From contig NZ_VNWN01000002.1 of NCBI RefSeq assembly GCF_012720115.1, positions 1,240,001-1,304,000 of the forward strand: DNA of 64,000 nucleotides, written 5' to 3'. A program made the translations under genes and the position numbers. The DNA comes from Sneathiella chinensis (GTDB lineage Bacteria > Pseudomonadota > Alphaproteobacteria > Sneathiellales > Sneathiellaceae). Shown in pieces: positions 1-64,000 of the stretch; position 1 is the stretch's first letter; each line of letters starts with the position of its first letter. The notes beneath the pieces were generated by a model that saw only the letters and a program-made list of their open reading frames with translations, was not told the origin of the DNA and did not search any database.

Positions 1-292
1 CCATATAGGTTTCGCCAAGACCGATATCGCCGTGCTTCAGGATATGCTTGAGGGCGGACAGAGTGTGGAACCGGATCACCGCCTTGGGGGTGGTGGCGGA
101 AATTGTCTTCCCTTCAAACTGATGACAGGTCCCATCGGGCAGAAAGACGGAAAGCTGACCGGTCTGGGTGCGGGCTTTCAAAACGGCGAACAGGCTGCGC
201 AGCCACGGATCTCTGAAACCGGCCTTTGGGCCGGATAGGGGGCGTGCCGACGGGTGTTTGTTCAGCCCGGATTGGGACGTGGTATCCGACAT
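1..292 (-). CDS. Cfa-type fatty-acid methyltransferase, N-terminal part (runs off window)
   Basis: The frame read from the ATG at 292 down to the window edge encodes the first 97 residues of a larger protein. The run GDIGLGETYM at about residues 88-97 is typical of the N-terminal domain of cyclopropane-fatty-acyl-phospholipid synthases, which use S-adenosylmethionine to methylate double bonds of membrane phospholipid acyl chains. The ATG directly follows the stop of the DUF1365 gene (TAAATG), so the two genes are translationally coupled. It is the third gene of the operon running leftward from 2427. In Rhodobacter, genes of this family are in the RpoE/ChrR regulon. The SAM-binding domain lies outside the window, so cyclopropane synthase and related methylases cannot be told apart. 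Confidence 0.72.
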   Translation of the reverse strand, partial: MSDTTSQSGLNKHPSARPLSGPKAGFRDPWLRSLFAVLKARTQTGQLSVFLPDGTCHQFEGKTISATTPKAVIRFHTLSALKHILKHGDIGLGETYM

Positions 293-1096
293 TTATTTCT
301 CCAGCGGTTTGCCCGCGAGGGCGGTTTCTTGAGGGGGGGATACCTCGGGGGTTGTGCGGGGAATGACGGGAATACCTTTCCGCCAGATTTTAAAGGCTTC
401 CCAGTGGATGCCAGCCATGATTTTCAGGCTGGCAAACGGAATGCGGATCAGGGCACCGGCAAGGCTGCGCGAGGTGAGGGGAACCCGCTTTCCGGTGAAA
501 GAGGCATTGAGGACGGGTTTTCCCTGTCTCGACTGGCGAATACCAAGCGCGAGACGTTCCGCCGGTGGCAGCAGAGAGAAATCATACCGACAGTCCATTT
601 CCAGAAAGGGCGATACGTAAAACGCCTTGTCGCAGCCATGGCGAAAGGGCGTTTTTCCATTCGGTTCGGCAGGGGAAACCCCTAGGTCAAACACATACCA
701 GTGGCGTTCGCGAAAGGTATTGCTGACCTCGTAGGTGACAGCCCGAACCCGCCCCGTCTTGTCATGGCCGAAGTAAACACTGATCGGGTTGAAGACATAT
801 CCAAGAATCCGGGGCAGACAGAGCAGGGAGATGCGTTCGATGGGGGCAGCCGGAGCCCGGCTTTCAAACAGGTCAAGAAGCTGTTGTTTCAGGTCGGTAG
901 GGCTGCCATCCCCGAAATCGGTGGGGCGAAAGGAAACCAGATTGGGCCGCCCGACGGAAAAGAAACGGACTTTCCGGGACAGGTCCGCCAACTCGTCCAG
1001 ATCGATCAGCATGTAAAAGAGATTGTATTTCAGCAGGTGCGAGGCCGGAAACAGGCGCCGGTGGATGACCGTTCCGAAATAGAGTGCGCTGTTCAT
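293..1096 (-). CDS. DUF1365 family protein
   Basis: This 267-residue protein matches the DUF1365 family. Family-like features are the start (YFGTVIHRR), LPRILGYVFNPISVYF near residues 93-108, and the central YEVSNTFRERHWY. It has no signal peptide or obvious membrane span. The biochemical role is not established. In Rhodobacter the homologue sits in the RpoE/ChrR regulon beside a Cfa-like methylase and an FAD oxidoreductase, and members of that group have been tied to furan or cyclopropane fatty-acid formation on phospholipids. The start at 1096 lies 2 nt after the stop of the FAD oxidoreductase gene, and the stop abuts the Cfa-type start, so the three genes form one tight transcription unit. 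Confidence 0.85.
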   Translation of the reverse strand: MNSALYFGTVIHRRLFPASHLLKYNLFYMLIDLDELADLSRKVRFFSVGRPNLVSFRPTDFGDGSPTDLKQQLLDLFESRAPAAPIERISLLCLPRILGYVFNPISVYFGHDKTGRVRAVTYEVSNTFRERHWYVFDLGVSPAEPNGKTPFRHGCDKAFYVSPFLEMDCRYDFSLLPPAERLALGIRQSRQGKPVLNASFTGKRVPLTSRSLAGALIRIPFASLKIMAGIHWEAFKIWRKGIPVIPRTTPEVSPPQETALAGKPLEK

Positions 1097-1098
1097 TC

Positions 1099-2427
1099 CT
1101 ATCCCACCTTGGACAGTTTTGTTTCGACATAGTTGTCAGGCAGGCAAATCCGCGATTGATGGGGCCGGGTCTGCCAGGGTCTCAAGGCGCCGCCCAGAGC
1201 TTCCGCGACAGCCAGACCGGATTGCAGGCCGTCTTCATGGAAACCATACCCGAAATAACTGCCACAAAACCAGAGTTTGTTTTGCCCCTGCAGGCTCCAG
1301 AGCAGACGTTGTGCTTCCATCGCCTGCGGGTCAAACACGGGATGTTCATAAGGAAAGCTGCGAAGCACCGTGCCCTCGGCCGGGGCATGGATCGGGTTCA
1401 GGGTGACAAAATAGTCTTTGGGGCCGGTCAGGTCATGCAACCGGTTCATCCAGTAGGTGACACACAGGTTCGTGTCGGGGGCGGCGGCATCGGTTCGGGC
1501 CAGATAGTTCCAACTGGACCAGGCGGCCCGGCGCCGTGGCATCAGGGAGGGGTCGGTATGAAGGATTGCCAGATTTTTCGCGTATCGGAACGCCCCCAGC
1601 AGCTTTCGGTGCAGAGTATCCGGTGTTTCAAGAAGGGACAGGGCCTGATTGGCATGGGTGGCGATTACAACTTCGTCAAAGCGGGCGCTGTATCCGTTCC
1701 GGCATTCAATAAGAACTCCCTTGCGGTCCGGTCTGACCTTGCTGACCGCACTGTTCAGGCGAACGCCATCCCCCAGAAAGTCAGAAATCCGGGACACATA
1801 TTGTTGGCTGCCGCCGGTTACGGTTCTCCAGCGAGGGCGATCTTTCAGGCGCAGCAGACCGTGATTTTCGCAAAATCGGATGAAGCTGACCGCAGGAAAT
1901 TCCAGCATTTCCTGTGCTGGGGTGGACCAGATGGCGGCCCCCATGGGCAGGATATGATCCTGTATGAAGGTCCGGCCATAGCCACCGGCATGAAGATAGT
2001 CCCCCAGTGTCATGGCGCTTTTTTCAGGGTCCGCCGCCAGCATTGGGGCCTCCCGATAGAACCGGAGGATATCCTTCATCATGCCAAGATAGGACGGGCG
2101 GAACAGGTTCCGTTTCTGGACAAACATGCCGCCAAGGGAATGTCCGGCATATTCAAGGGCGCCTTCATCGCGCGAAACGCTGAACGACATGTCTGAAGGC
2201 TGGGTCAGGATGCCGAGATGGTCAAACAGGGCAACAAGGTTCGGATAATTTGTGTCGTTATAGACGATAAATCCGGTATCCACGTTGTTGCCGTCAACGG
2301 TGGTGGTATTGCTGTGGCCGCCAAGGCGGTCATCTTTTTCAAACAGGGTTACCCGGTGGTTGAGCGACAGTAACCATGCCGCCGACAAACCGGAAATACC
2401 ACTCCCTATGACTGCAACGTCTTTCAT
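1099..2427 (-). CDS. FAD-dependent amine-oxidase-like oxidoreductase (COG2907 type)
   Basis: The 442-residue protein begins with an FAD-binding Rossmann motif (VIGSGISGLSAA, residues 6-17), then the acidic end of the second strand (LFEKDDRLGGHS). It contains the family segment FIVYNDTNYPNL and ends with WFCGSYFGYGFHEDGLQSG, the C-terminal FAD-contact region of the flavin amine oxidase fold. Proteins of this type are encoded with DUF1365 and Cfa-like genes and are thought to act on membrane fatty acids. The substrate is not known from sequence. It is the first gene of the leftward operon. A TGATCT-N18-TAAATT element at 2489-2460 lies upstream, divergent from rpoE. Confidence 0.85.
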   Translation of the reverse strand: MKDVAVIGSGISGLSAAWLLSLNHRVTLFEKDDRLGGHSNTTTVDGNNVDTGFIVYNDTNYPNLVALFDHLGILTQPSDMSFSVSRDEGALEYAGHSLGGMFVQKRNLFRPSYLGMMKDILRFYREAPMLAADPEKSAMTLGDYLHAGGYGRTFIQDHILPMGAAIWSTPAQEMLEFPAVSFIRFCENHGLLRLKDRPRWRTVTGGSQQYVSRISDFLGDGVRLNSAVSKVRPDRKGVLIECRNGYSARFDEVVIATHANQALSLLETPDTLHRKLLGAFRYAKNLAILHTDPSLMPRRRAAWSSWNYLARTDAAAPDTNLCVTYWMNRLHDLTGPKDYFVTLNPIHAPAEGTVLRSFPYEHPVFDPQAMEAQRLLWSLQGQNKLWFCGSYFGYGFHEDGLQSGLAVAEALGGALRPWQTRPHQSRICLPDNYVETKLSKVG

Positions 2428-2459
2428 GAACAGAACCTTTATCCTTTCATCACTGTCTT

Positions 2460-2489
2460 AATTTACGTTGACATCGGAGGGGCAGATCA
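2460..2489 (-). promoter_or_regulatory. RpoE-type promoter of the FAD oxidoreductase-DUF1365-Cfa operon
   Basis: On the reverse strand TGATCT (2489-2484) and TAAATT (2465-2460) are separated by exactly 18 nt, 33 nt before the start codon. The TGATC -35 and the long spacer resemble RpoE promoters described in Rhodobacter. It faces a similar element for rpoE. The assignment is inferred from motif and context. Confidence 0.6.
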
Positions 2490-2506
2490 CTTCTTTTTTA
2501 TTTTTG

Positions 2507-2536
2507 TGATCCGGTTTCGACAGGCCCCCGTATCAC
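2507..2536 (+). promoter_or_regulatory. RpoE-type (autoregulatory) promoter of rpoE-chrR
   Basis: TGATCC (2507-2512) is followed after 18 nt by TATCAC (2531-2536), predicting transcription from about 2543 and a 5' UTR of some 22 nt to the GTG at 2565. Positive autoregulation is usual for ECF sigma genes of this group. A perfect TATAAT at 2539-2544 overlaps the predicted transcription start. It lacks a good -35 and could give basal expression. Confidence 0.6.
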
Positions 2537-2564
2537 GGTATAATGCCCGACAGATGAGGAACTT

Positions 2565-3179
2565 GTGCTGAGGGAATTCCACTATATGACGCCTCCAGAG
2601 GGAATTTCGGGAAAGACCGAAACGCCGCAGGAAAAACAGGGAGGACTGTCCGCCGATCTCTGTGAACTGGGTGCCACGGGCAGTCGGGACGCCTTTGCCC
2701 GTATCTTTGCGGAGATGGCGCCGCGCCTCAGGGCCTTTATGCTGAAAAACGGTTTGGGGGCTAGTGCCGCCGAGGAAGTCCTGCAGGAAACCTTGCTGCG
2801 GGTGTGGAGAAAGGCGCATCTTTTTGATCCGGAAAAATCGTCGGCGTCCACCTGGATCCATACCATTGCGCGCAACGTCAAGATTGACCGCCTCAGAAAG
2901 GAGGCCCGCCCGGAACCGGACCCGGAAGACCCCTCATTTATCCCGGCCGCCCCTGAAACGGGGGAAGAGAATATGGCCCGCAAGCAGGATAGCGCCCTGA
3001 TCCGAAAGGCGATGTCCGTCCTGCCGCCAGAGCAGTTGCGTATTATCACCATGTCCTTCTATGAGGAGAAAAGTCATGGGGAAATCGCTGAGGAACTGGG
3101 GGTCCCTCTCGGGACGGTGAAATCCCGCATCCGGCTGGCATTTGGAAAAATTCGTGCAGAAGTGGAGAAGATGCAATGA
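2565..3179 (+). CDS. rpoE: ECF RNA polymerase sigma factor, RpoE/ChrR group
   Basis: This is a 204-residue ECF sigma-70 factor. Region 2 spans about residues 38-105 (SRDAFARIFAEMAPRLRAFM through STWIHTIARNVKIDRLRK). Region 4 spans about 145-200, with SVLPPEQLRIITMSFYEEKS followed by the helix-turn-helix HGEIAEELGVPLGTVKSRIR. The GTG at 2565 is preferred because GAGGA lies 4 nt upstream. An ATG at 2586 in frame is the alternative. The stop overlaps the chrR start by 4 nt. In Rhodobacter this sigma factor directs the singlet-oxygen response. The same role here is inferred from the ChrR partner, the divergent lipid operon and matching promoter elements. Confidence 0.9.
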   Translation: MLREFHYMTPPEGISGKTETPQEKQGGLSADLCELGATGSRDAFARIFAEMAPRLRAFMLKNGLGASAAEEVLQETLLRVWRKAHLFDPEKSSASTWIHTIARNVKIDRLRKEARPEPDPEDPSFIPAAPETGEENMARKQDSALIRKAMSVLPPEQLRIITMSFYEEKSHGEIAEELGVPLGTVKSRIRLAFGKIRAEVEKMQ

Positions 3180-3856
3180 CGATACGGCATCACATTGCTG
3201 ACGATACCCTGATGGCCTATGTGGGCGGAACGCTTGCCCCGTCCCTGTCGGTGGCGGTGGCCACGCATCTGGCGATCTGCCCGCGCTGCCGGGATAGCGT
3301 CGCCATGATGGAGGAGGTTGCCTCCCTTTACCTTGAGGAAACAGAACCCCTGAGCCACAGCGAGAAGGACAAGGATGCCGCGCTGCTGGACCAGATCATG
3401 GCCACTCCGCGGACCGAAACGGCGGAACAGGGGGCGGTGTCTTCCCTCGCGGGGCCAGCGATTGGCAGTGTGCCGCGCCCGCTGGCCGATTATATGCCGG
3501 TGCCCCTTGATCAGGTGCCGTGGAAAAGGCTGGTCCCGGGGATCAGTCATTATCCCCTGCCGCAACCCGGTGGAAAGCGGAAGGGCAGTGCCCTCAGGCT
3601 TCTCAAGATCGCACCGGGGACCCGCATACCGGAACATTCCCACAGTGGTCAGGAACTGACCCTGATTCTGGAAGGGTCCTATATCGATGAAATCGGCCGG
3701 TTCCAGAAAGGGGATATCGCCGATCTGGATAATGAAATCCACCATCAGCCGGTTGCGGACACGGATCAGGATTGTATTTGTTTGATCGCGACGGATGGGC
3801 CCTTGAAATTCTCAGGCATTTTCAGCCGCCTTCTTCAGCCGATTATCGGAATTTGA
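3176..3856 (+). CDS. chrR: ChrR-type zinc anti-sigma factor with cupin domain
   Basis: The 226-residue protein has both ChrR domains. The N-terminal anti-sigma part carries His5/His6, His31, Cys35 and Cys38, matching the zinc ligands His6, His31, Cys35 and Cys38 known in Rhodobacter ChrR. The C-terminal cupin has His154, His156, Glu160 and His190, with the same spacing as the second zinc site of ChrR. The protein is expected to hold RpoE inactive in the cytoplasm and release it when singlet oxygen or organic hydroperoxides are sensed. The ATG overlaps the rpoE stop (ATGA), as usual for a sigma/anti-sigma pair. Confidence 0.93.
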   Translation: MTIRHHIADDTLMAYVGGTLAPSLSVAVATHLAICPRCRDSVAMMEEVASLYLEETEPLSHSEKDKDAALLDQIMATPRTETAEQGAVSSLAGPAIGSVPRPLADYMPVPLDQVPWKRLVPGISHYPLPQPGGKRKGSALRLLKIAPGTRIPEHSHSGQELTLILEGSYIDEIGRFQKGDIADLDNEIHHQPVADTDQDCICLIATDGPLKFSGIFSRLLQPIIGI

Positions 3857-3867
3857 CGCGCACAGCT

Positions 3868-4779
3868 TCAGGGATGCGGGAGGCAGTGTTTTTCAAGCTG
3901 TTCAGTGAAGAGCGACATCAGAAGTTCGATATTGGCAGTGCCCGCATAATTGGGGCGGATGATAAAGGCCAGATTGCGGTGCGGACCGGGTTCGTTCAGG
4001 TGCAGGGCCTTCAGATCAGAACTTTCGTGCAGGACCTGATCAAGCGCCATCTGCGGAACAAGGGTGGTGCCCATGCGGCCCGCAACCATCTGGACAAGGG
4101 TGTTCAGGCTGGTCCCGGCTAGCGAGTGGTCCATTTCCGTCGGCGGCAGTTTGCAGGCCGCAAGCGCATGATCCTTCAGGCAATGTCCATCCTTCAGCAA
4201 AAGAAGACGGCCCGCATTCATTTCCTTGCTGGTAATTTCGGTCTGTCCGTCCTTGACGTCATCCGCATGGGTGATGACGTAGAAATCCTCCTGCCAGAAT
4301 TCAAAGGCCAATAGCCCGTCATGGGCATAGGGCAGGGCAAGGATGGCCGTGTCAATCTCGCCCGTGCGCACCTTTTCCACCAGAATATGCGATTGATCCT
4401 CAAGGATCGACAGTTTGAAATTCGGGTATTGCCGCCGGACTTCAGGCAGCACCTTGGGCAGAAGGTAGGGGCCAATGGTCGGGATGACCCCGATGGTCAT
4501 GGGATATCCAAGGGGGGTGTTCCGGGTGCGGGACAGCAGATAGAGGTCATCCACTTCCAGTTTGATGGCGCGGGCCTTTTCCAGCACCTGTTCTCCAAGG
4601 GGGGTGACAAGGACCTTCTTGTTGTCCCGCTCGAAAATCTGAAGGTCAAGCTGGTTTTCCAGCTCGGCAATGGCGGTGCTCAGGGCGGATTGGGACACAT
4701 TGCACAGCTCCGCCGCCCGCTTGAAATGGCGGGTTTTCTCGACGGCCAGCGCATAGGTCAATTGTTTGAGTGAAATCAT
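3868..4779 (-). CDS. oxyR: OxyR, LysR-family peroxide sensor
   Basis: This 303-residue LysR-type regulator has an N-terminal winged helix-turn-helix (residues 1-60, FKRAAELCNVSQSALSTAIAEL) and a substrate-binding-like domain. Cys200 (KDGHCLKDH) and Cys209 (ALAACKL) correspond in context and spacing to the redox pair Cys199/Cys208 of E. coli OxyR, so it is called OxyR and not a generic LysR. It is divergent from ahpC-ahpF, its expected target. Peroxide oxidation should form the disulfide and switch on the peroxidase operon. Its 3' end lies 11 nt from the end of chrR, and the two genes converge. Confidence 0.92.
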   Translation of the reverse strand: MISLKQLTYALAVEKTRHFKRAAELCNVSQSALSTAIAELENQLDLQIFERDNKKVLVTPLGEQVLEKARAIKLEVDDLYLLSRTRNTPLGYPMTIGVIPTIGPYLLPKVLPEVRRQYPNFKLSILEDQSHILVEKVRTGEIDTAILALPYAHDGLLAFEFWQEDFYVITHADDVKDGQTEITSKEMNAGRLLLLKDGHCLKDHALAACKLPPTEMDHSLAGTSLNTLVQMVAGRMGTTLVPQMALDQVLHESSDLKALHLNEPGPHRNLAFIIRPNYAGTANIELLMSLFTEQLEKHCLPHP

Positions 4780-4782
4780 AAA

Positions 4783-4811
4783 CTATGTTCTAAAAAATAG
4801 ATCAACATTAT
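4783..4811. promoter_or_regulatory. Candidate OxyR-binding region in the oxyR/ahpC intergenic space
   Basis: CTAT (4783-4786), ATAG (4797-4800) and TTAT (4808-4811) recall the tandem ATAG-N7-CTAT pattern of OxyR sites. The ATAG-N7-TTAT half fits well. The spacing between the first two elements is 10 nt, where 7 is ideal. It starts 4 nt upstream of the oxyR ATG, a position suited to autorepression. Pattern match only. Confidence 0.35.
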
Positions 4812-4916
4812 TTATTTTATTCAATTTACATTATCGGTGCAAGTGCATACATTCCAGATCGACGTTGAAATACACGTTAAACGTTTAGATTAATCGTTAC
4901 TTGGAGAACATGTACA

Positions 4917-5480
4917 ATGGCTAAAATCAACCAGTCCATTCCAGAGTTTACTACTGAAGCTTTCCACAATGGCGAGTTCAAAACCATCTCTTCTGAAGAT
5001 GTAAAAGGCAAATGGTCAATCTTCCTGTTTTACCCGGCAGATTTCACATTCGTTTGCCCGACTGAACTGGAAGATATGGCCAACCACTACGAAGAACTGC
5101 AGGGCCTCGGTGTTGAAGTTTACGCCGTTTCCACAGACAGCCACTTCGTTCACAAGGCATGGCACGACGCAAGTGACGCCATCGGCAAGATCACCTACCC
5201 GATGCTGGGCGACACCACTGGCAAGATCACACGCGGTTTCGACGTGATGATCGAAGAAGCCGGTCAGGCGCTTCGCGGTACATTCCTTGCCAACCCGGAA
5301 GGCATCATCAAGGTTGCTGAAATCCACGATCTGGGTATCGGCCGCTCTGCCAAGGACATGGTCCGTAAGGTCAAGGCAGCACAGTATGTTGCCGCCAACG
5401 ACGGCGAAGTCTGCCCGGCAGCATGGGAAGAAGGTCAGGCAACCCTGACACCAAGCCTGGACCTGGTCGGCAAGATCTAA
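4917..5480 (+). CDS. ahpC: Alkyl hydroperoxide reductase subunit C (peroxiredoxin)
   Basis: This is a 187-residue typical two-cysteine peroxiredoxin, the same length as E. coli AhpC. The peroxidatic Cys47 lies in DFTFVCPTE and the resolving Cys166 in EVCPAAW. It reduces H2O2, organic peroxides and peroxynitrite in the cytoplasm and is recycled by AhpF, encoded 77 nt downstream. Codon choice is more restricted (mostly AAC, GAC, TTC, AAG) than in neighbouring genes, which fits high expression. The gene is divergent from oxyR. A strong 12-bp hairpin follows its stop, which could let ahpC transcript accumulate above ahpF. Confidence 0.97.
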
Positions 5481-5496
5481 GGTAACGCTTGAGACT

Positions 5497-5524
5497 GGCC
5501 GCGGGCGGAACCCCGCCCGCGGCC
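5497..5524 (+). other. 12-bp perfect hairpin between ahpC and ahpF
   Basis: The arms 5497-5508 and 5513-5524 are perfectly complementary and G+C-only, around an AACC tetraloop. No U-tract follows, so it is not a classic intrinsic terminator. It more likely protects the 3' end of ahpC mRNA or partly attenuates readthrough into ahpF, whose start lies 33 nt further on. Confidence 0.75.
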
Positions 5525-5557
5525 TCCCTCCTGAACAGTAAAGATCAAGGCAGAAAC

Positions 5558-7117
5558 ATGTTAACGAATGATATTCTGAATGCCCTCAAGGGTTACACCG
5601 CCAATATGACAAATACCGTGACATTGGTTCTGCAAACCGGTGATCACGAAAAACGTCCTGAACTGCTGAAATTCCTGACCGATATTGCGTCGGTTTCGGA
5701 CAAGCTGTCCGTGGAAGAGCGCGACACAAACGGCCAGCTGCGCAGCCCGATCAGCTTTATGCTGGAAGTGGACGGACAGCCAAACGGCATCCAGTTTTCC
5801 GGCCTTCCCGGCGGACACGAGTTCAACTCGCTGGTGCTGGCGATCCTGCATTCTTCCGGAACGCCGCTGAAGCTGGACGAAGGTATCCGGTCCCTGATCA
5901 CCAATGTTCAGGAAGAGTTGAAATTCGAGGTATTTGTCAGCCTGAGCTGTCACAACTGCCCGGATGTGGTACAGGCGCTGAACCAGTTCGCGACCCTGAA
6001 CCCGAACATTACAACGGAAACCATCGATGGGGGCCTGTATAAGGACCTGATCGAGGAGAGGAACATCCAGGGTGTCCCGACGGTCTTCCTGAACGGCGAG
6101 GTATTCGCCAACGGCAAGATCGATACGGCCCAGTTGCTTGACAAGCTGGTTGCCCAGTATCCGGCCATCAAGGAAGCTGGCAATGGCGGCGGCAAGACGC
6201 TGCCCCTTCAGGATGTGACCATCATCGGCGGCGGTCCTGCCGGTGTTGCAGCGGCAATCTATTCCGCCCGTAAGGGGTTGAAGGTGACCATGGTGGCCGA
6301 CCGGATCGGCGGTCAGGTCAAGGACACCATGGGTATTGAGAACATGATCTCGATCCCAAAGACAACCGGCCCTGAACTGGTCGGCAAGATGCAGGAGCAC
6401 ATGAAGGACTATGACATCACGATCAAGGAACACCTGCGGGTGGACCGGATTGAGAAGGGCGATGTCAAAACGGTGACCCTGTCTTCCGGTGAGGTGATCG
6501 AGACAAGAACGGTCATTATCGCGACCGGTGCCAAATGGCGTGAACTGGGCGTGCCGGGTGAAAAGGAAAATGTCGGTAACGGCGTTGCCTATTGCCCGCA
6601 CTGTGACGGTCCGTTCTTCAAGGGCAAGGATGTTGCCGTGATCGGCGGCGGAAACTCCGGTGTCGAGGCGGCCCTTGACCTTGCCGGTATCGTGAAGTCC
6701 GTGACGGTTTATGAATTCCTGCCGGAATTGAAGGCGGACAAGGTGCTGGTTGATCAGGCCTCGTCCCGCGACAATATCCGCATCCTCAAGAACGTGGCCA
6801 CACAGCAGATCGTTGCCGAGAATGGCAAGGTCAAGGCCATCGAGTACAAGGACCGGGCGACCGAGCAGACCCATATTCAGGACCTGTCCGGTGTGTTCGT
6901 CCAGATCGGCCTGATCCCCAACAGTGATTTCCTCGGCGATCTGGTTGAGAAGACCCCGTATGGCGAGATTGTCATCAATGAGAAATGCGAGACAAGCGAG
7001 CCGGGAGTTTATGCCTGCGGTGACGTGACAACCGTGCCGTACAAGCAGATTGTAATCGCCATGAGCGAAGGCGCGAAGGCGTCCTTGGCCGCGTTCGAGC
7101 ATATCCTGAAAAGCTAG
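5558..7117 (+). CDS. ahpF: Alkyl hydroperoxide reductase subunit F (NADH:peroxiredoxin reductase)
   Basis: The 519-residue flavoprotein matches the AhpF layout. It has an N-terminal tandem thioredoxin-like domain with the CHNC disulfide (Cys131/Cys134), an FAD Rossmann motif [12 protein letters not shown] (about 222-233), the CPHC redox centre (Cys346/Cys349) and a second nucleotide motif [12 protein letters not shown]. These positions parallel E. coli AhpF (129/132 and 345/348). It passes electrons from NADH through FAD to AhpC. The ATG at 5558 is chosen because the homologous N-terminus ([10 protein letters not shown]) begins there and AAGG lies upstream. A longer frame from 5489 would read through the intergenic hairpin. 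Confidence 0.96.
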
Positions 7118-7143
7118 ATGGCTTGGGGCCAATTGTTATGAAG

Positions 7144-7173
7144 AAAGGGGAAGCGGTGTCTTCCCCTTTTTTT
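7144..7173 (+). terminator. Intrinsic terminator of ahpC-ahpF
   Basis: A perfect 10-bp stem (7144-7153 with 7160-7169, loop CGGTGT) runs into seven T residues (7167-7173). It overlaps the stop of the convergent MFS gene and may act in both directions. Confidence 0.9.
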
Positions 7174-8389
7174 ATGGGCGAAACAGGGCGAGGGTGGCGA
7201 GCCCCGCCGAGAGCAGGGCGAGACAGGATGCTGTCAGGGCAATGGCCTGCAGGGCCGTTCCAGCATCAAGGGCAACGCCCATGAAAACGGGCCCAAGGGC
7301 AGAGCCGAACACCATGACAACAGTGGCGACCGAGCGGATGGCCCCCAGATGCCGGGTGCCATAAAGTTCCGGCCACAAGGCCGATAGTCCGGGCCCCATC
7401 AGGCCTGCCCCAAAGCCAAGGATCGCCATGATCAGGGGGGCGAACAGGGCATTGTCAAAAAATGCCAGCAGGATGAAGGCAACGGTCATGGGCAGCAGGA
7501 TAAAGGGAACCACCCGCCGGGCCCGGAACCTGTCCACCAGAAAACCGGATGTTAAGGCCCCCATAAATGCAAAGCCGGCAAATGCCGAGAAGCTCAGGCT
7601 CCACCAGTCAAGCGCCCATCCTTTCAGGCTGACAATATGCACCTGATGAAAGAACAGCCCGGTGATCAGTCCGGCTTGAGCAACGGGAACAAGCGCAATC
7701 AGGTAAAAGCGAGGATCGCGCAGCATTTCGGTGCGGGTCCAGTGCCGGATTTCGCGGGCCGTATTGATCGATAGCGAGGCTCCCGGACCGTCCAGATTTT
7801 CCGTCTGCCGAACGAGACGGGACAGAAAGGGCAGAAGGGACAGCGCCGCCAGCACTGCCATGACAGGCCAGAGGTTCCGCCAGTCTGTCAGGGAAAGGCC
7901 AAGCACAACAAGCGGCGGGAACAGGGTCTCACCAAGGGAAAATCCGATGCTGGCCACGGCAAGGGCACGGCCCCGTTCCGCCTCATAGCGGCGAGCCATG
8001 GCGGTCATGCTGATATGGCTCATCAACCCCTGTCCCATGAAACGCACCGCGAATATGGCGATAAGGAGGGAAATCGGGCCCGTGACAAGACTGACCGCTG
8101 CTGTGGCTGTCACCATCGCGAGGACGGCTGCAAGGCTCATGTGGCGAAGGGGAAGGCGATCGACAAGGGGACCCGTGCCCCACAGGAAAACGGCACTGGC
8201 CAGCGTGGCGAGGGTGTAAAGGCTTCCAAACTCGCCGTGGGACAGGTTGAAATCTGTCCGGATATGGCCACCAAACAGGGAAATCACGAATGTCTGGCCC
8301 GGGCTTCCCCAGAAGGTAAGAAGCAGCCCAAAGGTCAGGAAACGCCATTCCCGCCGGAAAAATGTCATGGTGCCTGTTCGGGTGGTCAT
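7172..8389 (-). CDS. MFS transporter, substrate unknown
   Basis: The 405-residue protein has about twelve hydrophobic segments and major-facilitator loop signatures. The first cytoplasmic loop after helix 2 reads GPLVDRLPLRH, and SGFLVDRFRARR is its counterpart in the second half. The N-terminus is short and cytoplasmic. The substrate cannot be inferred: neighbours are ahpF on the opposite strand and a BCCT transporter 126 nt upstream on the same strand, with a hairpin in between. It may be an independent monocistronic gene. Confidence 0.8.
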   Translation of the reverse strand: MTTRTGTMTFFRREWRFLTFGLLLTFWGSPGQTFVISLFGGHIRTDFNLSHGEFGSLYTLATLASAVFLWGTGPLVDRLPLRHMSLAAVLAMVTATAAVSLVTGPISLLIAIFAVRFMGQGLMSHISMTAMARRYEAERGRALAVASIGFSLGETLFPPLVVLGLSLTDWRNLWPVMAVLAALSLLPFLSRLVRQTENLDGPGASLSINTAREIRHWTRTEMLRDPRFYLIALVPVAQAGLITGLFFHQVHIVSLKGWALDWWSLSFSAFAGFAFMGALTSGFLVDRFRARRVVPFILLPMTVAFILLAFFDNALFAPLIMAILGFGAGLMGPGLSALWPELYGTRHLGAIRSVATVVMVFGSALGPVFMGVALDAGTALQAIALTASCLALLSAGLATLALFRP

Positions 8390-8466
8390 TGTTTGTCGCC
8401 GCTTGTTTTATGGCAGCATAGACCGGGGAGGGGCGAAAAGAACAGGATTATTGCAACGAGAAGGAG

Positions 8467-8492
8467 GGGATGCCCGAAAGAACGGGCATCCC
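8467..8492 (-). terminator. Hairpin downstream of the BCCT gene
   Basis: A perfect 10-bp stem (8467-8476 with 8483-8492, loop AAAGAA) lies 24 nt after the BCCT stop. The reverse-strand sequence beyond it is only mildly T-rich, so termination may be partial or the structure may protect the 3' end. Confidence 0.5.
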
Positions 8493-8515
8493 GGCAGGAG
8501 AGTTTCGTTGTCGGT

Positions 8516-10144
8516 TTACTTCGTCAGTTTGGAAACCTGTCTCAGACCCATGAACAGGCTGACACACATCAACAGCAGGACGAATGTGAACGGGAAGCCG
8601 GTTGAGACGGCCATGGCCTGCAGGGCGGTAAGGGCACCGGCCCCGCCGACAAGCAGCAATGTGGCGGCAACAACACCTTCAAAGGTACACCAGAAAACCC
8701 GCTGGGATACAGGAGCATCGACCTTGCCGCCAGCGGTAATCGTGTCAATGACAAGAGAACCGGAATCGGACGATGTCACGAAGAACACAAGCACAAGGAA
8801 AATCCCGAGAACGGAAGTAATGGTTGTCAGCGGAAGATGTTCCAGCATGACAAACAGTTTCAGTTCAAGGGCGGCGTCCTTTACCGGTGCGGCGGCATCG
8901 GCCAGAACCTCGGTGATGGCGGTTCCGCCGAAGGCACCCATCCAGATGATGGTGACAAAGGTCGGGATAAACAGAACGCAGAAAATAAATTCGCGAACCG
9001 TACGGCCCCGGGAAACGCGGGCGATGAACATGCCGACAAACGGTGACCAGGAAATCCACCACGCCCAGTAGAACGCGGTCCATCCCTGCGTGAAGTTGGT
9101 GTCTTCACGTCCGAACGGGTTGGACAGGGGGATAATTTCCTGAAGATAGGTCAGGCCGCCGCCAAGTGCGGTTTCGAAAATGGTGGATGTCGGTCCCATC
9201 ACAAGGATGAACAGCAGCAGCGCAACCGCCAGGCCGATGTTGATTTCAGACAGTAGCTTGACGCCCCCGTCCAGTCCGCGAATAACGGAGAACAGGGCCA
9301 GCAGCGTAATGAAGCCGATCAGGATAACCTTGGCACCATTTCCAGTTCCCCAGCCGAACAGGAAGTTCAGGCCGGCGAGAGCCTGTTCCGTGCCAAAGCC
9401 AAGGGATGTGGCGAGGCCGAACAGGGTGGCGAAAACAGCAAGGATATCAATGGTGTGGCCGGGCCAACCCCAGACCCTTTCGCCCAGCAGCGGATAAAAA
9501 GCCGACCGCAAGGTGAGGGGCAATCCGTTATTGTAGGTGAAGAAGGCCAGTGACAGGGCAACAACGGCATAGATGGCCCACGGGTGCAGAGCCCAGTGGA
9601 ACAGGGTTGCCGCCATGCCAAGATTGACCGCTTCCTGTACATCGCCGGCCGCCCCGGTCAGCGGGGCCCAGTCCGTCCGTACGCCATTTTCAACAGAAAT
9701 TCCGCCCATTGATGATGCAAAATGCGACATGGGTTCCGAAACGCCAAAAAACATCAGGCCGATGCCCATACCAGCGGCAAACAGCATGGCGAACCATCCG
9801 AAATAACCATAGTCAGGTCGTGCGTCCGGTCCGCCCAGTCTGATCTTTCCAAGCGGGGAAATCATCAAAAGAAGGCAGAAAACAACAAAGATATTGGCGG
9901 CACTCAGGAAGAACCAGTCAAATTTGGATGTTACATAAGGGCGCAGCCAGCCGAAAAACTCGGTTGCTTCCGCCTGAAACATCAGGGTGATCATTACAAA
10001 GGCAACGATGGATATTCCCGATATCAGGAAAACGGGGTTGTGGATGTCCAGACCGAAAGGCGTGATGTTGTCCTGCCCTATCTCATAGTCTGTGTCGATC
10101 TCATGCGGGACAGGGGTATCCTGACCGCTGGTGGTTTCACTCAT
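8516..10144 (-). CDS. BCCT family betaine/carnitine/choline transporter
   Basis: This 542-residue membrane protein has about twelve helices. BCCT hallmarks are the glycine-rich segment AAGMGIGLMFFGVSEP (around residue 90-105) and the signature WTAFYWAWWISWSPFVGMF followed by IARVSRGRTVREF. The family imports quaternary ammonium compounds such as glycine betaine, usually driven by sodium, for osmoprotection or as nutrients. The ATG at 10144 is chosen because GGAGGAG lies 6 nt upstream. An in-frame ATG at 10216 has no ribosome site. No betaine or choline catabolic genes are nearby, so the substrate stays open. Confidence 0.92.
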   Translation of the reverse strand: MSETTSGQDTPVPHEIDTDYEIGQDNITPFGLDIHNPVFLISGISIVAFVMITLMFQAEATEFFGWLRPYVTSKFDWFFLSAANIFVVFCLLLMISPLGKIRLGGPDARPDYGYFGWFAMLFAAGMGIGLMFFGVSEPMSHFASSMGGISVENGVRTDWAPLTGAAGDVQEAVNLGMAATLFHWALHPWAIYAVVALSLAFFTYNNGLPLTLRSAFYPLLGERVWGWPGHTIDILAVFATLFGLATSLGFGTEQALAGLNFLFGWGTGNGAKVILIGFITLLALFSVIRGLDGGVKLLSEINIGLAVALLLFILVMGPTSTIFETALGGGLTYLQEIIPLSNPFGREDTNFTQGWTAFYWAWWISWSPFVGMFIARVSRGRTVREFIFCVLFIPTFVTIIWMGAFGGTAITEVLADAAAPVKDAALELKLFVMLEHLPLTTITSVLGIFLVLVFFVTSSDSGSLVIDTITAGGKVDAPVSQRVFWCTFEGVVAATLLLVGGAGALTALQAMAVSTGFPFTFVLLLMCVSLFMGLRQVSKLTK

Positions 10145-10650
10145 GGTACTCCTCCCAAAACTGGGCAAGTGTCTTGGCGTGCGCGCTTTGGCGCATCGCA
10201 AATGTTGGTTTTTCAATCAAAATGGCCAGTGTCGGCCCTGATCGAGTTCGGTAGATCCGGGCTGTTCTTTTTACGACAGAATTTGCCTTTAGGCGACCTA
10301 CGGGGACAGTGCATAACATAGGGCGCATGAGAGTGTAATGGGTAAATTAAATATTTTTTTTAATCCAAGTAATGATAAAGATTATTGATGAGGTTTGTTT
10401 TAGGAAAATTTTGTCTATTTCATCGTGTTTTATCTTGTCATATTTATCGATATCAAAAGTTATCGCTGAGTTATTTTGTTAATTGATAGGAAGACAAAAC
10501 TTTTAAATGGCAAGTAAAGGAAAGTTGTTGGCAAGTGAACGGTTCGGGAAAAGAGGCATTTCGTTGACCGGGGGAAAAACATCGCCTATCACTCGCTCTT
10601 GTTCTGAAAGGGGGCCGGGATCATGTCCCGTTATGTGATGGCGTTGAAAA
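10145..10650. other. 506-nt intergenic region between BCCT and tup genes
   Basis: No convincing gene is seen. The part 10330-10500 is distinctly A+T-rich compared with the rest of the window and should hold the promoters of the two divergent units. TTTAT-CGAT-ATCAA at 10443-10456 is one mismatch from an FNR box, but I see no supporting context. Confidence 0.5.
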
Positions 10651-11355
10651 ATGGATAGTTTGCTGGCCGGTCTGTGGGCGGCAATCGAGCTGGTTGTGAC
10701 GCTGGACCCTGATCTGGTGGAGATAACACTCCGGTCCTTGCAGGTGACTGTGACTGCGGTTGTGATCGCGGCCTTTATCGGTTTGCCGCTTGGGGCGTGG
10801 CTCACATTGACGCGGTTTCGCTTGCGGCGGGTAACGGTGGCGGTTCTAAACGCGCTGATGGGATTGCCGCCGGTGGTGGTGGGGCTGGTCCTGTATGTCT
10901 TGTTATCCCGCGCCGGGCCGTTCGGGGTGCTGGATTTACTGTTTACCCCGACCGCCATGGTGATCGCCCAGATCGTGATCGTGACCCCGATTGTGGCCTC
11001 GCTCTGTCATCAGGCGACCCGCGAGTTATGGTTTCTGTACCATGACCTTCTGATTTCCATGAATACCACCAAATGGCAACGCATCCGGACCCTTCTGTGG
11101 GATGGGCGCCGGGCCTTGTTGACGGCTGTGCTGACCGGTTTCGGGCGGGCCATCGGCGAGGTTGGTGCGATCATGATCGTGGGCGGCAATATCGACCATG
11201 TCACTCGTGTGCTGACCACCGCCATCGCCCTTGAGGTTGGCAAGGGCGATTTCGCGCTGGCCCTTGGGCTTGGTCTGGTTCTGATTGCTCTTGCGGTCCT
11301 GATCAATCTCGCCATTCACAGTCTGTCCCGCACCGAGAAGGAGGGGACATGGTAG
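10651..11355 (+). CDS. tupB: Tungstate ABC transporter permease
   Basis: This 234-residue inner-membrane protein has about five or six hydrophobic segments and the permease EAA-loop signature (GFGRAIGEVGAIMIVGGN, about residues 164-181). The family is the TupB/ModB-like permeases of oxyanion importers. Assignment to tungstate rests on the strongly TupA-like binding protein two genes downstream. Its 3' end overlaps the ATPase gene by 7 nt. No strong ribosome-binding site precedes the ATG at 10651, but an upstream in-frame start is blocked by a stop codon. The permease gene comes first here. Confidence 0.88.
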   Translation: MDSLLAGLWAAIELVVTLDPDLVEITLRSLQVTVTAVVIAAFIGLPLGAWLTLTRFRLRRVTVAVLNALMGLPPVVVGLVLYVLLSRAGPFGVLDLLFTPTAMVIAQIVIVTPIVASLCHQATRELWFLYHDLLISMNTTKWQRIRTLLWDGRRALLTAVLTGFGRAIGEVGAIMIVGGNIDHVTRVLTTAIALEVGKGDFALALGLGLVLIALAVLINLAIHSLSRTEKEGTW

Positions 11356-12071
11356 AGGCTGAGGCCCTGTTTCCGGTTGTCCTTGATGATGTCAGTGTCT
11401 ATCGCAAGCAGACACGGGTTCTGGGGCCGCTGAATATCCGATTTGAACAGACCGGCTGTACGGTCCTGATGGGGCCGAATGGTGCCGGAAAGACGACTTT
11501 TCTCCGGTTGCTGCATGGGTTGGTTCGCCCTCGGGAGGGTAAGGTTGTCTGGGCGCTCCCGCCGGAGCAAACCTACGCCCGTCAGTCTTTTGTCTTCCAG
11601 ACACCGATTGTGATGCGGCGGACCGTACAGGACAATATCGCTTATCCCCTGATCGTTCGGGGGGCCGGGAAACGGCAGGGCCGGCAACAGGCGGATGAAT
11701 GGATTGACCGGGTCGGGCTTGCCCATGTGGCGCACAAGGATGCCGGGGTCATTTCAGGCGGCGAGCGGCAGAAACTGGCGCTTGCCCGGGCCTTGATAAC
11801 GGCACCGGATGTCCTGTTTCTGGATGAACCGTCCACCAATCTGGATGGGGCCTCGACGCGAGATATCGAGGCCTTGATCCAGGCGGTTGTGCGTGACGGG
11901 ACCCGTGTTTTTCTTGCAACCCATGATTTGGGGCAGGCCCGACGATTGGCGGATAACATCCTGTTCATCCATCATGGCGCCATTCTGGAACATGCGGAAT
12001 GCGACGCCTTTTTTGATCATCCGGCAACCCCGGAAGCCCGATCCTTTTTAAGAGGGGATATTCTGTTATGA
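11349..12071 (+). CDS. tupC: Tungstate ABC transporter ATP-binding protein
   Basis: The 240-residue ABC ATPase has a Walker A (MGPNGAGKTTFLRL, near residue 38), a Q-loop region (QSFVFQTPIVMRR), a signature (ISGGERQKLALARAL), a Walker B (DVLFLDEPSTNLD) and an H-loop (LATHD). It powers import by the TupB permease. Its ATG lies within the end of tupB and its stop overlaps the tupA start (ATGA), so the three genes form one tightly coupled operon. From this subunit alone molybdate, sulfate or tungstate specificity could not be told apart. Confidence 0.9.
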   Translation: MVEAEALFPVVLDDVSVYRKQTRVLGPLNIRFEQTGCTVLMGPNGAGKTTFLRLLHGLVRPREGKVVWALPPEQTYARQSFVFQTPIVMRRTVQDNIAYPLIVRGAGKRQGRQQADEWIDRVGLAHVAHKDAGVISGGERQKLALARALITAPDVLFLDEPSTNLDGASTRDIEALIQAVVRDGTRVFLATHDLGQARRLADNILFIHHGAILEHAECDAFFDHPATPEARSFLRGDILL

Positions 12072-12883
12072 CCAAGTTTTCAGCGATTTTTGCGGTTGTT
12101 ATCAGCCTGTTTCTGCCGGTGGTCGCCGCGGCAGACGACATGCGCATGGCCGTAACCACGTCGTTCCACAATTCCGGCCTTGCGGATGTGTTGCTGCCGG
12201 AAATCAAGAAAGACCTGGGGCTGGATGTTCATCTTCTTGTGGTTGGAACCGGTCAGGCCTTGCGTCTGGGCCGGGCCGGGGATGTGGATGCCATTCTGGT
12301 CCATTCCCGCAAGGCCGAGGAAGAGTTCGTCGAGAAAGGCTTCGGGACCCACCGGCGGGAGATCATGTATAATGATTTCGTCGTGATTGGCCCGTCCGCT
12401 GATCCGGCCGGGGTTGGCGGTGCAAAAAGCGCTGCTGCCGCCTTCCAGAAAATTGCCGCCGCCAAGACGGCCTTTGCCAGTCGCGGTGATGACAGCGGCA
12501 CCCACCGCAAGGAACGCAGCTTGTGGAATGCGGCCGGTCTGGATGATGCCGGGTTGGATACCGGCTGGTACCGGGCCAGCGGTTCTGGCATGGGGGCGAC
12601 CCTGAATATGGCAAGTGCCCTGAATGCCTACGTGTTTGCGGATCGGGCAAGCTGGCTGAACTTCGGGAACAAGGGGGAACTGGCCCTGCTGTTCGCAGGC
12701 GATCCGGTTCTGTTTAACCAGTATGCCTATATTCAGGTCAGCCCTACCCGGCACCCGCATGTGAAAAAAGAACAGGCTGCCAAACTGGAAGAATGGCTGG
12801 CCGGAGAACGGGCCCAACAGTTGATTGGCGGGTCTGAAATTGCCGGTGAAACGCTGTTTACCCCCAACGCCCAGCCCCGCTGA
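12068..12883 (+). CDS. tupA: Tungstate-binding periplasmic protein
   Basis: The 271-residue protein begins with a signal peptide (about residues 1-22, ending VVAAA). The mature part shows TupA family features: TTSFHNSGLADVL near the N-terminus, LVVGTGQALRLGRAGDVDAILVH, a YNDFVVIGP strand and a SRGDDSGTHRKE ligand-side loop. TupA proteins bind tungstate very tightly in the periplasm and deliver it to TupBC, usually for tungsten or molybdenum pterin enzymes such as formate dehydrogenase. No such enzyme is in the window. The operon ends at a strong terminator at 12905. Confidence 0.93.
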   Translation: MTKFSAIFAVVISLFLPVVAAADDMRMAVTTSFHNSGLADVLLPEIKKDLGLDVHLLVVGTGQALRLGRAGDVDAILVHSRKAEEEFVEKGFGTHRREIMYNDFVVIGPSADPAGVGGAKSAAAAFQKIAAAKTAFASRGDDSGTHRKERSLWNAAGLDDAGLDTGWYRASGSGMGATLNMASALNAYVFADRASWLNFGNKGELALLFAGDPVLFNQYAYIQVSPTRHPHVKKEQAAKLEEWLAGERAQQLIGGSEIAGETLFTPNAQPR

Positions 12884-12904
12884 GTGTAGGCAAAAACAGG
12901 ATAG

Positions 12905-12940
12905 AAGGGGCGGATAGAGGAAATTCCGCCCCTTTTTGTT
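12905..12940 (+). terminator. Intrinsic terminator of tupBCA
   Basis: A perfect 10-bp stem (12905-12914 with 12925-12934) is followed by TTTTTGTT. It lies 22 nt after the tupA stop and just before the photolyase promoter, insulating the two units. Confidence 0.88.
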
Positions 12941-12948
12941 TGAGCCGC

Positions 12949-12978
12949 TGATCCATCCCTGTGGCTGAAGGGTATAAC
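12949..12978 (+). promoter_or_regulatory. RpoE-type promoter of the photolyase gene
   Basis: TGATCC (12949-12954), 18 nt, then TATAAC (12973-12978). The -35 and spacer are identical in form to the rpoE promoter at 2507. Transcription would start near 12985, which rules out the in-frame GTG at 12961 as start codon and points to the TTG at 13015. Confidence 0.62.
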
Positions 12979-13014
12979 GGGTGCGGTATCACATATTCAA
13001 AAGGGTTCAGGGTC

Positions 13015-14454
13015 TTGGGTAAGGTTTCAATTCATTGGTTTCGGCAGGATCTGCGTCTTTCTGACAATCCGGCTTTGTCCCATGCGGTGAAGCAGGGGGC
13101 GGTGCTGCCTGTCTATATTCTGGATGATGAGGCCGCCGGGGACTGGAAAATGGGCGGTGCCAGCCGGGTCTGGTTGCATCATTCCCTTGCGGCGCTGAAG
13201 GAAAGCCTTGGCGGTCATCTAGCTGTTTTCAAGGGCAGTGCCGAGCATATACTGACCGATCTTGTGGCGGAAACCGGGGCGGAAACCCTGACCTGGACCC
13301 GCTGTTATGAGCCATGGCGGCGAGAGAGGGACGAGCGTATCAAATCCCGTTTTCAGGACATGGGGTTGGATGTCCTGAGCGGAAACGGCTCTCTGTTGTG
13401 GGAGCCGTGGACCATCCGCAAGGGCGATGGTGGGCCGTATCGGGTGTTTACGCCCTTCTACAAGAAGGGCTGTCTGGCGGCCCCGCCCCCAAGAGAGCCG
13501 CAGCCCGCGCCCGATATCAGCGACTTTGCGCCCATGCCGTCTTCGTCCCTTGAGGTGGGTGCCCTTGAATTGCTGCCAACCCTTCCGTGGGGGGAAGAGA
13601 TGATGCAGCATTGGACGCCGGGTGAAAAAGGGGCGGATCAGGCGCTGGACCGGTTTTTTGAAGTGGGTCTGTCCGACTATTCGGAAGGACGTGACTTTCC
13701 GGCCCGCCCCGCCACGTCCGGCTTGTCGCCCTATTTGCATTTCGGGGAAATGTCCCCCAATCAGGCGTGGTGTTTTTCGGGCCGGGCCGGGGATTTCATG
13801 GGCTGCGAAAAAGATGCGGAACATTTTCGCCGGGAACTGGCGTGGCGGGAATTTTCCTATTCCCAGCTTTATTTTCATCCGGATTTGCCCACCGTAAACC
13901 TGAACCGGAAATATGACGTGTTCCCGTGGCAGGAGGATACATCCCTGCTTCGGCAATGGCAGAAGGGTGAAACCGGTATCCCGCTGGTGGATGCGGGGAT
14001 GCGCCAGTTATGGCAGACCGGCCATATGCACAACCGGGTTCGCATGGTCGTGGCCTCTTTCCTCGTTAAGAACCTGTTGATTGACTGGCGGCAAGGACAG
14101 GCGTGGTTCTGGGATACCCTTGTGGATGCGGATCTGGCCAATAACGCGGCAGCGTGGCAGTGGGTGGCCGGATCGGGGGCGGATGCGGCGCCCTATTTCC
14201 GGATTTTCAATCCGGCCACGCAGGGCGAACGCTTTGATCCCGATGGGGACTATATCCGCCAATATGTCCCTGAGCTTTCCAGCTTGCCGGACAAATGGCT
14301 GTCCAAACCATGGGAGGCGCCGGAAGCGGTCTTGCGGCAGGCGGGGGTTTCGCTTGGCAAAAATTACCCCCATCCGATAGTTGATCTCAAGGCGTCGCGC
14401 CAGCGGGCGCTGACCGCCTATGAACAGGTCAAGGCACATGAGGTCAATGTTTAG
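13015..14454 (+). CDS. phrA: Deoxyribodipyrimidine photolyase
   Basis: The 479-residue photolyase/cryptochrome protein opens with KVSIHWFRQDLRLSDNPAL, has the N-terminal antenna-binding domain, then the FAD domain with REFSYSQLYFHPDL, WQTGHMHNRVRMVVASFL and DLANNAAAWQWVAGSGADAAPYFRIFNP. It repairs UV-induced pyrimidine dimers using light and FADH. The TTG at 13015 is chosen because the family N-terminus begins right there and the predicted transcription start lies downstream of the alternative GTG at 12961. The Rhodobacter homologue phrA is a core RpoE/ChrR target, which fits the promoter here. Whether it repairs cyclobutane or other lesions is not decided. Confidence 0.92.
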   Translation: MGKVSIHWFRQDLRLSDNPALSHAVKQGAVLPVYILDDEAAGDWKMGGASRVWLHHSLAALKESLGGHLAVFKGSAEHILTDLVAETGAETLTWTRCYEPWRRERDERIKSRFQDMGLDVLSGNGSLLWEPWTIRKGDGGPYRVFTPFYKKGCLAAPPPREPQPAPDISDFAPMPSSSLEVGALELLPTLPWGEEMMQHWTPGEKGADQALDRFFEVGLSDYSEGRDFPARPATSGLSPYLHFGEMSPNQAWCFSGRAGDFMGCEKDAEHFRRELAWREFSYSQLYFHPDLPTVNLNRKYDVFPWQEDTSLLRQWQKGETGIPLVDAGMRQLWQTGHMHNRVRMVVASFLVKNLLIDWRQGQAWFWDTLVDADLANNAAAWQWVAGSGADAAPYFRIFNPATQGERFDPDGDYIRQYVPELSSLPDKWLSKPWEAPEAVLRQAGVSLGKNYPHPIVDLKASRQRALTAYEQVKAHEVNV

Positions 14455-14623
14455 AAGATCAAAGAAAATAAGGGGATACTTTAAAAATCTTGCTTGCTAA
14501 AAGTGTTCTGTGTAGAAACTTTGTGGCGATATAAGCAAACGCGCCTCTGTCCCGATGTACCTGCGATGCTTCCTTTGTTGCAAAGGGCAGAGAGCTTTTC
14601 TCTATCAAGGCAGAGCAAGATAT

Positions 14624-14914
14624 ATGACTGTTTCTCAACTATGGCTTGGTGTCGGCTTTTTGGGGCAGGCCCTGTTTTCCAGCCGGTTCATTCTGCAATG
14701 GATTGCCAGTGAGCGGCGCAAGGAAAGCTATGTGCCGGTCCTTTTCTGGTGGTTCAGTCTTGCGGGTGGGGCGTCGCTTCTTGCCTATGCCATCTGGCGC
14801 GAAGACCCTGTTTTCATCGTCGGGCAGGGGGCGGGGCTGTTTGTCTATACCCGAAACCTGATCCTGATCCGCAACCGGCGTCGCCTGAACGGCGGCGAAC
14901 AGGTGGACGCATGA
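14624..14914 (+). CDS. LABN-domain membrane protein (lipid-A-disaccharide synthase N-terminal-like)
   Basis: The 96-residue protein with three probable membrane helices matches the LABN (COG3952) family: LWLGVGFLGQALFSSRFILQW, then SERRKESYVPVLFWWFSLAGG and a last helix FIVGQGAGLFVYTRNLILI. The family is named after a segment fused to some LpxB proteins, but stand-alone copies accompany polyprenyl-phosphate glycosyltransferases and probably act in lipid or sugar handling at the inner membrane. It overlaps the ArnT-like gene by 4 nt (ATGA). The ATG at 14624 is chosen over an upstream one at 14555 because homology begins here. Confidence 0.85.
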   Translation: MTVSQLWLGVGFLGQALFSSRFILQWIASERRKESYVPVLFWWFSLAGGASLLAYAIWREDPVFIVGQGAGLFVYTRNLILIRNRRRLNGGEQVDA

Positions 14915-16512
14915 GCGGGAGTGTATCGTCAGAGGGGAGCTTTCCTGGGAGGAAGAGCCTTGATCTGACGATCTTCAGCGCGGGGCTTTTCATTATCCTG
15001 TCGCTGGTCGGGCTGTGGATACGGCCTCTTTTGCCGGTGGACGAAACCCGATACCTGTCGGTTGCGTGGGAAATGTGGGTCAGTGGTGATTACCTGATCC
15101 CCACCAAAAACGGCGAAATTTACACCCATAAGCCACCGTTGCTGTTCTGGCTGATCAATCTGGTCTGGTGGGTGACCGGCGTCAGTGAGTTTGCCGCCCG
15201 CCTTGTCGGGCCTGCCGCAGGGGTGGTCGCCCTTTTCCTGACCCGTCGGCTTTGCCGCGTTCTGTGGCCGGATGCGGAACAGCAGGCCGGAACATCCGCC
15301 CTGATTTTTGCCACCAGCATGGGCTTTTTGCTGCTGGCGTCCCTGACAATGTTTGATGCCCTTCTGACGGTGGGGGTTCTGATCGCCATTCTGGGGATTG
15401 TGCGACTGGATCAAACCGGATCGTTGAAGTGGCTGTTGGTGTTTGCCTTTGGTCTGGCCTTTGGCGGTATGTCGAAAGGGCCGGTGGTTCTTGTCCATGT
15501 CTTGCCGGTTGCCCTGTTCCTGCCGTTCCTGCCGACCTCCCGTTGGGGGCGCGGAAAAGCGCTGTGGTATGCGGCGGTTCTTGGCGGTGTGGTTGGCGGC
15601 ATTGCCATTGTGTCATTGTGGCTGGTGCCTGCCTTGATCGCCGGGGGGCCGGTATATCAGGAAGCGGTCCTCTGGAAACAGTCGGCGGGCCGGATTACCA
15701 ACTCGTTTTCCCATGGTCGTCCGTTCTGGTTCTATCTGGCGCTGGTGCCGGTTTTTCTGTGGCCGTGGGGGTGGCGCCTGTCCAGTTGGCGAAAGGGGAC
15801 TTTGGGGCCGGTTTTGCGCGAGCCGGGGGCGCAGGTCAGTCTTCTTTGGATTGGCGGCAGTTTCCTGATTTTCAGCCTGATCAGTGGCAAGCAGATCCAT
15901 TACCTGATGCCGGAAATGCCCGCGCTGGCGTTTCTGTTGGCGCGCCTGTTTGACAGCAAGGCCGATGGCCGAATGCAGACGGTTGCCGGTATCGCACCGT
16001 TTATTCTGGTGTGGGCAGCGTTGATCCTTGCCATGGTTGGTGTGATACCACTGGATGGGCTGGAGGGGGCTCTGTCCCGCCCCGCCATGCTGGCGGCGAT
16101 TGCGGGAACGACCCTCTATATTGTCGTGGTCTGGTTGTGTCGGCGCAGCCAGTTGATTGTGCTGGCATCAATGGCGCCTGCCTTGCTTGGGATCGTCTAT
16201 CTGGTGGCGGCCTCGCCGCTCAGCCGGATGTATGACGCGAACGAGATTGCCGGGGAACTGGCCAAGGGGGACCCGCCAGCCATTTTGTATATTGCCGGGA
16301 AGTATCATGGGGAATTCACATTTGCCGGACGGCTGACCAGACCGGTCGATGTGCTGATCGGCGATGATGTGGCGGTGTGGATAAAAAATAATCCGGGAGG
16401 GGTCATCGTTGGACGCCTCGACAAGCCCACGCCGAATTTCCCCTATGACAGGAAATTTGTCTACAGGAAGCGGCCCTATGCCATCTGGCGGGTCCCGCGG
16501 GAGAAAAGTTGA
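14911..16512 (+). CDS. ArnT-like polyprenyl-phosphate glycosyltransferase (GT-C fold)
   Basis: The 533-residue protein has about ten to twelve membrane helices. The first large loop reads LPVDETRYLSVAWEMW, with the acidic DE pair that is catalytic in the PMT/ArnT superfamily, then PTKNGEIYTHKPPLLFWLINL. Such enzymes move a sugar from an undecaprenyl-phosphate carrier to lipid A or another periplasmic acceptor. The next gene encodes a DPM1-like enzyme that would load the carrier, so the pair makes a plausible donor/transfer module. The sugar is unknown, and no 4-amino-arabinose genes are present. The stop overlaps the next start by 1 nt. Confidence 0.85.
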   Translation: MSGSVSSEGSFPGRKSLDLTIFSAGLFIILSLVGLWIRPLLPVDETRYLSVAWEMWVSGDYLIPTKNGEIYTHKPPLLFWLINLVWWVTGVSEFAARLVGPAAGVVALFLTRRLCRVLWPDAEQQAGTSALIFATSMGFLLLASLTMFDALLTVGVLIAILGIVRLDQTGSLKWLLVFAFGLAFGGMSKGPVVLVHVLPVALFLPFLPTSRWGRGKALWYAAVLGGVVGGIAIVSLWLVPALIAGGPVYQEAVLWKQSAGRITNSFSHGRPFWFYLALVPVFLWPWGWRLSSWRKGTLGPVLREPGAQVSLLWIGGSFLIFSLISGKQIHYLMPEMPALAFLLARLFDSKADGRMQTVAGIAPFILVWAALILAMVGVIPLDGLEGALSRPAMLAAIAGTTLYIVVVWLCRRSQLIVLASMAPALLGIVYLVAASPLSRMYDANEIAGELAKGDPPAILYIAGKYHGEFTFAGRLTRPVDVLIGDDVAVWIKNNPGGVIVGRLDKPTPNFPYDRKFVYRKRPYAIWRVPREKS

Positions 16513-17315
16513 TGGGAGTTGATGTGGGGAACGAAAACAGGGTGTCTGTGGTCGTTCCGGTTTTGAACGAAGCGGAAAATGTGGGAACTCTGGTTCGTGA
16601 AATCGGTGCGGCAATGGATGGATGGGATTTCGAGATGATCTTCGTGGATGACGGGTCCACGGACCGCACGGTTGAGGTGCTGCGGGATTTGGCAAAAGAG
16701 TTTCCCACCTTGCGGTGCCTGCATCACCTGAAGCGGTGCGGACAATCGGCGGCAATCCGCACCGGGGTGAAACATGCCAGCGGCGGCGTGATTGTAACGC
16801 TGGATGGGGATGGTCAGAACCCGCCTTCTGAAATTCCCCGCTTGGCCCGTCACCTGATCGAGGCGGACGCGGGGGTTGGTCTTGTGCAGGGGCAGCGGGC
16901 CAAGCGGCAGGATACCCTGTGGAAGAAGGTCGGTTCCCGTCTTGCCAACAAAATCCGGCAGGGCCTGCTGCAAGACGGTGTGAAGGATAGTGGCTGCGGC
17001 CTCAAGGCGTTTTATCGCTCGGCCTATCTGGAGCTGGCATATTTTGATCATTTGCACCGGTTCATGCCGGTAATGATGATCCGCGAGGGATACAGGGTCG
17101 CGGTGCTGGACGTATCCCATCGGGAGCGGCAGGCCGGGACCTCCAAATATGGCAATCTGCAACGGGCTCTTGTGGGGATTTATGATCTTCTGGGGGTGGT
17201 CTGGCTTCGCAAGCGCCGCGCTCTCAGTGCGGTGGAGGAGGTGGCGTTCGGCGCAGAACCGCAACCGGCGGCGATGGCGTCTTCCCTGACAGGCGGAGCA
17301 GCAACAAAACCATAA
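16512..17315 (+). CDS. DPM1-like family 2 glycosyltransferase
   Basis: The 267-residue protein has a GT2 fold: SVVVPVLNEAENV at the N-terminus, the nucleotide-sugar aspartates in FVDDGSTDRT, TLDGDGQNPP (the DxD-like motif), and SGCGLKAFYRSAYLEL. The C-terminal segment RERQAGTSKYGNLQRAL is typical of dolichyl or undecaprenyl-phosphate mannosyl/glucosyl transferases. It lacks the two C-terminal membrane helices of ArnC, so it resembles the soluble DPM1 form. It should attach a sugar to polyprenyl phosphate on the cytoplasmic face, for use by the ArnT-like enzyme encoded just upstream. Confidence 0.86.
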   Translation: MGVDVGNENRVSVVVPVLNEAENVGTLVREIGAAMDGWDFEMIFVDDGSTDRTVEVLRDLAKEFPTLRCLHHLKRCGQSAAIRTGVKHASGGVIVTLDGDGQNPPSEIPRLARHLIEADAGVGLVQGQRAKRQDTLWKKVGSRLANKIRQGLLQDGVKDSGCGLKAFYRSAYLELAYFDHLHRFMPVMMIREGYRVAVLDVSHRERQAGTSKYGNLQRALVGIYDLLGVVWLRKRRALSAVEEVAFGAEPQPAAMASSLTGGAATKP

Positions 17316-17433
17316 CATTCCGGTCATGAAACTGACGGTCACGAACCCTAGAAACCCTGAAAGGGCATGAGATCCTTTCCTGTGTTTCAGGTTCTTGGGA
17401 GGTGTCGGTTTTGCAGTGCCAGAGTGATTTATT

Positions 17434-18303
17434 ATGAATGCGCCGGTGGTCAAGGAACACTACCGGTCCATCTGGATATCGGATATCCATCTGGGAACGC
17501 CGGGATGCAAGGCATCCTATCTTCTGGAATTTCTTCGTCATACCAAAAGCGACAACCTGTATCTGGTCGGGGATATCATCGACGGGTGGAGCCTGAAACA
17601 GGGCTGGTACTGGCCGCAGGAACATAACGATGTTGTCCAGAAACTGCTGCGCAAGGCGCGGCAGGGCACCAATGTTGTTTTCATTCCCGGCAACCACGAT
17701 GAATTTGCCCGCCCCTATGTGGATCATGAGTTCGGAGCCATCAAGGTCGTGCACGAAACCATCCATGAAACGGCGGACGGGCGGCAGTTTCTTGTCCTGC
17801 ATGGGGACGAGTTTGATGTGGTGGTCCGGTACGCCAAGTGGCTGGCCTATCTTGGGGACTGGGCCTACGGGTTGTGCCTGAAACTGAACGATGTCCTGAA
17901 CGGCATTCGCGAGCGGCTGGGATACCCTTACTGGTCGCTGTCCGCCTATCTGAAGCTGAAGGTCAAGAACGCGGTCCAGTTTATCGCCGATTTCGAGGCC
18001 GCCCTTGCCGATGTGGCACGGCAGCGGGGGGTGGATGGCGTCATATGCGGGCATATCCATCACGCGGAAATCCGCGATATCGACGGCGTGACCTATTGCA
18101 ATGACGGGGATTGGGTCGAAAGTTGCTCCGCCCTTGTGGAGCATCAGGACGGGCGCCTTGAAATCCTCTACTGGATGGAAAAAAGAGCCCTGAAAAATAC
18201 CGGAAAGGAAGTGACATCATGCGCGTCATCGTCGTCTCGGACGCCTGGCACCCGCAAGTCAACGGCGTTGTTCGAACGCTTTCGACCCTCCGGGAAAAGC
18301 TGA
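17434..18303 (+). CDS. LpxH-like metallophosphoesterase (UDP-2,3-diacylglucosamine pyrophosphatase family)
   Basis: The 289-residue calcineurin-like phosphoesterase shows the metal motifs WISDIHLGTPG, YLVGDIIDGW, FIPGNHDEF, VLHGDEFD and CGHIHHAEI in the expected order. The family (COG2908) includes LpxH, which cleaves UDP-diacylglucosamine in lipid A synthesis, but members with this YWSLSAYLK region are often of undetermined substrate. The last 28 residues or so (after EILYWMEKRALKNTG) are low-complexity and Ser/Arg-rich. They come from an 85-nt overlap with the next gene, so the functional fold probably ends near residue 260. Location in a glycosyltransferase cluster supports an envelope role. 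Confidence 0.85.
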   Translation: MNAPVVKEHYRSIWISDIHLGTPGCKASYLLEFLRHTKSDNLYLVGDIIDGWSLKQGWYWPQEHNDVVQKLLRKARQGTNVVFIPGNHDEFARPYVDHEFGAIKVVHETIHETADGRQFLVLHGDEFDVVVRYAKWLAYLGDWAYGLCLKLNDVLNGIRERLGYPYWSLSAYLKLKVKNAVQFIADFEAALADVARQRGVDGVICGHIHHAEIRDIDGVTYCNDGDWVESCSALVEHQDGRLEILYWMEKRALKNTGKEVTSCASSSSRTPGTRKSTALFERFRPSGKS

Positions 18304-19250
18304 TTGCTGCAGGGGACGAGGTGATCATGATCACCCCGGACTGTTTTTCATCCATCCCCTGTCCCACCTATCCGGAAATTCGGCTGGCCCTGTTTGCGGG
18401 GCGCAAGATGAAACGCCTGATTGAGGAGGCACGGCCAGCGGCCCTTCATATCGCGACCGAAGGCCCGCTGGGGTTGGCGGCCCGCCGTTATTGCCTGCAG
18501 AAGAACATTCCCTTCACAACCGCCTTTCACACCCGCTTCGCGGAATATGTGAATGCCCGGATCAGGGTTCCGTTGCGGTGGGGATACGCGGCCTTGAAAT
18601 GGTTTCACAGGCCATCTTCCGCCCTGATGGTGGCAACACAAAGTCTGGAGCAGGAGCTGTCCCGGCGCGGCTTTGGCAACATGGTTCGCTGGACACGGGG
18701 GATCGATACGGACCTGTTCCGTCCCGACCGGCGAAGCGTACCCTCAACGCGGGGGGAGGGGCCGGTGTTCCTGTATGTGGGGCGGGTGTCGGTGGAAAAG
18801 AATATCGAGGCCTTTTTGTCACTGGACCTGCCCGGTCGTAAGATCGTGGTTGGCGACGGTCCGGCGCGTCAGGCCTTAACCACGAAATATCCCGATGTGG
18901 TGTTCGCAGGCGTGAAGGGCGGCGAGGAATTGGCGACCCTTTATGCGGATGCAGATGTTTTTGTCTTTCCCAGCAAGACGGACACCTTTGGCCTTGTCCT
19001 TCTGGAGGCGCTGGCGAGCGGCGTACCTGTCGCGGCCTATCCCGTTACCGGGCCGCTGGATGTGATCGGCGACAGTCCGGCGGGGGTGCTTCGCGAGAAC
19101 CTGCAGGAAGCCGCGCTGGCCGCACTGAAAGTGGACCGAAACCTGTGCCGGGACCATGCGTTGCGGTTTTCATGGGAAATCAGCGCGGCCCAGTTCCGCG
19201 AAAACCTGTTCCCCTTCGATCCCGCCCGGCATCAGAAAAGCAGCCAATAG
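18219..19250 (+). CDS. Family 4 glycosyltransferase (GDP-mannose-dependent mannosyltransferase-like)
   Basis: The 343-residue GT4 protein begins with VIVVSDAWHPQVNGVVRTL, has FTTAFHTRFAEYVNAR in the acceptor domain, and the donor site FLYVGRVSVEKNIEAFL and FVFPSKTDTFGLVLLEALASGVPVAAYP with the conserved E-x7-E pattern. Similar proteins (MgtA/PimB-like) add mannose or other hexoses to lipid acceptors. AAGGAAG lies 7 nt before the ATG at 18219, inside the 3' end of the phosphoesterase gene, so an 85-nt overlap appears real. It is the last gene of the envelope cluster. Confidence 0.87.
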   Translation: MRVIVVSDAWHPQVNGVVRTLSTLREKLIAAGDEVIMITPDCFSSIPCPTYPEIRLALFAGRKMKRLIEEARPAALHIATEGPLGLAARRYCLQKNIPFTTAFHTRFAEYVNARIRVPLRWGYAALKWFHRPSSALMVATQSLEQELSRRGFGNMVRWTRGIDTDLFRPDRRSVPSTRGEGPVFLYVGRVSVEKNIEAFLSLDLPGRKIVVGDGPARQALTTKYPDVVFAGVKGGEELATLYADADVFVFPSKTDTFGLVLLEALASGVPVAAYPVTGPLDVIGDSPAGVLRENLQEAALAALKVDRNLCRDHALRFSWEISAAQFRENLFPFDPARHQKSSQ

Positions 19251-19256
19251 AAGACA

Positions 19257-19288
19257 ATAAAAAAAAAGGAAGGCCGAAGCCTTCCTTT
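19257..19288 (-). terminator. Intrinsic terminator of the chemoreceptor gene
   Basis: Stem 19265-19274 with 19279-19288 (loop CGAA) is followed on the reverse strand by a run of eight T residues (19264-19257). It lies 21 nt after the chemoreceptor stop. On the forward strand no T-tract extends beyond the stem, so it terminates the GT4 gene less well. Confidence 0.85.
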
Positions 19289-19309
19289 GGGATGGGGATG
19301 CGAGACGGG

Positions 19310-21637
19310 TTAGCCGTTTCGGACCTGTGTGAGGAAGCGTTCCACTTCGGTATCCAGTTCCGAGACTTCGCGGGCCAGTTTGGAGGCGACATCCTGAACA
19401 CCAGCGGCAGACTGGCCGGTGGCGTTGGCCTTGTCGTTCACCACATTGATGTTCTGTGAAACCTCGTTGGCACCGTTTGCGGCCTGTTGGACGTTCCGGT
19501 TGATCTCGCCGGTGGCGGCGCCCTGTTCCTCCACCGCTGCGGAAATGGTGGTGGCGATCTCGTTGATTTTCGTGATCGTGCTGCCAATACCGCCGATGGC
19601 GGTCACGGCGTGGCCGGTCTCCTCCTGAACGGACTTGATCTGCTCCGAAATTTCCTCGGTTGCCCGGGCGGTCTGTGTCGCCAGGTTCTTCACCTCGCTG
19701 GCCACCACGGCAAAGCCTTTCCCGGCCTCGCCAGCGCGGGCGGCCTCGATGGTGGCGTTCAGGGCCAACAGGTTGGTCTGACCGGCGATGTCATTGATCA
19801 GGTCTACAACGTCCCCGATCTTCGAGGCCGCGGCATCAAGGCTTGTGATCATCTGGTTTGACCGCTCTGCCTCGCGGACGGCGTCGCCCGCAATGCTGGC
19901 GGCCTGTCCGGCCTGACGGCTGATCTCGTTGATGGAGGCAGCCAGTTGTTCCGCCGCCGCCGCAACAGAATTGATGCTGTTGCTGGACAGGTCAGAGGCG
20001 GAGGCAACCGTACCGGTGAGGGCGGTGGTTTCCTGCGCGGTTTCGGACATGGAGCCGGAAATTTGCGTCATTTCTGCGGTTGCAGCAGCGAAGCTGTCCA
20101 CCAGATGCTTGACGCTTCCTTCAAATTCATCGGCCAGCTTGCGCATTTCGGCGCGGCGGGTTTCTTCCGCTTCGGCGGCAAGGCGTTCCTTTTCTTCCTG
20201 TGCGGCCTGTTCTGCTTCCAGCCGTTCCCTGGTCTGGCGCTCTTTTTCCTCCTCGCGCTGCTGGCGTTGACGCTCGGCCTCGGTCCGGGCGTTTTCGGCC
20301 TCGCGGGCGGTATCCCGGAAGCGGACAAGCGCATGGCCAAGACGGCTGATTTCGTCATTGCCTTCGCGGTAGATGCTGGATTGAAGATCGCCTTCAGACA
20401 GTTTCTGGGCAGACCCCACCATCATCATCAAACGCCGGATTACGTTGCGGGCGATATAGAGCCAGCCAATGGCAACCGCGATGACCACGGCGGCAATGGC
20501 CGCAATCAGAAGGCCAAGTTTGGTCTGTTCGGCCTTGTCATGGTTTGCCTGTGCCGTGCTTTGGACGGTCTGTTCAATGTCGGCAACAAAGGCGTTTGTG
20601 CTTGTGGCCAGTTCTTCTGACAGGGCCAGCCCTTGCAGAAGAATGTTTTCAATCATGGCACTGGTTTCAAGTTCGGCCTTGCGAAGAGAGAAGATCAATT
20701 CTTCCTTGTTGCCGCGGGCGCCGATCTGAAGCAGCTCATCGAACATGCCTTGCAGGTTCTCCTTGACCTTGGCGTTGACGGACCCCTCGATCTCGGACAG
20801 GGGAGTTGCCATGCTGGTCAGGGAGGACAGGAATTCTGATTCTAGGTCGTTTACGTCCTGAATGCTGTCGGCGAGCGCCCCTTCCGCCAGCAGGCTCAGC
20901 ATCTGGTAGCCGTTGCTCTGGAAGGCGAAGATATTTTCCTGAAACCGCAATACGTCCCGCGCAGACTGTGACAGGGGGCTGGTGTCGTATTCCGGTTTGA
21001 TCCCCGTCATGGCCGTCTCGATGGCGGTGTCGATCAGTTCGTCATAGGCATCCGCATTGTCGAACATCTTGATCCGGAGCGGGATCAGAAGCGGGCCTGT
21101 CTTGTCTTTCAAATCCATCCGAAGCACTTCAAGGCGGCTCATCTTTTCCTTGCGCAGCTTGGCCAGTTCATGACGTTCCGCCACCAGTTTGTCGAGTTCC
21201 TGGATCAGCGGGGTAATGGCCTGCAATTCCACCTCGATATTCTGAAGATCGGCATTGCTTTCCATATAGCCATAGAGGTCTTTCAACCGGGCTTCTGCGG
21301 TTGCCATATCCTTGTTCAGGGTTTCCACACTGGCAATGCGTTCCTCGTCGGTGCGGGCAGAGCCAAGCTGCGGGCCAACGGCGGCAATCTTGGCGGTATC
21401 ATTGGCCAGCTTCAGCGCGAGGGAAATGACGGGAACCTGTTCCTCGGTCAGTTCGGTCTGGGTTTCGCTCAAGGTATCAAGGCTGACCCAGCCAACGGTG
21501 CTGATGAAGATGGTCAGGGCGGTGGCGATGGAGAAGGCACCAATGATCCGGTATCCGATGCCGAATCTGGTATATTGCTGTTCTTTCTTGACGCCCTTGC
21601 CTGCAGGCCTGATTTTCTTTTTTATCTTGCTAATCAT
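19310..21637 (-). CDS. Methyl-accepting chemotaxis protein with charged coiled-coil linker
   Basis: The 775-residue receptor has a first membrane helix at about 27-50, a roughly 325-residue mostly helical periplasmic sensor, a second membrane helix at about 378-400, then a HAMP domain. After HAMP comes an unusually long Arg/Glu/Ala-rich coiled coil (about 450-520), then the signalling domain with the tip [27 protein letters not shown]. The periplasmic part resembles large helical bundle ligand domains, but I cannot name the ligand. The protein should form arrays with CheA/CheW. No other chemotaxis gene is in the window. The C-terminus lacks an obvious NWETF-like CheR tether. Confidence 0.93.
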
Positions 21638-21789
21638 TTCACCACACCGCTCCCACGGCTCCCAAGGCTAATACCCAATTTGCGGACAGGCTAGAACAGG
21701 GCGGGTTAAGAATTTGTTTAAAATCAGTGTAAAGTTGTTCATCCGCAGGTTTAAGATCCGAAACAGGGGAGTGTGAGGCCAGATGTCAG

Positions 21790-21818
21790 TTGAAGAAGGG
21801 CCGCCTTGGCAGTATAGA
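21790..21818 (+). promoter_or_regulatory. Sigma-70-like promoter of dusC, close to the start codon
   Basis: TTGAAG (21790-21795), 17 nt, TATAGA (21813-21818). The -10 ends 5 nt before the ATG at 21824, so the transcript would start at or next to the start codon. A leaderless mRNA is implied if this promoter is used. Confidence 0.5.
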
Positions 21819-21823
21819 CAGGC

Positions 21824-22786
21824 ATGACTTTGACCCTTGCACCCATGGAAGGCGTTGTGGACGCCTATATGCGGGATATCCTGACCCGAATAGGGGGGAT
21901 TGACCTGTGTGTTTCCGAATTTGTCCGGGTCAGCAATCATGTTTATCCCGCGTCCAAGTTCCTGGGCTATTGCCCCGAGCTGGAGCAGAACGCCTGCACC
22001 CCGGCGGGCATCCCGGTTCATGTGCAACTGATGGGCGGTGACCCCTTGGTCATTGCGGATAATGCGGCCTTTGTGGCAACCCTTGGGGCGCCGGGAATTG
22101 ATATCAATTTCGGCTGCCCGGCCAAGACGGTGAACCGGCGCGATGCAGGCGCGACCCTGTTGCAGTGGCCGGATCGCCTGCACGCCATCGTGGCCGAGGT
22201 ACGGCGGGCTGTCCCATCCCATATTCCGGTAAGTGCCAAGATGCGGCTCGGCTTTTCCGACAAGAGCCTGTATCTGGATAATGCCCTTGCCATTGAGGCG
22301 GGGGGCGCGGAAAAGCTAACCGTTCATGCCCGGACCAAGCTGGAAGGGTACCGGGCGCCTGCCCATTGGGAATTTCTGGCTCCCATCCGGGAGGCCCTGA
22401 AAATCCCGGTTGTGGCAAATGGGGAAATCTGGACCGTTGACGATTATCGCGCCTGCCGAGACATCAGCGGGTGCGACCATTTCATGGTGGGGCGGGGGAT
22501 TATTGCCCGGCCCGGATTGGCCCTTGAAATTGCTGCGATGCTGCGGGCAGACGATCCGCTGGCACTGCTGTCGTGGGGGGAAATCCTCGACCTTCTGGAA
22601 ACCTATGACCGCCTTCTGGTGAGCATGGACAACCCCAACCGTCAGGCTGGCCGCTTGAAGCAATGGATCAAGCTGTTGGGGCGCACCTATGAACAGGCGA
22701 CGGAGCTGTTTCAGGAAATCCGCCGGTTGAAGGAGCCGTGCGAGATTGTTGACGTGGTCCGCGCCAACCGGGATCGGCACGCCTGA
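21824..22786 (+). CDS. dusC: tRNA-dihydrouridine synthase, DusC type
   Basis: The 320-residue flavoenzyme has the Dus signatures LAPMEGVVDAYMR at the N-terminus, the FMN-region INFGCPAKTVNRRDAGATLLQ with the catalytic cysteine, KMRLGFSDK, HARTKLEGY and ANGEIWTVDDY. The NRRDAGATLL form is characteristic of DusC, which reduces uridine 16 in the tRNA D-loop with NADPH and FMN. The family motif starts at residue 6, so the ATG at 21824 is firmly placed even though no clear ribosome-binding site precedes it. It stands alone between a divergent chemoreceptor gene and a secreted beta-helix protein gene. Confidence 0.92.
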   Translation: MTLTLAPMEGVVDAYMRDILTRIGGIDLCVSEFVRVSNHVYPASKFLGYCPELEQNACTPAGIPVHVQLMGGDPLVIADNAAFVATLGAPGIDINFGCPAKTVNRRDAGATLLQWPDRLHAIVAEVRRAVPSHIPVSAKMRLGFSDKSLYLDNALAIEAGGAEKLTVHARTKLEGYRAPAHWEFLAPIREALKIPVVANGEIWTVDDYRACRDISGCDHFMVGRGIIARPGLALEIAAMLRADDPLALLSWGEILDLLETYDRLLVSMDNPNRQAGRLKQWIKLLGRTYEQATELFQEIRRLKEPCEIVDVVRANRDRHA

Positions 22787-22887
22787 TCGGGAAAAACCTC
22801 AATTTTGGGGGGAAATTGCAATCTGTTCCCCTATCTCTTTAAGGCAGGAAGACTAACAGCCGGACACCACAAGGAGAGGGGGGCGGT

Positions 22888-24210
22888 ATGCGACAGGTCT
22901 TTTGCCAATTCATTGCCCTGTTGGGCGCAATCCTTTTATCAGGGATCGGGGCGGAACCCGCGCTTGCAAAAATTCACCATGTCAATCCTGCCGGGGCCAC
23001 AAGCGCAAAGCCTGATGGCAGCAGCGCCAAGCCGTGGCCGGACCTTTCGGCGCTGGTGTCAGGCGATGCGTTGCAGGGGGGCGATACGGTCCTTCTGGGT
23101 AGCGGCTTTTACGGGGCCCTCTATATCCGGGGCCTGAATTTGCCGCAGCCGGTTTTAATCCAGCCGGAAGCGGGGGCAACGGCCCGTTTCTCGAACGTTC
23201 GGGTTCATCGCAGTTCGAATCTGCATCTGAAAGGGCTGACGGTCAGCCCGTCCTTTGCCACACCCCATTCCAACAGAAAAATCGTCGAGATAGACCAGAA
23301 TGCCCACAATATCACCATCGAAGGGTTCGAGATTTTTTCGGTGCCGGACAGCACAGGCTGGACCGGACAGGACTGGAACGCGAAGGCCGGATACGGGATT
23401 TTCGGACGCGGCCACGATTTTGTCATCCTGAACAATTCGATCCGTAATGTCAGTTTCGGGATTTCCATGCATTCCAGCCGCACGCAGGTGATCGGCAATT
23501 CCGTGGTCAATTTTTCAGGGGATGGATTGCGGGGACTGGGCGACGATTCCCTGTTCGAGGGGAATACGGTCAAGAACTGCTATCAGGTGAACGGCAATCA
23601 TGCAGACGGGTTCCAGTCCTGGTCGGTGGGGCCAACGGGAAAAATCGGCACCGGCGTTATCAAGAACGTGATTTTACGGGGAAACCTGTTCCTGAATTAC
23701 GAGGACCCCAATCAACCCTTTCGCTGCAAGATGCAGGGCATTGGCCTGTTTGGCGGGGTGTACCAGAACTGGGTGATTGAAAATAATATCGTTCTTGCAG
23801 ACAACTGGCACGGCATCACGGTTATGGGGGCGCGGAATGTGCGGATCGTGAATAACACGGTGCTGGACCCCAATAACCAGAAGCCCGGCCCGGCCTGGAT
23901 CAGGATTGCGGAACAGCATCAAAGGCAGGCCCTGTCCGGGAATGTGGTGGCCAACAATATTGCGTCGGCCCTGAACAGCAGCAAATGGGGCGTTGTGCAG
24001 AAGAATAACCTGATCTTCAGAAGCCCGCGGCAGGTTTTCATTGATCCGGGCAGGCTTGATTTCCGGTTGCCCGAGGGCAGCGAGGCTATTGATGCGGGGC
24101 TTGGCGGAATTGCGGCCAAGACGGATTTTTATGGGAACAGGCGTCCGCAGGGGGCGGGCATCGATGTGGGGGCCGTTGAAAAATTGCAGGGCGGTCAGGC
24201 CCTGCAATAA
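22888..24210 (+). CDS. Secreted right-handed parallel beta-helix protein
   Basis: The 440-residue protein has a signal peptide (about residues 1-31, ending EPALA). Repeated short strands with Asn/Ile/Val ladders between about 70 and 360 (for example NSIRNVSFGISMHSSRTQVI, NNIVLADNWHGITVMGARNV) indicate a pectate-lyase-like right-handed beta-helix. The ending IDAGLGGIAAKTDFYGNRRP followed by GIDVGAVE is common in secreted beta-helix proteins that act on or bind polysaccharides. No catalytic set of a known lyase family is recognisable. AAGGAGAGG precedes the ATG. The 3' end also holds a reverse-strand terminator for the DUF1636 gene. Confidence 0.8.
   Translation: MRQVFCQFIALLGAILLSGIGAEPALAKIHHVNPAGATSAKPDGSSAKPWPDLSALVSGDALQGGDTVLLGSGFYGALYIRGLNLPQPVLIQPEAGATARFSNVRVHRSSNLHLKGLTVSPSFATPHSNRKIVEIDQNAHNITIEGFEIFSVPDSTGWTGQDWNAKAGYGIFGRGHDFVILNNSIRNVSFGISMHSSRTQVIGNSVVNFSGDGLRGLGDDSLFEGNTVKNCYQVNGNHADGFQSWSVGPTGKIGTGVIKNVILRGNLFLNYEDPNQPFRCKMQGIGLFGGVYQNWVIENNIVLADNWHGITVMGARNVRIVNNTVLDPNNQKPGPAWIRIAEQHQRQALSGNVVANNIASALNSSKWGVVQKNNLIFRSPRQVFIDPGRLDFRLPEGSEAIDAGLGGIAAKTDFYGNRRPQGAGIDVGAVEKLQGGQALQ
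24178..24208 (-). terminator. Intrinsic terminator of cbtB-cbtA-DUF1636, inside the 3' end of the beta-helix gene
   Basis: A perfect 10-bp stem (24183-24192 with 24199-24208, loop GGTCAG) is followed on the reverse strand by a T-tract (24185-24178 region). It begins 15 nt past the DUF1636 stop and spans the beta-helix stop codon, so the last codons of one gene serve as terminator for the other. Confidence 0.75.
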
Positions 24211-24222
24211 TGGGTTGGTCCG

Positions 24223-24630
24223 TCAATCCCGTGGTGGGATACGAGAGATCACACCGGTTCTGAAGAAGGCCGGGCGTTCCTTCAGTTTTGGAACCCCGTG
24301 CGGGGCGTTCGCCACGGCGGTAGCCGCTGTCAGGATATCGTCAATATCCCGCGCCGGGTCCGTATCCCCGATGACATAACTCCATTTCCCGGGGGCGGAA
24401 AAGGCAATGGTGACCTCGCGGGTGCAGACCGCGAAACAGTCGACGGCCTGCGTCTTGATATGGGCATGGGGCTTTGCCGCTTTGGTCAGGCGATCCAGCA
24501 GGATTTCCCCGCGAGAAGCCGGGCCGTTCGGATCGTTGCTTGTTTTCCCGCAGCTTGTACAGACGAAAACCGTCACCGAAGGGAGAGTGTCGGTGACGGT
24601 TGTCTCTGGCGTGTCAGACGCAGACGTCAT
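24223..24630 (-). CDS. DUF1636 metal-binding-like protein
   Basis: The 135-residue cytoplasmic protein fits the DUF1636 (COG5469) family. It has an early FVCTSCGK motif (about residues 22-29) and a second pair in AVDCFAVCTREVTIAF, giving four cysteines that could bind a metal. The remainder follows the family pattern GKWSYVIGDTDPARDIDDIL. Its function is unknown. Members are often encoded with cobalt or cobalamin genes, as here, where the ATG overlaps the cbtA stop by 4 nt. A role in cobalt handling or delivery is a reasonable inference only. Confidence 0.82.
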   Translation of the reverse strand: MTSASDTPETTVTDTLPSVTVFVCTSCGKTSNDPNGPASRGEILLDRLTKAAKPHAHIKTQAVDCFAVCTREVTIAFSAPGKWSYVIGDTDPARDIDDILTAATAVANAPHGVPKLKERPAFFRTGVISRIPPRD

Positions 24631-25373
24631 GCGTCCGACGGCGTGTTTCGCTGCCAGAGAAGACCAACGGACGCTCCGACGAGGGCCCAGGTGATGGCAT
24701 GAACAACCAGTGCACTGGCCGCAAAATGCGCTGCGATCTCAGAGGGAACGCCGCTGCTAAGCTCATCCGGGTGAGGGGCGCCAATCAGGTGGGGCAGTGC
24801 CAGCAGGACAATCCCGGCCACAATGGACCAGCCCTTTGAAGTCTGGAAAATCAACCAGAGCCCGGCACCGGTCGCAACCGCCGTCATTCCCCACCAGAGC
24901 TGGCGGGCCATCAGGTCCGCCGCAGCAGAGCCGGGCAGTTCCGGGCTGAGGCCAAGGGCGGGCGCGAGGCCAGCGACAGTGAAACCGGCAATACCCCAGA
25001 TCAATCCGGTGCGTGGTGTGATCCTGCTTTTTGCAAGGAACATGACCGCCAACAGCATCAGGGCATATCCAATGGTGGTCACGACCGTCGAGACCGAGGT
25101 GAAGAAGGTTCGCTCCCACCCGTTTTCCGGTGCCCAGACGCTATCGTGGCTGTGGTCCCCGCCCGCATGGGCAAGAAGGATACCCTTGCCAAGCTCTGTC
25201 TGGACGGACATGCCGTTCAAATGCAGGCCCGCATGGCTTTCAGCGGGGGCATCGCCTTCGTAATTCTCGGCGGCGATGATCAGTGGTGTGGTTGTAAAAT
25301 GCTGGATCGCTGCTGCCGGCAGGCCAGCAAGGATCCCGGCCATAATTCCGACCCATAAAAAACGTACAATCAT
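24627..25373 (-). CDS. cbtA: Cobalt transporter subunit CbtA
   Basis: The 248-residue membrane protein has about five predicted helices. The first helix (FLWVGIMAGILAGLPAAAIQHF) is followed by an Ala/Glu/His-bearing loop and the family segment ERTFFTSVSTVVTTIGYALML, then GIAGFTVAGLAPALGLSPELPG. CbtA is the predicted energy-independent cobalt carrier that works with CbtB. The gene lies 12 nt after cbtB and overlaps DUF1636 by 4 nt. A cobalamin riboswitch heads the unit, so cobalt uptake should fall when B12 is plentiful. Confidence 0.9.
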   Translation of the reverse strand: MIVRFLWVGIMAGILAGLPAAAIQHFTTTPLIIAAENYEGDAPAESHAGLHLNGMSVQTELGKGILLAHAGGDHSHDSVWAPENGWERTFFTSVSTVVTTIGYALMLLAVMFLAKSRITPRTGLIWGIAGFTVAGLAPALGLSPELPGSAAADLMARQLWWGMTAVATGAGLWLIFQTSKGWSIVAGIVLLALPHLIGAPHPDELSSGVPSEIAAHFAASALVVHAITWALVGASVGLLWQRNTPSDA

Positions 25374-25385
25374 GTGAACCCCCTG

Positions 25386-25565
25386 TTAGTGGCAGGGAAA
25401 GGACATGGAATGGCGGGAGTCGTGGGCGGCGTTATGCAGCGTCGTTGAATGGGCAAAGCCTGTCAGGAAGACAATACCGGCACCCAGGATAAACATTGTC
25501 AGGGCCAGAACGCGCGGATTGACGCTTGTCGATACCTGACTGCTGCTGCTTGCGATTGTGTTCAT
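25386..25565 (-). CDS. cbtB: Cobalt transporter subunit CbtB
   Basis: This is a 59-residue single-helix membrane protein. The helix (about residues 21-40, VLALTMFILGAGIVFLTGF) is followed by a histidine-rich tail with HSTTLHNAAHDSRHSM and a terminal FPCH, the expected CbtB metal-binding end. The length and position just upstream of cbtA match the family. The ATG at 25565 follows the riboswitch by about 45 nt. Confidence 0.9.
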   Translation of the reverse strand: MNTIASSSSQVSTSVNPRVLALTMFILGAGIVFLTGFAHSTTLHNAAHDSRHSMSFPCH

Positions 25566-25610
25566 TTCATACTCCTACGCTGCTCCTTCGGCAGCTTGTT
25601 GGACATGGAG

Positions 25611-25775
25611 CTTTCCGGCAGGTCTCCTGGCTTACGGGTTACGGCTTCTGTTCCCCTTCCCAGTATGAAACCAGTGGCTAATGAACAGTCGCTATCCGTT
25701 TACAGTCGCGAGGCGGCCCTGGCATTGGCGTAGAATTGTTACGCCGCACCAGTGTTCCCTTTTCATTTCAATCCT
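25611..25775 (-). promoter_or_regulatory. Cobalamin (B12) riboswitch
   Basis: On the reverse strand the B12 box AGCCAGGAGACCTGCC occupies 25632-25617. The upstream part holds GCCACTG (about 25678-25672), GGGAAGGGGAACAGAAGCC and the 5' arm with GGAACACTGGTGCGGC, in the order expected for a cobalamin riboswitch. It ends about 45 nt before cbtB. Outer limits are approximate. Binding of adenosylcobalamin should reduce cbtBA expression. The rest of this gap (25776-25975) holds no gene that I can see. Confidence 0.92.
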
Positions 25776-25975
25776 TGAGCAGACTGAAAACCGAAAAACC
25801 TTTTAACGAAAATCACTATAGCGGATACCAGCTATGGAAGTAAGTTGTTTCACAATAAAAATAACCGCGCCTTCTTTTACTTCCTGAAAACAGGCTGAAA
25901 ATGATACATCTTTATCTGAACGGCGGGTCGATAGGGGCCGGAATCTTTGGGTGTTTGTCCTGATTGAGGGAAAAG

Positions 25976-26602
25976 ATGCTGGATAGTCTGATAGGATTTC
26001 TTGATTTGCTGGGGGTGGCGGTTTTTGCGGCGACGGGCAGTCTGGTCGCCAGCCGGAAGGAAATGGATATCATCGGTTTTGGCCTGATGGCCACCTTTAC
26101 CGGTATTGGCGGCGGGACCCTTCGGGATGTCATTCTGGATCGGCCCGTTTTTTGGATGACCGACCCGCTATATTTGGTTGTGTGTCTGACGGTTGCTGTT
26201 CTGGTCTTCGTTTTCGCCCACCGGATCCAGAAACGGTTTATCTGGCTTTTGTGGGGGGATGCGATCGGTCTGGTGGCCTTCAGCGTGATGGGGGCCGAAA
26301 TCGCCCTGAAAAGCGGGGCCGGGCCGTTGCAGGCGGTGACCCTTGGTATTATCACCGCAACATTTGGCGGTCTTGCCCGCGATCTGGTCGCAGGCGAGGT
26401 GCCGCTGCCTCTCCGTCAGGAAATCTACGTGACGGCGGCCCTGCTGGGCGGCGGCCTTTATGTGTCGTTGGCGGCGCTCGGGTATCCCAAAGTCTATATC
26501 GCCCTGATCAGTATTGCCGCAGGCTTTGCCCTTCGGGGCGGGGCCATCGCCTTTGGCTGGGTGTTGCCCCGCTACAAGAACCGGGCCGGCCGCCCCTATT
26601 AG
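25976..26602 (+). CDS. TRIC-family (UPF0126) cation channel protein
   Basis: The 208-residue membrane protein has seven predicted helices and an internal duplication. Both halves carry the TRIC glycine motif: FTGIGGGTLRDVI in the first and TATFGGLARDLVAGE in the second. Prokaryotic TRIC proteins form trimeric potassium or other monovalent-cation channels of the inner membrane. YicG-like members have also been linked to amino acid export. GAGGG lies 5 nt before the ATG at 25976. It is monocistronic and convergent with the crotonase gene. Confidence 0.9.
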   Translation: MLDSLIGFLDLLGVAVFAATGSLVASRKEMDIIGFGLMATFTGIGGGTLRDVILDRPVFWMTDPLYLVVCLTVAVLVFVFAHRIQKRFIWLLWGDAIGLVAFSVMGAEIALKSGAGPLQAVTLGIITATFGGLARDLVAGEVPLPLRQEIYVTAALLGGGLYVSLAALGYPKVYIALISIAAGFALRGGAIAFGWVLPRYKNRAGRPY

Positions 26603-26606
26603 CGCA

Positions 26607-26642
26607 AAAGCCCATTGGTGGGGCGAGCCGGGGTTGGGTTTT
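26607..26642. terminator. Candidate terminator between TRIC and crotonase genes
   Basis: AAAGCCCA (26607-26614) can pair with TGGGTTTT (26635-26642), with one G-U pair and a long loop, in the 42-nt convergent gap. Stem quality is moderate. Confidence 0.4.
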
Positions 26643-26644
26643 AT

Positions 26645-27418
26645 CTATTCCAGATCGTTGAACGAGCCGTGCCGTCCCTGACCGTCTGAAAAACGGGCGG
26701 CGCCTTGCTGGGCCTCGTGCTGGATGGCCTGTTGTGCGCCCCGCCATTCTTCGGCAAGGGCTTCTTTTTCGTCCCGTCCTTCCTGATAGTAGAGGGCATG
26801 CCTGTCCGACAGCATGGCCAGCGGCGGATATCCGGCGATTTGCAGGGCCAGTTCCTCGGCGACCTGACGGGCGGTCCCTGTGGGAACCACGCGGGTTGCC
26901 AATCCCATGGCAAGGGCCTCTTCTGCGGAAACGGGCTTGCCTGTGATCATCATGTCGAGGGCATTGCCCATACCGATAAGGCGGGGCAGGCGGGTCGGGG
27001 TGCCGTCACTCATGGGGACGCCCCAGCGGCGACAGAAGACGCCAAACACGGCATCCTGTTCGGCAATTCGAATATCGCACCACAAGGCAACACCAAGCCC
27101 GCCAGCAACCGCATGTCCGGCGACCGCGGCGATCACCGGTTTCTTGCAGGGAGCGTGAAGGGGGCCATCCACATGGCCCGCCCACGCCTTGTAATCGGTG
27201 CGTTTGGAGGTTTCCTTCAGGTCCGCGCCTGCGCAGAAAGCCCCGCCAGCACCGGTCAGAACCGCGACCTTTTGCCGGTCGTCCTGCTCGAAGGTGCGAA
27301 TGGCGTCTGTCAGCAGGGCGGTCGTTTCCTGATCAAGGGCATTTCTGGCGTGGGGCCTGTTCAGGATGATGGTCGTGACCGGACCTTTTGTCTCGGTCAG
27401 GATTTTATCGGTGCTCAT
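26645..27418 (-). CDS. Enoyl-CoA hydratase/isomerase (crotonase) family protein
   Basis: The 257-residue crotonase-fold protein has the oxyanion-hole motifs AFCAGADLKE and AVAGHAVAGGLGVALWCD, and the segment FGVFCRRWGVPMSDGT in the region where hydratases carry a glutamate. It probably acts on a CoA thioester. The exact reaction (hydration, isomerisation or hydrolysis) cannot be set. A start at 27418 is preferred to an ATG at 27427, which sits only 1 nt after the AGGAG ribosome site. It is followed by the TRIC gene on the opposite strand. Confidence 0.85.
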   Translation of the reverse strand: MSTDKILTETKGPVTTIILNRPHARNALDQETTALLTDAIRTFEQDDRQKVAVLTGAGGAFCAGADLKETSKRTDYKAWAGHVDGPLHAPCKKPVIAAVAGHAVAGGLGVALWCDIRIAEQDAVFGVFCRRWGVPMSDGTPTRLPRLIGMGNALDMMITGKPVSAEEALAMGLATRVVPTGTARQVAEELALQIAGYPPLAMLSDRHALYYQEGRDEKEALAEEWRGAQQAIQHEAQQGAARFSDGQGRHGSFNDLE

Positions 27419-27533
27419 TGGGGGCATTCTCCTTTTTTGAAAAGAGTATGCCGGGAGCGGTCCGCCATCAACAGGAAAGGGGTCATCAGGTTCTTTCGCA
27501 ACAGAGGGCCAAAGAACCTGAACCGGTGTTTTA

Positions 27534-27842
27534 TCAGGCGCCGTTCAGCATATAGATTTTTTTGTCGGCAACCCAATCCTTGGTTTTCTTGCCGTATTCC
27601 TTCATGTGGGGGGCCACCGCATGGGCCATGAGGGCATCCTTGCTTTCCCATTTCTCGATAACCGCAAAGGCGTCCTCTCCCAGTTTTGTCTGGAACGGGC
27701 CCATATCCGGGGCGTCGATAACTGCGCCATATTCAATGCACCCGTCTTCGGCCAGAACTGCAGGCACATTGGCGTTGAAGGCTTCCAGAACCTGAGAACG
27801 CATGCCGGGTTTTGCGGTGATGATTGCAACGATGTTCAGCAT
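27534..27842 (-). CDS. Antibiotic-biosynthesis-monooxygenase-fold protein (YgiN-like)
   Basis: The 102-residue dimeric alpha-beta barrel protein shows the ABM pattern: NIVAIITAKPGMRSQVLEAF, then GCIEYGAVID, FAVIEKWESKDALMAH and the final helix. Members include the quinol monooxygenase YgiN, which acts without cofactors, and small proteins of unknown role. The conserved His and Glu in the second half are present. A ribosome site (AAGGAG) precedes the ATG. It lies 115 nt upstream of the crotonase gene on the same strand. Confidence 0.82.
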   Translation of the reverse strand: MLNIVAIITAKPGMRSQVLEAFNANVPAVLAEDGCIEYGAVIDAPDMGPFQTKLGEDAFAVIEKWESKDALMAHAVAPHMKEYGKKTKDWVADKKIYMLNGA

Positions 27843-27965
27843 CGGATGCTCCTTTTCTTTTTCTTGTTTTTATACCCCTTCAGATTACACGAAATCGTCT
27901 GTTGGCAAAGGATTTTTCCAGATCAACAGACGGGGGGATTGAAGTGAGGCCGGGAATACACCACT

Positions 27966-27979
27966 TTGATTTATATCAA
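27966..27979. promoter_or_regulatory. Perfect FNR/FixK-type box upstream of the DksA-like gene
   Basis: TTGAT-TTAT-ATCAA matches the FNR consensus TTGAT-N4-ATCAA at all ten defined positions. Its centre is 27972.5. TACCTT at 28001-28006 is a fair -10, which would place the start of transcription near 28014, so the box would be at -41.5, the classic activating position. The FnrL protein encoded at 48602 is the natural candidate regulator. Confidence 0.7.
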
Positions 27980-28062
27980 TGATTGAGTTTATGCGTGTTT
28001 TACCTTTGAACTGATTTCCCACGGGATGGCCGGAACGGGTCCGCAGAAAGAAAGTCACGATC

Positions 28063-28398
28063 ATGCAGTCACTTGAAAAAATTAAGAAAGAACTGGAGCA
28101 ACGGCAGGAATTTCTGAAAGGCCGTGTCGCGGAATGCGAGGAGGAGCTTCGGGCCAGCCACAGCCAGAATTTTTCGGAACAGGCCGTGGAGCGGGAAAAG
28201 GAAGAAGTGACGGAAAATCTTGAGAATGCCTATCTACAGGAAATCGCCCAGATTGATCGTGCCCTTGTCCGTTTTGAGAAGGGCGAATACGGGTCCTGCG
28301 TGAGTTGCGGTGAGGAAATCCCGCAGGCCCGGCTGGAAATCCTGCCTTATACGTCTTTTTGCATTACCTGCGAGCGCGAGAAGGAAAAGCGAGCCTGA
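28063..28398 (+). CDS. TraR/DksA-family zinc-finger protein
   Basis: The 111-residue protein has an N-terminal coiled coil (about 5-70) and a C-terminal zinc finger with Cys79, Cys82, Cys100 and Cys103 (C-x2-C-x17-C-x2-C), the DksA/TraR arrangement. It is shorter than DksA (about 150 residues). The coiled-coil tip lacks the clear DxxDxA motif of canonical DksA, although acidic residues are present. Such proteins bind the secondary channel of RNA polymerase and alter promoter choice. An FNR box 84 nt upstream suggests expression when oxygen is low. Confidence 0.85.
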   Translation: MQSLEKIKKELEQRQEFLKGRVAECEEELRASHSQNFSEQAVEREKEEVTENLENAYLQEIAQIDRALVRFEKGEYGSCVSCGEEIPQARLEILPYTSFCITCEREKEKRA

Positions 28399-28668
28399 TC
28401 TGAACAGCAGGAAGGCGGGGTCAGAAGGGCCGCGTCAAATGTGAAAAGTTAACATATCCGCAACCTTTTATTTCTAGCATTTCTTCACAGAGAGGGCTGG
28501 AGGGCGCATAAGGCCTGCTTTTTACCTCCAATTTTTCAGGTGTTGGCGGTGGAAGTTGGGTATGATGCATCCATGAGCGGGTCGAATTTTATTTCGGCCC
28601 GGACCAATCCAATTCGTCATTCGAGCTGTATAAAACGGTTTCGATTTTAATTACCGGGTGCTGTTCTC

Positions 28669-30576
28669 ATGATTTTTGGCGAGTTTGCCTTGTTCCTTTG
28701 CCTGGCGGGATGCTTGGTTCATATTCTGCGTCAAAAGCGGGAACTCTCTCGTATCAGGTCAGCCTATCGGCTTCTGTGTGCGGGGCTTGCCCTGACCAGC
28801 CTCAACGCCCTGAATGATATTCTGTTAATTGGTCCCAACCGTCTTGCCACTTTTTCCCTGTATGGGGCTGAGGGCGAGCGGTACTGGGATATCTTTGGCT
28901 ATCTGCCCGGTTTGGCGCTGGTATTCCTTGGTGTGGCCCGTTTCCTGCCGGCTGTTGCGCAACTGAACCGGGAAATCGAGGGTCGTAAATCCAGCGAGGA
29001 AATGATCAAGCGGCAGACCGCCGACTTGCGGATTGCCAAACAGCATGCGGAAAAAGCCGAACGCCTGCTGATGGAGGCTATCGAATCCATTTCCGATGCG
29101 TTTATCATCTTTGACAATGAAGACCGGGTTGTTGCGTTCAATCGTCAATATGCCGGTCTGTTCGAGCATGTTGACGATATCCTTCGGCCTGGGGTGACCT
29201 TCGAGGAACTGATCCGCCATCAGGCGACCATGTCTGGATATTTTCAGGATGAGGAGGCGTCGGAAGAGTGGATTCAGAAGCGCCTTGAGGAGCATCGCCA
29301 GCCGGGCGAGCCGAGGGAGCAGGTTTTCCCCAATGGGCGGATTTACCGTCTTTCCGAATTCAAAACCGTGTCCGGCGGTGTGGTGGCGCTCCGGACGGAT
29401 ATCACGGAACTGCGAGAGCGGGAGCAGTCCATCCGCCAGATCAACCAGCGGCTGGAAGAAGCCCAAAGTGTCGCCCATATCGGCAACTGGATTCATGATT
29501 ATCGGACCGGGACCTATGAATGGTCGCAAGAGACAAACCGGATCATGGGGTATGATGGGGACAATCTTGAGACGACCTATGAAGTCTATCTGTCGCGGGT
29601 TCACCCGGACGATATGGAACGTATGAAATCAGTCGTTTCATGGGCCGCCGAGAAGGGCGAGAACTATCAGGTGGAATACCGCATGATCAAGCCGTCGGGG
29701 GACGTCGTCCATGTTCTGGAAATCGGCCAGATCCATCTGGATGAGAACGGCAAGCCCGCCTTTGTGAACGGAACCATTCAGGATGTGACAGCACAGCATC
29801 AGGTGGAAGCTGAACTGCTGGATGCAAAGGTAAGGGCGGAAGAGGGGACCAAGGCAAAATCCTTGTTCCTCGCCAATATGAGCCATGAGTTGCGTACCCC
29901 GCTGAATGCTGTCATCGGGTTTGCCGAGGTGATCCAGCAGGAAATGTTCGGGCCTGTGGGCAGCCCGCGATACAAACAATATGCGGAGAATATTCATTCA
30001 TCCGGTCAGCATCTTCTGTCCCTGATCAATGATGTGCTGGATTTCTCCCGTCTGGAAGCCGGGCAGGAGGAGATTCGCAAAGAGCCGATCAAGATAGAGG
30101 AAATCATTTCCTGGACCAGCATGATGCTGGCCTCGAAGGCGGAGGAGAAGAAGATTTCCCTTGATGTGGCCGTGGACAAACGGCTGGTGATTCAGGGGGA
30201 TTTGCGAAAACTTCGGCAGGTGATGATCAATCTGGTGAATAACGCTCTGAAATTTACGGCGGAGGGCGGACGAATCTCGATCCGGACGAATACGGATTCA
30301 GATAATTATTTCAGCATTCTGGTGCGAGACAATGGGTGCGGTATTTCCGAGGCCGAAATCCGTCAGGTCATGCGGCCGTTCGGGCGTACCTCCAGTTCGG
30401 TTTCAAAATCCATCGAAGGCACGGGATTGGGCCTGCCGCTGTCCAAATCAATCGTGGAAATGCATGACGGAGAGATGCGGATCGAGAGCGAAGTGGGCAA
30501 AGGAACAACCGTTGAAATCCGTCTGCCGAGGCGGCTGACGGAGGCGCCGGAAAAAATGTTGAAAAAAACTTCTTGA
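28669..30576 (+). CDS. PAS-domain sensor histidine kinase (orphan)
   Basis: The 635-residue membrane kinase has two to three N-terminal hydrophobic segments (within residues 1-105), a coiled coil, a PAS domain of the PAS-7 type (about 135-245, with AIESISDAFIIFDNEDRVVAF), a second PAS with PAC tail (about 260-380, HIGNWIHDYRTGTYEW), then the phospho-acceptor helix with MSHELRTPLNAVIGFAEV (His near 406). The ATPase domain follows with N box LVNNALKFT, DNGCGI and GTGLGLPLSKSIVEMH. No response regulator gene is adjacent and there is no receiver domain, so the partner is elsewhere. The sensed signal is unknown. Confidence 0.92.
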   Translation: MIFGEFALFLCLAGCLVHILRQKRELSRIRSAYRLLCAGLALTSLNALNDILLIGPNRLATFSLYGAEGERYWDIFGYLPGLALVFLGVARFLPAVAQLNREIEGRKSSEEMIKRQTADLRIAKQHAEKAERLLMEAIESISDAFIIFDNEDRVVAFNRQYAGLFEHVDDILRPGVTFEELIRHQATMSGYFQDEEASEEWIQKRLEEHRQPGEPREQVFPNGRIYRLSEFKTVSGGVVALRTDITELREREQSIRQINQRLEEAQSVAHIGNWIHDYRTGTYEWSQETNRIMGYDGDNLETTYEVYLSRVHPDDMERMKSVVSWAAEKGENYQVEYRMIKPSGDVVHVLEIGQIHLDENGKPAFVNGTIQDVTAQHQVEAELLDAKVRAEEGTKAKSLFLANMSHELRTPLNAVIGFAEVIQQEMFGPVGSPRYKQYAENIHSSGQHLLSLINDVLDFSRLEAGQEEIRKEPIKIEEIISWTSMMLASKAEEKKISLDVAVDKRLVIQGDLRKLRQVMINLVNNALKFTAEGGRISIRTNTDSDNYFSILVRDNGCGISEAEIRQVMRPFGRTSSSVSKSIEGTGLGLPLSKSIVEMHDGEMRIESEVGKGTTVEIRLPRRLTEAPEKMLKKTS

Positions 30577-30735
30577 TTTTAATCCAGAAAAACCGCATTT
30601 GTCGTTTCAAGACGTTAAAGCGCACGTGCCACGACGCTTGTATCCTTTTTCCAGGGTAGTACGGGCAACGACGCAAATCGTCCTTTGTTGGTGTGCTGAT
30701 TTATGTCAGCATGATTGATTGAGGGGTTTGCTGGC

Positions 30736-30879
30736 ATGGTCCGATGCTCTTGGCAGAAAAATCTGCACAAAAGAGACATAACTCTCGCTGAAGAGGGGTC
30801 TCAGAACAGTCTTCCGCCCGATATGCGGGACTATTTTTCGGTATTGATGGAATTAATCCATATGCCCGCGCATAATTGA
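30736..30879 (+). CDS. Possible 47-residue leader peptide upstream of the decarboxylase gene
   Basis: An ATG at 30736 with GAGGGG 9 nt upstream opens a 47-codon frame ending at the TGA 30877-30879, 98 nt before the decarboxylase gene. The peptide starts MVRCSWQKNLHKRD and ends LMELIHMPAHN. I recognise no family. Its stop codon lies at the centre of the perfect palindrome 30867-30889, an arrangement that would let a ribosome at the stop control folding. It may equally be a chance frame. Confidence 0.3.
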   Translation: MVRCSWQKNLHKRDITLAEEGSQNSLPPDMRDYFSVLMELIHMPAHN

Positions 30880-30889
30880 ATTATGCGCG
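30867..30889. repeat. Perfect 23-bp palindrome
   Basis: Two 11-bp arms (CGCGCATAATT and AATTATGCGCG) surround one G. It could be a dimeric repressor operator or an RNA hairpin in the leader of the polyamine operon. Confidence 0.85.
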
Positions 30890-30977
30890 CATTGCCAGGT
30901 ATTGACCGGCACCTGATTTCCCCATTTACGGTTTAAAACCGATTTTCTGTTCTGTTTTTCGAATCAGGATTACCGAA

Positions 30978-32156
30978 ATGCAGCTTGTTAACTCTGTAAA
31001 AGCTCAGGATGTTGCCGTTCAGCGCGCTCTTGAGGATGTCCCACACTACGTCAACGAATGTGAAGCCCTGATCGCTGAGAATTGCAACGACAGCGTTCAC
31101 TTCCTGTATGCTGACAAGATCCGGGAAAAAGCGAGCCTGTTCCTGAATAATTTTCGGGGCAGCAGCCTGTATGCCATCAAGGCGAACCCGCATCCGGCCA
31201 TCATGAACCTGCTGTGGCATTATGGCGTGCGCAAGTTCGAAATGGCGTCCCTCAGGGAAATCGAATATGTGGTCAACATGTTCCCCGAGGCAGAGCTTTA
31301 TTTCATGCATCCGGTCAAAAGCCGGCAGGCCATTCGCGGCGCCTATGCGCTGGGGGTGCGGACCTTTGCGTTCGATTGTCTGGACGAATTGCGCAAGATC
31401 GAAGAAGAAACCGATCACGCATCCGATCTGTCCCTGTTTCTGCGGGTGCGCGTGGATCAGGTGAATGCGGCCTATCCGCTTAGCGACAAGTTCGGCGTTC
31501 CGGTACAGGAAGCCCCGCTGCTGATCCAGCGGGCGCAGCAGAATGCTCAAAAGGTTGGCCTGACCTTCCATGTGGGATCGCAATGCATGGACCCTGCCGC
31601 CTACAGCGAGGCGCTCAGCCAGATTGCGAACATGTTGTCCTCTTCCGGGGTGTCCATCGACAAGCTGGATATCGGCGGTGGTTTCCCGGTTTACTATCCG
31701 GGGATGGAACCGGGCTTGCTGGAAGGTTATTTTGATACCATTCATCGTGCCCTTGACGAACATGGTCTGGACACACTTGAATTGTACTGTGAGCCGGGCC
31801 GGGCACTGGTTGCCGAAGCCGGGGCGGTGGCCGTCCGCGTTGAAATGCGCAAGGGGCAGGCCCTGTATATGAATGACGGAACTTATGGCGCCCTGTTTGA
31901 TGCCGGTGTTCCGGGATGGACCTATCCGCTTGAACTGCGCAAGATGGACGGGGCCGAGGTGAGCGACGGCGCATTGCCGTTCCGCCTCTATGGGCCCACC
32001 TGCGACAGTTGCGACAAGATGGAAGGCCCGTTCGAATTGCCAGATAACATTGCCGAAGGGGACTGGGTTATCTTCCGTCACCTGGGGGCATACGGATATG
32101 CCATGCAGACCCGGTTCAACGGATTTTATTCCGAAACCATGGTCGCCATTGGCTGA
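30978..32156 (+). CDS. PLP fold-III amino acid decarboxylase (ornithine-decarboxylase type)
   Basis: The 392-residue alanine-racemase-fold decarboxylase has the pyridoxal-phosphate lysine Lys68 in LYAIKANPHP, the histidine of FHVGSQC, the glycine loop DIGGGFP, the phosphate-binding ELYCEPGRALVAE, and the active-site cysteine in YGPTCDSCD (about 337-345). GPTCDSCD and the short length match eukaryote-like ornithine/lysine decarboxylases found in alphaproteobacteria. The product should be putrescine (or cadaverine from lysine). It is the first gene of a three-gene operon with a DHS-like and an agmatinase-like gene, behind a structured leader. Confidence 0.9.
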   Translation: MQLVNSVKAQDVAVQRALEDVPHYVNECEALIAENCNDSVHFLYADKIREKASLFLNNFRGSSLYAIKANPHPAIMNLLWHYGVRKFEMASLREIEYVVNMFPEAELYFMHPVKSRQAIRGAYALGVRTFAFDCLDELRKIEEETDHASDLSLFLRVRVDQVNAAYPLSDKFGVPVQEAPLLIQRAQQNAQKVGLTFHVGSQCMDPAAYSEALSQIANMLSSSGVSIDKLDIGGGFPVYYPGMEPGLLEGYFDTIHRALDEHGLDTLELYCEPGRALVAEAGAVAVRVEMRKGQALYMNDGTYGALFDAGVPGWTYPLELRKMDGAEVSDGALPFRLYGPTCDSCDKMEGPFELPDNIAEGDWVIFRHLGAYGYAMQTRFNGFYSETMVAIG

Positions 32157-32185
32157 AACAACAAATTTTTGAAATCGAGAAGACT

Positions 32186-33223
32186 ATGACAGACTCCAAA
32201 CGCAGCAACGAGAAAGCAGACCTGCTTTCCAAGAAAGTTGAGCATATCGACATCAAGTCCTTTGATGCCCGCCCGATCGTCGAGGCTATGGACAAGATGG
32301 CTTTCACCTCACGCGATCTTGCGCGGGCCACAAAGATTTTCAACATGGCGGTCGAGGAACCCGACTGCGCCATCTTCCTGACGCTGGCTGGCTCCACGTC
32401 TGCTGGTGGCTGTATGCATGTGTATCGCGATCTGGTCGAGGCAGGCATGGTGGATGCGATTGTTTCCACCGGTGCCTCCATTGTTGACATGGACTTCTTC
32501 GAAGCCCTTGGATACAGCCACTATCAGGGCGATCCGTTCATGGATGACGGCAAGCTGCGCGATCTGTATATCGACCGGATTTACGATACCTATATCGACG
32601 AGGAAGAACTGCAGGCCTGTGACGAAAGCATCAAGATCATCGCCGATGGTCTGGAGCGCCGCCCCTATTCCTCCCGTGAGTTCATCTGGGAAATGGGCCG
32701 CTGGCTGAAAGAAAATTCCGTCAAGAAAGGCTCCCTGATCGAGACCTGCTACGACCATAATGTGCCGATCTTTGTGCCGGCCTTCTCTGACTGTTCCGCA
32801 GGCTTTGGTCTGGTCAAGCATCAGGTCGAGAATCCGGGCAACTATCTCAGCATCGACAGCGTTGCGGACTTCCGCGAACTGACCGACATCAAGATTGCTT
32901 CCGGCTCTTCCGGGCTGCTGATGGTGGGCGGCGGTGTGCCCAAGAACTTCGTTCAGGATACCGTTGTCTGTGCTGAAATCCTCGGCAAGGATGTCGAGAT
33001 GCACAAATATGCCGTTCAGATCACGGTTGCGGACGTGCGCGATGGCGCCTGTTCCTCTTCCACCCTGAAAGAGGCATCAAGCTGGGGCAAGGTTGATACC
33101 GTCTGGGAACAGATGGTCTATGCCGAGGCTTCTTCCGTTATTCCGCTGTTGGCGTCTGACGCCTATCACCGCGGTGCGTGGAAGAACCGTCCTCGCCGTA
33201 ACTTTGCGAACCTGTTCAAGTAA
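32186..33223 (+). CDS. Deoxyhypusine-synthase-like protein (probable homospermidine-forming)
   Basis: The 345-residue protein is clearly of the deoxyhypusine synthase family: FLTLAGSTSAGGCMHVYRDLV, DAIVSTGASIVDMDFFEALGY, VPIFVPAFSDCSAGFGL and KEASSWGKVDTVW, in which Lys302 matches the catalytic lysine that carries the aminobutyl intermediate. In eukaryotes the enzyme modifies eIF5A. Bacteria lack that protein, and homologues of this kind are thought to transfer the aminobutyl group to putrescine, giving homospermidine. That substrate is inferred here from the flanking decarboxylase and agmatinase genes. It starts 29 nt after the decarboxylase stop. Confidence 0.92.
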   Translation: MTDSKRSNEKADLLSKKVEHIDIKSFDARPIVEAMDKMAFTSRDLARATKIFNMAVEEPDCAIFLTLAGSTSAGGCMHVYRDLVEAGMVDAIVSTGASIVDMDFFEALGYSHYQGDPFMDDGKLRDLYIDRIYDTYIDEEELQACDESIKIIADGLERRPYSSREFIWEMGRWLKENSVKKGSLIETCYDHNVPIFVPAFSDCSAGFGLVKHQVENPGNYLSIDSVADFRELTDIKIASGSSGLLMVGGGVPKNFVQDTVVCAEILGKDVEMHKYAVQITVADVRDGACSSSTLKEASSWGKVDTVWEQMVYAEASSVIPLLASDAYHRGAWKNRPRRNFANLFK

Positions 33224-33237
33224 GGAATAACGGATCC

Positions 33238-34143
33238 ATGTCGAACCGTTTTGATATCCTGCCTCCCGAGGAAGGCTTTCTTGGCCTTGCGGATGAGGAT
33301 GCCGTTTCGTATGAGCAGGCTCGTGCGGTTGTGATCCCCTACGGCCTTGAGGCTTCCGTCAGCTATGGGGGCGGAACCGCCCTCGGCCCGGCGGCCATGA
33401 TCGAGGCAAGCCATCAGGTGGAACTGTTCGATGAGGAGTTCTGGAAAGAGGCTTTCCGTGATTACGGCGTTGTCACCCTGGCCGAGAAAACCGTGGATGG
33501 AACCAATATTCCGGCGGCGCTTGATGAACTGGAAGCGCACACCACGGCGGTCCTGCAAGATGGAAAATTCCCCCTCGTTTTTGGGGGGGAACATTCCATC
33601 ACACCTGGGGCGATCCGGCCTTTCCTGAAAAATTATGATGATCTGATCATCCTGCATTTTGATGCCCATGCCGATCTTCGGGACGGCTACGAAGGGGAGC
33701 ATTACTCTCATGCTGCGGCCATTCGCCGGGTTCTGGATCATCCGACGGTGCCAATTGTCTCCATCGGGATCCGCAACATCTCTGCCGAGGAAATTCCCTT
33801 CCTTGACGAGAACCGGGACCGGATCACTATTCACTGGGGCAAGGATCGTGACCAGTGGGATGTGGCTGAGATTGTCAAATCCCTGAAGGGACGGAATATC
33901 TATCTGACCTTTGATCTGGATGGATTTGACAGTTCCCTGATGCCGGCAACCGGCACACCTGAGCCGGGCGGCGTTTTCTGGAGCGATGCCATGGCCATCA
34001 TTCGGGCGGCGTCTGAAATCGGCACCATTGTGGGGGCCGATATCAACGAACTGGCCCCGATTGAAGGATATCACGCCCCGAATTTCTTGGCCGCCAAACT
34101 GGCCTATAAAATCCTGAATTTCTCGTTGGCCAGCAAGGCTTAA
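33238..34143 (+). CDS. speB: Agmatinase-family ureohydrolase
   Basis: The 301-residue arginase-fold protein has all manganese-ligand motifs: FGGEHS (His), HFDAHADLRD (three ligands) and TFDLDGFDSSLMPATGTPEPGG. The glutamate of GADINELAP is also present. Family members hydrolyse agmatine to putrescine and urea. The FDGF variation next to the second aspartate pair differs from the usual DVDALDPA, and no arginine decarboxylase gene is in the window, so another guanidino substrate is possible. It begins 14 nt after the DHS-like gene and ends the operon. Confidence 0.87.
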   Translation: MSNRFDILPPEEGFLGLADEDAVSYEQARAVVIPYGLEASVSYGGGTALGPAAMIEASHQVELFDEEFWKEAFRDYGVVTLAEKTVDGTNIPAALDELEAHTTAVLQDGKFPLVFGGEHSITPGAIRPFLKNYDDLIILHFDAHADLRDGYEGEHYSHAAAIRRVLDHPTVPIVSIGIRNISAEEIPFLDENRDRITIHWGKDRDQWDVAEIVKSLKGRNIYLTFDLDGFDSSLMPATGTPEPGGVFWSDAMAIIRAASEIGTIVGADINELAPIEGYHAPNFLAAKLAYKILNFSLASKA

Positions 34144-34161
34144 CAAGGCATTCTTCAATTG

Positions 34162-34202
34162 AAAACCCCTTTCGCAGAGGCCACTGTGGAAGGGGTTTTT
34201 TT
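34162..34202 (+). terminator. Intrinsic terminator of the polyamine operon
   Basis: AAAACCCCTTTC (34162-34173) pairs with GAAGGGGTTTT (34189-34199, one bulge) and leads into a seven-T run (34196-34202), 18 nt after the agmatinase stop. Confidence 0.87.
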
Positions 34203-34371
34203 GCCTGAAGACAGTGTCAGAGGCAGGAAATAAAGGGGATGAAAAAGCCCCGCTGGGCAGGGCGCCCTGTGACCGGTGCCACAAATTGACCTTTATATTG
34301 CCTTTTTGAGGTGAAAGATCTGCCCGAATTCATTGTCATTCTGCAGCCTGGTAAAAATCAGGATCAGCACG

Positions 34372-36522
34372 ATGATGATGGCAATGAAAACACAAAAAAA
34401 ATATAAAAACTCCGCCGATTGGTTGGAAGGGATTGCGCATTACTTCTCTTTGCGGAATGGCTTTTCCAGTCTTCTGAAGGTGCTGATTGTCTTTAATCTG
34501 GTTGGCTTGCTTCTGATCGGTGTCGGGATCGGTTCCGCCCGCGCCGCTGATGATTTTTCCGAACTGGTGATGGTTCCCATGGACCGCCTGTATGTGGAGC
34601 AAGGGCAGACCCCTGCCGTTCCCGTTCAGGCTGATATTCTCTCCACCCGCATCCAGTCTGTTGTGACCGGGCCGATTGTTCGGACCGTTGTGTCGCAATC
34701 CTTTTCCAATTCAGGTCAGGACTGGATGGAGGGAATATACTATTTCCCGCTGCCGGATGGGGCGGCGGTTGATCGGATGGTCCTGCGGATCGGGGAGCGG
34801 ATCATACAGTCGGAAATTCAGGAACGGGCCGAAGCCAAAAGAACCTATGAGAAGGCGGCCGCCGAAGGGCGTGTCGCCAGCCTGCTGACCCAGTATCGCC
34901 CCAACATGTTTTCAACGCGGGTGGCGAATATCGAGCCGGGCGCGACGATCAATGTGGAAATCGCCTTTCAGACATTGGCCGAACAGGACGGCGCCACGCT
35001 TTCATGGCGGATGCCACAGGCCATTACCCCGCGTTATCAGCCGGCAACCGCGCGCAGCTTCGAGGCAACGACCGTTTCAACTTCTGCCGAGGGCAGCCGT
35101 GTGGATGAGGCCGGGGCCATCAGCCGCGAGGAGAATTACAGCCGGGAAGGCGGCACAAACCCCACGGCCTTTTCGATCATTGTCAATGGCGGCAACCGCC
35201 TCGCCAGTCTGGGCAGCCCAACCCACCAGATTGTGGTGAAGGATGTGGACGGGGCCCGGAAACAGGTCACCCTGAAGGAAGGGGCCCTGCCTGCCGATCG
35301 GGATTTTGTCCTTAAATGGCGGTTGCCGGTGGGGAATGATCTGTCCTCTTTCCTGTTTCAGGAAGAGCAGGATGGTGTGTTCTATACGCTGGGATTGGTC
35401 GCGCCGCCGCAACTTGATGCCAGCCAGACAGTCTCTCCCCGGGATGTGACATTTGTTATGGATGTGTCCGGTTCCATGCACGGGCCTGCCATTGAACAGG
35501 GGAAAACCGCGCTTCTGAAAGCGCTGGACCTTCTGACGCCGCAGGATCGCTTCGAGATTATCGCGTTTGACAGTAATTTTTACCCCTTGTTCGGCAAGGT
35601 GCAATCGGCCACGCCTGAGGCATTGCAGGCGGGGCGGGATTTCGTCAGTGGTCTTGAAGCCGACAGCGGAACGGAAATGTATCCCGCCCTTGAGGCCGCG
35701 CTTGGATATGGTGCCGATCCGGCATTCAATCGCCAGATCATGTTCCTGACCGATGGCGCCGTTGGCAACGAGGAAGAGATGTTTTCCTTGGTCGAAAGGA
35801 AACTCGGTGATGCCCGCCTGTTTACGGTTGGCCTTGGCAGTGCACCCAATAGCTGGTTCATGCGAAAGGCCGCGGAGTTTGGCCGGGGCATCCATGTGCA
35901 TATCGACAATATCGAAGCGGCTGGTATCACGCTTGAAAAACTGTTCGAGGACATGACCCGGCCCGGTTACCGGAATGTGGGGCTGGACGGAGCGGGTGAG
36001 GCCGCCGTCTATCCGCAGGCCTTGTCCGACATGTTTGGGGAACGGCCGTTGATTTTTGTGGCTGCCAGCGAGCAAGGGCCTTTGGCGCCGACACTGGTGG
36101 CAGAGGATGCAGATGGGCGCGCCGTCAGTTTTCCAATGAAGGATGCCGAGGCAACCCCGCAGGCCGGGATCGCCAAATACTGGGCCCGCAAGAAGATTGA
36201 GGGCCTGATGGATGCCCGGGCGCGGGGAATGGACCCGGCAATCGTCCGGGAGGCCGTTCTTGATGTGGCATTGAAGCATGAGATCATGAGTGAATTCACC
36301 AGTTTTGTCGCCGTTGACAAGACACCGGCACGGGTGCAGCAGGACTTTCTGAAGAAGGTCCGGCAATCCATGAATATGCCAGCAGGAACCAGCTGGGACA
36401 AAATTCATGGTCTGCAAACGGCGACGACAATGGAACTGAATTTGCTGGCAGGGTTGCTTGCCCTCGGCATGGCCGGAATTGGTATGTTTATGTATCGGCG
36501 GAGTAGGAAGACGACATGGTAA
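34372..36522 (+). CDS. Sortase target protein with VIT and von Willebrand A domains
   Basis: The 716-residue protein has a delayed signal sequence (basic stretch MKTQKKYKN, hydrophobic core near residues 35-56, ending GSARA), a VIT domain (about 65-200, with FPLPDGAAVDRMVLRIGERII) and a vWA domain starting at DVSGSMHGPA (about residue 362) with MIDAS Asp/Ser/Ser. The C-terminus has a membrane helix (LNLLAGLLALGMAGIGMFMY) and the basic tail RRSRK, as in the marine proteobacterial sortase targets. The expected LPxT signal is absent: the nearest match is LQTAT, with no proline. The sortase gene overlaps its end by 7 nt. AGGA precedes the ATG at 34372. Confidence 0.88.
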   Translation: MMMAMKTQKKYKNSADWLEGIAHYFSLRNGFSSLLKVLIVFNLVGLLLIGVGIGSARAADDFSELVMVPMDRLYVEQGQTPAVPVQADILSTRIQSVVTGPIVRTVVSQSFSNSGQDWMEGIYYFPLPDGAAVDRMVLRIGERIIQSEIQERAEAKRTYEKAAAEGRVASLLTQYRPNMFSTRVANIEPGATINVEIAFQTLAEQDGATLSWRMPQAITPRYQPATARSFEATTVSTSAEGSRVDEAGAISREENYSREGGTNPTAFSIIVNGGNRLASLGSPTHQIVVKDVDGARKQVTLKEGALPADRDFVLKWRLPVGNDLSSFLFQEEQDGVFYTLGLVAPPQLDASQTVSPRDVTFVMDVSGSMHGPAIEQGKTALLKALDLLTPQDRFEIIAFDSNFYPLFGKVQSATPEALQAGRDFVSGLEADSGTEMYPALEAALGYGADPAFNRQIMFLTDGAVGNEEEMFSLVERKLGDARLFTVGLGSAPNSWFMRKAAEFGRGIHVHIDNIEAAGITLEKLFEDMTRPGYRNVGLDGAGEAAVYPQALSDMFGERPLIFVAASEQGPLAPTLVAEDADGRAVSFPMKDAEATPQAGIAKYWARKKIEGLMDARARGMDPAIVREAVLDVALKHEIMSEFTSFVAVDKTPARVQQDFLKKVRQSMNMPAGTSWDKIHGLQTATTMELNLLAGLLALGMAGIGMFMYRRSRKTTW

Positions 36523-37106
36523 AAAGAGTACTGTTCTGTTTCTCGATTGTTGTGATGCTGGCCCTTGCGGCATGGCAGCTTGGACAGGCCGGATTGCTGG
36601 CCGCAAAGGCTTGGGCCGCCCCGATCCTGATCGAGCAGGCCTGGACACAGGGACAGTTGAGCGGACAGGCAGTAAAACCCTGGCGGTGGGGCGATAGCGC
36701 CCCCATTGCCCGGCTGGAGGAGCCGGGGCAGGGAGTGACCCGTTTCGTGATGGATGGCGGTAACATGCGGAACCTCGCGTTCGGACCGGTCCTGAGTGAG
36801 GACAAGGGGCGGACCATCCTGTACGGTCACCGGGACACCCATTTCCGTTTTTTGAAATCCGTTGAGGCGGGCGATGTGTTTTCCTTCCAGAAGCTGGGGG
36901 AAGAGGCGGAAAGCTGGACGGTATCGAAGCGTTTTATCGCCGATGCGGACAACCTTTACTTGCCCGTCGGACAAACGGATGGGTCTTTATTCCTGATTAC
37001 CTGTTACCCCTTTGACAGCCTTGATCCGGATACGGATCAGCGTCTTGTGGTTGAACTGGTTCGCGAGGGGCCGGCGCCTGCAAGTCTTTCGCTGGCCGAT
37101 CTTTAA
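36516..37106 (+). CDS. Class GN (marine proteobacterial) sortase
   Basis: The 196-residue protein has an N-terminal membrane anchor (about 5-35) and a sortase barrel with the catalytic triad His105 (LYGHRDTHF), Cys163 (LITCYPFD) and Arg176 (DQRLVVE). This class is found in Gram-negative bacteria and is normally encoded beside a single VIT/vWA substrate, as here. It should cleave the C-terminal signal of the upstream protein on the periplasmic side. The acceptor is not known for this class. The ATG overlaps the substrate gene by 7 nt. Confidence 0.92.
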   Translation: MVKRVLFCFSIVVMLALAAWQLGQAGLLAAKAWAAPILIEQAWTQGQLSGQAVKPWRWGDSAPIARLEEPGQGVTRFVMDGGNMRNLAFGPVLSEDKGRTILYGHRDTHFRFLKSVEAGDVFSFQKLGEEAESWTVSKRFIADADNLYLPVGQTDGSLFLITCYPFDSLDPDTDQRLVVELVREGPAPASLSLADL

Positions 37107-37384
37107 GGTTCTTTTTGCCGCACAAGGGCCTTGGCAGGCGGTGTGCGCCGCTCTAGTTTCCTCATGACTTGTAAACATTTGCCCTGATGTTTCAAACCAC
37201 GCTGGATTGGATAAACAAAGCCATGGTAGAAGCAGGGAATGAGTGAACAACCTGCGTGTTTGACTGTCTCTTTTCTGTAAGGCGCCTATGCCTGTGAAAG
37301 GGGCATTCGGCCCGCTCCAACAAGATGCCTGATCGGCAGGGGCTAGCCCTGTTTTACGCGGCGAACCAAGAAGAAGGGCCTTCA

Positions 37385-38179
37385 GTGCTTTTATTGCAGA
37401 TTATCGTGTTGGCGGTTGTCCAGGGCGTGACAGAATTCCTCCCGATTTCCTCCAGTGGGCATCTGCTGCTGGTTCCCCTTCTGACAGACTGGCCCGATCA
37501 GGGGCTGGAGCTGGATATCGCAACCCATGTGGGCACCTTGCTGGCGGTTCTTCTGTTTTTCCGGTCGGACCTTTGGGGGATGACGCAAGCCCTGTTCAAT
37601 CGGGGGGACAGTCCTGAACTCGGGCGGCGATTGATTGGCCATCTGATTTTGGGGTCCATCCCCGCAGTCATTGCAGGCGGGCTTCTGTTCTATCTGTTCA
37701 TGATTGATTTCAGATCGCTTCTGGTGATCGCGGCCACGACCATTCTTTTCGGGGTCCTGCTGGGATTTGCGGACTGGCGCTTCAAGGGGACCAGAACGCT
37801 GGACCAGATGACCCGGTTTGATGCCCTGTTTATCGGTTTTTTTCAGGTTTTTGCCCTTATTCCGGGGTCCAGCCGGTCCGGTGTGACCATGACGGCGGCC
37901 CTGCTGAGCGGTTTTGAGCGCAAGGAAGCCGCCCGGTTTTCCATGCTGCTGTCCATTCCGGTCATTGTCGGGGCGGGGCTGGTGGCGGGGATCAAGCTGT
38001 ATAGCCAGCAAAACCTGCAGATGGAGACAGATGCCCTTATTGTTGGCGGCATATCCTTTGCTGTCGCTTTTTGCGTGATCAGCCTGTTGATGCGCTGGAT
38101 CCAGACGGTGGGGTTCATGCCGTTTGTGATCTATCGGTTGTTGTTGGGCGCGTATCTGCTGGCGGTCTATTTCGCCTGA
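37385..38179 (+). CDS. uppP: Undecaprenyl-diphosphatase (UppP/BacA)
   Basis: The 264-residue membrane protein has about eight helices. The catalytic motifs are VVQGVTEFLPISSSGHLLL (about 11-29) and FALIPGSSRSGVTMTAALLSGF (about 155-176), each with the conserved Glu or Arg/Ser residues of BacA. It removes a phosphate from undecaprenyl pyrophosphate to recycle the lipid carrier of peptidoglycan and O-antigen and gives some bacitracin resistance. The GTG at 37385 is preferred: AAGAAGGG lies 6 nt before it and the family N-terminus starts there. The 278-nt gap upstream shows no gene. Confidence 0.93.
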   Translation: MLLLQIIVLAVVQGVTEFLPISSSGHLLLVPLLTDWPDQGLELDIATHVGTLLAVLLFFRSDLWGMTQALFNRGDSPELGRRLIGHLILGSIPAVIAGGLLFYLFMIDFRSLLVIAATTILFGVLLGFADWRFKGTRTLDQMTRFDALFIGFFQVFALIPGSSRSGVTMTAALLSGFERKEAARFSMLLSIPVIVGAGLVAGIKLYSQQNLQMETDALIVGGISFAVAFCVISLLMRWIQTVGFMPFVIYRLLLGAYLLAVYFA

Positions 38180-38255
38180 CATTGAAAAGCCTTCTTTCGC
38201 GCTCATATTAGAGACTATGTCAGTCGTTTTCAAAAACGCGGGAGGGGGAAAGACA

Positions 38256-39080
38256 ATGCGCAAAGCCACTGGTGCCATCGTCATGATCGCTGGCGGTCTT
38301 CTTTTGGCAGCCATGCCGGTGCGGGCGGATGTGCCCGTTTCCCTGTCCCATTCGGTGTATCTTGGCGGCATTTATCTTGGCAGTGTGGATACGGAAATCC
38401 AAAGCACACAGGATGAATACCGGATTGAAAGCCATGCCATCACCAACCGCAAACTGGAATGGATGCTGGACTGGGTGGCCGAGGGGCGCACCGAGGGTGT
38501 GGTTGAGAAGGGGGGGCGATTGAAGCCGGTCGGGCATTTCCATGAAAGCGCATGGCGGGGCAAGAAGCGGGGGAACCTGATCTCCTATCAGGCAGATGGA
38601 CAGGTTTCGGTAACACCGCTTGGAAAGCAGCCCGCCGACAAGACAAAGTATACGGCCCTGAACCCTGAAGATATTCATCACAGTATCGACCCCCTGTCGA
38701 TGGTTCTGGAGGTTTCAAGACGGCTGGACCGGGGGGAGGAATGCCGGGGTAGCTATCCCGTTTTCGATGGCCGCCGCCGGTATGATGTTTCCCTGTCAGA
38801 AGTAAAGCCGCGCAGTTTCCCGCCTTCAAGCTATTCCGTGTTTCAGGGGCAGGCCCGGGGCTGCAAGCTGGAGATCGACAAGCGCGGCGGCTTTCGGAAA
38901 AACGCAGATTATAACCTGACGGAACAGGGGGACCTGATCGTCTGGGTCAGCGCCCCGGCCCAAGGGGCAAGAATGGTGCCCGTGCGCCTGCAGGTTGATA
39001 CGCCGCTGGGGGGCATGGAAATGCATCTGGATAGATACCGGGAAGGGCCCACGGAACTGGTGATCGACCGAAACCGTTAG
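38256..39080 (+). CDS. DUF3108 exported protein
   Basis: The 274-residue protein has a signal peptide (about 1-25, ending PVRA) and a beta-rich mature part matching DUF3108: YLGGIYLGSVDTEI, a GKKRGNLISYQADG strand, DPLSMVLEV, YPVFDGRRRYDVSLSEV and VPVRLQVDTPLGGMEMHL. The family is widespread in proteobacterial envelopes and has no settled function. The ATG at 38256 has GGAGGGGG 7 nt upstream and gives a proper signal peptide. An upstream ATG at 38217 does not. Its stop overlaps the convergent Lrp gene by 4 nt. Confidence 0.83.
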   Translation: MRKATGAIVMIAGGLLLAAMPVRADVPVSLSHSVYLGGIYLGSVDTEIQSTQDEYRIESHAITNRKLEWMLDWVAEGRTEGVVEKGGRLKPVGHFHESAWRGKKRGNLISYQADGQVSVTPLGKQPADKTKYTALNPEDIHHSIDPLSMVLEVSRRLDRGEECRGSYPVFDGRRRYDVSLSEVKPRSFPPSSYSVFQGQARGCKLEIDKRGGFRKNADYNLTEQGDLIVWVSAPAQGARMVPVRLQVDTPLGGMEMHLDRYREGPTELVIDRNR

Positions 39081-39565
39081 TGCGTTTCCGGGGGCGAGGC
39101 GGCGATCCCCTTTAGCGGCAACAACTGGGTGGACTTGATGTCCTTCAGGATAATGTTGGATCGGACATGGGCGATGCCCGGCAATCTGAACAGGAAATTG
39201 TCCAGAAAATCGTTATATTCGCCAATATCCCCGACAACGACCCGAAGATGATAATCCGCATCCCCCGTGGTGGCGAAGCAATCCAGAATTTCAGGCCGTT
39301 GCTCGACCGCGTGGACAAAGGCCTGAACCGTATTCTCAACCTGTCGGGACAGGCTGACATGCAGAATGGCGGAAAAGGAAAAGCCTGCCTTGCCCCGATC
39401 CAGTATGGCGCCATAGCCCTTGATCAGGCCGATAGTCTCAAGACTTTTGACACGACGCCAGCAGGACGAGGGGGAGATACCGGCTTCCGCCGCGATCTGG
39501 CTGTTGGTCAAGCGGCTGTCCCGCTGCAGAAGCGACAGGATGACAGTATCTGTTTCATCAATCAT
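39077..39565 (-). CDS. Lrp/AsnC-family transcriptional regulator
   Basis: The 162-residue protein has an N-terminal helix-turn-helix (about 18-40, LTNSQIAAEAGISPSSCWRRVKSL) and the RAM ligand-binding domain with DCFATTGDADYHLRVVVGDI. Family members bind amino acids and act as octamers on nearby catabolic or transport genes. It is divergent from the indolepyruvate oxidoreductase gene, a frequent arrangement in alphaproteobacteria, so that gene is the likely target, with an aromatic amino acid or its keto acid as effector. The effector is an inference. Confidence 0.9.
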   Translation of the reverse strand: MIDETDTVILSLLQRDSRLTNSQIAAEAGISPSSCWRRVKSLETIGLIKGYGAILDRGKAGFSFSAILHVSLSRQVENTVQAFVHAVEQRPEILDCFATTGDADYHLRVVVGDIGEYNDFLDNFLFRLPGIAHVRSNIILKDIKSTQLLPLKGIAASPPETH

Positions 39566-39726
39566 TTCTCCATACTCCCTGCAGCGAAATGTTGTTTCAT
39601 ATTTTTATAATTTATCGGTAATTTTATCCAAAAAACAAGCGTTTTCCGGGCTGCATTGAAAAGATCGTCCGGGTGGAAGTTGCTACACTATCTTTAATAA
39701 TGTGTTTCTAATGTGGGGTGAGGCAT

Positions 39727-42700
39727 ATGGGTAGGGATGCAATAACGATCGGACCGGAGCTGGCGTCCTATAAGTTGGCGGACCGATACCTCAAAAGCAC
39801 CGGACGGGTATTCCTGACCGGGACACAGGCATTGGTTCGGGTTGCCCTGCAGCAGAGCCTGCGAGATCAGGCCGCCGGGCTGGAAACCGCCGGTTTTATC
39901 AGCGGCTATCGCGGATCACCGCTTGGGGCGGTCGATCAGGAACTGTGGCGGATCAAGGACCTTCTTGCGGACAGGAAAATCGAGTTCGTTCCCGCCGTGA
40001 ACGAGGAACTGGCCGCGACCGCCGTGCTGGGATCACAGCAGGTGGAAACGGATCCGCACCGGACCGTGGATGGGGTGTTCGGTCTTTGGTACGGGAAGGG
40101 ACCGGGTGTGGACCGCGCCGGGGATGCCCTCAAACATGGGAATGCCTATGGTTCGTCTCCCCATGGGGGGGTACTTGTGGTGGCGGGGGATGATCATGGC
40201 AGCGTTTCCTCCTCCATGCCGTATCAGTCGGATGTGGCTTTTATCACCTTTTTCATGCCCATTTTGAACCCGTCCAACGTGGCGGAATATCTGTCCTTCG
40301 GGGAATACGGATATGCCCTGTCCCGCTATAGCGGCATGTGGGTCGGCTTCAAGGCGACGACAGAAACGGTTGAAAGCGGCATGAGCGTGGACCTGCCCGC
40401 CCCGCGCCAGTTCAAGGAGCCGGTTTTCACCATGCCCGAAACCGGGCTGCATTATCGCTGGCCGGACTTTCCGGGGCCACAGATCGAAGAACGGCTGGAG
40501 GCCAAGAAACACGCCGTCTTTGCCTTTGCCGAGGCCAACCCGATTGACCGTCATATCTATGATATTCCCCACGCCACCTATGGCATTGTCACCACAGGCA
40601 AGGCGCATCTGGACCTGATGGAGGCGTTGCGCCTTCTGGGGATCGGGGAGGAGGAAGCCCGCAGGATCGGGATTGATATTTACAAGATCGGTCTGGTCTG
40701 GCCGCTGGCCAAGGGGGCGGCCCTAGATTTCGTGCGCGGCAAGCGAGAAGTGCTGGTGATCGAGGAAAAACGCGCCATCATCGAAAGCCAATTCAAGGAA
40801 TATTTCTATGATACGCCGGGGTCCAAACCCGCCTGCATGGTGGGCAAGCATGACGAGGCCGGTAACCGCCTGATCCCGTGGACGGGCGAGTTGTCACCGC
40901 GCCAGTTGGCCGGGATCGTCGCCCGGCGGCTGGATGGGGTCTTCCCGGACCTGAACATGACGGCCCGGGCCAAACAGTTGGAGCGGGAGGTTCCTGTTCC
41001 GATCACCGTGGCAGGGGCGACCCGAACGCCTTATTTCTGTTCCGGCTGCCCCCATAACCGGTCAACCCGTGTGCCAACGGGATCGCAGGCACTGGCCGGG
41101 ATTGGCTGTCACTTCATGGCCAGTTGGATGAACCGGGAAACCGGGTTCCTGATCCAGATGGGCGGCGAGGGTGTGAACTGGATCGCCAAGTCCCGGTTCA
41201 ATGGCAACCGGCATATTTTCCAGAACCTTGGGGATGGAACCTATTACCATTCGGGCCTTCTGGCCATTCGTCAGGCGGTCGCAGCCAAGGCGAATATCAC
41301 CTACAAGATCCTGTACAATGATGCGACGGCCATGACCGGGGGGCAGCCGTTTGACGGACCGCTGAGTGTGCCGTCCATTACCCAGTCTCTGCGGGCGGAA
41401 GGGATAAGCCGGATTGCCGTGGTCTCGGATCATATCGAGAAATTCCGCAAATCCGATTTTCCGGAAGGGGTTACCTTCGATGATCGGGGGCGGCTGGATG
41501 CCGTCCAGCGGGAACTCAGGGACATTCCCGGCGTCACCGCCCTTGTGTATGAGCAGACCTGCGCCACCGAGAAGCGCCGTCGTCGCAAGCGCGGCAAGAT
41601 GGAGGACCCGGCGCGGTTCGCCTATATCAACGCGGCGGTGTGCGAGGGGTGCGGTGATTGTTCGGTTGCCTCGAACTGCCTGTCGGTGGAACCGCGGGAA
41701 ACGCCCCTTGGGCGCAAGCGGCAAATCAACCTGAATAGCTGTAACAAGGACTTTTCCTGTCTGGATGGATTTTGCCCCAGTTTCGTAACGATTGAAGGGG
41801 GCCGCCGCAGAAAGCCTGAGGGCAAAGAGGGGGCGGGCGAGGGGGAGGATGATTATCATCGCTTCCTGTCCCGGTTGCCATCGCCGCAGCCCCTGTCGTT
41901 GCAACAACCGTTCAACCTGATCATCACCGGGGTCGGGGGGACCGGCGTGATCACCGTGGGGCAGCTTGTCACCATGGCCGCCCATCTGGAAGGCAAGGGC
42001 GCGTCGGTTCTGGATTTTATGGGCTTTGCCCAGAAATTCGGGCCGGTGATCAGTTATGTGCGCCTTGGTGCCACACCGCAGCAGATCAATCAGGTCCGTA
42101 TTGACCAGACAGAGGCTGACGCGTTGATCGGGTGTGATCTTGTGGTCAGTACCTCGCCAAAGGCATCGGTCACCTATGGGCGGGGGCGAACACGGGCCGC
42201 CCTTAATACGGCGATCATGCCGACGGGGGATTTTACGCTCAACCCCGATGCGGACCTGAAGGCCGGGCAGCGGCAGGGTATCCTGAAAGACCTGCTGGGC
42301 GCGGCCGAGGTTGGCATGGTGGATGCCAATTTCCTGTCGGAAAAGCTGTTGGGGGACAGCGTCTATGCCAATGTGTTGTTGCTGGGGTTTGCGTGGCAAC
42401 GGGGATTGGTGCCGGTCACCGTCGAGGCCCTGATGCGGGCCATCGAACTGAATGGTGTGGCGGTGGACGCCAACAAGCGGGCTTTTAACTGGGGCCGTAT
42501 CCTTGCCCATGACCCGGATATGGAAAACCGGCTGGAAGCCGGGGAGCATCCGGCGGGGCCGCAAGGTCTTGATGAATGGGTTGATTATTACGCTGCCTTC
42601 CTGACCGATTATCAGGATAAGGGCTGGGCCAACCGCTATCGTGCCTTCGTGCAGCAGGTTCGGGACCGGGAAAAGGCACTGGGCGGTGCGGGGGAGGAAC

Positions 42701-43218
42701 TGACCCTTCGCACCGCGAAAAGCCTGTTCCGCCTGATGAGTTACAAGGATGAGTATGAGGTGGCGCGGCTGCATATGGGGGCGGCCTTTCAGGAAGAGAT
42801 CAGGGCACATTTCGAGGGGGATTACCGGATCGTTCATCATCTGGCCCCGCCATTTCTGCCAAAGCGCCCGGATGAACGCGGACATCCCGGAAAACGCCGG
42901 TTCGGGCCGTGGATTCGGGGGCTGTTCCCCGGTCTTGCCGCGTTGAAAGGACTTCGTGGGACGCCTTTTGATCCGTTCGGCTATACGGCGGAACGCCGCA
43001 TGGAACGGGGGCTGATTGACTGGTACCGGCAGGCAATGGAAACCGTACTGGATACCGTGACGCGGGAGACGGTGGATCAGGCGTGCAGCATTGCCAACAT
43101 TCCCCTGTCCATCCGGGGGTTTGGCCCGGTGAAGGAAAAGAATGTTCAGGCGGCAAAAGCGCGGATGAAGGCTGAATTGGCTGCCTTTCTCAACCCACCG
43201 GAGGGGCGCGGGGAATAA
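39727..43218 (+). CDS. Indolepyruvate ferredoxin oxidoreductase, fused subunits
   Basis: The 1163-residue fused 2-oxoacid oxidoreductase begins with a pyrimidine-binding TPP domain (GFISGYRGSPLGAVDQEL), continues to the second TPP-binding part (TPYFCSGCPHNRSTRVP, GDGTYYHSGL), then an iron-sulfur region (CEGCGDCSVASNC and NSCNKDFSCLDGFCPSF, about 640-690), and ends with the gamma-type domain starting GVGGTGVITVGQLV. It converts indolepyruvate and other aryl pyruvates to acyl-CoA with reduction of ferredoxin. The ATG at 39727 is taken since GGTGAGG lies just upstream. A GTG at 39718 is possible. The divergent Lrp gene probably regulates it. Confidence 0.93.
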   Translation: MGRDAITIGPELASYKLADRYLKSTGRVFLTGTQALVRVALQQSLRDQAAGLETAGFISGYRGSPLGAVDQELWRIKDLLADRKIEFVPAVNEELAATAVLGSQQVETDPHRTVDGVFGLWYGKGPGVDRAGDALKHGNAYGSSPHGGVLVVAGDDHGSVSSSMPYQSDVAFITFFMPILNPSNVAEYLSFGEYGYALSRYSGMWVGFKATTETVESGMSVDLPAPRQFKEPVFTMPETGLHYRWPDFPGPQIEERLEAKKHAVFAFAEANPIDRHIYDIPHATYGIVTTGKAHLDLMEALRLLGIGEEEARRIGIDIYKIGLVWPLAKGAALDFVRGKREVLVIEEKRAIIESQFKEYFYDTPGSKPACMVGKHDEAGNRLIPWTGELSPRQLAGIVARRLDGVFPDLNMTARAKQLEREVPVPITVAGATRTPYFCSGCPHNRSTRVPTGSQALAGIGCHFMASWMNRETGFLIQMGGEGVNWIAKSRFNGNRHIFQNLGDGTYYHSGLLAIRQAVAAKANITYKILYNDATAMTGGQPFDGPLSVPSITQSLRAEGISRIAVVSDHIEKFRKSDFPEGVTFDDRGRLDAVQRELRDIPGVTALVYEQTCATEKRRRRKRGKMEDPARFAYINAAVCEGCGDCSVASNCLSVEPRETPLGRKRQINLNSCNKDFSCLDGFCPSFVTIEGGRRRKPEGKEGAGEGEDDYHRFLSRLPSPQPLSLQQPFNLIITGVGGTGVITVGQLVTMAAHLEGKGASVLDFMGFAQKFGPVISYVRLGATPQQINQVRIDQTEADALIGCDLVVSTSPKASVTYGRGRTRAALNTAIMPTGDFTLNPDADLKAGQRQGILKDLLGAAEVGMVDANFLSEKLLGDSVYANVLLLGFAWQRGLVPVTVEALMRAIELNGVAVDANKRAFNWGRILAHDPDMENRLEAGEHPAGPQGLDEWVDYYAAFLTDYQDKGWANRYRAFVQQVRDREKALGGAGEELTLRTAKSLFRLMSYKDEYEVARLHMGAAFQEEIRAHFEGDYRIVHHLAPPFLPKRPDERGHPGKRRFGPWIRGLFPGLAALKGLRGTPFDPFGYTAERRMERGLIDWYRQAMETVLDTVTRETVDQACSIANIPLSIRGFGPVKEKNVQAAKARMKAELAAFLNPPEGRGE

Positions 43219-43336
43219 CATCCGGCTGCAATGCCCCTGAATTATTCTTGGTATAGACAGCCATAGATAATATATCTTCTGGCAACCGAGGGGAATTTGC
43301 CGTCTGCGGCACAGAGAACAGAAACCGGGAGGGACA

Positions 43337-44716
43337 ATGACAGAAGCTTCGCTATCGGGAGCCCGGGAGAAAGTCCGTATCTTCGATGAAGAGGATATTC
43401 AGGGAAACCGCTTTCTGGATGCCGCCCTTGAGGAGAACAAGCGCGAGGGATTGTTTCTGGCCATCAAGGCCCGGACCGTGACGATGGTTGTCGTCGGGTT
43501 TTTCCTTGTCTATCTGATGCCGGACTGGTCGGTTCTTTATTACGAGGTTTTGCTGGGGGGCTTCATTGTAAACGGGTTCGCACAGTTGAAGGTGGGGCGC
43601 GTCGGGCGGTCAAAACTTGAACTGGCCCTGATGTTTCTGGATCTGGCGTTGCTGACCCTGATCATTGTGGTGCCCAACCCCTTCAAGGACGAAGTCTGGT
43701 CTGTGGCCCTGATGTATAAATATGGCAATTTTCCCTATTTTTTCATCTTTCTGGCGGCGGCGACGCTGGCCTATTCGTGGAAAACCCTGTTCGCCGTTGC
43801 GGGATACACGACAATATTGTGGCTGGGAGCCTTCTTCTGGGCGGCGTCCGTGGAGGACCCTATCCCCGAATTGACCGCAAAAGTTCGTCAGGTGCTTGAT
43901 GGATATCCTGAAATCCTGCCCTTTGTGGACCTGAATTATATCGTGCCGGAAATCCGCTATCAGGAAGCGCTGGTATTCGTTCTGGTGGCGGGCATTCTGG
44001 CGTTGAACAGTTGGCGGTCCAAGCGCCTTCTGGTCCGGCAGGCCTCCGCCGCCCGTGAGCGGGCCAACCTTGCCCGTCACTTCGCCCCGACAATTGTGGA
44101 CCATCTGGCCGAGCGCGACCAGCCCCTTGGCGAGGTGCGGGAGCAGGATGTGGTGGTCATGTTCGTGGATATTGTCGGCTTTACCAAAATGGCGGAAAAT
44201 CAGGACCCGGAGCGTGTGGTAACCCTGCTGCGTCAGTTTCATGCCCGCATGGAAACCGCGGTCTTTGAATTTCACGGTACGCTGGACAAATTCCTTGGGG
44301 ATGGGCTTATGGCGACCTTCGGCACCCCCGACCCATCACCGGAGGATGCAGACAATGCCATTGCCTGCGCCGTGCGGATGCAGACGTTAATGGATGAGTG
44401 GAATGCGGAACGGGCCGCCCGGGGCGAACAACCTGTTATCCTGTCCATCGGGCTGCATGCCGGGGTGGCAATCCTTGGGGATATCGGATCGGAACGGCGG
44501 CTGGAATATGCGGTGCTGGGGGATGTGGTCAATGTGGCCAGCCGTCTGGAAAGCCTGACACGCCAACTGGGGGCCTCGGTGGTGGTCAGTGACGACGTGA
44601 TCCAAAAGGTCTCGCAGCCGGATATGCTGAAGACCTCCGGTTTGCAAAATCAGGGGGCGATGCCCCTCAGAGGGCGGGAAGAGCCGGTCTCCGTCTGGAT
44701 GCGGCCCCGCCCGTGA
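43337..44716 (+). CDS. Membrane-bound class III adenylate cyclase
   Basis: The 459-residue protein has six hydrophobic segments between about residues 50 and 235, a linker (AARERANLARHFAPTIVDHL) and a C-terminal class III cyclase domain (about 265-455). Metal aspartates lie in MFVDIVGFTK and KFLGDGLMATFG. The lysine of DKFLGDG and the aspartate of VLGDVVNVASRLE are in the substrate-specifying positions, and the Asn and Arg of the latter motif stabilise the transition state, so ATP is the likely substrate and cyclic AMP the product. GGGAGG precedes the ATG. It stands alone. Confidence 0.9.
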   Translation: MTEASLSGAREKVRIFDEEDIQGNRFLDAALEENKREGLFLAIKARTVTMVVVGFFLVYLMPDWSVLYYEVLLGGFIVNGFAQLKVGRVGRSKLELALMFLDLALLTLIIVVPNPFKDEVWSVALMYKYGNFPYFFIFLAAATLAYSWKTLFAVAGYTTILWLGAFFWAASVEDPIPELTAKVRQVLDGYPEILPFVDLNYIVPEIRYQEALVFVLVAGILALNSWRSKRLLVRQASAARERANLARHFAPTIVDHLAERDQPLGEVREQDVVVMFVDIVGFTKMAENQDPERVVTLLRQFHARMETAVFEFHGTLDKFLGDGLMATFGTPDPSPEDADNAIACAVRMQTLMDEWNAERAARGEQPVILSIGLHAGVAILGDIGSERRLEYAVLGDVVNVASRLESLTRQLGASVVVSDDVIQKVSQPDMLKTSGLQNQGAMPLRGREEPVSVWMRPRP

Positions 44717-44735
44717 CGGGCGGGACAGGGACCCG

Positions 44736-45380
44736 TTAGCCGAAATTGAGGTCCGCGACAAAGGGGTTGGTCTGGCGTTCATGCCCAAAGGTGGACATGT
44801 TGCCGTGTCCCGGAATGAAATGAATGTCATCCCCCAGCGGCCAGAGCTTTTCCCGGATGGAATTGATCAGGTCGTCATGGTTCCCCATGGGGAAGTCCGT
44901 CCGACCGATGGAGCCCTGGAACAGCACATCGCCGACGATGGCAAGTTTGTGTTTCTTGCTGACAAAAACCACATGTCCCGGTGTGTGGCCGGGGCAATGG
45001 ACAACGTCCAGCGTCTCGTTCCCGACGGTCACCACATCCCCGTCCTTCAGCCAGCGGTCGGGCGTAAAGGCGAAAGAGGGCGGAAAGCCGTAGCGGGCGC
45101 ATTGTTCCGGTAACTGGTCGATCCAGAATTTATCCGCTTCGTGCGGGCCTTCGATGGGGACATCCAGCTTTTCCTGAAGCTGGACCGTGCCGCCCGCATG
45201 ATCCAGATGCCCGTGGGTGATCAGGATTTTCTCGATGGTGACGCCCTGCTTTTCGGCGACATCAAGAATATGCGGCAGGTCTCCGCCGGGATCGACGACC
45301 GCGCCTTTCATGGTTTCCTCGCACCAGATGAGAGAGCAATTCTGGGCGAACGGGGTGACCGGAATAATGATGGCTTTCAT
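44736..45380 (-). CDS. Metallo-beta-lactamase-fold hydrolase (YcbL/glyoxalase II-like)
   Basis: The 214-residue MBL-fold protein has the zinc motif THGHLDHAGG (His56, His58, Asp60, His61), the later ligands in HCPGHTPGH, GDVLFQGSIGRTDFP and FIPGHGNMSTFG. The sequence CSLIWCEETMKGAVVDPGGD at the start is typical of the YcbL subgroup of glyoxalase II-like enzymes, which hydrolyse thioesters such as S-lactoylglutathione. Its 3' end faces the cyclase gene, with a 9-bp G+C-rich inverted repeat near 44707-44725. A CAGAAGAA/TTCTTCTG hairpin (45388-45407) lies just before the start codon. Confidence 0.88.
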   Translation of the reverse strand: MKAIIIPVTPFAQNCSLIWCEETMKGAVVDPGGDLPHILDVAEKQGVTIEKILITHGHLDHAGGTVQLQEKLDVPIEGPHEADKFWIDQLPEQCARYGFPPSFAFTPDRWLKDGDVVTVGNETLDVVHCPGHTPGHVVFVSKKHKLAIVGDVLFQGSIGRTDFPMGNHDDLINSIREKLWPLGDDIHFIPGHGNMSTFGHERQTNPFVADLNFG

Positions 45381-45387
45381 GCATCTT

Positions 45388-45407
45388 CAGAAGAATTGGT
45401 TCTTCTG
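45388..45407 (-). other. Hairpin immediately upstream of the MBL hydrolase start
   Basis: A perfect 8-bp stem (45388-45395 with 45400-45407, TTGG loop) ends 7 nt before the ATG at 45380. It could limit ribosome access or mark the end of the LysR transcript, which stops 71 nt upstream on the same strand. No T-tract follows. Confidence 0.5.
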
Positions 45408-45478
45408 TCCTCAAACTGTTTGTTTGTTGCTTTGTTTGCTTTTCTGCCGGGCTACATATCAGAAATTTGTCGTGGGCG

Positions 45479-46378
45479 CTACTGTGATGCCCGGTTGGAC
45501 TTTTCCCCTTCTGCCACCAGCCACGCCCGCAAGGCCCGCACAGTCGGGTCGTTGGCCGACCGGGCCGGGGAGACCAGCTGGAACGGAAAACGGGACCGGC
45601 GCGACACATCGAACAGGCGCACAAGATGGCCGGACCGAACCTCGCTTTGGACAAGGGCATCAATGGCAATGGCGACCCCAAGCCCCTCGCGGGCGGCATG
45701 CAGGGCCATGTCATTGCTTTCGAAATTGAGGCCCTGATTGGGGTTCAGGGTGGTGATGCCGGCTGTTTTCAGCCACCGGGGCCAGTCTGTCGGGCGCGGG
45801 CTTTCATGCAGCAGGGTCACGGCCTCAAGGTCCTGTGGTCCGCTAACCCTGTCCGCCAGTTCCGGGCTGCATACGGGATAGGTGATCACATCCAGCAGCT
45901 TGTCGATCACAAACCCTTTCTTGGTTTCGCCGTCCGGCAGAACCTGAATGGAAATGTCAAACCCGGCCTGTTCAAAATCCGCCGGGTTGAGCGAGGTGGT
46001 AAGCTGGATATCAAGGCCGGGGAAGGCCTTGTACAGGGCAGGCCAGTGCGGGATCAGCCAGCGGATAGCAAAGGTCGGATAGGCGCAGATGGAAATCTTG
46101 TCGCGCCTCGGCTCACTGCGAATGCGGTTGGAGGCGGCGGCGATTTTTTCAAGTGAGGTGGAAATCTCCGCGTAATATTGCCGCCCGACGGCCGTCAGTT
46201 CGATGCGCTTGTGATGCCGGTGGAACAAAGGCTTTCCCAGATAATGCTCAAGGCTTTGAATTTGGCGGCTGACCGCGCCCGGCGTAACGTTCAGTTCCTC
46301 CGCTGCTTGATTGAAGCTCAAATATCGGCAGGCCGCCTCAAAGGCCTTTAAGCCAGACATTGAAGGAATTTTAAGCAT
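45479..46378 (-). CDS. LysR-family regulator, GcvA/AmpR-like
   Basis: This 299-residue LysR protein has the helix-turn-helix region MSGLKAFEAACRYLSFNQAAEELNVT (stated as residues 7-32, the winged helix then running to about 65) and an effector domain with ISICAYPTFAIRWLIPHWPAL and DISIQVLPDGE, close to the GcvA group. It is divergent from an acyl-CoA dehydrogenase gene, with a TGATTGAG/CTCAATCA inverted repeat between them, so it probably controls that gene and itself. The effector is unknown. Confidence 0.88.
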   Translation of the reverse strand: MLKIPSMSGLKAFEAACRYLSFNQAAEELNVTPGAVSRQIQSLEHYLGKPLFHRHHKRIELTAVGRQYYAEISTSLEKIAAASNRIRSEPRRDKISICAYPTFAIRWLIPHWPALYKAFPGLDIQLTTSLNPADFEQAGFDISIQVLPDGETKKGFVIDKLLDVITYPVCSPELADRVSGPQDLEAVTLLHESPRPTDWPRWLKTAGITTLNPNQGLNFESNDMALHAAREGLGVAIAIDALVQSEVRSGHLVRLFDVSRRSRFPFQLVSPARSANDPTVRALRAWLVAEGEKSNRASQ

Positions 46379-46392
46379 CTTGGAAGCTCACT

Positions 46393-46413
46393 TGATTGAG
46401 TTTTTCTCAATCA
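46393..46413. promoter_or_regulatory. Candidate LysR operator between the regulator and acyl-CoA dehydrogenase genes
   Basis: TGATTGAG-TTTTT-CTCAATCA is a perfect 8-bp inverted repeat 15 nt upstream of the LysR gene start. It contains the T-N11-A pattern used by LysR proteins and lies in the divergent promoter region. Confidence 0.6.
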
Positions 46414-46565
46414 TAAATGATCTATTATTCGTTTGTCCAGCGGGCCTGTCAGCGGCACACTCGTCTCATAATTTGGGAGGCGTGTATGGGCGCCAGCCCC
46501 GATCGGCGTTGAAGCCGACCCAGAAACGACGCACAGGTAATCAGGTAAAGGAAAACGAAACCGCT

Positions 46566-48353
46566 ATGTTTATCTCCAATCAGTTGAAAAACCGGGAAGA
46601 TCGCCAACTGGAAGACTGGATTGCTCCGGACTGCCACGGGCTGAACTTTTTCGATATTGATATCAACCTTCAGTCTTTGCTGGATGTTTATCTTCCAGAT
46701 GCCCTGAAAAACCACATGACACCGGTTTATCGTGAGTTGGGCGAGGTTGCCGGGAACCGTCTTGATGATCTGTCCCGCACCTGCGACCGGCATATTCCGG
46801 TGTTGCATCCGCGGGATGCGCGGGGCCGGAACCGGGAATGGGTGGAATATCACCCGGCCTATCACGAGATGGAGAAAATCGCCTATGGGGACTTTGGCAT
46901 TCATTGCATGTCCCACAAGGCAGGGGTTCACGGATGGCCTGAAAAAATGCCACCCATGGCGAAATATGTTTTCACCTATCTGTTCTGTCAGTCAGAATTC
47001 GGCATGATGTGCCCCATCTCGCTGACCGATACTTCTTACGGACTGCTGGCAAAACATGGCCCGAAAGAGGCGATGGACAAGTTCGGCTGGCAAATGCTGA
47101 GCCAGGACATGGACGAAATCCATATGGGCGCCCAGTTCATGACGGAAAAGGTTGGTGGGTCCGAGGTTGCCAATCTGGAAGTAACAGCCCGTCAGGAAGA
47201 CGGCGTCTGGAAACTGTACGGGGATAAGTGGTTCTGTTCCTGCGCCGGTGCCGAGGTGGCGCTGGTTCTGGCCCGTCCGGAAGGCGCTCCAGCCGGAAAC
47301 AAGGGGCTGGCGATTTTTGCTGTTCCCCGTCATCTGGAAGATGGCAGCCGCAACGGCTATCGCATCGTTCGCCTGAAGGACAAGCTGGGCACCAAGTCCA
47401 TGCCGTCCGGCGAAATCATTTTTGAAGGGGCCGTTGGCTATGCGTTTGGCGATGTAGGGGCGAAACCGAACCCGGGCCTTCGCCAGATGATGGATCAGGT
47501 GATCATGTCCCGGCTGTCCCACGGTGTTCGCGCGGCGGGCATGATGCGTCGCTGTCTGAACGAGGCCCTTGTGGCCGCCCAGAACCGTGAAGTGTTCGGC
47601 GAAACCATTATGCAGAAACCCCTGTTGCGTCGTCAGCTTATGAAACTGATGGTCCCGACAGAGCAATCCCTGTCCATGTTCATGCATGTGGCGAGCCAGC
47701 TTTACGCGGCTGACAATGGGGATGCGGCCGCGGAACGTCAGAACCGTATCCTGACACCGCTTCTGAAATACCGCGCTTGCCGTGACAATATCGAGGTTGC
47801 CGGTGGCTCCCTTGAAATTCGCGGTGGTAACGGCTTTATCGAGGATTGGGTGAACCCGAAACTGGTCCGGGATGCCTATACCGGCCTGCTGTGGGAGGGG
47901 ACATCCAACATCAACGCGCTGGATATCACCAACCGGGCCATCGCCAAGGCAGGTGCGCACAAGGACCTTGCCGAGGATCTGAAGGCGCGGCTGAAAAATA
48001 CTTCTGACCTGCCGGGGCAGTATGCAGGTGAGTTGACCGGTCTTGTGGACCGTGCGACCGCCTTTGCTGAAGAGGTTGCGACCTCTGGCAATGAAACTTT
48101 GGCCCGTCAGGCGTCCAACGCGCTCTATCATGCAACCACAGCCACATTGATGGCCACAGAAGGGGCGACCCTTGGCGCCGAGGGCAAGGATGCCCGCCGT
48201 CTGCTGCTGTCCCGGATGGTTGTGGATACACGCCTGCGCCCCTCCGATCCGTTGAAGGTCTCGGATACGGCGTTCGAGGTCGAGGCTGGCAATCTTCTGT
48301 TGTCTGATAAGCCGGTCTCCCTGAATCAGGCGCGGGACGTTCTCGCTCTCTGA
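46566..48353 (+). CDS. Acyl-CoA dehydrogenase, AidB-like
   Basis: The 595-residue flavoprotein has an extended N-terminal domain (about 1-150) and the acyl-CoA dehydrogenase core, with MCPISLTDTSYGLLAKHG, GAQFMTEKVGGSEVANLEV, GDKWFCSCAGAEVALVLARP and RACRDNIEVAGGSLEIRGGNGFIED, and the C-terminal helix LWEGTSNINALD that carries the usual catalytic glutamate region. The length and the GGNGF segment point to the AidB/long-chain subgroup. The substrate is not certain. The ATG at 46566 fits the family start better than an upstream frame from 46311, which would read through the divergent promoter. Confidence 0.88.
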   Translation: MFISNQLKNREDRQLEDWIAPDCHGLNFFDIDINLQSLLDVYLPDALKNHMTPVYRELGEVAGNRLDDLSRTCDRHIPVLHPRDARGRNREWVEYHPAYHEMEKIAYGDFGIHCMSHKAGVHGWPEKMPPMAKYVFTYLFCQSEFGMMCPISLTDTSYGLLAKHGPKEAMDKFGWQMLSQDMDEIHMGAQFMTEKVGGSEVANLEVTARQEDGVWKLYGDKWFCSCAGAEVALVLARPEGAPAGNKGLAIFAVPRHLEDGSRNGYRIVRLKDKLGTKSMPSGEIIFEGAVGYAFGDVGAKPNPGLRQMMDQVIMSRLSHGVRAAGMMRRCLNEALVAAQNREVFGETIMQKPLLRRQLMKLMVPTEQSLSMFMHVASQLYAADNGDAAAERQNRILTPLLKYRACRDNIEVAGGSLEIRGGNGFIEDWVNPKLVRDAYTGLLWEGTSNINALDITNRAIAKAGAHKDLAEDLKARLKNTSDLPGQYAGELTGLVDRATAFAEEVATSGNETLARQASNALYHATTATLMATEGATLGAEGKDARRLLLSRMVVDTRLRPSDPLKVSDTAFEVEAGNLLLSDKPVSLNQARDVLAL

Positions 48354-48368
48354 TCGGATACCTGATTG

Positions 48369-48414
48369 CACACGCTCCGTTTTTGTTCCCGCAAGGGCTG
48401 AAACGGGGCGTGTG
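48369..48414 (+). terminator. Long hairpin after the acyl-CoA dehydrogenase gene
   Basis: CACACGCTCCGTTT (48369-48382) pairs with AAACGGGGCGTGTG (48401-48414), 14 bp with one U-G pair, 15 nt past the stop. The sequence after it is not T-rich, so termination may need Rho, or the stem may protect the mRNA end. Confidence 0.6.
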
Positions 48415-48433
48415 GCAAATTGTCGCGATCGAA

Positions 48434-48461
48434 TTGGTTGCTCGATAAAACTATCTATAAA
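48434..48461 (+). promoter_or_regulatory. Sigma-70-like promoter of fnrL
   Basis: TTGGTT (48434-48439), 16 nt, TATAAA (48456-48461). Transcription would begin near 48468, leaving a 134-nt leader. I see no FNR box here. Confidence 0.5.
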
Positions 48462-48601
48462 ATATTGAAATATATAGAATATTTGTAATTGCTGCAGCGC
48501 AGCGAAAAGGGGTGCGCAGCCCTGCGACATCCGACCGCATTGCGATTGTAACCTTCCCGATCAATGATCCCGCCAGAAATTCATAGGAGCGGGGAAAAAC
48601 C

Positions 48602-49420
48602 ATGAGTCTGGACGCTTTGGTTACCAGTCAAAATCTTGTCCAACCGGGCGACGATATCATTGATGGAAGTCAATCTGCGAGGCGGAAGTTTTTTTGCGGC
48701 CGCGGTAACCGGCAGGCAACAGACTTCTGTTCATCCTGTGATGCACACGAAAAGGCGATTTGTTCCGAACTGGAAGGGGATGAGCTTCTGGAATTCGGCA
48801 AGTTCGTCACCCACAAGAAATTCAGCGCCGGGCAGAGCCTGTTCGCGGAATTCGATGATGCGAAGTATTTTTACACGGTTGTGTCCGGGGATGTCCGCCT
48901 GTCCCGCTTCATGGATGATGGACGTCGCCAGATTTTGGGTTTCAAGAGCACCGGTGATTTTATCGGCTTGAGCGCCAGCGGACATTATACCTGCGATGCC
49001 GAAGCCATCAGCGATACCCTGATCTGTCAGTTCAGTGTGGCCAATTTGGAAGCAACACTGGAAGAAAGCCACGCCATCAAGTCCCGCCTGCTGCAGATGA
49101 TGGAAACCGAGGTTATCGCCCTTCAGAACCACATGCTGCTGTTGGGTCGCAAGACACCGCTTGAAAAAATCTCCAACTTCCTGATCGGCCGCATCGCGAA
49201 GGCCGAAGGGGAAGGCGAGGTGGATTACACAAAGCCGGTTGATCTTTCCCTGCCCATGAGCCGGACGGATATCGCCGATTATCTGGGCCTGACCATCGAG
49301 ACCGTCAGCCGGACCTTCACCAAGCTTCGCAAGCAGGACGTGATTGCGCTGGAAACGGCGCAGAATGTAAGGGTTCTGGACTATTATCAGCTTGAGGCGC
49401 TGGCCAACGGCGAGAACTGA
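48602..49420 (+). CDS. fnrL: FNR-type oxygen-sensing regulator (FnrL)
   Basis: The 272-residue Crp/Fnr protein has an N-terminal cluster Cys43-x2-Cys46-x7-Cys54 and Cys131 (HYTCDAEA), enough to hold a 4Fe-4S cluster as in FnrL and FixK-like sensors. The cyclic-nucleotide-like barrel follows, then the winged helix with SRTDIADYLGLTIETVSRTF, where Glu233, Ser236 and Arg237 are the FNR DNA-reading residues. When oxygen is low it should bind TTGAT-N4-ATCAA. Matching boxes precede ccoN at 50879 and the DksA-like gene at 27966. It is followed 34 nt later by hemN. Confidence 0.93.
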   Translation: MSLDALVTSQNLVQPGDDIIDGSQSARRKFFCGRGNRQATDFCSSCDAHEKAICSELEGDELLEFGKFVTHKKFSAGQSLFAEFDDAKYFYTVVSGDVRLSRFMDDGRRQILGFKSTGDFIGLSASGHYTCDAEAISDTLICQFSVANLEATLEESHAIKSRLLQMMETEVIALQNHMLLLGRKTPLEKISNFLIGRIAKAEGEGEVDYTKPVDLSLPMSRTDIADYLGLTIETVSRTFTKLRKQDVIALETAQNVRVLDYYQLEALANGEN

Positions 49421-49454
49421 TCCTTCTCACATGGGGATTGGAAAGGGGTGAGAC

Positions 49455-50804
49455 ATGACTGTCAGTCTTGCAAACAGACTGGAAGCTGCGGTTCCAAGAT
49501 ATACAAGCTATCCAACTGCGCCGCATTTCTCTGCGTTTCTTGACAAGGAAATCTATGGGGCATGGCTGCAGGAACTGGACCCGTCCGTGCCGGTGTCCCT
49601 GTACCTGCATGTGCCGTTTTGCCGGTCCATGTGCTGGTATTGCGGTTGCCATACCAAGATCAGCCAGAAATATGAGCCGATTGCCGGGTATGCGAGCGCG
49701 CTTCGCGCTGAAATTCGGCTTCTGGTGAAGGCGCTGCCCGCCCGGTTCAAGGTATCACATGTGCATTGGGGCGGGGGAACGCCTTCCATCCTGTCTTCTG
49801 ATGATTTTGCCTCCGTCATGGAGCTGATCGGTTCTCATTTCGATTACACAGAAGGGGCCGAGCGGGCGATCGAGATTGACCCGCGGACGGCAGATGCCCC
49901 GAAAATAGCCGCGCTGGCCACCGCCGGTATCAACCGGGCCAGTCTGGGGGTTCAGGATTTCAACCCGTGTGTTCAGGAAGCCATCAATCGGGTCCAGAGT
50001 TTCGAGGTGACCCGCGATGCGGTGGAGGCGCTGCGCGCAAACGGGATTGAGGGCATCAATTTCGACCTGATGTATGGCCTGCCGCACCAAACCGTTGATC
50101 ATGTGAAGGAAACCGTGCGGCTGTCCCATTCCCTGTCGCCGGATCGGGTGGCCCTGTTCGGCTATGCCCATGTGCCGTGGATGAAGACCCATATGAAGAT
50201 GATCCGGGACGAGGACCTGCCGGGCACCGCAGAGCGGGTGGCACAGGCAGAGGCCGCCGCAGCCGAACTGTCCCGCCTTGGATATGTCCAGATCGGCCTT
50301 GATCACTTTGCGAAACCCGATGATGACATGGCGATGGCCCTGAAGGAAGGAACGCTGCAGCGGAACTTTCAGGGCTACACAACGGATGATGCGGAAACCC
50401 TGCTGGGGATTGGCGCGTCTTCCATTGGCCGGTTGCCGCAAGGGTATGTGCAGAACGCCGTTGGCATTCATGACTATGAGCGGTCGGTCCTGAATAACGG
50501 CTTCGCGACGGCAAAGGGCGTTGCCGTGACAACCGATGACCGGATGCGCCGCATGGTGATTGAGCGGTTGATGTGTGATCTGGTTGTCGATCTGGCCGAG
50601 ATTGCAGGCACCTTCGGCCAGAAGACCGAGATATTCGATCCCGAACTTGAGGCGCTGCAAGAGTTCCGGGACGAAGGGCTGGTCACGCTTGAGGGGAAGA
50701 AGGTAACGGTGACCGAGACAGGCCGCCATCTGGTGCGAACAGTGTGCGCTGTCTTTGATGCCTATCTTGGAAATGGAAAAGGACGACATTCACGCGCCGT
50801 ATAG
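49455..50804 (+). CDS. hemN: Oxygen-independent coproporphyrinogen III oxidase
   Basis: The 449-residue radical-SAM enzyme has the cluster motif Cys56-x3-Cys60-x2-Cys63 plus Cys65 (VPFCRSMCWYCGCHTK), GGGTPSIL for SAM binding, SLGVQDFNPCVQEAINR, and the HemN-specific C-terminal part. The N-terminal PRYTSYPTAPHF matches true HemN and not the HemW relatives. It carries out the decarboxylation to protoporphyrinogen IX in heme synthesis without oxygen, in the cytoplasm. Position between fnrL and the cbb3 oxidase genes ties heme supply to microaerobic growth. Confidence 0.95.
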   Translation: MTVSLANRLEAAVPRYTSYPTAPHFSAFLDKEIYGAWLQELDPSVPVSLYLHVPFCRSMCWYCGCHTKISQKYEPIAGYASALRAEIRLLVKALPARFKVSHVHWGGGTPSILSSDDFASVMELIGSHFDYTEGAERAIEIDPRTADAPKIAALATAGINRASLGVQDFNPCVQEAINRVQSFEVTRDAVEALRANGIEGINFDLMYGLPHQTVDHVKETVRLSHSLSPDRVALFGYAHVPWMKTHMKMIRDEDLPGTAERVAQAEAAAAELSRLGYVQIGLDHFAKPDDDMAMALKEGTLQRNFQGYTTDDAETLLGIGASSIGRLPQGYVQNAVGIHDYERSVLNNGFATAKGVAVTTDDRMRRMVIERLMCDLVVDLAEIAGTFGQKTEIFDPELEALQEFRDEGLVTLEGKKVTVTETGRHLVRTVCAVFDAYLGNGKGRHSRAV

Positions 50805-50878
50805 CAAACTTATTCTCTTGATGTTTGTGTGACCGGTCAAAGTGAATTACCATAGAGACTGATACTGAACGGTTTTTT

Positions 50879-50892
50879 TTGACTGAAATCAA
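50879..50892. promoter_or_regulatory. FNR-type box upstream of ccoN
   Basis: TTGAC-TGAA-ATCAA differs from the FNR consensus at one of ten positions. The centre is 50885.5. AATAGT at 50915-50920 is a 4/6 match to a -10 placed so that the box would be at -41.5. A second possible start comes from a perfect TATAAT at 50979-50984 with a weak -35. A nearby TGACCGGTCA palindrome (50830-50839) may also matter. Confidence 0.62.
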
Positions 50893-51004
50893 TGAAGCTG
50901 CTCAGGTCACGGGAAATAGTCACCCTCGGGGTAATCCGGCTTGCTGACCAACAGTTTAGCTGGCTGGCGACGTTCCCGTATAATTGAAACTTATAATTAA
51001 ACGG

Positions 51005-52636
51005 ATGATGGGTATGTATCTGTTATGGATAGCCTTCGCGATCATCGGTTCCGTAGTTGGCGTTCTGGTGTCCGCCAAGGCGCAGGACCAGGGAATGATG
51101 ATCCACGGCATGATATTCTTGGGGGCATCTGTCCTTGCTGCGTTCGCGCTCATTTCCCGGCACTATAGCTCACGGCCTGCCGTGGTCGTGGAGCCGGGTG
51201 GGGTCAACTACAACGTCGATATCGTCAAAGCCGGTGTTATTGCATCGACCTTATGGGGGGTTATCGGTTTTGTTGCTGGTCTTTTTATCGCCTTGCAACT
51301 TGCTTTTCCTGTATTGAACTTTGATCTTCCCTGGACAAGTTTCGGACGTCTGCGTCCGCTTCACACGTCTGCGGTGATCTTTGCCTTTGGTGGTAACGTC
51401 CTTCTGGCCACGTCTTTCCATGTGGTGCAGCGGACTTGCCGGACACGCCTTGCCGGTCACTATGCACCGTGGTTCGTGTTCTGGGGTTATCAGCTCTTTA
51501 TCGTTCTGGCCGCAACCGGTTATGTTCTGGGGATCACCCAGTCCAAGGAATATGCAGAGCCGGAATGGTATGTGGATCTGTGGCTGGCGATTGTCTGGGT
51601 CACGTATCTGCTGGTCTTCCTGGCCACCTTGTGGAAGCGTCAGGAAAAGCACATCTATGTTGCCAACTGGTTCTATCTGGCCTTTATCGTAACGATTGCC
51701 ATGCTGCATATCGTCAACAACCTGTCCATGCCGGTCAGCCTGACCGGGGCGAAGAGCTATTCTCTCTTCTCCGGTGTTCAGGATGCCCTGACACAGTGGT
51801 GGTACGGTCATAATGCTGTTGGCTTCTTCCTGACAGCCGGTTTCCTTGGCATCATGTATTACTTCATTCCGAAGCGTGCCAACCGTCCGGTTTACTCATA
51901 CCGTCTGTCCATCATTCACTTCTGGGCCCTGATCTTCCTGTATATCTGGGCAGGTCCGCACCATCTGCACTATACGGCGCTGCCGGACTGGTCGCAGACA
52001 CTGGGCATGACCTTCTCCATCATGCTGTGGATGCCGTCCTGGGGTGGCATGATCAACGGCCTGATGACCCTGTCCGGTGCCTGGGACAAGCTGCGGACCG
52101 ATCCGGTCATCCGCTTCCTGGTAACCTCCGTTGCGTTCTATGGCATGAGCACCTTTGAAGGTCCGCTGATGTCCATCAAGGCTGTGAACTCTCTCAGCCA
52201 CTATACGGACTGGACTGTTGGTCACGTGCATTCCGGTGCGCTTGGCTGGGTGGCTTATGTCAGCTTCGGTGCCCTGTACTTCCTGGTACCGGTCCTGTGG
52301 AACCGTAAATCACTCTATTCCGACAAGCTGGTGAACCTGCACTTCTGGATCTCAACACTGGGTATCCTGCTGTACATCACCTCCATGTGGGTGTCCGGTA
52401 TCCTGCAGGGTCTGATGTGGCGCGCCTATGACTCTCTCGGTTTCCTTGAATATTCCTTCAGTGAAACTGTGGAAGCCATGCACCCGTTCTATGTCATCCG
52501 TGCGTTGGGTGGTGTGCTGTTCGTGATCGGCTCCCTCATCATGGCTTACAACATCTGGCGGACCATCCGCGGTGATGTTCGTCAGTCAGAGGCCGACAGT
52601 CTTGTTGTCAACGCCGAATATGCGATGGGGAAATAA
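51005..52636 (+). CDS. ccoN: cbb3-type cytochrome c oxidase subunit I
   Basis: The catalytic subunit has 543 residues and about fourteen helices. Heme and CuB ligands are visible in [45 protein letters not shown] and [15 protein letters not shown]. It reduces oxygen to water with high affinity and pumps protons in the inner membrane. ATG codons at 51005, 51008 and 51014 compete. An upstream TTG at 50984 is disfavoured as it overlaps a TATAAT. The gene heads ccoNOQP and is 3 nt from ccoO. Confidence 0.96.
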
Positions 52637-52639
52637 GCC

Positions 52640-53365
52640 ATGTTCAGTCATAAAGTCATTGAAAAGAACTCCATCCTCATGCTGGTCCTGACCTTGCTGA
52701 CCGTGTCTATTGGTGGAATCGTGGAAATCGCGCCGCTTTTCTACCTTGAAAGCACGATCGAAAAGGTCAAGGGCATGCGCCCCTATACGCCGCTGGAGCT
52801 TGCGGGGCGGAATATCTACATCCGCGAGGGCTGTTACAACTGCCATAGCCAGATGATCCGTCCGCTTCGGGACGAGGCAGAACGCTATGGTCATTACAGC
52901 CTTGCTGCGGAAAGCATGTATGACCATCCGTTCCAGTGGGGCTCCAAGCGGACCGGGCCGGACCTGGCCCGCGTCGGTGGCCGTTATTCCGATGAATGGC
53001 ATGTGACCCACATGCGCAATCCTCGGGAAGTGGTGCCGGAATCCGTTATGCCCGGTTATCCGTTCCTTGCGGAAACCGAACTTCGGGTGGCCGATATTGC
53101 CGCTGACCTGAAGGCCAACCGGGCCGTCGGTGTTCCCTATACGGACGAGATGATTGAGAAGGCAGCGGAAGACATGCTGACCCAGCTCAATCCCGATGCG
53201 GATGGTGTTGATGAGTTCATGGAACGCTATCCAAAGGCCATGGTCCGGGATTTCGACCTGAACCCAGACAAGGTGTCCGAGCTGGATGCGCTGATCGCGT
53301 ATCTGCAGATGCTGGGAACCTTGGTGGACTTCACGTCTTATGACCCGGAAACCAGTAAACGGTAG
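52640..53365 (+). CDS. ccoO: cbb3-type cytochrome c oxidase monoheme subunit
   Basis: The 241-residue membrane-anchored cytochrome c has an N-terminal helix (about 11-36), the heme site Cys65-x2-Cys68-His69 ([11 protein letters not shown]) and the axial methionine in [10 protein letters not shown]. The family segment [36 protein letters not shown] is intact. It passes electrons from CcoP to CcoN. It sits 3 nt after ccoN and 9 nt before ccoQ. Confidence 0.96.
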
Positions 53366-53374
53366 GAGGAATTC

Positions 53375-53542
53375 ATGAGTTATCAAGAAGTTTCCGCCTT
53401 CGCACAAACTTACGGTCTGCTCTATCTGTTTGGGTTGTTTGTGATCGTTGTAGCCTATGCCTTGTGGCCAAGAAACAAGGACAAGTTCAACGACGCAGCC
53501 AATATCCCGTTTGAAAAGGAGACAAACAATGGCCAACATTGA
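53375..53542 (+). CDS. ccoQ: cbb3-type oxidase assembly/stability subunit CcoQ
   Basis: The 55-residue single-helix protein reads MSYQEVSAFAQTYGLLYLF at the start, with a hydrophobic helix (about 13-30) followed by WPRNKDKFNDAANIPF, the typical CcoQ pattern. A good ribosome site (AGGAGGA) precedes the ATG at 53375. The stop at 53540-53542 lies 14 nt inside ccoP, an overlap common at this place. CcoQ stabilises the oxidase in the presence of oxygen. Confidence 0.93.
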   Translation: MSYQEVSAFAQTYGLLYLFGLFVIVVAYALWPRNKDKFNDAANIPFEKETNNGQH

Positions 53543-54395
53543 GAAAGATGAAGTATCGGGTGTCGATACGACCGGCCACGAATGGGATGGTATCAAGGAA
53601 CTGGATACACCCATGCCCCGCTGGTGGCTGTGGACCTTCTATGCCACGATCGTCTGGGCGATCGGCTACTGGGTTCTGATGCCGGCGTGGCCGCTGGTCA
53701 GCGAGCACACAAAAGGCATGCTGGGATATTCCTCTCGCGGGAATCTGGAGCAGGAACTGAGTGCCGCGGAAGCGGCGCAGGCTGACAAGGTTGCCGCCCT
53801 GCTGGCAACTGAAATCACCGAGGTCAAGGACAATGCGGACCTGTATCAGTTCGCACTGGCCGGTGGCCGTTCCAACTTTGCGGTCAACTGCTCCCAGTGT
53901 CATGGTTCCGGTGCACAGGGCGGCCCCGGTTTCCCGAACCTGAACGATGACGACTGGCTGTGGGGTGGGTCCATTGAACAGATTTACCAGACTGTCCAGT
54001 TTGGTATCCGTTCTGACCATGAAGACACCCGGATCGGCAACATGCCTGCCTTCCAGACAGATGAAATTCTGGAACGTGGCCAGATCCTTGATGTGGCTGA
54101 ATATGTCCTGTCCCTGTCTCAGGAAGGACGCGACATGGATGCTGCAGGCCGCGGCAAGGAAGTCTTTGCGGCGGAATGTTCATCCTGTCATGGCGATGAT
54201 GCCAAAGGAAACACCGAGCTTGGTGCCCCGAACCTGACCGATGCCATCTGGTTCTACGGCGGGGACAAGGACACCATCGTTCGGACAATCTCAAAAGGCC
54301 GGGCCAATGTTATGCCGGCCTGGACCGACAGGCTTGACGATGCGGTAATCCGCCAGATCAGCCTCTATGTCCACTCTCTGGGCGGCGGTGAATAA
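53529..54395 (+). CDS. ccoP: cbb3-type cytochrome c oxidase diheme subunit
   Basis: The 288-residue subunit has the N-terminal motif HEWDGIKELDTPMPRWWLW leading to a membrane helix, then two c-type heme sites, Cys121-x2-Cys124-His125 (VNCSQCHG) and Cys217-x2-Cys220-His221 (AECSSCHG), with axial methionines in IGNMPAF and ANVMPAW. It accepts electrons from the bc1 complex through soluble cytochrome. AAGGAGA lies 7 nt before the ATG at 53529, which is inside ccoQ. The stop is 82 nt before ccoG. Confidence 0.96.
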   Translation: MANIEKDEVSGVDTTGHEWDGIKELDTPMPRWWLWTFYATIVWAIGYWVLMPAWPLVSEHTKGMLGYSSRGNLEQELSAAEAAQADKVAALLATEITEVKDNADLYQFALAGGRSNFAVNCSQCHGSGAQGGPGFPNLNDDDWLWGGSIEQIYQTVQFGIRSDHEDTRIGNMPAFQTDEILERGQILDVAEYVLSLSQEGRDMDAAGRGKEVFAAECSSCHGDDAKGNTELGAPNLTDAIWFYGGDKDTIVRTISKGRANVMPAWTDRLDDAVIRQISLYVHSLGGGE

Positions 54396-54477
54396 CACCG
54401 CCCTTTGAGGCCAAAACCCTTGTCTGAGTTTAACAGGCGGTGTGCCGCTTTGGGCCCACCGCCTGCGGAGAAAAGTC

Positions 54478-55935
54478 GTGAACCAGTCTTCCGTGGAAAC
54501 AGTTGATGTAAAAGCCGTCAACAAGAAAGAAAACCGGAACCTTTTCGAGAAAAGAGAAAAGATTCAGCCCAAGCGGGCAACGGGAACCTTTCGGCGACTC
54601 AAATGGATCATCATGGGGATCACCCTTGCCATTTATTACGTGACGCCATGGATACGCTGGGATCGCGGCGCCGGCGCCCCCGATCAGGCGGTTCTGCTGG
54701 ATATTGAACACAGACGCTTTTATTTCTTCTTCATCGAAATCTGGCCCCAGGAAGTCTATTATGTGACGGGCATCCTGATCGTGGCCGCCATTTCCCTGTT
54801 CCTTGTTACCGCCCTGTTCGGTCGTGCCTGGTGCGGATATTCCTGCCCGCAGACCGTCTGGACCGACCTGTTCATCTTTGTGGAACGGGCCGTGGAAGGG
54901 GACCGGAATGCGCGTTTGAAGCTGGACAAGGCCCCCATGAGCGTGGGCAAGTTCTCCAAACGCCTTGTAAAACACGTGATCTGGATTGTCATCGGACTGC
55001 TGACCGGTGGTGCCTGGGTCTTCTATTTCGCCGATGCGCCGACCCTGTTGCAGGATCTTCTGACCGCAGATGCCCGGCCCATCGCCTACAGCACCATCGC
55101 TGTTCTGACCGCGACCACCTATACCTTCGGTGGGTTCATGCGCGAGCAGGTCTGCACCTATATGTGTCCGTGGCCCCGTATTCAGGGCGCCATGGTGGAC
55201 GAGGAAACCCTGACCGTGACCTATCACGGAAATCGGGGTGAGCCGCGCGGCCCGCACAAGAAAAACGAAAGCTGGGAAGGGCGCGGTCATTGTATCGACT
55301 GTAAGCAGTGCGTTGCTGTCTGCCCCATGGGGATTGATATTCGCGATGGCCTGCAGCTGGAATGTATCACCTGCGCCCTGTGTATCGATGCCTGTGACAG
55401 TGTGATGGATAAAATCGACCTGCCGCGGGGCCTGATCAGCTATGACACCCATGAGGGATCTCTGGAAAAAGCGGCCAACAAGAAGCTGAAGGTCAAGTTC
55501 ATCCGTCCTCGGACGCTGGCCTATGTGGGGCTTCTGGCGCTGGTGGGCGGTATCATGCTCTATGCGCTGCTGACCCGTTCTGTTCTGGATGTGAACGTGA
55601 TCCGCGACCGGAACCCGCTGTTCGTGACCCTGTCCGATGGTCATATCCGCAATGGGTATACGGTGAAAATTCTCAACAAAATTCATGAAACACGGCGTTT
55701 CGTTGTGACGGTTGAGGGACTGGAAGGGTCCGAGGCATGGCTTCAGATCGAAGGTCCCCGGCATCGTCAGATGATTGTGCCTGTACCGGGGGATAGCCTG
55801 TCCAGTGTCAAGCTGTTCGTCTCTGCCCCTGCAGAGGCGGTGGAAGATGGCAGCACGGATATCGTCATTGTCGTCAAGGATCTCTTCAACGGAGAAACGG
55901 AGCGGCAGGAAACCTCCTTCAAGGGACCGAAGTAA
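54478..55935 (+). CDS. ccoG: Cytochrome oxidase accessory protein CcoG (RdxA/FixG)
   Basis: The 485-residue membrane ferredoxin-like protein has helices near residues 40-60, 90-115, 160-185 and 195-215, cysteine motifs CGYSCPQTVW and CTYMCPWPRIQG, then two 4Fe-4S clusters (CIDCKQCVAVCPMGID and CITCALCIDACD). CcoG reduces copper(II) for assembly of the CuB centre of the cbb3 oxidase. The GTG at 54478 follows GGAG at a suitable distance and begins the family sequence. An ATG-less upstream extension is not needed. The stop overlaps the fixH start by 1 nt. Confidence 0.93.
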   Translation: MNQSSVETVDVKAVNKKENRNLFEKREKIQPKRATGTFRRLKWIIMGITLAIYYVTPWIRWDRGAGAPDQAVLLDIEHRRFYFFFIEIWPQEVYYVTGILIVAAISLFLVTALFGRAWCGYSCPQTVWTDLFIFVERAVEGDRNARLKLDKAPMSVGKFSKRLVKHVIWIVIGLLTGGAWVFYFADAPTLLQDLLTADARPIAYSTIAVLTATTYTFGGFMREQVCTYMCPWPRIQGAMVDEETLTVTYHGNRGEPRGPHKKNESWEGRGHCIDCKQCVAVCPMGIDIRDGLQLECITCALCIDACDSVMDKIDLPRGLISYDTHEGSLEKAANKKLKVKFIRPRTLAYVGLLALVGGIMLYALLTRSVLDVNVIRDRNPLFVTLSDGHIRNGYTVKILNKIHETRRFVVTVEGLEGSEAWLQIEGPRHRQMIVPVPGDSLSSVKLFVSAPAEAVEDGSTDIVIVVKDLFNGETERQETSFKGPK

Positions 55936-56432
55936 TGTTTGGAAGTTTTAAGGTCAGGGAACTGACCGGCCGTCATGTGTTGTATATCCTGATCGCCTTT
56001 TTTGGTCTGATGTTTGTTGTAAACGGCGTGTTTGTGTATTTCGCCCTCAACAGCTTTTCCGGTCTGTCGGTCTCCGACTCCTATAACCGGGGACTGCACT
56101 ACAACGAGGAAATCGCCCGTCTGGAGGACCAGCGGCGGCGCGACTGGCACGCCGGGTTTGTCTTTGAAAGCAAGGAGGGGGCTGTTGGAACATTCACCTT
56201 CAATGTTCTGAACAGTTCCGGCAGGCCCGTGACCTTTACCCGGGTTGATCTTGCCATCAGCCGTCCCGCACGGGAGGATCTGGATGTGTCCTTGCCTGTC
56301 GAACGCGTGAACGGGACCTATATTGTTGAGTATACCTTCCCGGCTGCAGGGCAGTGGGATGTGACCCTGATTGCTGAGGGCGGCGGATATGATACGCCTT
56401 ATCGGCTGGAGAAACGGATATGGGTGAAATAG
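55935..56432 (+). CDS. ccoH: FixH family protein
   Basis: The 165-residue protein has an N-terminal helix (about 14-36, HVLYILIAFFGLMFVVNGVF) and a periplasmic beta-rich domain with SYNRGLHYNEEI, the FixH hallmark, ending in PAAGQWDVTLIAEG. It helps in cbb3 oxidase assembly, probably by stabilising CcoNOP-CcoI contacts. It overlaps ccoG by 1 nt and ccoI by 13 nt. Confidence 0.92.
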   Translation: MFGSFKVRELTGRHVLYILIAFFGLMFVVNGVFVYFALNSFSGLSVSDSYNRGLHYNEEIARLEDQRRRDWHAGFVFESKEGAVGTFTFNVLNSSGRPVTFTRVDLAISRPAREDLDVSLPVERVNGTYIVEYTFPAAGQWDVTLIAEGGGYDTPYRLEKRIWVK

Positions 56433-58759
56433 CTGGCCGGGACCAGCAGATTGCGAACCAGATGGATACCGGGGCATGGTCCCGTGACATGATGAGCAAC
56501 TGTTGTGCTGGTGGGGCTGTTGCGCTGGCCCGGTCGCAAGGACCGGAAGCCGACTTTCAGACATTTGTGGCCGCCGATCCCGAAGCCTTTGTGTTTCAGG
56601 ACGAGGAAGGAAACAACCTGCTGCATATGCTTGTGGAAAACATGCATTGCGCCAATTGTATCCGCTCTATCGAAAAGGCCCTTAAAAGTCTGGACGGAGT
56701 TCTGGATGCACGGGTCAACTTCTCGACCCGGCGCCTGCTGGTTCGCTGGCAGGCCGGAAGCGGGGCCGCGGCTGATCTTGTGCGCCCGGTGATTGATCTT
56801 GGATATTTCCTGACCCCGTATAATCCGGAAATGATGCGCTCTGCTGCCGCAGAAGAGGAGAAAAAACTCCTGCGTGCGCTGGGGGTCGCCGGTTTTGCCG
56901 CCACCAACGTCATGCTGCTGTCCGTTGCCGTTTGGGCCGGACTGTTCTCGGAGGATATGGGGCCGGCAACACGGGATTTGATGCACTGGTTCTCTGCCCT
57001 GATTGCGCTGCCGGCGGTGGCCTATGCGGGGCAACCGTTCTTCCGGTCTGCGCTGGCGGCCTTGAAAAACGGGCGTCTGAACATGGATGTCCCCATTTCG
57101 CTGGCGGTGGTTCTGGCATCGGGCATGAGCCTGTCCGAAACCATCCAAAGCGGTGAATATGCCTATTTTGATGCGTCGGTAACGCTGCTGTTCTTCCTGT
57201 TGATCGGGCGGTATCTGGACATGCGGGCACGGGGCAAGGCCCGCTCGGCGGCGGAACGCCTTCTGCTGCTGAAGGCCGTTGCCGCCACCGTTGTCCTGCC
57301 CGATGGGTCGCACAAGTCCATCCCGGTGGAAGCGGTCACACCTGGCACCATCGTGCATGTCCCGGCCGGGGAGCGTATCCCCGTGGACGGCGAGATCATC
57401 GAGGGCCGGACAGCGGTGGATAACAGTCTGGTCACGGGTGAAAGCCTGCCGGTCGAGGCTGCCAAGGGCGACGCGGTCTTTGCGGGGACACTGAACCTGA
57501 ACGGTGCGGTGCGCTTGCGGGCAATCAAGACCGGTGACAATACCTTGCTGAGCGACATTGTCCGCCTGATGGAAAATGCCGAGCAGGGCCGGGCAAAATA
57601 TGTGCGCATTGCCGACCGGGTCGCGGAATATTATGCCCCGGCCGTTCATCTTCTGGCGGCGGTGACCTTCGTTGGCTGGTGGATTTTGGGATTTGACTGG
57701 CAGGTCGCGCTGATCCAGGCTGTGGCCGTTCTGATCATCACTTGTCCTTGTGCGCTGGGGCTGGCCGTGCCGGTCGTGCAGGTGGTGGCCAGTGGCCGGC
57801 TACTGCAGCGGGGCGTGCTGGTGAAGGCCGCCGATGGTCTTGAGCGTCTTGCCAAGGTTGACACGGTGGTCTTTGACAAGACCGGAACCCTGACCGAGGG
57901 ACGTTTGGACCTGATCAACGAGGAAAGCATTGACCGGGCCGATCTTGATTTTGCCGCCAGCATTGCCAGAAACAGCAAGCATCCTTTGGCCTTGGCGGTG
58001 GCGCGGCGGGGCCGTGCCGTCCATGCCATGGCGGATGTGACGGAACATCCGGGGCGGGGCCTGTCTGTGGTCCTGAAAGACGGCGAGGTCCGCCTTGGCA
58101 GCCGCGAATGGTGCGGGGTTCCCGCCGACTTCAAGGATGCCAATGACCCCCAAGAGGGGCCGGAGCTGTGGTTCGCCCAACCGGGGCGGCAACCGATCCG
58201 CTTCCTGTTCGAGGATTGCCTTCGCCATGATGCGGTGGAAACCATTGCGGCCCTGAAAAAAGCGGGTCTTCAGGTGGAACTGTTGTCCGGTGACCGGGCA
58301 CCCGTGGCGGAAAAAGTGGCTGCCACCATCGGCATTGACGATTGGCAGGCCGGGGTGAAACCGGAACAGAAAACCGCCCGGCTTGAGGAACTGAAAGCCG
58401 CCGGACGAACCGTATTGATGGTCGGTGATGGCCTGAACGATGCCCCGGCGCTGGCCATGGCACATGTGTCCATGTCGCCGTCAACGGCAGCGGATGTCAG
58501 CCAGACAGCAGCGGATTTCGTCTTTCAGGGGCGGGGCCTTGGCGCCGTTCTGGAGGCGGTCCGGGTGGCCCGTTTCTCACATCGGCTGGTGATCCAGAAT
58601 TTTGGATTGGCCTTTTTGTACAACGCCATTGCAGTGCCACTGGCCATCGCAGGCTTTGTCACCCCGCTGTTCGCAGCAATTGCCATGTCGGCGTCGTCTC
58701 TGGTGGTGTGTTTCAACTCCATGCGCCTGATCGAGCGTCGCAAGGGAGAGACCCAATGA
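56420..58759 (+). CDS. ccoI: Copper-transporting P1B-ATPase CcoI (FixI)
   Basis: The 779-residue P-type ATPase has an N-terminal Cys pair (SNCCAGG, about 28-29), a heavy-metal domain with Cys77-x2-Cys80 (ENMHCANCIRS), eight membrane helices, the intramembrane ITCPCALG (about 439-446), the phosphorylation site FDKTGTLTEG (about 485-494), HPLALA, and VGDGLNDAPALA. It exports copper from the cytoplasm for insertion into the cbb3 oxidase. The ATG is 13 nt inside fixH, and the stop overlaps ccoS by 4 nt. Confidence 0.95.
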   Translation: MGEIAGRDQQIANQMDTGAWSRDMMSNCCAGGAVALARSQGPEADFQTFVAADPEAFVFQDEEGNNLLHMLVENMHCANCIRSIEKALKSLDGVLDARVNFSTRRLLVRWQAGSGAAADLVRPVIDLGYFLTPYNPEMMRSAAAEEEKKLLRALGVAGFAATNVMLLSVAVWAGLFSEDMGPATRDLMHWFSALIALPAVAYAGQPFFRSALAALKNGRLNMDVPISLAVVLASGMSLSETIQSGEYAYFDASVTLLFFLLIGRYLDMRARGKARSAAERLLLLKAVAATVVLPDGSHKSIPVEAVTPGTIVHVPAGERIPVDGEIIEGRTAVDNSLVTGESLPVEAAKGDAVFAGTLNLNGAVRLRAIKTGDNTLLSDIVRLMENAEQGRAKYVRIADRVAEYYAPAVHLLAAVTFVGWWILGFDWQVALIQAVAVLIITCPCALGLAVPVVQVVASGRLLQRGVLVKAADGLERLAKVDTVVFDKTGTLTEGRLDLINEESIDRADLDFAASIARNSKHPLALAVARRGRAVHAMADVTEHPGRGLSVVLKDGEVRLGSREWCGVPADFKDANDPQEGPELWFAQPGRQPIRFLFEDCLRHDAVETIAALKKAGLQVELLSGDRAPVAEKVAATIGIDDWQAGVKPEQKTARLEELKAAGRTVLMVGDGLNDAPALAMAHVSMSPSTAADVSQTAADFVFQGRGLGAVLEAVRVARFSHRLVIQNFGLAFLYNAIAVPLAIAGFVTPLFAAIAMSASSLVVCFNSMRLIERRKGETQ

Positions 58760-58899
58760 GTGTCCTTGTTTTTCTGATCCCCATCGCCCTTTTTCTGGGT
58801 GCGCTTGGCCTTGCCGCCTTTTTGTGGAGCCTGCGGTCGGGTCAGTATGATGATCTGGACGGGGCGGCAAACCGTATCCTGATTGATGATGATGATTGA
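58756..58899 (+). CDS. ccoS: cbb3-type oxidase maturation protein CcoS
   Basis: The 47-residue protein has a single hydrophobic helix (about 3-25, VLVFLIPIALFLGALGLAAF) followed by LWSLRSGQYDDLDGAANRIL and an acidic end (DDDD), the classic CcoS pattern. CcoS is needed for cofactor insertion into the oxidase. It ends the ccoGHIS group. Confidence 0.94.
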   Translation: MSVLVFLIPIALFLGALGLAAFLWSLRSGQYDDLDGAANRILIDDDD

Positions 58900-58920
58900 G
58901 CGGGACTGACGATAAGAAAT

Positions 58921-58948
58921 AAAAAAGGGGGCAAGGCCCCCTTTTTTT
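58921..58948 (+). terminator. Bidirectional intrinsic terminator after ccoS
   Basis: AAAAAAGGGGG (58921-58931) pairs with CCCCCTTTTTT (58937-58947), with T runs on both strands. It ends ccoGHIS and the convergent MFS gene at 58964. Confidence 0.92.
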
Positions 58949-58963
58949 GTTATGCGGCCCGGT

Positions 58964-60172
58964 TTATGCCGCCGGTTTGGCCAGCGTGTCATCTTCCGGG
59001 AAGGTCGGTCCCTTGACGGTTTCATTGCCGGGCTCGGGATGGCGGGGGATGTTGAAGGAACAGATCAGCGAACAGGCGGCCATGGCCGCCCCGGCCAGAA
59101 ACACACTGGCGGGAGAGACCAGCCAGAGCAGGCCGAAGGTTACGGGGATCACTACCGCGGCAATGTGGTTGATGGTGAAACTGACGCTGGCGGTGGAGGC
59201 CATGTCCTTCGGATTGGCGATTTTCTGGAAATAGCTTTTGATGCCGATGGCAAAGGCAAAGAACAGATGGTCGATCACATACAGGGCCGCGGCCATCTCA
59301 GCGTTCTGGACGAAAGCGTAGCCCGTAAAGACGAAAATCAGCCCCACATATTCAAAGACAAGGGCCTTGCGCTCCCCCCAATGGGAAATCAGGCGGCCAA
59401 TGCGCGGGGCAAGGAAGATATTGATGGCATGGTTCACAAGATACAGCGCCGTAATGGTGGACACCGCATACCCGAATTTTTCCACCATCATGAAACCGGC
59501 AAAGACCATGAAAATCTGGCGCCGCGCCCCGGACAGGAAAGTCAGGGCGTAATACAGCCAATAGCGTTTCCGCAGCACAATGGATTTGGTTTGCGCCACC
59601 TCGGTCTTGAACCGGGGGTAGGCCGCCCAGCAGACCAGTGCGGTAAAGATGGAAACCGCCCCGCCCGCCGCATAGATTGTGGCATATTCCATCCCGGCGA
59701 ATTTTGTCGCCCCGTAAATCAGGCCATATACCACCAGCGAGGCGAAGGCCTGTGCCGACAGTTGCTGGCCCATCACATGGGGGGTGCGGTCTTTGGAAAC
59801 CAGTTGCAGGGTCAGGGACTGGCGCAAGGTCTCGTGATAGTGAAAGCCGACGGACATCAGGATGGTGGTCAAGTAAAAACCGATTTCTGACGGGAACAGG
59901 CCGGTAATGGCAACGCCGATCCCGAACACCAGCAGGGAAATCATCAGAAGGCGCTGTTCCGAAATCAGCAACAGAACGAAAACTACGGTGAAGGCAAGCA
60001 GCCCCGGCACTTCACGTAAGGATTGCAGGATGCCGATCTCGCGGCCGGTGAACTGCACGGCATCGACCGCAAAGTTGTTCAGAAGGGCAAGCCAGGTGGC
60101 GAAACCGGCGCCCCATCCGGCAGCGGTAAGCATTAACAGGAATTCAGGTTGCTGCCATTTGCGGACATTCAT
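58964..60172 (-). CDS. MFS transporter, substrate unknown
   Basis: This is a 402-residue protein with about twelve hydrophobic segments in two halves. It starts FLLMLTAAGWGAGFATWLALLNNFAVDAV, has the loop EIGILQSLREVPGLLAF after helix 2 and APRIGRLISHWGERKAL in the second half, typical of MFS proteins. The substrate is unknown. The ATG at 60172 is preferred to one at 60244, since AGAGG lies upstream and the earlier frame has no ribosome site. It is convergent with ccoS. Confidence 0.82.
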   Translation of the reverse strand: MNVRKWQQPEFLLMLTAAGWGAGFATWLALLNNFAVDAVQFTGREIGILQSLREVPGLLAFTVVFVLLLISEQRLLMISLLVFGIGVAITGLFPSEIGFYLTTILMSVGFHYHETLRQSLTLQLVSKDRTPHVMGQQLSAQAFASLVVYGLIYGATKFAGMEYATIYAAGGAVSIFTALVCWAAYPRFKTEVAQTKSIVLRKRYWLYYALTFLSGARRQIFMVFAGFMMVEKFGYAVSTITALYLVNHAINIFLAPRIGRLISHWGERKALVFEYVGLIFVFTGYAFVQNAEMAAALYVIDHLFFAFAIGIKSYFQKIANPKDMASTASVSFTINHIAAVVIPVTFGLLWLVSPASVFLAGAAMAACSLICSFNIPRHPEPGNETVKGPTFPEDDTLAKPAA

Positions 60173-60398
60173 CGGAAATACCTCTGACCAAATAAAGAAG
60201 AGGGACTGGTTGGTTGGATATGATACGAGGGCTATTCTCGGCAATCTCTCGCAGAAATGTCAAAATATATCGGAAAAGTGACAAAAGCCTTGTCCCGCCA
60301 ATCCGGGAAATGGGGTGATTTGTCACAGCGATGAAGTCTGGTCGTTTCTGAAAGGCCCTGTTAGTATGACCGGAATATCTGTGAAAAAGAGAAGCTGT

Positions 60399-61142
60399 AT
60401 GGCGATTTGGGGTAAAATTTTTGGGGGTGCGGCCGGGTTGATACTGGGCGGACCACTGGGTGCTTTGGTTGGGGGACTGGCCGGTCATGTGGTGGACAAG
60501 TACCGTCAGGATAACGAAGACACCACGGTCAATCCCGAGGATACAACCGGCCTGAAACAGGTCGCCTTTACCATTGCCGTCATTGCGCTTGGGGCCAAGC
60601 TGGCAAAGGCGGACGGCGTTGTGACGCGGGACGAGATCACCGCCTTCAAGCGGGTTTTCCGTATTCCCCCCAACGAGGAAAAGAATGTGGGGCGCGTGTT
60701 TAACATGGCGCGCCAGAACACCGCCGGTTACGAGGAATATGCCCGTCAGGTAGAGCGGATGTTTCGCGGCAGCCCCGAGGTTATGGAAGACCTGCTGCAT
60801 GGCCTGTTCACCATTGCCATGGCGGATGGTGTCCTGCACCCGGATGAGGATATCTATCTGCAGAATATCGCCAGTATCTTCGGGTTCAATGAAAGCGACT
60901 TTGATCGGATCCGCAGTTATCACAGCGGCGAGGATGCGCGGGACCCGTACCGGATTTTGGGGGTTGAGAGAGGCATTTCCGATCAGGACCTGAAGAAAGC
61001 CTATCGGACCCTGATCCGTGAAAACCACCCCGACAAGGTTATTGCCGAAGGACTGCCGCAGGAATTTGTAGATGTGGCAAATGAAAAGCTGGCCAAAATC
61101 AATGCCGCCTATGACCAGATCGCCCGTCAAAGGGAAATTTGA
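60399..61142 (+). CDS. TerB-DnaJ co-chaperone (DjlA-like)
   Basis: The 247-residue protein has a glycine-rich N-terminal hydrophobic segment (KIFGGAAGLILGGPLGALVGG, residues 5-25), a TerB-like helical domain (about 50-160, with AKADGVVTRDE and AMADGVLHPDE metal-like motifs), and a C-terminal J domain (about 180-247) with the HPD motif near 209 that stimulates DnaK. This order matches DjlA, an inner-membrane DnaK partner. The ATG at 60399 gives a family-like start. It lies 20 nt before the AmpD-like gene, a pairing common in alphaproteobacteria. Confidence 0.9.
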   Translation: MAIWGKIFGGAAGLILGGPLGALVGGLAGHVVDKYRQDNEDTTVNPEDTTGLKQVAFTIAVIALGAKLAKADGVVTRDEITAFKRVFRIPPNEEKNVGRVFNMARQNTAGYEEYARQVERMFRGSPEVMEDLLHGLFTIAMADGVLHPDEDIYLQNIASIFGFNESDFDRIRSYHSGEDARDPYRILGVERGISDQDLKKAYRTLIRENHPDKVIAEGLPQEFVDVANEKLAKINAAYDQIARQREI

Positions 61143-61162
61143 GATCGGATACGGAGCAGATC

Positions 61163-61897
61163 ATGATTGAATGGGACAGCCGTTTCAGGTCGCCAAACTT
61201 CAACGAAAGGCGGGACGGAAAGATCGCTTCCATGCTGGTGTTGCATTACACGGGCATGAAAACGATGGATCAGGCCCTGAAACGCTTGTGTGATCCCGCA
61301 TCAGAGGTCAGTTCCCATTATCTGGTGGATGAAGCCGGTCATATTTATCAGCTTGTCCCGGAAACCTTTCGGGCATGGCATGCGGGGGTTGGCTTCTGGC
61401 GGGGCGAGCGGGATGTGAATTCCGCCTCCATCGGGATTGAAATTGTCAATCCGGGGCATGAATTTGGCTATACCCCTTTTCCTGAACAACAGATGGCCGC
61501 CGTCGAAAGACTGGCGGCGGATGTGGTGGACCGCCACGACATCAGGCCGGAAAATGTGATCGGTCATTCCGATCTGGCCCCGGACAGGAAACAGGATCCG
61601 GGCGAGCTTTTTGACTGGAAGCGTCTGGCCGCCAAGGGGGTCGGGCTGTGGCCGGACCGAAAGACGGGCGGTCTCTATCCGGTTTTGTCCCCGGGAGATC
61701 AGGGCAGTCATGTTGCGACCTTGTCTGCGGCCCTTGCCACCATTGGATATGATCTTCCGAAAACCGATCAGTATGATGAAAGCGTGCGGTCCGTTGTGAT
61801 TGCGTTTCAGCGGCACTGGCGGCCGGGTGATCTTTCTGGGATCGCGGACAACGAAACCCAAAGACTGGTTTATGCGCTCCGCGACCACTTGACCTGA
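61163..61897 (+). CDS. ampD: N-acetylmuramoyl-L-alanine amidase, AmpD-like, with peptidoglycan-binding domain
   Basis: The 244-residue protein has the amidase-2 zinc site His28 (VLHYTG), His135 (IGHSDLAP) and Asp145 (KQDPGELF), with the catalytic Glu93 (IGIEIVNP) and Lys143. A C-terminal peptidoglycan-binding domain (about 175-240) follows, as in AmpD homologues of alphaproteobacteria. No signal peptide is seen, fitting a cytoplasmic enzyme that recycles anhydromuropeptides. GGAG lies 8 nt before the ATG at 61163. Its last codons contain the -35 of the rnpB promoter. Confidence 0.92.
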   Translation: MIEWDSRFRSPNFNERRDGKIASMLVLHYTGMKTMDQALKRLCDPASEVSSHYLVDEAGHIYQLVPETFRAWHAGVGFWRGERDVNSASIGIEIVNPGHEFGYTPFPEQQMAAVERLAADVVDRHDIRPENVIGHSDLAPDRKQDPGELFDWKRLAAKGVGLWPDRKTGGLYPVLSPGDQGSHVATLSAALATIGYDLPKTDQYDESVRSVVIAFQRHWRPGDLSGIADNETQRLVYALRDHLT

Positions 61898-61917
61898 CAG
61901 GCCGCGAGGCGTAAAGG
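61889..61917 (+). promoter_or_regulatory. Promoter of rnpB
   Basis: TTGACC (61889-61894), 17 nt, TAAAGG (61912-61917). The predicted start near 61925 coincides with the first paired nucleotides of RNase P RNA. The -35 lies within the last codons of ampD. Confidence 0.6.
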
Positions 61918-61924
61918 AAGGGCT

Positions 61925-62316
<392 letters not shown>

Positions 62317-62365
62317 TTTCTCCGCAGAAAGCTCTTCTTCGTACCGAGGTCAGGTGCCTGTTGCG

Positions 62366-62746
62366 TTATGCGGTGGGGGGTGTGTATATGGCGAAGCTGC
62401 CATTAGCCTTGGCCACCAGTTTGCCGCCTGCCTGTATTTCCGATTCAATATTGGCAATGGATCGTCCCCGATTGACAATGCGGGAGTGGCAGGTCACTTC
62501 CCCTTCCAGAACGGGGCGGAAATAATTGATTTTGATTTCAATCGTTGCGCAGATTTGTCCGTCCGGTAGGGTCGGGTAGAGGGCGCTTCCCATGCCGGTA
62601 TCCGCCATTGTAAACAGAACCCCACCGTGAACAACCTTATGTGGGTTGAAATGAGCCTCTGTCAGGCGCAGTTTGCAAAGGCTTTCTCCCGGATTGGCGG
62701 GGATGAATTCAAGGCCCACCTGATCGGAAAACGGGTTAAATGACAT
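62366..62746 (-). CDS. PaaI-family hotdog thioesterase
   Basis: The 126-residue single hotdog-domain protein has the family motif HFNPHKVVHGGVLFTMADTGMG (given as HFNPHKVVHGG and VLFTMADTGMG, about 40-61), where the Asp and the HGG turn form the active site. Such enzymes hydrolyse small aromatic or acyl-CoA thioesters. The true substrate is unknown. AAGGAG lies 7 nt before the ATG at 62746. It is divergent from the antiporter gene. Confidence 0.88.
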   Translation of the reverse strand: MSFNPFSDQVGLEFIPANPGESLCKLRLTEAHFNPHKVVHGGVLFTMADTGMGSALYPTLPDGQICATIEIKINYFRPVLEGEVTCHSRIVNRGRSIANIESEIQAGGKLVAKANGSFAIYTPPTA

Positions 62747-62908
62747 TGTTTTTCTCCTTTTTGTTGCCAAGTCTGCCCGAAATTTCAGGCGTTTCAAGGC
62801 TGAATATGGCGAAAAGGTTAAATTCATCCGCCATCCGATCCGGGGTTGTGGACAAATGGGATTGGGGCGCGTATCACTTTCCTAATGCATCAGAAAGGAT
62901 GAACCGGC

Positions 62909-64000
62909 GTGTATGTCATTGGAAAAAATATTGTTCTTCAAATGATCCTGTGGGTGGGCCTGACAGGAAACGCCGCTGCTGCCGGGGGGGAATTGCCACC
63001 GCTGGTGTATGATATCGGTGTCAGCCTGTTCGCGGCCAGTATTCTCGCCATCCTTTTTGTGAAGATCAAAATTCCCAGTATCGCAGCCTTTCTGCTTGCC
63101 GGTATTCTGGTCGGCCCCGTTGGTTTTGGCCTGATTACGGAGCCGGATAATATTGATACCATCGCCGAGTTGGGCTTTTTGCTGCTTTTGTTCATGATCG
63201 GGCTGGAAATCGATATCCGCAAGACCTTCAAGAGCGGGCGGATGATCGTGATTTCCGGGATCCTGCAATATCCGCTCAGCGTTCTGTTCGGGTTTGCCTT
63301 TGTAAAGCTGTTGGTCTGGGGGGGATTGACCGTCACCCTGACCGGCCCGTTTGATGCCCTGTATTTCGGGATTTTCATTGCCGGCTCCTCGACCCTGTTG
63401 GTGATCAATCTTTTCCAGCAGAATTATGAACTGGATACGGAGCCGGGCCGGATCGCGCTGGGCATTTTGGTGTTTCAGGATATCTGGGCGATCATTGTGA
63501 TCGTGATCCAGCCGAACTTCCAGTCGCCCGAAGTGCTGCCGATCTTTATCTCAATCGCCGGAATTATCGTGCTGTCCGCGATTTCCTACGGACTGGCAAA
63601 GCATCTGGTAGTCCATGCGTTCCGCTGGCTGTCGAAAGAGCCGCAACTGGTCTTTGTGGGGGCCATTGGCTGGTGTTTCAGCATCGTCTTTATCGGCAGT
63701 AGTCTCGATTATCTGGGCAGCATGGTTTTCGATTTTCCGACGCCCCTGTCCGTAGGGTCGGGGATGAGTGCCCTGATTGCCGGGATGACCATTGCGACCC
63801 TGCCATATAGCCGCGAAATCGTGGGCAAGGTCGGCGTGGTGCGGGACTTCTTCATCATCCTGTTCTTTGTCGGGCTTGGCATGAGTATTCCGCCCGTAAC
63901 CGATTTCAGCGTCATCAAGATCGCGGTTGTTCTGGCCTTTATTGCCCTGCTGACCCGGCAGTTGATCTTTTTCCCGCTGTTTTACTTCACCGGGGGGGAT
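62909..64000 (+). CDS. CPA2-type cation:proton antiporter, N-terminal part (runs off window)
   Basis: An open frame of 364 codons from the GTG at 62909 continues past the window edge. The first residues include a possible signal-like helix. The membrane domain starts with SILAILFVKIKIPSIAAFLLAGILVGP, then FMIGLEIDIRKTF, GSSTLLVINLFQQNYEL and ILVFQDIWAII, the Na+/H+ exchanger or KefB/KefC-like CPA2 pattern. Whether a C-terminal TrkA-N domain follows is out of view. Ion specificity is not decided. AAAGGA precedes the GTG at a suitable distance. An ATG at 62942 is an alternative. Confidence 0.82.
   Translation, partial: MYVIGKNIVLQMILWVGLTGNAAAAGGELPPLVYDIGVSLFAASILAILFVKIKIPSIAAFLLAGILVGPVGFGLITEPDNIDTIAELGFLLLLFMIGLEIDIRKTFKSGRMIVISGILQYPLSVLFGFAFVKLLVWGGLTVTLTGPFDALYFGIFIAGSSTLLVINLFQQNYELDTEPGRIALGILVFQDIWAIIVIVIQPNFQSPEVLPIFISIAGIIVLSAISYGLAKHLVVHAFRWLSKEPQLVFVGAIGWCFSIVFIGSSLDYLGSMVFDFPTPLSVGSGMSALIAGMTIATLPYSREIVGKVGVVRDFFIILFFVGLGMSIPPVTDFSVIKIAVVLAFIALLTRQLIFFPLFYFTGGD

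What the first reader, a model, noticed from the sequence alone, without database searches (positions are those of the whole stretch)
34372..37106. Gram-negative sortase pair whose substrate lacks the usual proline in its sorting signal
The VIT/vWA protein has the anchor helix and basic tail, and the sortase has a full His-Cys-Arg triad, but no LPxT sequence precedes the helix. The nearest is LQTAT (about residues 683-687). Either this sortase recognises a shifted motif or the proline was lost. The acceptor in Gram-negative envelopes is not known.
Basis: partly seen in the sequence, partly recalled or inferred. Interest (0 to 1): 0.65.

Follow-up and report, generated by a model that had tools for sequence, protein, structure and literature searches.

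The report
Gram-negative sortase with drifted sorting signal
A bacterium carries a known Gram-negative protein-anchoring enzyme and its one partner protein, whose recognition tag has lost both of the letters usually expected at its start; relatives show this drift is real, repeated and possibly matched by changes in the enzyme's pocket.

Summary
The pair is real: a TIGR03788 VIT/vWA target (34372-36522) and a TIGR03784-like class GN sortase (36516-37106) with an intact His-Cys-Arg triad, overlapping by 7 bases. The tag before the membrane helix reads G-L-Q-T-A-T, not LPxT. In seven of nine near relatives the same place reads [G/A]P[Q/K]TA[T/S], so the proline was substituted by leucine, not deleted from LPQTAT; the leucine of LPxT was already gone in this clade. 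The other two (TLATAT, ALATAT) also have leucine, and the tree needs two separate origins (AU p 0.009), which argues against a sequencing error. Across 215 distinct class GN pairs, proline is missing in 34, with at least 13 changes on the tree. On the enzyme side, the residue two before the catalytic His, which lies under the P3 residue in SrtE1, is Tyr/Phe in 27 pairs, all with non-canonical tags, and in 0 of 161 canonical pairs; but this rests on three origins and is not significant in independent contrasts. I read it as a working pair with a drifted tag: a new variant of a known kind. Processing and the acceptor remain untested.

The parts
34372..36522 (+). VIT/vWA sortase target (TIGR03788), with a signal peptide ending about SARA/ADDF (read by eye), VIT domain, vWA domain with DVSGS and LTDG metal-site motifs
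   Evidence: TIGR03788 586.6 bits, cut-off 551.65; Pfam VIT and VWA_3; DVSGS at 35461, LTDGA at 35746; start chosen by AGGA 8 bases upstream
36409..36426 (+). sorting signal G-L-Q-T-A-T (P4 to P2'), codons GGT CTG CAA ACG GCG ACG
   Evidence: aligned with GPQTAT in relatives
36427..36519 (+). membrane helix and basic tail (ending MYRRSRKTTW)
   Evidence: sequence
36516..37106 (+). class GN sortase with N-terminal membrane helix; triad H105 (36828-36830), C163 (37002-37004), R176 (37041-37043)
   Evidence: TIGR03784 148.4 bits, just under cut-off 158.25; Pfam Sortase 53 bits; AlphaFold2 model pLDDT 91.8 matches sortases, best Z 15.9 to class D 4d70
36822..36824 (+). Tyr103, two residues before the catalytic His; Ala, Gly, Ser, Thr, Val, Leu or Ile in canonical class GN sortases
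   Evidence: by its place before the His it corresponds to Ala249 of SrtE1 (His251), which packs on P3 (PMC5148588 passages)

Best explanation
A dedicated sortase and its only substrate. The VIT/vWA protein is exported, held in the inner membrane by its C-terminal helix, and cut by the neighbouring sortase between T696 and A697 of G-L-Q-T-A-T, then joined to an unknown acceptor. The tag drifted in two steps: the P4 leucine was replaced by a small residue (Gly, Ala or Thr) in the ancestor of this alphaproteobacterial clade, and later the P3 proline was replaced by leucine in this lineage, separately from two congeners. Shown here: the gene pair, the substitution, two origins of Leu in the genus, recurrent change at P3 in the class, and one sortase with one such tag found in the genome. 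Inferred: that the tag is still cut, the cut site, the order of the steps, and that Tyr103 and the shortened loop before the catalytic His fit the pocket to a tag without Leu-Pro.
For: Target over, sortase just under the family cut-off; triad and TC motif kept. Target in 9 of 24 and sortase in 10 of 24 genomes of the genus, the 9 being within the 10; in the tenth (G016) the sortase frame runs to the end of the contig, where the target would lie. Signals in the window and nine relatives: xxxTA[TS] in 10 of 10, P3 Pro in 7, Leu in 3. AU test rejects window+G003+G004 as one clade, p 0.0087. G003 uses TTA and G004 CTT for this Leu, so it has outlasted a silent change. P3 not Pro in 34 of 215 distinct pairs, at least 13 changes on a quick sortase tree. 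Tyr/Phe at His-2 in 24 of 24 pairs with small P4+Pro or P3 Leu and 0 of 161 canonical pairs.
Against: No processing data. The enzyme-side link has three origins only: in 12 independent contrasts of canonical against other tags it goes the expected way in 3, the opposite way in 0, and does not differ in the rest (p 0.25); for P3 Pro against non-Pro, of 13 contrasts 2 go the expected way and about 1 the opposite way; on well-supported branches alone only 1 contrast is left. Without the GP clade the His-2 column ranks 18th of 188. Many non-Pro tags have no aromatic at His-2: P3 Ala 17 of 19 without Tyr/Phe, P3 Val 2 of 3, P3 Gly/Ser/Thr 8 of 8. In the window the change is a single base (CCG to CTG) in one assembly.
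Confidence: 0.72

Rival explanations
1. The tag is decaying: Leu at P3 abolishes cutting, and the protein simply stays anchored in the inner membrane by its helix while the sortase idles or is on its way out.
For: Other sortases depend on P3: Ala there disrupts class A and B processing, and a class D enzyme does not process LAETG (PMC5148588 passages). The target is patchy, in 6 of 17 good-quality genomes of the genus.
Against: Sortase frame, triad and TC motif intact. The T-A-T core, helix and basic tail are kept, and G003 and G004 share Leu across deep divergence.
Confidence: 0.15
2. The real signal is the MPAGTS stretch that starts 11 residues upstream of the tag and looks like the LPQGST tags of other class GN targets.
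For: [LM]PxG[TL] stands there in 6 of 10 of the clade's tails. It starts 48 residues from the C-terminus, inside the range of 29-78 seen for tags (median 37, window tag 37), so distance alone does not exclude it.
Against: Absent from 4 of 10 tails that keep xxxTA[TS]. A loosely defined [LIM]PxG/H element occurs within 70 residues before the assigned tag in 122 of 215 pairs, so it looks like a separate element; one PEP-CTERM relative without class GN sortase (L122) carries a similar LPMxxG stretch.
Confidence: 0.05
3. Sequencing or assembly error turned CCG into CTG.
For: One transition would do it; only one assembly of this genome was available.
Against: 99% complete genome in 19 contigs; two congeners also have Leu.
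Confidence: 0.04

Closest known systems
Class GN sortase TIGR03784 with target TIGR03788 (Gram-negative dedicated sortase and VIT/vWA target)
   Same: Domain order, adjacency, one sortase and one target in the genome, helix and basic tail; the pairing is in print (PMC3237569, passages)
   Different: Tag GLQTAT instead of LPxT-like; sortase scores 148.4 against cut-off 158.25; shorter loop before the catalytic His and Tyr103
Class E sortase, LAXTG signal (SrtE1)
   Same: Accepts a non-proline residue at P3; a tyrosine near the S3 site is the proposed cause (PMC5148588, abstract and passages)
   Different: There it is Tyr229 in the beta3/beta4 loop and P3 is Ala; here Tyr103 is at His-2 and P3 is Leu. 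The window sortase had no class E match at E 1e-3, though 35 of 42 aligned homologues do
Class D sortase (2LN7, 4D70; LPxTATN signal)
   Same: Only sequence match in the PDB at E 0.01 (2LN7, E 7e-7) and first by structure (4d70, Z 15.9, rmsd 2.6, 140 aligned, with sortases of other classes within 1-2); T-A-T core (class D signal by the NCBIfam model name)
   Different: 45.3 bits against cut-off 165 for class D; a class D enzyme is reported not to process LAETG

Membership tests
class GN sortase (TIGR03784) | score over the curated cut-off 158.25 | tested here: not met
   148.4 bits. Of 10 relatives scored, L001 (166.9), L006, L009, L010, L014 and L037 pass; L002 157.7, L003 136.2, L004 134.9 and L005 152.0 fall short
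class GN sortase (TIGR03784) | best-scoring sortase class among NCBIfam models | tested here: met
   148.4 against 45.3 for class D
class GN sortase (TIGR03784) | sortase fold with His-Cys-Arg triad | tested here: met
class GN sortase (TIGR03784) | encoded next to a TIGR03788 target | tested here: met
sortase target TIGR03788 | score over the curated cut-off 551.65 | tested here: met
   586.6 bits
sortase target TIGR03788 | LPXTG-like signal before helix and basic tail (definition partly recalled) | tested here: not met
   GLQTAT: T-A-T, helix and tail present, L and P absent
class E sortase | match to the class E model | tested here: not met
   no match at E 1e-3 for the window protein; 35 of 42 aligned homologues match at that level, best E 1e-18
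dedicated sortase system with pdsO partner (TIGR03789) | pdsO over cut-off 152.2 in the genome | tested here: not met
   seven matches, best 57.5 bits, 0 over cut-off; the kinase and regulator of that system (recalled) were not searched
any sortase system | substrate is cut and transferred | not testable with these tools
   needs experiment

The most novel reading that the evidence does not exclude
The alphaproteobacterial clade holding this window has a distinct sortase subclass that reads [G/A/T]-[P/L]-x-[T/G]-A-[T/S]: bulk was moved from the tag (Leu at P4, Pro at P3) to the enzyme (Tyr/Phe two before the catalytic His, in most with a loop cut from 18 to 12 residues), and a similar exchange arose separately in Photobacterium/Enterovibrio and in Glaciecola-type relatives.
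Probability: 0.4. Interest if true: 0.62.

Novelty: new variant of a known kind. Interest (0 to 1): 0.45.

Why it matters
Proline at P3 is the norm in sortase signals (about 90% of known ones, PMC5148588 passages), class E being the known exception. Class GN has changed it many times while keeping one enzyme beside one substrate, so each species is a natural two-part experiment in specificity. If the pocket change is real, it gives a simple rule for altered peptide ligases. Searches for Gram-negative sortase substrates by LPxT would miss this clade. The role of class GN sortases is called unknown in print (PMC10581121, passages).

Tried and rejected
Rejected: deletion of P from LPQTAT (the nearest relatives align without gaps). 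Rejected as less likely: MPAGTS as the signal. Considered as a clue to the acceptor and not used: the undecaprenyl-diphosphatase-like gene at 37325-38179 lies downstream of the pair in 8 of 9 relative loci of the clade (the ninth, L002, ends 428 bases after the sortase match), but in 0 of 7 loci outside the genus, whose flanks on that side reach only 0.9 to 6 kb; the three upstream metabolic genes are together directly upstream in 4 of 9 (a session note that called the whole neighbourhood conserved overstated this). Rejected: a second substrate in the genome with the same tail: only the known one, the next match is E 3.8; this profile would miss a tail that differs much. Rejected: a universal rule that non-Pro tags need an aromatic His-2. 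Tested without success: independent contrasts are too few for significance. Another column, residue 94 in the loop before the His, ranks third in the whole set and first without the GP clade (mostly Met/Leu/Val/Ile in canonical pairs, often polar in the others), and its contrasts are not significant either. No dN/dS was run: the nearest relatives are about 54% identical. In the 50 rows shown of each structure list no class GN sortase was named. Literature searches; none of the listings showed a study of class GN signal variation, but listings were capped and only open-licence papers are held.

Rows left out before the count of 215: of 233 assembled pairs, 14 duplicates and 4 whose catalytic motif the pattern missed or that were truncated (L043, L134, L227, L276; tags VPGTAS, LPKTAT, LPKTAL, MPSTAL, i.e. 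canonical). Before that: L001, L003, L004 (same loci as L057, L059, L061), targets without a class GN sortase found in the locus (L098, L121-L123, L160-L164, L217, L274), truncated or broken targets (L102, L120) and the sortase without target L069. In the Alteromonas-type family f190, 97 of the 131 genomes with a match were read. Tags of the first 89 targets (88 with a sortase) and the next 34 were read by eye, the rest by a scoring script with 14 corrections by eye.

Full report
What is there. The window holds a VIT/vWA protein (34372-36522) and a sortase (36516-37106) whose start overlaps the target's end by seven bases. The target passes the curated cut-off of TIGR03788, the sortase target family (586.6 against 551.65 bits); the sortase is best matched by TIGR03784, class GN, but falls just short (148.4 against 158.25), with class D far behind at 45.3. 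The vWA domain keeps DVSGS and LTDG motifs of a metal site (the meaning is from general knowledge). The sortase model begins with a long helix and its H105, C163 and R176 are invariant in 42 aligned sequences. AlphaFold2 gives a confident model (pLDDT 91.8, pTM 0.83) that matches sortases of several classes, first a class D enzyme (4d70, Z 15.9, rmsd 2.6, 140 aligned), with others within 1 to 2 units of Z. The genome (3.55 Mb, 19 contigs) gave one match for the sortase family, one for TIGR03788 and no credible second copy of the C-terminal tail.

The tag. The tail reads KIHGLQTATTMELNLLAGLLALGMAGIGMFMYRRSRKTTW. In the genus, 9 of 24 genomes hold the target and 10 of 24 a sortase. With one further close contig (L002) that makes ten tags: GLQTAT (window), GPQTAT three times, GPQTAS, APQTAT, GPKTAS, GPKTAT, ALATAT and TLATAT. 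So the T-A-[TS] core is in ten of ten, proline in seven, leucine in three. The nearest tails align without gaps around the tag, so this is a substitution (in the window CCN to CTG), not the loss of a codon from LPQTAT. The leucine of LPxT is Gly, Ala or Thr in the whole group, and GP tags reach into family f105 and one genome of another family, f181 (L005, L105, L114, L118, L119, L156, L207-L216). The 21 sortases of this kind in a careful tree of 38 chosen rows form one clade (support 98/97).

Two origins of leucine. A tree of the target without its tail puts G003 and G004 together, with the proline-bearing G008 and G022 as their sister group and the window outside; the smallest number of changes to Leu is two, and the AU test rejects joining window, G003 and G004 (p 0.0087). 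The branch that places the window next to these four is only moderately supported (87/87). The codons are CTG, CTT and TTA. A single sequencing error is therefore an unlikely explanation.

How common it is. From one scan of genome contigs (44 loci) and searches of 24 genus, 385 class, 398 phylum, 295 family and 43 order genomes (the groups overlap) I assembled 215 distinct sortase-target pairs. P3 is Pro in 181, Ala in 19, Leu 4, Gly 4, Val 3, Thr 2, Ser 2; P4 is Leu in 124; P1 is Thr in 180 and Gly in 33; P1' is Ala in 178; P2' is Thr in 139. So proline (84%) is kept about as often as the P1 Thr or the P1' Ala (84% and 83%) over the whole class; it is within the window's own clade that the T-A core outlasts it. 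On a quick tree of the sortase, the Pro/non-Pro state changes at least 13 times. Tree support is patchy, so the number is rough. The sampling is not random: it leans on Alphaproteobacteria and on the Alteromonas-type family.

The enzyme side. The residue two before the catalytic His is Tyr or Phe in 27 of 215 sortases. All 27 have a non-canonical tag: 20 of 20 with small P4 and Pro, 4 of 4 with P3 Leu, 1 of 3 with P3 Val, 2 of 19 with P3 Ala. None of 161 pairs with a bulky P4 followed by Pro has it. In Streptomyces SrtE1 the corresponding Ala249 (catalytic His251) packs against the P3 side chain, and a tyrosine in a neighbouring loop is proposed to favour Ala over Pro (PMC5148588, abstract and passages; the correspondence is mine, by distance to the His). 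Fifteen of fifteen clade members in the first table also have a loop of 12 residues before that point, where most others have 18; two later members (L214, L216) have a longer one. Of 188 columns, this one ranks first in separating canonical from other tags, but 18th when the GP clade is left out. It has only three origins; in 12 independent contrasts it goes the expected way in 3 and the other way in 0 (p 0.25), and with P3 alone as the trait, 2 and about 1 of 13. I therefore treat it as a good hypothesis, not a result. The pattern was noticed in the first table and then held in the later pairs in the sense that no later canonical pair had an aromatic there; but later pairs also showed that many non-Pro tags lack it.

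Mechanism. Export, helix stop, cutting at T696/A697 and transfer to an acceptor are inferred from the family. The acceptor stays unknown: no pdsO partner passes its cut-off. An undecaprenyl-diphosphatase-like gene follows the pair in 8 of 9 relative loci of the clade but in none of seven loci outside the genus, within short flanks; its product's link to lipid carriers is tempting, but the pattern is also what plain genus synteny would give. A paper of 2011 already shows LPXTG tails on these vault-like proteins beside a dedicated Gram-negative sortase, and PEP-CTERM or GlyGly-CTERM tails on others (PMC3237569, passages).

Verdict. Observation confirmed; interpretation partly right. It is a class GN pair, slightly under the family cut-off on the sortase side, in which the tag has drifted further than usual. 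The wider point, that class GN signals change proline repeatedly and perhaps trade bulk with the enzyme, is the part worth testing.

Noticed in passing
L121-L123, L160-L164: TIGR03788-like proteins that end in PEP-CTERM-like tails and had no class GN sortase in the fetched locus: the same protein family seems to have switched sorting systems.
   Followed up: partly
L217 (G233:C6:10321-12066): Second TIGR03788-like protein in a genome that has a GP-type pair; it ends in a glycine-rich GlyGly-CTERM-like tail.
   Followed up: no
L195-L204, L206: Families f238 and f240 in the order of G322 have tags GGRTAT, GGRGAT, GSRGAT, GVRTAT, GVPTAT, HTRTAT, NTRTAT, RAQGAT, WAQGAT: no Pro at P3, often Arg at P2, and no aromatic at His-2.
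   Followed up: partly
L170, L171, L180, L181, L186, L192, L243: Tag LPQTDG: Asp at P1' in place of Ala or Gly, in one group of the Alteromonas-type family.
   Followed up: no
window 37325-38179: Undecaprenyl-diphosphatase-like gene (named by eye) directly after the sortase; same order in 8 of 9 relative loci of the clade, not found in seven loci outside the genus within short flanks.
   Followed up: partly
window 30978-34143: PLP decarboxylase, deoxyhypusine-synthase-like and agmatinase-like genes in a row upstream, together in 4 of 9 relative loci at 61-85% identity, against 45-58% for the sortase pair; names are by eye, no family search was run.
   Followed up: partly
L064 (G020:C15): The target is cut at the contig end and a short piece of it lies on the opposite strand there, probably an assembly artefact.
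   Followed up: no
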